Below, piece after piece: positions 1-12,754 of a stretch of DNA of 12,754 bases. The notes beneath the pieces were generated by a model that made no database searches, was not told the DNA's origin, and was given only the letters and a program-made list of their open reading frames with translations. Location: the NCBI GenBank assembly GCA_030840415.1, contig JAVEEO010000522.1:1-12754 (forward strand), given 5' to 3'. Positions within the stretch are counted from its first letter, which is position 1, and the number at the start of each line of letters is the position of its first letter. A program made the position numbers and the translations under genes. This DNA is from Pseudonocardiales bacterium (lineage in GTDB: Bacteria; Actinomycetota; Actinomycetes; Mycobacteriales; Jatrophihabitantaceae).

Positions 1-47
1 ACTCCGCCCTCGGCGGACACCCACCCATCAGCCGCCTCGCCGCCTGA
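1..47 (+). CDS. 3' end of a probable IS481-type transposase (partial, possibly frameshifted)
   Basis: The third plus frame enters from the left edge and reads SALGGHPPISRLAA, then TGA at 45-47. The string LGGxPPISR is typical, from memory, of the C-terminal end of IS481-family DDE transposases. The first plus frame continues as NNVPGHDI before TAG at 73-75, which resembles the (V)NN..G... ending of the same family. Dropping one base near position 45 would join the two pieces, so the 3' end may be frameshifted and the element decayed. The TAG at 73-75 shares the CTAG tetramer with the stop of the convergent gene to the right. Only about 15 codons are visible and no inverted repeat could be confirmed, so the family call rests on one motif. 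Confidence 0.45.
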   Translation, partial: SALGGHPPISRLAA

Positions 48-71
48 CAACAACGTGCCGGGTCACGACAT

Positions 72-1157
72 CTAGCGGTTGGCCTGCCGCGGCAGGACCA
101 CCTCGCGCATGATCAGGGTGATCACCGCGACCAGCGGGATCGAGATGAGGAAGCCGATCACGCCCAGCATGGTGTAGCCGGCCAGCGCTCCGACCAGGGC
201 ACCCGCCGGGCTGATCCGGACCGAGCGGTCCAGCAGCCGGGGGATCAGCACCAGCCGTGCCAGCACCTCGTAGGCCAGGAAGAAGACCACCACCGCGATG
301 CCGGTCGGCACCGACTCCAGCATGACGACGGTCGAGACCACCAGCACGCCCAGCGCCGTGCCCACCACCGGGGCCAGGTCCAGTACTGCCGCGATGAAGG
401 CCAGCGCGAACGGATAGGGCACCCCGACCGCCCACAGGAACACCAGCGTGCTTCCGCCGCGCAGCAGCGCCAGGGCCAGCGTCCCGACCACGTAGGCCCC
501 GATCTGGGCCACGATCTTGTCGCCGATCCGGCTCACCTGCGGCCGGCGCGAAGCCGGCGTCAGCCGGTAGGCGAAGGCGGTGATGTCACGCAGGTAGGCC
601 AGGAAGTACAGCGTCAGGATGGCCAGCGTGAACACTTCGAAGATGGTGGTGGCGACCGTGGTGCCGACGCTGAGCAGGTTTCCGGCCACCTGCTGGACGA
701 ACGCCGAGCCCTCCAGCCGGTCCTGGATGGAGTTCAGCAGGCCGAACCGGCGGTCCAGTTCGGCGATCCGACGGTTGTGCTGCAGATCGGTGACGTAGCC
801 GGGCAGGTTGTGCAGGAACGTGCTGGTCTGGCCGACCAGCGGCGGGACGACGGCCAGGCACATCGCGGTAAGGAAGGCCAGCGCGCCGACGAACACGATC
901 GCCACCGACGGTCCGCGCTTGAGCCCGGCTGCCTCGACCCGGCGCACCGCCGGATCCAGGCCGGCGGCCAGGAACAGCGACAGTCCCAGCAGGACCAGGG
1001 TGTCCTTGCCGTGTTCCAGCGCTCGGAACAGCAGGTAGGCCAGCCCGAACCCGATCGAGGCGGTCAGGCCGAGCCGGAACGGCGAGTAGGTGGCGAAGCC
1101 GCGCCGCGGGGGAGCGGTCAGCTGGTAGGCCGGTTGCTCCGGGGCGGGTTCGGTCAC
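72..1157 (-). CDS. AI-2E family transporter (UPF0118/PerM-type membrane protein)
   Basis: A 361-residue polytopic membrane protein. Hydrophobic segments lie near residues 30-46, 52-68, 84-106, 162-188, 218-243, 248-280, 284-305 and 318-350. A polar soluble stretch at about 110-158 falls between the third and fourth segments, as in AI-2E/PerM proteins (PF01594). The C-terminal half carries family-like strings: DLAPVVGTALG at 260-270 and a conserved RLVLIPRLLD at 301-310 before the last helices. The GTG start overlaps the stop of the upstream coiled-coil gene by 4 nt (GTGA on the minus strand) with no clear Shine-Dalgarno, so translation is probably coupled. The family is annotated as autoinducer-2 exporters, but members have varied or unknown substrates (some act as ion antiporters). 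In an actinomycete the AI-2 role should not be assumed. Family call firm, substrate unknown. Confidence 0.88.
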   Translation of the reverse strand: MTEPAPEQPAYQLTAPPRRGFATYSPFRLGLTASIGFGLAYLLFRALEHGKDTLVLLGLSLFLAAGLDPAVRRVEAAGLKRGPSVAIVFVGALAFLTAMCLAVVPPLVGQTSTFLHNLPGYVTDLQHNRRIAELDRRFGLLNSIQDRLEGSAFVQQVAGNLLSVGTTVATTIFEVFTLAILTLYFLAYLRDITAFAYRLTPASRRPQVSRIGDKIVAQIGAYVVGTLALALLRGGSTLVFLWAVGVPYPFALAFIAAVLDLAPVVGTALGVLVVSTVVMLESVPTGIAVVVFFLAYEVLARLVLIPRLLDRSVRISPAGALVGALAGYTMLGVIGFLISIPLVAVITLIMREVVLPRQANR

Positions 1158-2095
1158 GGGTTGGCGGCGTCGGCGATGACCGCGCCGAGCCGCTGGTGCA
1201 GCTCGCGCAGCCGCTGATGGGTCTGTTCCCGTTCGGCGTCCAGGGCCTCGGCCCGCTGACGCGCCTCGGCGATCAGCCGCTCCGCGGCCTCGCGAGCTGC
1301 CTGCTGGTCGAGCTGGGCCTGCCGTTCGGCGGCGCTGCGCCGGCTGCGCAGGGTGATCTCGAAGTCCTGCTCGGCGGTACGCAGCCGTTCGATGGAGGCC
1401 CGCTCGGCGGCGGCCCGGGTGTCCGCGGCCTCGTTCTCGAGCCGGTTGCGCTCGGCCTCGGCCGCCTCGGTGATGGCAGCCGCGGCGGCCTCGGCCTTGT
1501 CCAGCTCGGCGGTCGCCTGGTCGAGGATCCGGCCGGCCTCGGCGCGGGCCTTGTCCAGCTCCGCGGTTGCCTGCAGCCGGGCCTGGGCCAGCTTCTGGTC
1601 GGCCTCGGCCGAGCGCTGGGTAGCGGCGGCGGTCAGCCGCTGCTGGGCGGCGGCAGCCTCGGCCCGGACCCGCTCGGCGTCGGCACGGGCGCCCGAGAGC
1701 ACCCGGTCGGCCTCCTGCTCGGCGGCCCGCCGGATGCCGGCGGCCTCCTCCTCGGCGGCCCGCTTGGTCTGGGCGGCCTCGTCGGTGGCCAGCTGCAGCA
1801 TGTCGCGGATCCGGTCCGAGACGTGCACCACCGGGCTGGGCGCCTCGGCGGCCTTGGCCGCCTGCTGCTTGAGCGATTCGATGTGGGCCTCGCGGCTGGC
1901 CAGCTGGGCCGCCCGGTCGGCGCTGGTCGCGAGCGCGGCGTCCCGGGCCGCCTTGAGCTCGGCGATCTGGGTTTCGGCCTGGGACACGTAACTGTCCACC
2001 TGGCGCTTGTCGTAGCCGCGGATGCCGACGTCGAAGATCGGCTCGTCCTCCTCGATCAGCGGCAGGAGTTCGGTGCTGTTGTCTTCTGCTGCCAT
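1154..2095 (-). CDS. FilP/DivIVA-like coiled-coil cytoskeletal protein
   Basis: A 313-residue, Ala/Glu/Arg-rich protein predicted to be almost entirely coiled coil. Residues 20-50 contain a DivIVA-type start, with FDVGIRGYDKRQVDSYV at 21-37 followed by a short coil. A break at about 84-93 (APSPVV) leads to RIRDMLQLATDEAAQ at 95-109, also common in actinobacterial DivIVA relatives, then an uninterrupted helix to about residue 303. The nonamer QATAELDKA occurs twice, at 175-183 and 193-201. Length and neighbourhood (next to mce, thiolase and meaB) match FilP, the intermediate-filament-like protein of Streptomyces polar growth, which is about 310 residues. I therefore infer a role in tip or septum organisation. 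The ATG at 2095 is chosen because conserved sequence begins just after it; the frame stays open upstream but that part lies antisense to nothing coding and within shadow of ccr. No strong ribosome site is visible. The downstream membrane gene overlaps it by 4 nt. Confidence 0.8.
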   Translation of the reverse strand: MAAEDNSTELLPLIEEDEPIFDVGIRGYDKRQVDSYVSQAETQIAELKAARDAALATSADRAAQLASREAHIESLKQQAAKAAEAPSPVVHVSDRIRDMLQLATDEAAQTKRAAEEEAAGIRRAAEQEADRVLSGARADAERVRAEAAAAQQRLTAAATQRSAEADQKLAQARLQATAELDKARAEAGRILDQATAELDKAEAAAAAITEAAEAERNRLENEAADTRAAAERASIERLRTAEQDFEITLRSRRSAAERQAQLDQQAAREAAERLIAEARQRAEALDAEREQTHQRLRELHQRLGAVIADAANP

Positions 2096-2208
2096 ACCTG
2101 TAATGGTCGCACGCTCCGGGCCGGTGGTGCTGTGACGCAGCCGTGTCCAGGGCCGACCAAGCCCGCGATCGGCGCGCAGGCCGCCCGGCGTCGGGTCCCG
2201 GGCGCGGC

Positions 2209-3549
2209 TCAGGCGTCGCGGAAGCGGTTGATCTGGTCCAGGTGCTTGGTCCGCAGCTCGGGGTCGGTGACCCCCTGGCCCTCGCCGTCGGCCAGGCACA
2301 GCACGCCGACCTTGCCCTGGTGGGCGTTGCGGTGCACGTCGTAGGTCGCCTGCCCGGCCTCGGCCAGCGGGTAGGCCCGCGACAGGGTCGGGTGGATCGC
2401 GCCCCGGGCGATCAGCCGGTTGGCCTCCCAGGACTCCCGGTAGTTGGCGAAGTGCGAGCCGATGATCCGCTTGAGGTTCATCCACAGGTAGCGGTTGTCG
2501 TACTCGTGCAGGTAGCCCGAGGTGGAGGCACAGGTGACGATGGTGCCGCCCCGGCGGGCCACGTAGACCGAGGCGCCGAAGGTCTCGCGGCCGGGGTGCT
2601 CGAAGACGATGTCGGGATCGTCGCCGCCGGTCAGCTCCCGGATCCGGGCGCCGAGCCGCTTCCACTCCGACTGGTCCTGGGTGTGCGGGTCCTTCCAGAA
2701 GCGGTAGGCCTCGGCCGACCGGTCGATGATCAGCTCGGCGCCCATCCGCCGGCACAGCTCGGCCTTGTCCGGCGAGGAGACCACGCAGACCGGGATCGCC
2801 CCGCCGTTGAGCGCGTACTGGGTGGCGTAGCCACCGAGCCCGCCCGAGGCGCCCCAGACCAGCACGATGTCGCCCTGCTTCATCTGGGCGCCGTTGTGGC
2901 TGACCAGCTGCCGGTAGGCCGTGGAGTTGACCAGGCCGGGGGAGGCGGCCTCCTCCCAGGTCAGGTGCCCGGGCTTGGGCATCAGCTGGTTGGACTTGAC
3001 CAGGGCGAGTTCGGCCAGGCCGCCGAAGTTGGTCTCGAAGCCCCAGATCCGCTGCTGCGGATCCATCATGGTGTCGTCGTGGCCCTGCGGCTCCTCCAGT
3101 TCCACCGACAGGCAGTGCGCCACCACCCGGTCGCCGACGCGCCACCGCGACACGCCCGGCCCGGTGCGCAGCACCACGCCCGAAAGGTCCGAACCCACCA
3201 CGTGATAGGGCTGGTCGTGCTTGCGGGCCAGCTCCGAGCTGCGGGCGTAGCGGCGCAGGAAGTCGAAGGTCGAGACCGGTTCGAAGATGGACGTCCAGAC
3301 CGTGTTGTAGTTGATGGCACTGGCCATCACCGCGATCAGCGCCTCGCCCGGGCCCACTTCCGGGGTCGGCACCTGCTGCAGGTGCAACGACTTGCGGGGA
3401 TCCTTGTCACGGGTGCTCAGGCCCTCGAACATGCCCGCCTCGTCGGCGCGCACCACGACCCCGGCGTAGCTGGTGGGAACCTCCAACTCGGCCAGGGACG
3501 CCAGCGACTCGGCGGTGGCGGTGTTGACGGCGGCACGGATCTGGTCCAC
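2209..3549 (-). CDS. ccr: Crotonyl-CoA carboxylase/reductase
   Basis: A 446-residue zinc-independent MDR-family enzyme that reductively carboxylates crotonyl-CoA with NADPH and CO2 to (2S)-ethylmalonyl-CoA. This is the key step of the ethylmalonyl-CoA pathway and a source of polyketide extender units. The NADPH-binding turn VWGASGGLGG lies at 231-240. Residues reported to hold CO2 in the Kitasatospora enzyme (Asn81, Phe170, Glu171, His365) align, with an offset of one, to Asn82 (in NYNTVW), Phe171-Glu172 (in WGFETNFGG) and His366 (in GSHFANYRE). A true carboxylase is therefore expected rather than a plain enoyl reductase. The GTG start is supported by GAAGGG at 3563-3558 on the minus strand, 8 nt upstream. 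The gene follows mce by 89 nt on the same strand. Length is typical and no defect is visible. Confidence 0.96.
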   Translation of the reverse strand: MDQIRAAVNTATAESLASLAELEVPTSYAGVVVRADEAGMFEGLSTRDKDPRKSLHLQQVPTPEVGPGEALIAVMASAINYNTVWTSIFEPVSTFDFLRRYARSSELARKHDQPYHVVGSDLSGVVLRTGPGVSRWRVGDRVVAHCLSVELEEPQGHDDTMMDPQQRIWGFETNFGGLAELALVKSNQLMPKPGHLTWEEAASPGLVNSTAYRQLVSHNGAQMKQGDIVLVWGASGGLGGYATQYALNGGAIPVCVVSSPDKAELCRRMGAELIIDRSAEAYRFWKDPHTQDQSEWKRLGARIRELTGGDDPDIVFEHPGRETFGASVYVARRGGTIVTCASTSGYLHEYDNRYLWMNLKRIIGSHFANYRESWEANRLIARGAIHPTLSRAYPLAEAGQATYDVHRNAHQGKVGVLCLADGEGQGVTDPELRTKHLDQINRFRDA

Positions 3550-3594
3550 GGCAGGAACCCTTCGGCGTCGGCTCTGGGGCGGGCGAGTGCTCGA

Positions 3595-3600
3595 AGGTTA
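3595..3600 (-). promoter_or_regulatory. Candidate -10 box for ccr
   Basis: Read on the minus strand this is TAACCT, which fits the actinobacterial TANNNT consensus. It lies about 45 nt upstream of the ccr GTG, leaving room for a short leader containing the ribosome site. No convincing -35 element is seen 17-18 nt further upstream (GGCCCG there), so the call is weak. ccr could equally be read through from mce. Confidence 0.25.
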
Positions 3601-3630
3601 CTGACGGGTAGCGCTTTCGGGCCGGATGTG

Positions 3631-3642
3631 GTGACCGGTCAC
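3631..3642. promoter_or_regulatory. Perfect 12-bp palindrome between mce and ccr (candidate operator)
   Basis: GTGACCGGTCAC is a perfect palindrome with no spacer. It includes the mce stop codon and sits about 35-45 bp upstream of the candidate ccr -10 box. A GTG/CAC flank extends the symmetry with one unpaired base. The position suits a dimeric regulator acting on ccr, but a short palindrome in GC-rich DNA may be chance and no regulator gene is adjacent. Confidence 0.35.
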
Positions 3643-4058
3643 ACACCCGGTGCGGGCTCGACCAGCTCGATCAGCACGCCGCCGGCGTCCTTGGGGTGGA
3701 CGAAGTTGACCCGGGACCCGGCGGTGCCGCGCCGGGGCTCGTCGTAGAGCAGCCGCAGGCCGCGGGCGCGCAGCTCGGCCGAGGTCGCCTCGACGTCGTC
3801 GACGGTGTAGGCCAACTGCTGCATGCCGGGCCCGTTACGGTCGAGGAACTTCGCGATGGTGGAGCTGGCGTCCAGCGGGGCCAGCAGCTGGATCCGGCTG
3901 CTGCCGTCCCCGACCGCCAGCATCGCCTCCCGGACACCCTGCTCGGCATTGACCTCCTCGTGCACGCTGGCGATGCCGAAGGTGTCGCGGTAGAAGGCGA
4001 TCGCGGCGTCGAGATCGGCGACGGCGATGCCGACATGGTCGATGCGCAGGATGGTCAT
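3639..4058 (-). CDS. mce: Methylmalonyl-CoA (ethylmalonyl-CoA) epimerase
   Basis: A 139-residue vicinal-oxygen-chelate (glyoxalase-fold) protein that interconverts the 2R and 2S epimers of methylmalonyl-CoA. It probably also acts on ethylmalonyl-CoA, which lets Ccr products reach the B12 mutases. Two beta-alpha-beta-beta-beta modules are apparent. Family strings are RIDHVGIAV at 5-13, EQGVREAML at 39-47, [15 protein letters not shown] at 105-119 and [15 protein letters not shown] at 121-135. His8, Gln57 and Glu131 match three of the metal ligands known from the Propionibacterium enzyme. The fourth, a His in a GxGxHH motif, is replaced by Gln80-Gln81 (GPGMQQLAY). The ATG at 4058 is chosen because homology begins there. 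An in-frame upstream ATG would add 38 non-conserved residues. No clear Shine-Dalgarno precedes 4058, so the transcript may be leaderless or nearly so. Confidence 0.93.
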
Positions 4059-4265
4059 GGGCACATGGTGCGCCGTGGCGGAGGGTGTGGAAAAGGGCCG
4101 GGTGGTGCGGCTCATATCCACAGCGGCCCCGCTCGGGCCCGCACCGGCCGATCGGCTCGATATTGTGGACACACTGTGCCGTCGTCGCCCCCAGTGCCCG
4201 CGGCGCGGTACGTCCAGAGGCAGCCGTTTCGACCAGCTGCCCCGCCGCAGTTGGAGGAGGCTCGC
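4059..4265. promoter_or_regulatory. Divergent promoter region between mce and the thiolase gene
   Basis: These 207 bp separate two divergent operons and must hold both promoters unless one lies inside a gene. On the plus strand TATTGT at 4161-4166 fits the TANNNT -10 consensus and would give a leader of roughly 95 nt to the thiolase ATG. No good -35 precedes it. On the minus strand only weak candidates are seen around 4113-4120 (GTGGATAT). No riboswitch-like fold or small gene was recognised. Confidence 0.35.
4253..4260 (+). promoter_or_regulatory. Strong ribosome binding site fixing the thiolase start
   Basis: GGAGGAGG ends 5 nt before the ATG at 4266. The reading frame is open for almost 600 bases upstream because of high GC, so this site plus the onset of thiolase homology decides the start. 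Confidence 0.85.
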
Positions 4266-5498
4266 ATGTCAGCAACCACATCGGTGATCGTCGCCGGCGC
4301 CCGCACGCCGGTCGGCAAGCTGCTCGGCGCGCTGAAGGACTTCTCGGCCACCGACCTCGGCGGCCTGGCGATCAAGGCCGCCCTGGACAAGGCCGGCGTC
4401 GCCGCCGACCAGGTGCAGTACGTGATCATGGGCCAGGTGCTCACCGCCGGCGCCGGCCAGATCCCGGCCCGGCAGGCCGCCCACAAGGCGGGCATCCCGC
4501 TGACCGTCCCGGCGCTGACCATCAACAAGGTGTGCCTGTCCGGCATCGACGCCATCGCGCTGGCCGACCAGCTGATCCGCGCCGGTGAGTTCGACGTCGT
4601 GGTGGCCGGCGGCCAGGAGTCGATGACCCAGGCGCCGCACCTGCTGCCCAAGTCCCGCGAGGGCTTCAAGTACGGCACCGTCGAGCTGACCGACCACATG
4701 GCCCACGACGGCCTGTGGGACGTCCTCACCGATCAGGCGATGGGCGGCCTGACCGAGGCGGCCAACCGCGGCGACCAGGAGTTCAGCCGGGCCGAGCAGG
4801 ACGCCTTCGCCGCGCGCAGCCATCAGCTGGCCGCCGAGGGCTGGAAAAATGGCGTGTTCGACGACGAGGTGATCGCGGTGTCGATCCCGCAGCGCAAGGG
4901 CGAGCCGCTGGAGTTCCGGTTCGACGAGGGGATCCGCGTGGACACCAACGTCGAGACCCTGGCCCGGTTGCGGCCGGCGTTCCGCCCGGACGGCACCATA
5001 ACCGCGGGCTCGGCGTCGCCGATCTCCGACGGCGCGGCGGCGGTCGTGGTGATGAGCAGGGCCAAGGCGCAGGAGCTGGGCCTGAACTGGTTGGCCGAGA
5101 TCGGCGCGCACGGCGTGGTCGCCGGCCCGGACTCGACCCTGCAGCACCAGCCCGCCAACGCGATCTGGGCCGCGGTGGCCAAGGAGGGCATCACGGTCGC
5201 CGACCTGGACCTGATCGAGATCAACGAGGCGTTCGCCGCGGTCGGGCTGGCCTCGACCAAGGAACTCGGCGTGCCGGCCGACATCGTCAACGTCAACGGT
5301 GGGGCGATCGCGGTGGGCCACCCGATCGGGATGTCGGGCGCCCGGATCACCCTGCACCTGGCGCTGGAGTTGCAGCGCCGTGGCGGTGGGATCGGCGTGG
5401 CGGCGCTGTGCGGCGGTGGTGGCCAGGGCGACGCCCTGATCGTCCGGGTACCGCGGCGCGACGCTCAGAGCACGGTTGCTCAGAGCCCTGTGGCCTGA
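4266..5498 (+). CDS. Acetyl-CoA C-acetyltransferase (thiolase)
   Basis: A 410-residue biosynthetic-type thiolase that condenses two acetyl-CoA to acetoacetyl-CoA, the entry to the ethylmalonyl-CoA pathway. The nucleophilic cysteine is Cys90 (in INKVCLSG). The NEAF motif is at 320-323, His352 is in [14 protein letters not shown] at 345-358, and the acid/base Cys382 is in LCGGGGQG. The start of the protein, [15 protein letters not shown], is typical of the family. A tail of about 15 residues after the usual LIVRVP end (396-410) is Ala/Gln/Ser-rich and contains a short DNA duplication. The stop is only 3 nt from the meaB start, so both are one operon. The divergent mce, and ccr beyond it, support an acetoacetyl-CoA-forming rather than beta-oxidation role. 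Chain-length preference cannot be read from sequence. Confidence 0.95.
5463..5486 (+). repeat. Two copies of GCTCAGAGC at the 3' end of the thiolase gene
   Basis: GCTCAGAGC occurs at 5463-5471 and again at 5478-5486, a period of 15 bp (five codons). Each copy is itself a GCTC-A-GAGC inverted repeat. In protein terms it encodes a repeated AQS in the non-conserved thiolase tail. It may be simple slippage duplication, or paired half-sites or hairpins just ahead of the meaB start. Confidence 0.6.
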
Positions 5499-5501
5499 TC
5501 G

Positions 5502-6491
5502 GTGGTCTCCAGCCGGCCCGCTTCGCGTCGCTCGGGGGCTGACATCGCCGGGCTGGTGGAGCGGGCCAGGCAGGCCGATCCCCGGTCGGTCGCCAGGCTG
5601 ATCTCCCTCGTCGAGGACGGCTCGCCGGCGCTGCGCGAAGTGGCCGAGCGGCTGATGCCCTTCACCGGGCACGCCCAGGTGGTCGGCATCACCGGCTCGC
5701 CCGGGGTGGGCAAGTCGACCTCCACCTCGGCGCTGGTGGGCGCGCTGCGTTCAGCCGGCAAGCGGGTCGCGATCCTGGCGGTCGACCCGTCCTCGCCGTT
5801 CTCCGGCGGGGCGCTGCTGGGTGACCGGGTGCGGATGCAGGACCATGCCACCGACCCGGGGGTGTTCATCCGGTCGATGGCCACCCGCGGCCACCTCGGC
5901 GGGCTGGCCGCTGCCGCCCCGCAGGCGTTGCGGGTGCTGGACGCGGTCGGCTGCGACGTGGTGCTGATCGAGACGGTGGGGGTCGGCCAGTCCGAGGTCG
6001 AGGTGGTGCAGCTGGCCGACACCACGGTGGTGCTGCTGGCCCCGGGAATGGGCGACGGCATCCAGGCCGCCAAGGCCGGCATCCTCGAGATCGCCGACGT
6101 CTTCGTGGTCAACAAGGCCGACCGGGACGGCGCCGACCAGGTCGCGCGCGACCTGCGCTACATGCTGTCACTGGGCGGCAAGCACTCCGAGGCCGGCGCC
6201 TGGCGGCCGCCGATCGTCAAGACCGTGGCAGCCCGGGCCGAGGGCGTCGAGGACCTGGTGGCGGCCATCGACAAGCACCGGGACTGGATGCTGGCCAGCG
6301 GTGAGCTGCAACGCCGCCGGCAGGCCCGGGCCGGTGCGGAGATCGAGGCGATCGCGGTGGAGGCGGTGCGCCGCCGGTTCTCCGAGATCCACGGTGCGGC
6401 CGCCCTGGCCGAACTCGCCAACCGGGTAGCCGGCGGCCAACTGGATCCCTATGCCGCCGCCGACGAGCTGGTCGCCTCGCTGCCGGTCTGA
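5502..6491 (+). CDS. meaB: MeaB/ArgK-family G3E P-loop GTPase, B12-mutase chaperone
   Basis: A 329-residue GTPase that gates cofactor loading and protects adenosylcobalamin mutases (methylmalonyl-CoA or ethylmalonyl-CoA mutase) from inactivation. The Walker A motif GSPGVGKST is at 65-73, followed by the long family signature AVDPSSPFSGGALLGDR at 93-109. ETVGVGQSE, containing the Walker B/switch region, is at 157-165, and the guanine-specificity motif NKAD is at 204-207. A helical C-terminal dimerisation arm runs from about 265 to 329. The GTG at 5502 lies 3 nt after the thiolase stop without its own Shine-Dalgarno, so translation is probably coupled. The first 12 residues are not conserved and a slightly later start is possible. 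No mutase gene is in the window, so the client must be encoded elsewhere. Confidence 0.95.
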   Translation: MVSSRPASRRSGADIAGLVERARQADPRSVARLISLVEDGSPALREVAERLMPFTGHAQVVGITGSPGVGKSTSTSALVGALRSAGKRVAILAVDPSSPFSGGALLGDRVRMQDHATDPGVFIRSMATRGHLGGLAAAAPQALRVLDAVGCDVVLIETVGVGQSEVEVVQLADTTVVLLAPGMGDGIQAAKAGILEIADVFVVNKADRDGADQVARDLRYMLSLGGKHSEAGAWRPPIVKTVAARAEGVEDLVAAIDKHRDWMLASGELQRRRQARAGAEIEAIAVEAVRRRFSEIHGAAALAELANRVAGGQLDPYAAADELVASLPV

Positions 6492-6502
6492 CGGCCGACC
6501 GG
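6483..6502. terminator. Possible bidirectional hairpin between meaB and idi
   Basis: CCGGTC (6483-6488) and GACCGG (6497-6502) can pair with an 8-nt loop that contains the meaB stop codon. It lies between two convergent genes only 23 nt apart, where a terminator is expected. The stem is short and no T-tract follows on either side. Confidence 0.3.
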
Positions 6503-6514
6503 AAAGCGGCTGTC

Positions 6515-7048
6515 TCAAGCGGGGGCGCGCAACCGCTCGATGCCGGGATGGCCGATCAGTGCCCGCAGCTGCAGCACGCACCAGGGCGACAGCTGCGGGG
6601 TCCGGCCGGCGAGCATGTCGTCCCAGTCCAGCCACCGGCTCTGCTCGACCTCCGAGGGCTGCAGCGTGGGTTCGCCGCTGACCCGGACACCGAAGACCGG
6701 GCAGATCTCGTTCTCCACCACGCCGTCGAGCTCGGCGCGGTAGCGGAAGTCGGGCAGCAGGTCGATCACCTCGTCGGCACGCAGCCCGAGTTCGAAGTCG
6801 AGCCGGCGGTGCAGTGCCTGCTCGGTGGGCTCGCCGGGCATCGGGTGCCCGCAGCAGGAGTTGGTCCAGACGCCCGGCCAGGTGTGCTTGGACAGCGCCC
6901 GCTGGGTGAGCAGGAACCGGCCCTGCCGGTCGAAGACGTAGCTGGAGAAGGCCAGGTGCAGCGGCGTGCTGGCGTGATGGCTGGTCGCCTTGGGAGCGGT
7001 TCCCAGCGCGGCGCCGTCCTCGTCGACCAGCACGATCAACTCGGTCAT
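6515..7048 (-). CDS. idi: Isopentenyl-diphosphate delta-isomerase, type I
   Basis: A 177-residue Nudix-fold enzyme that interconverts IPP and DMAPP, needing Mn/Mg but no flavin. The catalytic Cys66 is in TNSCCGHP at 62-69. The metal ligands His24, His31 and His68 are in place, as is Glu86 in the degenerate Nudix region (DFELGL). The catalytic and metal-binding glutamates are in ENEICPV at 112-118 (Glu112, Glu114). The length matches the bacterial enzyme. The ATG at 7048 is preceded by GAGAGG (7060-7055 on the minus strand), 6 nt away. The gene converges on meaB but is divergent from the plus-strand terpenoid operon to its right. I infer that it supplies the DMAPP/IPP balance for the polyprenyl synthase encoded 1.5 kb away. 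Confidence 0.96.
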   Translation of the reverse strand: MTELIVLVDEDGAALGTAPKATSHHASTPLHLAFSSYVFDRQGRFLLTQRALSKHTWPGVWTNSCCGHPMPGEPTEQALHRRLDFELGLRADEVIDLLPDFRYRAELDGVVENEICPVFGVRVSGEPTLQPSEVEQSRWLDWDDMLAGRTPQLSPWCVLQLRALIGHPGIERLRAPA

Positions 7049-7105
7049 GACCCACCTCTCCCGCCGGTCCGGCGAGGTGACGTCCTGCCGGCGCTGCGAA
7101 CTCTA

Positions 7106-7127
7106 GACGGCGCGGCCCGCGACCGTC
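7106..7127. repeat. GC-rich hairpin upstream of idi
   Basis: GACGG at 7106-7110 pairs with CCGTC at 7123-7127, and CGCG at 7111-7114 pairs with CGCG at 7118-7121. This gives a 9-bp stem with one bulged A and a 3-nt loop. It lies 58 nt upstream of the idi start, in the likely idi leader or promoter. No T-tract follows on the minus strand, so it is not a plain terminator. It could be a leader structure or a protein site. Confidence 0.4.
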
Positions 7128-7418
7128 AGGCATACCGTCCGGGACGACATCGCCGGGTTCCGGCACCGCGACGGTGTCCACGGTCGAGCGCCGAGCGCCT
7201 CCGGCGCATCCAGAAATCGCCACTGCTGTAGACAGATTGCGACCTTTGATCAGTCATCAGGCTCGCAGGATCGACAACTGGCAATGATTATTCCCGTTAG
7301 CTAGCGGACCATTCGAACCTTGACTTAATGTCTGCGCTACAAGCACGATTCAGCACGATGCGTCGACGGAGGCCGCGGGCGAACCCGCGCGCGGCCGGGC
7401 CGTCGCCGTGCCCCGAAC

Positions 7419-7424
7419 AGAAAG
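7419..7424 (+). promoter_or_regulatory. Ribosome binding site favouring the GTG start of the methyltransferase
   Basis: AGAAAG is complementary to the 16S rRNA 3' tail and lies 8 nt before GTG at 7433. The in-frame ATGs at 7328 and 7358 have no such site. The codons between them and 7433 (CTA, CAA, GCA, CGA) are unlike the rest of the gene. Confidence 0.55.
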
Positions 7425-7432
7425 CCAGCCTG

Positions 7433-8461
7433 GTGCCCCCTACTGACGCAGCTCCCTCACCGGAGGTTGTGGCTCGGCTGAGAAGCCTGATCGATCTGGC
7501 CACCCCGTTCGCCATCCGGGTGGTCGCGTCGCTGCGGGTGGCCGAGCGGCTGGACGCCGGCGTGCACGAGGTGGACGCGCTGGCCGCGGCGGTGGGAGCG
7601 GACCCGGACGCGCTGGCCCGGCTGCTGCGCTACCTGGTGCACCGGGAGGTGTTCACCGAGGGGCCGCCGGGACAGTTCGGCCTGACCGAGGTGAGCCGGA
7701 TGCTGCTGGACCGCAGCCCGGCCGGGATGGGTCGGTGGCTGGACCTGGAGGCCATCGGCGGTCGGATGGACCTGGCCTACAACGGATTGCTGCATTCGGT
7801 GCGGACCGGCGAGGTGGCTTATCCGGTCGTGCACGGCCGGACATTCTGGGAGGACCTGGATTCAGAGCCGCATCGGCGCTTCATCGACGAGCTGATGCTC
7901 GTGCAGGGCAGCCGGACTTCGCCCCAGGTCGCCGAACTCTACGACTGGAGCGCAGTCACCGATGTGGTCGACGTCGGCGGTGGCAGCGGCGGGCTGCTGG
8001 CCGAACTGCTCGGCCGGCACCCGCACCTGCGCGGCGTGCTGGTCGACCTGCCCAACGCACCGGCGGTCGCCAAGCAACTGTTCGCCGACCGTGGCCTGAC
8101 CGACCGCACCGAGATCGTCACCGGCACCTTCTTCGACCGGTTGCCGGCCGGCCACGACGTCTACACCGTGGCGCGCGCGATCACCGACTGGCCCGACGAG
8201 GAAGCCACCCAGATCCTGGCCCGGATGGCCGAGGCGGCCGGAGAGCGAGGCCGGGTGTTGATCATCGAGGTGCTGCCCACCGATCCGCAGGTGCCGTACG
8301 CCACCTCCTTCGATCTGGAGATGCTGGCGACCGTCGGCGGCCGGGAGCGGACGCCGGCCGACTTCGACGCCATCGCCGCCGACGCCGGCCTGGTGCCGAC
8401 CCGGCTCATCCGAGGGCAGCAGGGGCTGGTGCTTCTGGAATACGCATGCGCCTCCTGCTGA
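7433..8461 (+). CDS. SAM-dependent O-methyltransferase family 2 protein
   Basis: A 342-residue protein from the GTG start. An in-frame ATG at 7328 would add 35 Arg/Pro-rich, poorly coding residues. An N-terminal winged-helix dimerisation domain (about 10-95, AIRVVASLRVAERLDAG) precedes a Rossmann methyltransferase domain. SAM motif I, VVDVGGGSGG, is at 178-187, with Asp205 (LVDLP) placed to bind the SAM ribose. In plant-type members the catalytic base is the His of an HDW motif; here the motif reads ITDWPDEEA, with Thr251 at that place. The target may therefore not be a simple phenol, or the protein may do another reaction, as some family members do. It heads the plus-strand operon, 37 nt before the polyprenyl synthase. 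A quinone, phenol or carboxylate in a terpenoid or meroterpenoid product is a possible acceptor. Family certain, substrate unknown. Confidence 0.87.
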   Translation: MPPTDAAPSPEVVARLRSLIDLATPFAIRVVASLRVAERLDAGVHEVDALAAAVGADPDALARLLRYLVHREVFTEGPPGQFGLTEVSRMLLDRSPAGMGRWLDLEAIGGRMDLAYNGLLHSVRTGEVAYPVVHGRTFWEDLDSEPHRRFIDELMLVQGSRTSPQVAELYDWSAVTDVVDVGGGSGGLLAELLGRHPHLRGVLVDLPNAPAVAKQLFADRGLTDRTEIVTGTFFDRLPAGHDVYTVARAITDWPDEEATQILARMAEAAGERGRVLIIEVLPTDPQVPYATSFDLEMLATVGGRERTPADFDAIAADAGLVPTRLIRGQQGLVLLEYACASC

Positions 8462-8498
8462 CCAGCCGTCCCCATCGCGAGTCTGGAGAACACAGGCC

Positions 8499-9515
8499 AT
8501 GACCATCACCGGACCGGTTCCGCTCGCACTCCTCGACGACCTGGCGCACAGCCGCACCGGTGAGTTGCTGCACGACGCGCTGGCGGCCAGGTGGCCGTCG
8601 GACTCCGACGAACTGAACGCCATCGCCCGGTACGCGCTGCTTCCGGCCGGCAAGTTCCTGCGTCCGGTGATGACCATGACGGCGGCCGAGGCGGTCGGCG
8701 GCGAGCCGAGCCAGGTGCTGCCGGCCGCGCTGGCGATGGAGTACCTGCACGTGGCCACCCTGACCCACGACGACATCATCGACGGCGACATGGTGCGCCG
8801 CGGCCGCCCCACGGTGCACGTCGCGCACGGCCTGGCGCACGCGATCGTGGCCGGCGACCACCTGATCTTCGCGGCCTTCACCGGGCTGGCCGAGTGCCGG
8901 GAGGCCGGCCTGCGCGATCCGGCGGTGGTGGAGTCGGTGGCGGTGCTGGCCGAGGCCGGTTCGGACCTGTGCCGGGGCCAGATGCTCGAAGCCCGGCTGG
9001 TCGGCGACATCACCGCCGAACCCGAGACCTACCTGGAGATGGCGCGGCTGAAGACCGGTGCGCTGTTCCGCGCGGTCTGCCAGATCGGCGCGCTGCTGGC
9101 CGGGGCGTCCAGCGAGCAGGCCGCCGCGCTCGGCCGGTACGGCTCGGACCTCGGGGTGGCCTTCCAGATCCGCGACGACCTGATCCTGTTCGCCGACCCG
9201 GACGACGCCGACAAGCCGACCGGCAGCGACCTGGCCAACGGCCGGCCGACCCTGCCGGTGCTGGTGGCCTACCAGACCAGTGACGAGGACACCCGGCTGG
9301 CGATGGGTGCGGCGCTGGCCCGCCGCTCGGCCGAGCCCGCGGAGTTCGACGAGTTCCGGGCGCTGCTGATGGCCACCGGAGCACTGCAGGGCTGTTCGGA
9401 GTACGCCACCGAGTTCGGCCGGCGGGCGCTGGACGGGCTGGCCGGCCTGGCGCCCTCGCACAGCGTCGACCTGCTGACCGGGATCGTTCAGTGGGCGGTC
9501 ACCACCAGGCCATGA
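8499..9515 (+). CDS. Polyprenyl diphosphate synthase (trans-isoprenyl diphosphate synthase)
   Basis: A 338-residue all-alpha enzyme that elongates allylic diphosphates with IPP. GKFLRP at 51-56 binds diphosphate. The first Asp-rich motif is DDIID at 91-95, KTGALF is at 185-190, and the second Asp-rich region, QIRDDLILF, is at 223-231. The second motif lacks its last Asp (Leu230), as in some actinobacterial members. The residue five before the first motif is Ala86 (HVATLTHDD), as in medium and long-chain synthases, rather than the bulky Tyr/Phe of C15/C20 enzymes. The product may therefore exceed C20, although depth-controlling residues elsewhere can override this. GGAGAA at 8485-8490 precedes the ATG by 8 nt. 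The stop overlaps the UbiA start (ATGA), tying the two in translation. Confidence 0.93.
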   Translation: MTITGPVPLALLDDLAHSRTGELLHDALAARWPSDSDELNAIARYALLPAGKFLRPVMTMTAAEAVGGEPSQVLPAALAMEYLHVATLTHDDIIDGDMVRRGRPTVHVAHGLAHAIVAGDHLIFAAFTGLAECREAGLRDPAVVESVAVLAEAGSDLCRGQMLEARLVGDITAEPETYLEMARLKTGALFRAVCQIGALLAGASSEQAAALGRYGSDLGVAFQIRDDLILFADPDDADKPTGSDLANGRPTLPVLVAYQTSDEDTRLAMGAALARRSAEPAEFDEFRALLMATGALQGCSEYATEFGRRALDGLAGLAPSHSVDLLTGIVQWAVTTRP

Positions 9516-10684
9516 GCAGCACCACCCCATCCCGGCGTTCCGGTGCCAGCTCCCGGCTGCGTGCGTCCCGCCGTCCTCCCCGGCTGCGCACGTCCTGGCT
9601 GGGTATCCGGCTGATCGCGCACCTGCAGACCTGGCGGCTCTACACCCTCTGGTACGTCGGGTTCGTCGGCCTGGCCGGTGCCGGCCTGAGTCCCGGCCCG
9701 CACGAGGGCCTGCGGCTGTTCGCGGCGTGGGCGGTGCCGACCCTGGGCTGGCTCGGCGGGCACTACCTCAGTGACTACTTCGACCGCGACCTCGACGCCA
9801 TCGCCAAGCCGCACCGGCCGATCCCGTCCGGCCGGCTGCCGGCCCGGACGGCGCTGGCCTGCGGGGTGCTGGCCATGCTGGCGGTGGCCGTGCTGGCGGT
9901 GCTCACCGGCTGGCGCACCAGCCTGATCGCGGTACTGGCGGTGGCCGCGGTGCTGGCCTACGGGCTCAAGCTCAAGGCCCTGGGCATCGCGGGCAACCTG
10001 GTACGTGGCGCCCTCGGGGCGCTGGCCCTGCTGTACGGGGCGGCCTGCGCGCCGCCGTTCGCGTGGGCGGTACTGCTGCCGTTCGTCGCGGCGTTCTGGC
10101 TGCACGACACCTGCTCGAACCTGGTCGGCACGCTGCGCGACGTGGACGGCGATCGGGCCGGCGGCTATCGCACCCTGCCGGTCACCCACGGCACCGCGAC
10201 CGGTGCCCGGGTCGCGCTCGGCCTCTACCTGCTGACGTTGCTGGCCGCCGGCTGGGGTGGCTTAGCGGCTCCGGCGAGCCGGCATGGCTGGTTCCTCCTC
10301 GGTCTCGCGGCGGTCGCCGCCGTCGGGTTCGCCGCCCTGCTGCCATTGCTGGGACGGCGGCAGTCCCAGGCCCAGCTGGCCGCCCGGGAGGCGCTGCGGG
10401 CGCACGAGCTGCTGGTGCTGGAGCGGATGTGCCTGGCAGCGGCGGTGATCGGGCTCGGGCTGGGGATGTTGCCCGCGGTGCTGCTGCTGATCCCGGCGCT
10501 GACCCTGACCTGGTGGTCGCAACGCGCCCTGCGATCCTGGTACGAGTTCGGCGGCACAGATCAAACATCGGCACCAGCTTCGGTACAAGCGCCAGTACCG
10601 GTCCCACCGCCGGCCGACCCACCGCTGGACCACCCGGCCGGCACCGCCCCGCCGAGCCTGGAGAAGGGAAGCAGCTATGCCTGA
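9512..10684 (+). CDS. UbiA-family membrane prenyltransferase
   Basis: A 390-residue integral membrane protein with about eight or nine hydrophobic helices between residues 45 and 335. UbiA enzymes transfer a prenyl chain from its diphosphate to an aromatic or other acceptor; a few instead cyclise the chain. The first Asp-rich motif reads SDYFDRDLD at 87-95, with Ser for the usual leading Asn, followed by KPHRPIPSG at 99-107. The second is RDVDGDRAGGYRTLPV at 209-224. An Arg-rich N-terminus (about 1-30) and a Pro-rich C-terminal tail (351-390) lie outside the fold and look unstructured. The ATG at 9512 overlaps the preceding stop as ATGA. A GTG at 9491 would add 7 residues. The gene's end overlaps the cyclase start by 8 nt. 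The acceptor cannot be read from sequence. MenA-like quinone synthesis is an alternative but does not explain the linked cyclase. Confidence 0.9.
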   Translation: MSSTTPSRRSGASSRLRASRRPPRLRTSWLGIRLIAHLQTWRLYTLWYVGFVGLAGAGLSPGPHEGLRLFAAWAVPTLGWLGGHYLSDYFDRDLDAIAKPHRPIPSGRLPARTALACGVLAMLAVAVLAVLTGWRTSLIAVLAVAAVLAYGLKLKALGIAGNLVRGALGALALLYGAACAPPFAWAVLLPFVAAFWLHDTCSNLVGTLRDVDGDRAGGYRTLPVTHGTATGARVALGLYLLTLLAAGWGGLAAPASRHGWFLLGLAAVAAVGFAALLPLLGRRQSQAQLAAREALRAHELLVLERMCLAAAVIGLGLGMLPAVLLLIPALTLTWWSQRALRSWYEFGGTDQTSAPASVQAPVPVPPPADPPLDHPAGTAPPSLEKGSSYA

Positions 10685-12401
10685 GCTCACCGAACTGGTC
10701 GAGCACGCCGTCCGGTCGGGGGCTGAGGAGTTGTTCGGCCGGCAGCGCGCGGACGGCGCGTTCGGCGACGACCCGCCGAGCTCGGTGCTGGGCACCGCCG
10801 GCGCGATCACCGCGCTGCACTTCGCCGACCCCGGCGGCTCGGCGCAGCTGATCGCCGACGGCAGCCGGTGGCTGCGTTGGGTGCAGCAGCCCGACGGTGG
10901 CTGGGGCGGCGTGCTGGGTGCGGCCAGCGAGCCGATCGCGACCTCGGTGGCGACCGCGGCCCTGCAGATCGTCGACGCCGAAGCCGGTGCCGAGGCGGTC
11001 GCACGCGGCCGGGCCCGGCTGGAAGAGCTCGGCGGCCTCACCGCGATCACCGACCCGGCAGTGCTGCTGCTCTGCAAGACCTTCTACGTGCTGGCCGGTT
11101 TCCTGCAGCCCTCCGACCTGCGCCGGCTGCCGCTGGAGATCGTGCTGTTCGACCGGGTGCGACGGCAGAACGTGTCATTCCGGACCGCCCCGTTCGCGGC
11201 GCTGGCGCTGGCCCAGTCGGTCACCGACCCGGCCCGCGGGCTTCGCGGCCTGACCTCACGGCTGGCCCGGGGCAAGGCGCTGAAGCTGCTGCGCGAGGTC
11301 TACGAGCACGAGGGCCGGACCGGGGACTTCAGCGAGGACCCGTGGCCGGCCGCGTTGGTCTGCCTGAGCCTGGCCCGGGCCGGCCTGGCACCGGACATGG
11401 TCGCCGCCAGCGCCGGCTACCTGCGTCGCTCGGTCCGTCCCGACGGCTCCTGGGACGCGGTGAGCAACCTGGACCTGACCCGCTCGGGGTTCGCGGCCAC
11501 CGGCCTGATCGCGGCCGGCTATGCCGCCGACCCGCGGCTGGAGCGGACCCGGCAGCTGTTCCACCGCTGCCAGCAGCAGCAGGAGTTCACGGTGCTGGCC
11601 TGCCCACCGGGCGGCTGGAGCTTCTCCGGCCCGCGCGGTTGGCCGGTCACCCTGGAGTCGGCCGAGATCGTCGCCGCCCTGGCCACCATGCCCGACCCGG
11701 CCGCCGACCCGGTGCTGCGCACCGGCCTGGACTGGCTGCGCGGCCGGCAGGACAGCCGCGGCTCCTGGAGCCTGTGGGTGCGCGACACCAAGCTCGCCAA
11801 CGACGGCCCGTGCCCGAGCATCACCAGCCAGGGCATCACCGCGCTGCTGGACGCCGGGCTGCCGGCCGACAGCCCCGAGGTCAGCAAGGCCGCCGACTGG
11901 CTGCTCACCCAGCAGCGGCCGGACGGCACCTTCGACAACCTCTGGTACCGCGACTACACCACCGGCACCGCGGCGGTGCTGGCCGCGCTGGCCCGGGCCG
12001 GCCGCGGCGACGACCCGGTCACCGTGCGGGCCAAGCAGTGGTTGCTCGACACCCAGCGTCCGGACGGCTCGTGGGGTGACGGGGCCGAGTCCGAGAGTTC
12101 GGTGGAGGAGACCGCCTGGGCGCTGCACGCGCTGCTCGAAGCCGGGCTGGACGCCGGCTCCGAGCCGGTCAGCAGGGCGGTGAACTGGCTGGTGGGTGCC
12201 CAGCTGCCCTCCGGCGGCTGGCAGCCGAGCCGGATCTGCGCCTACATCCGGCACAACATGTACTACCCCAACGGCGCCATCACCCGCGGCCTGGCGCTGC
12301 GCGCGCTGGGGCTGTACCTGAGCACGGCCGCCGGTTCGGCAACCCACGGTCACGCTCCTGCCGTTGCCAGTCCCGCCATCAGCGAGGAGTCCGGTCGATG
12401 A
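10677..12401 (+). CDS. Squalene-hopene/oxidosqualene cyclase-like protein lacking the catalytic Asp motif
   Basis: A 574-residue alpha/alpha double-barrel terpene cyclase relative, shorter than squalene-hopene cyclases (about 630-720). QW-type repeats are seen at 23-30, 70-77, 253-259, 358-364, 413-419, 460-466 and 509-515. By eye, GDFSEDPWPAALVCLSLA (216-233) matches the cyclase GDWGGIQPPW region, DGTFDNLWYRDYTTGT (416-431) the GSWFGRWGVNYLYGT region, and the end MYYPNGAITRGLALRALGLYL the C-terminal FPTLALGRY region. At the DxDD place it reads GWPVTLESAE (321-330). Leu326 takes the position of the catalytic Asp (Asp376 of the Alicyclobacillus enzyme, Asp455 of human lanosterol synthase), with Glu327 beside it. 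Loops that hold other active-site residues are shortened. Start: ATG at 10677 with GAGAAGGGA at 10661-10669. It probably acts on a UbiA or polyprenyl product, or is a non-catalytic binding relative. Fold confident, reaction unknown. Confidence 0.85.
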   Translation: MPELTELVEHAVRSGAEELFGRQRADGAFGDDPPSSVLGTAGAITALHFADPGGSAQLIADGSRWLRWVQQPDGGWGGVLGAASEPIATSVATAALQIVDAEAGAEAVARGRARLEELGGLTAITDPAVLLLCKTFYVLAGFLQPSDLRRLPLEIVLFDRVRRQNVSFRTAPFAALALAQSVTDPARGLRGLTSRLARGKALKLLREVYEHEGRTGDFSEDPWPAALVCLSLARAGLAPDMVAASAGYLRRSVRPDGSWDAVSNLDLTRSGFAATGLIAAGYAADPRLERTRQLFHRCQQQQEFTVLACPPGGWSFSGPRGWPVTLESAEIVAALATMPDPAADPVLRTGLDWLRGRQDSRGSWSLWVRDTKLANDGPCPSITSQGITALLDAGLPADSPEVSKAADWLLTQQRPDGTFDNLWYRDYTTGTAAVLAALARAGRGDDPVTVRAKQWLLDTQRPDGSWGDGAESESSVEETAWALHALLEAGLDAGSEPVSRAVNWLVGAQLPSGGWQPSRICAYIRHNMYYPNGAITRGLALRALGLYLSTAAGSATHGHAPAVASPAISEESGR

Positions 12402-12754
12402 CCATGCACGACCTGTCGATGAACGAGTCCCGGTTCGGCCCGCTGCCCAGCGTCCGGGCGGCCGTCGAGCAGGGCGCCGCGCAGTTGCACCGCTACCCCT
12501 CGCACACCGCGGCGCCGCTGGTCGGGGCGCTGGCAACCCACCTGGACGTGCCGGCGTCGGAGATCCTGGTCGGGCCCGGCTCGGCCGGCCTCACCCAGAA
12601 CCTGATCGCCTCGCTCGGTCCCGAGCGCACCGAGGTGGTGTACGCGGCGCTGTCGTTCGAGGCCTACCCGCTGATGGTGATGAACACCGGCTGCCGGCCG
12701 GTCCCGGTGCCGATGGCCGGCCCTGGCCGCCTCGCCCACGACCTGGACGCGATG
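12398..12754 (+). CDS. HisC/Pat-like PLP aminotransferase, N-terminal part (cut by window end)
   Basis: The first 119 residues of a fold-type I class I/II aminotransferase. LSMNESRFGPLPSV at 6-19 and HRYPSH at 31-36 match the start of histidinol-phosphate aminotransferases. GPGSAGLTQNL at 59-69 takes the place of the PLP-phosphate loop (GNGSDEL in HisC). Its G-x-GS-x-x-L-x-Q form is nearer to the aromatic aminotransferase Pat of corynebacteria. The SFEAY segment at 86-90 carries the ring that stacks on PLP. The PLP lysine lies beyond the window. The ATG overlaps the cyclase stop (ATGA at 12398-12401) and follows GAGGAG at 12384-12389, so it is translated together with the cyclase. It could aminate a terpenoid aldehyde or ketone, or make an amino-acid-derived building block. 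A housekeeping histidine role is unlikely in this operon. Confidence 0.88.
   Translation, partial: MTMHDLSMNESRFGPLPSVRAAVEQGAAQLHRYPSHTAAPLVGALATHLDVPASEILVGPGSAGLTQNLIASLGPERTEVVYAALSFEAYPLMVMNTGCRPVPVPMAGPGRLAHDLDAM

Follow-up and report, generated by a model that had tools for sequence, protein, structure and literature searches.

The window, meaning the whole 12,754-nucleotide stretch of DNA analyzed here, carries on its forward strand a terpenoid gene cluster. An O-methyltransferase gene (7328..8461; Pfam Methyltransf_2, 119 bits), homologs of which lie near the cyclase gene in many relatives, precedes four ORFs that overlap end to start. These encode a polyprenyl diphosphate synthase, probably a geranylgeranyl diphosphate (GGPP) synthase (8499..9515; Pfam polyprenyl_synt, 201 bits), a UbiA-family prenyltransferase whose gene overlaps the start of the following one (9491..10684; Pfam UbiA, 110.9 bits), a 574-amino-acid class II cyclase-like protein of the squalene-hopene cyclase (SHC) superfamily devoid of DxDD motif (10677..12401), and a HisC-like aminotransferase cut by the end of the window (12398..12754). 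The aminotransferase fragment scores 104.8 bits against PRK03321, and two full-length homologs score 374 and 369 bits for a cut-off of 374.

Other features of the region can be mentioned. In the prenyl diphosphate synthase, the first motif is DDIID and the second, DDLIL, is missing the usual last Asp; the corresponding sequence in relative L019 is DDLLS. An isopentenyl-diphosphate isomerase gene (6515-7048), which borders the cluster on the opposite strand and is at the same place in both same-genus relatives, may supply the pathway. Beside the terpenoid cluster, positions 2209-6491 encode a crotonyl-CoA carboxylase/reductase and MeaB, together with methylmalonyl-CoA-epimerase-like and acetyl-CoA-acetyltransferase-like proteins named by eye. 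A same-genus genome (L013) has this ethylmalonyl-CoA-type set next to its cluster as well.

The cyclase contains the two Pfam SQHop_cyclase domains (_C and _N, 101.6 and 82.5 bits for cut-offs of 26.1 and 26.2) and is predicted to fold into two alpha-barrel domains, as in the SHC superfamily. Its top relative of solved structure, by sequence, is the SHC of Alicyclobacillus. Against the equivalog of squalene-hopene cyclases, TIGR01507, it scores 106 bits, below the cut-off of 431, and against TIGR03463 (2,3-oxidosqualene cyclase) 87.7 bits, below that of 851; the Asp conserved in the latter is absent as well. A PHROGs search gave no match. The middle Asp of the catalytic motif is the proton donor in SHCs and diterpene cyclases and is conserved in oxidosqualene cyclases (OSCs), according to the available part of PMC11795633. 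In the window cyclase, the degenerate motif GWPVTLESAE occupies residues 321–330 (11637..11666, forward strand). The sequence alignment pairs SHC D374, D376, and D377 with V324, L326, and E327, placing Leu326 (codon 11652..11654) at the donor position and Glu327 (codon 11655..11657) at the third-Asp position, in the first turn of a predicted helix (325–337). SHC H451 stands opposite an alignment gap, beside A389. The first-pass annotation, made from the sequence alone, had proposed that Leu326 replaces the donor Asp within a triterpene-cyclase fold, and both the SHC alignment and Pfam bear this out. The DxDD motif required of class II diterpene cyclases is absent, and this SHC-fold protein of 574 amino acids differs from the Pyr4-like cyclases, which are small integral-membrane proteins. 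By fold the cyclase is thus a member of the SHC superfamily, yet without the donor residue common to SHCs, OSCs, and class II diterpene cyclases, and it should not be filed under any of these three names.

Conservation of the degenerate motif and the DxDD sister clade

Whole-genome and collection searches yielded a set of 35 DxDD-less sequences, including that of the window, to which the others are 36–84% identical. They come from Micromonospora, Pseudonocardia, Labedaea, Amycolatopsis, Nocardia, Kutzneria (a metagenome-assembled genome, MAG), Streptomyces, Wenjunlia, Symbioplanes, and the genus of the window. We left out L048 (26% identity, DxDD kept), L049 (partial), and L010 and L011, whose contigs are those of L034 and L047. 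At position 326, 32 sequences have a Leu, two a Val, one a Gln, and none an Asp; the replacement of the donor is therefore conserved among orthologs (L or V in 34 of 35), a point that the first-pass annotation had proposed to check. Position 327 is a Glu in 29 sequences, an Asp in five, and an Ala in one, so that an acid is present in 34. Loss of the donor with retention of the neighboring acid is found in at least seven genera. All 19 Micromonospora copies that we reached through the UbiA gene, 12 of them from genomes already counted, encode GWPVTLESAE. Two aromatic residues, W322 and W423, are also strongly conserved. The family is sparse, being detected in four of the 394 genomes of the class at an E value of 1e-40, the window's own genome included. 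The dN/dS of the cyclase gene is 0.27–0.31 within the genus and 0.61–0.66 relative to a Micromonospora copy.

The sequence with Gln and Ala at 326 and 327, L046 (9950-11629, Streptomyces speibonae), retains three of the acids described below (D221, E212, and the E477/E478 pair). Neither UbiA nor either kind of flavoprotein was matched in the 21.6 kb around this gene, and the same genome also carries a normal family member (L032). L046 constitutes a natural test of the need for an acid at position 327. Another particular case is L042 (contig CAJCJE010000549.1), labeled as a Candidatus Melainabacteria MAG. Its cyclase matches in two pieces and groups with those of Nocardia, and the contig is perhaps mislabeled or a contaminant.

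A search of the phylum at 1e-60 matched 8 of 396 genomes, six of which belong to another actinobacterial class (family f70) and form a sister clade; searching 39 genomes of that class returned the same six. Their cyclases (L137-L142) retain D-x-D-D-T, for example as GWPDTDDTA. UbiA is encoded beside the cyclase in five of the six, and a GGPP synthase-like match is likewise present in five at 1e-5. Inspection by eye of L137 and L139 revealed no recognizable tailoring gene beside that of the cyclase, and the product of this clade may be a simple cyclized prenyl-aryl or lipid compound. According to the first-pass annotation, orthologs with a normal DxDD would have indicated that the window copy is simply mutated and inactive. 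The DxDD relatives that we found are instead this separate clade, 32–36% identical to the window cyclase, and ordinary SHCs (28–29%).

The tree was drawn with midpoint rooting, and canonical SHCs served as outgroup for its interpretation. The split between the DxDD-less sequences and the DxDD sister clade is supported at 100/100 and 100/99. In the DxDD-less clade, two NxLD lineages are the first to branch (one fork at 95/78) and the xxLE form is derived, with L046 within it, the placement of the long branches L046, L047, and L048 being less sure. This topology suggests that the changes occurred in the order DxDD, NxLD, xxLE. The simplest history would be that the first and middle Asp disappeared once, before a D to E change at the third position.

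Other conserved residues distinguish these groups. Asp221 (codon 11337..11339), an acid particular to the DxDD-less clade and a rival candidate for proton donor, is present in 35 of 35 DxDD-less sequences and replaced by Ser in the six sisters and by Pro in five of five canonical SHCs. It aligns with SHC P263, which we take to be a cavity residue. Glu212 (codon 11310..11312) is similarly invariant in the 35 sequences, with Gln in the six sisters, and canonical SHCs show Gln in one alignment and Asp in another. Because the SHC reading depends on the alignment, Glu212 was dropped as a cleanly clade-specific acid and Asp221 alone was used. Arg525 (codon 12249..12251), also particular to the DxDD-less clade, is an Arg in 34 sequences and a Lys in one, for Ala or Ser in the sisters and Asn or Ser in canonical SHCs. 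Conversely, Arg425 and the segment E477-E478-T479 are common to the DxDD-less and sister clades. Arg425 (codon 11949..11951), possibly an acceptor-binding residue, is found in all 35 and all six sequences, and is a Val, Ser, Asn, or Ala in canonical SHCs. The Glu477-Glu478 pair (12105..12110) lies in the first turn of a predicted helix (476–488). Position 477 is acidic in all 35 sequences (Asp in two), position 478 is always Glu, both are Glu in the six sisters, and canonical SHCs have Ser/Gln. Since DxDD-bearing sisters possess it, this pair is no replacement for the lost motif, and a relocated catalytic pair was set aside as the lead explanation.

Gene content of the related clusters

Among the 34 sequences with an acid at position 327, 33 could be evaluated for context, the window being the 34th and cut off. 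The fetched DNA encodes a window-like UbiA in 29 of these 33 and a GGPP synthase match in 29. Of the four without window-like UbiA, L045 and L047 encode a different UbiA-family protein, not matched by tblastn with the UbiA of the window, the DNA of L039 begins 255 bases before the cyclase gene, and in L040 no UbiA was found in the fetched DNA. Within Micromonospora, the window's UbiA type is present in 19 of 160 genomes and the cyclase gene adjoins it in all 19. The earlier proposal that the cyclase acts on the UbiA product fits this linkage. Other recurrent genes encode aminotransferases, TauD-type dioxygenases, P450s, and O-methyltransferases. No other cyclase family was found among the selected neighbor proteins scanned, a scan that left small membrane cyclases aside.

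Several of these genes bear on the nature of the prenyl acceptor. L045 (4957-6204) and L047 (5545-6699) carry, about 4 kb upstream of their NxLD-type cyclase gene and separated from it by that of the UbiA-family protein, a 4-hydroxyphenylpyruvate dioxygenase gene (438 and 428 bits, cut-off 277), a sign that the acceptor in these deep-branching lineages may be of the homogentisate type. L033 encodes a fumarylacetoacetate-hydrolase-family protein upstream of UbiA. In the window group, an aromatic 2-oxo acid would be compatible with the HisC-like aminotransferase.

A flavoprotein of one of two kinds is encoded in the fetched DNA of all 33 evaluable relatives (at 1e-8; in this count L002, L003, and L004 are represented by L012, L013, and L014). 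In 29 only the first kind is present, a FAD_binding_3 protein resembling squalene epoxidases and UbiH, encoded mostly directly 3' of the cyclase gene. It scores 41 (L019) and 35 bits (L028) against the Pfam squalene epoxidase family (SE, cut-off 20.1). Its top NCBIfam subfamily is UbiH-type, although below the cut-off, and hydroxylation is therefore possible for this kind. Three relatives, the two same-genus siblings of the window and Pseudonocardia, carry instead a MonCI/Lsd18-like protein encoded 3–6 kb from the cyclase gene, and their genomes contain no close copy of the first kind (best matches 58, 43, and 68 bits). L045 encodes both kinds. The top solved relatives of the second kind are MonCI (2.3e-61) and Lsd18, described as polyene epoxidases in the available parts of PMC10560226 and PMC12144862. 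The swapping of flavoprotein subfamilies around the same cyclase suggests that the cyclase needs a reaction which both could perform, olefin epoxidation. This association rests on few evolutionary events, namely one loss of DxDD and a change of flavoprotein in two lineages.

The contig of the window ends inside the aminotransferase gene, before the expected place of the epoxidase gene, and the best MonCI-like match in the assembly is only 34% identical and on another contig. In both siblings a glycosyltransferase gene lies between those of the aminotransferase and the epoxidase. As this gene is also missing from the window's assembly, which is 85.6% complete, the missing epoxidase is uninformative.

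In the sister clade, neither kind of flavoprotein was found in the fetched DNA of the six members, two of which are on short contigs (6.9 kb for the sixth and 11.2 kb for another). Genome-wide, the best match to the first kind reached 93 bits and 30% identity, on another contig, and MonCI-like proteins (36–38% identity) were detected in two of the six, encoded far from the cyclase gene or on another contig; this search covered the two flavoprotein kinds, and P450 epoxidases, known from such pathways (PMC13307353), may be present there. The first-pass annotation had missed both the DxDD sister clade and the linkage to an epoxidase-type gene, which point to an epoxide substrate.

Proposed mechanism and alternative readings

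We propose that the window protein is an SHC-superfamily meroditerpenoid cyclase that may have shifted from alkene protonation to epoxide opening. Epoxide opening is likely overall, whether E327 or another acid donates the proton, and we lean toward the fuller version in which the middle Asp is dispensable and E327 is the favored donor. The GGPP synthase would provide a C20 chain, which UbiA would join to a small, probably aromatic, acceptor. The flavin monooxygenase would then epoxidize an olefin of the chain, and its acid-catalyzed opening by the cyclase would initiate polyene cyclization. The most likely proton donor would be the acidic residue that occupies the position of the third Asp, a Glu (E327) in the window and an Asp in the deeper branches. 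Oxido-GGPP is presented as a more readily protonated substrate in the available part of PMC11795633. Since an epoxide is protonated more easily than an alkene, the high-acidity DxDD apparatus, with its first and middle Asp, would have been lost. It is an evenly balanced proposition that the middle Asp was abandoned when the epoxidase joined the pathway, protonation moving to another carboxylate (E327 or the newly gained D221), and that the DxDD, NxLD, and xxLE forms survive as an evolutionary series.

The role of E327 itself is less than certain, because D221, E212, and R525 are conserved and L046 is an exception. The first-pass annotation had suggested Glu327 as the new donor: the acid kept in 34 of 35 sequences agrees with this, and D221, conserved at least as well, leaves E327 as a candidate only. 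The acid at the third position could also have been retained for helix capping, not for catalysis. Alternatively, the epoxide might be opened by an acid at another place in the cavity, D221 being the first candidate, and E327 would have a structural or tuning role. The distribution of D221, universal in the DxDD-less clade including L046 and replaced in the sisters and at the P263 position of SHCs, fits this scenario, as does that of E212, subject to the alignment-dependent reading in SHCs. However, D221 and the DxDD site are not in the same barrel half, which would probably imply a substrate bound in reverse, and the acid at 327 is nearly as constant. We consider this version unlikely, although D221 is the main alternative to E327.

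More doubtful still is a persistence of alkene protonation, through E477/E478 or E327, in which case the flavoprotein would act at a later step, on either the cyclized product or the aromatic moiety. UbiH-type flavoproteins are ring hydroxylases, and the first kind is closest to this NCBIfam subfamily, below its cut-off. The E477-E478-T479 segment is placed at a helix start like D376-D377-T378, and is common to the 35 sequences (with Asp for E477 in two) and the six sisters. Yet these sisters have the pair while retaining DxDD, the MonCI-like proteins are among olefin epoxidases, and SHCs and diterpene cyclases depend on DxDD for alkene protonation, according to the available part of PMC11795633.

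The loss of the residue delivering the proton in known relatives and the tight linkage to UbiA might also be accounted for by a protein that is not a cyclase, such as a scaffold for UbiA or, as the first-pass annotation had considered, a prenyl-chain-binding partner, or by an enzyme catalyzing another kind of reaction. This is quite improbable, as the fold is complete, its acids and aromatic residues (W322, W423) are strongly conserved, and the neighbor proteins scanned, small membrane cyclases aside, supplied no other cyclase family. Lastly, the absence of the catalytic Asp might be ascribed to decay of a functionless SHC paralog, a reading already contradicted by the within-genus dN/dS, the same loss with the neighboring acid kept across genera, and the intact overlapping operon.

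Comparison with known cyclases

The nearest known system in logic is MstE, a type II meroterpenoid cyclase from Scytonema, linked, like the window cyclase, to a UbiA-type prenyltransferase. MstE (structures 6sbb-6sbg) has the SHC fold and acts on geranylgeranyl dihydroxybenzoate, with a chain of 367 amino acids compared with 574 for the window cyclase. The D109A and D109N mutants named in the structure titles suggest an Asp donor, where the window cyclase has L326, and the substrate in these titles carries no epoxide. Compared with the Alicyclobacillus SHC (2sqc), the window cyclase lacks D374 and D376, has a gap at H451, and is linked to UbiA. OSCs, exemplified by the human enzyme (1w6k), keep the middle Asp, as stated in the available part of PMC11795633, whereas in the window cyclase it is lost and its neighbor is acidic. 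Bacterial class II diterpene cyclases, such as drimenyl diphosphate synthase (7xqz), ent-CPP synthase (5bp8), and Tpn2 (7xkx), use prenyl diphosphates, and their donor Asp lies in a DxDD-type motif (in line with the available part of PMC11795633) that the window cyclase does not have. The linkage to UbiA argues against a prenyl diphosphate substrate for the latter. Structure 8zg1, considered as a natural DxED precedent, was rejected, as its title shows that D303E was engineered into drimenyl diphosphate synthase.

The zigralone cluster of Micromonospora follows the same logic of aminotransferase, polyprenyl synthase, UbiA, epoxidation, and cyclase. According to the available part of PMC13307353, however, epoxidation is carried out there by a P450 and the cyclase, the Pyr4-like ZigF, is an unrelated small transmembrane protein. 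A zig-like Micromonospora locus with genes named by eye (L128) was reached through DUF6875, found at 27 places in 23 of 160 Micromonospora genomes. Because blastp at 1e-3 found no similarity of the aminotransferase and UbiA of this locus to those of the window, we did not infer an indole acceptor by homology to zigralone. The gromomycin cyclase is also unrelated, as far as the available part of PMC12105684 describes it. In the titles and abstract beginnings of the open-licence literature searched, neither this cluster nor DxDD-less SHC-like cyclases were reported.

Class II terpene cyclases are described as sharing the middle Asp, a residue on which mining by motif depends. Conserved families that lack it would be misread as inactive or overlooked. 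The series formed by DxDD cyclases, for which no linked epoxidase was found, and NxLD and xxLE cyclases, which have one, makes the question of the acid strength needed for an alkene versus an epoxide testable, and bears on whether a proton donor can move. Some thirty actinobacterial clusters (33 with context in this analysis) are candidate sources of new meroditerpenoids.
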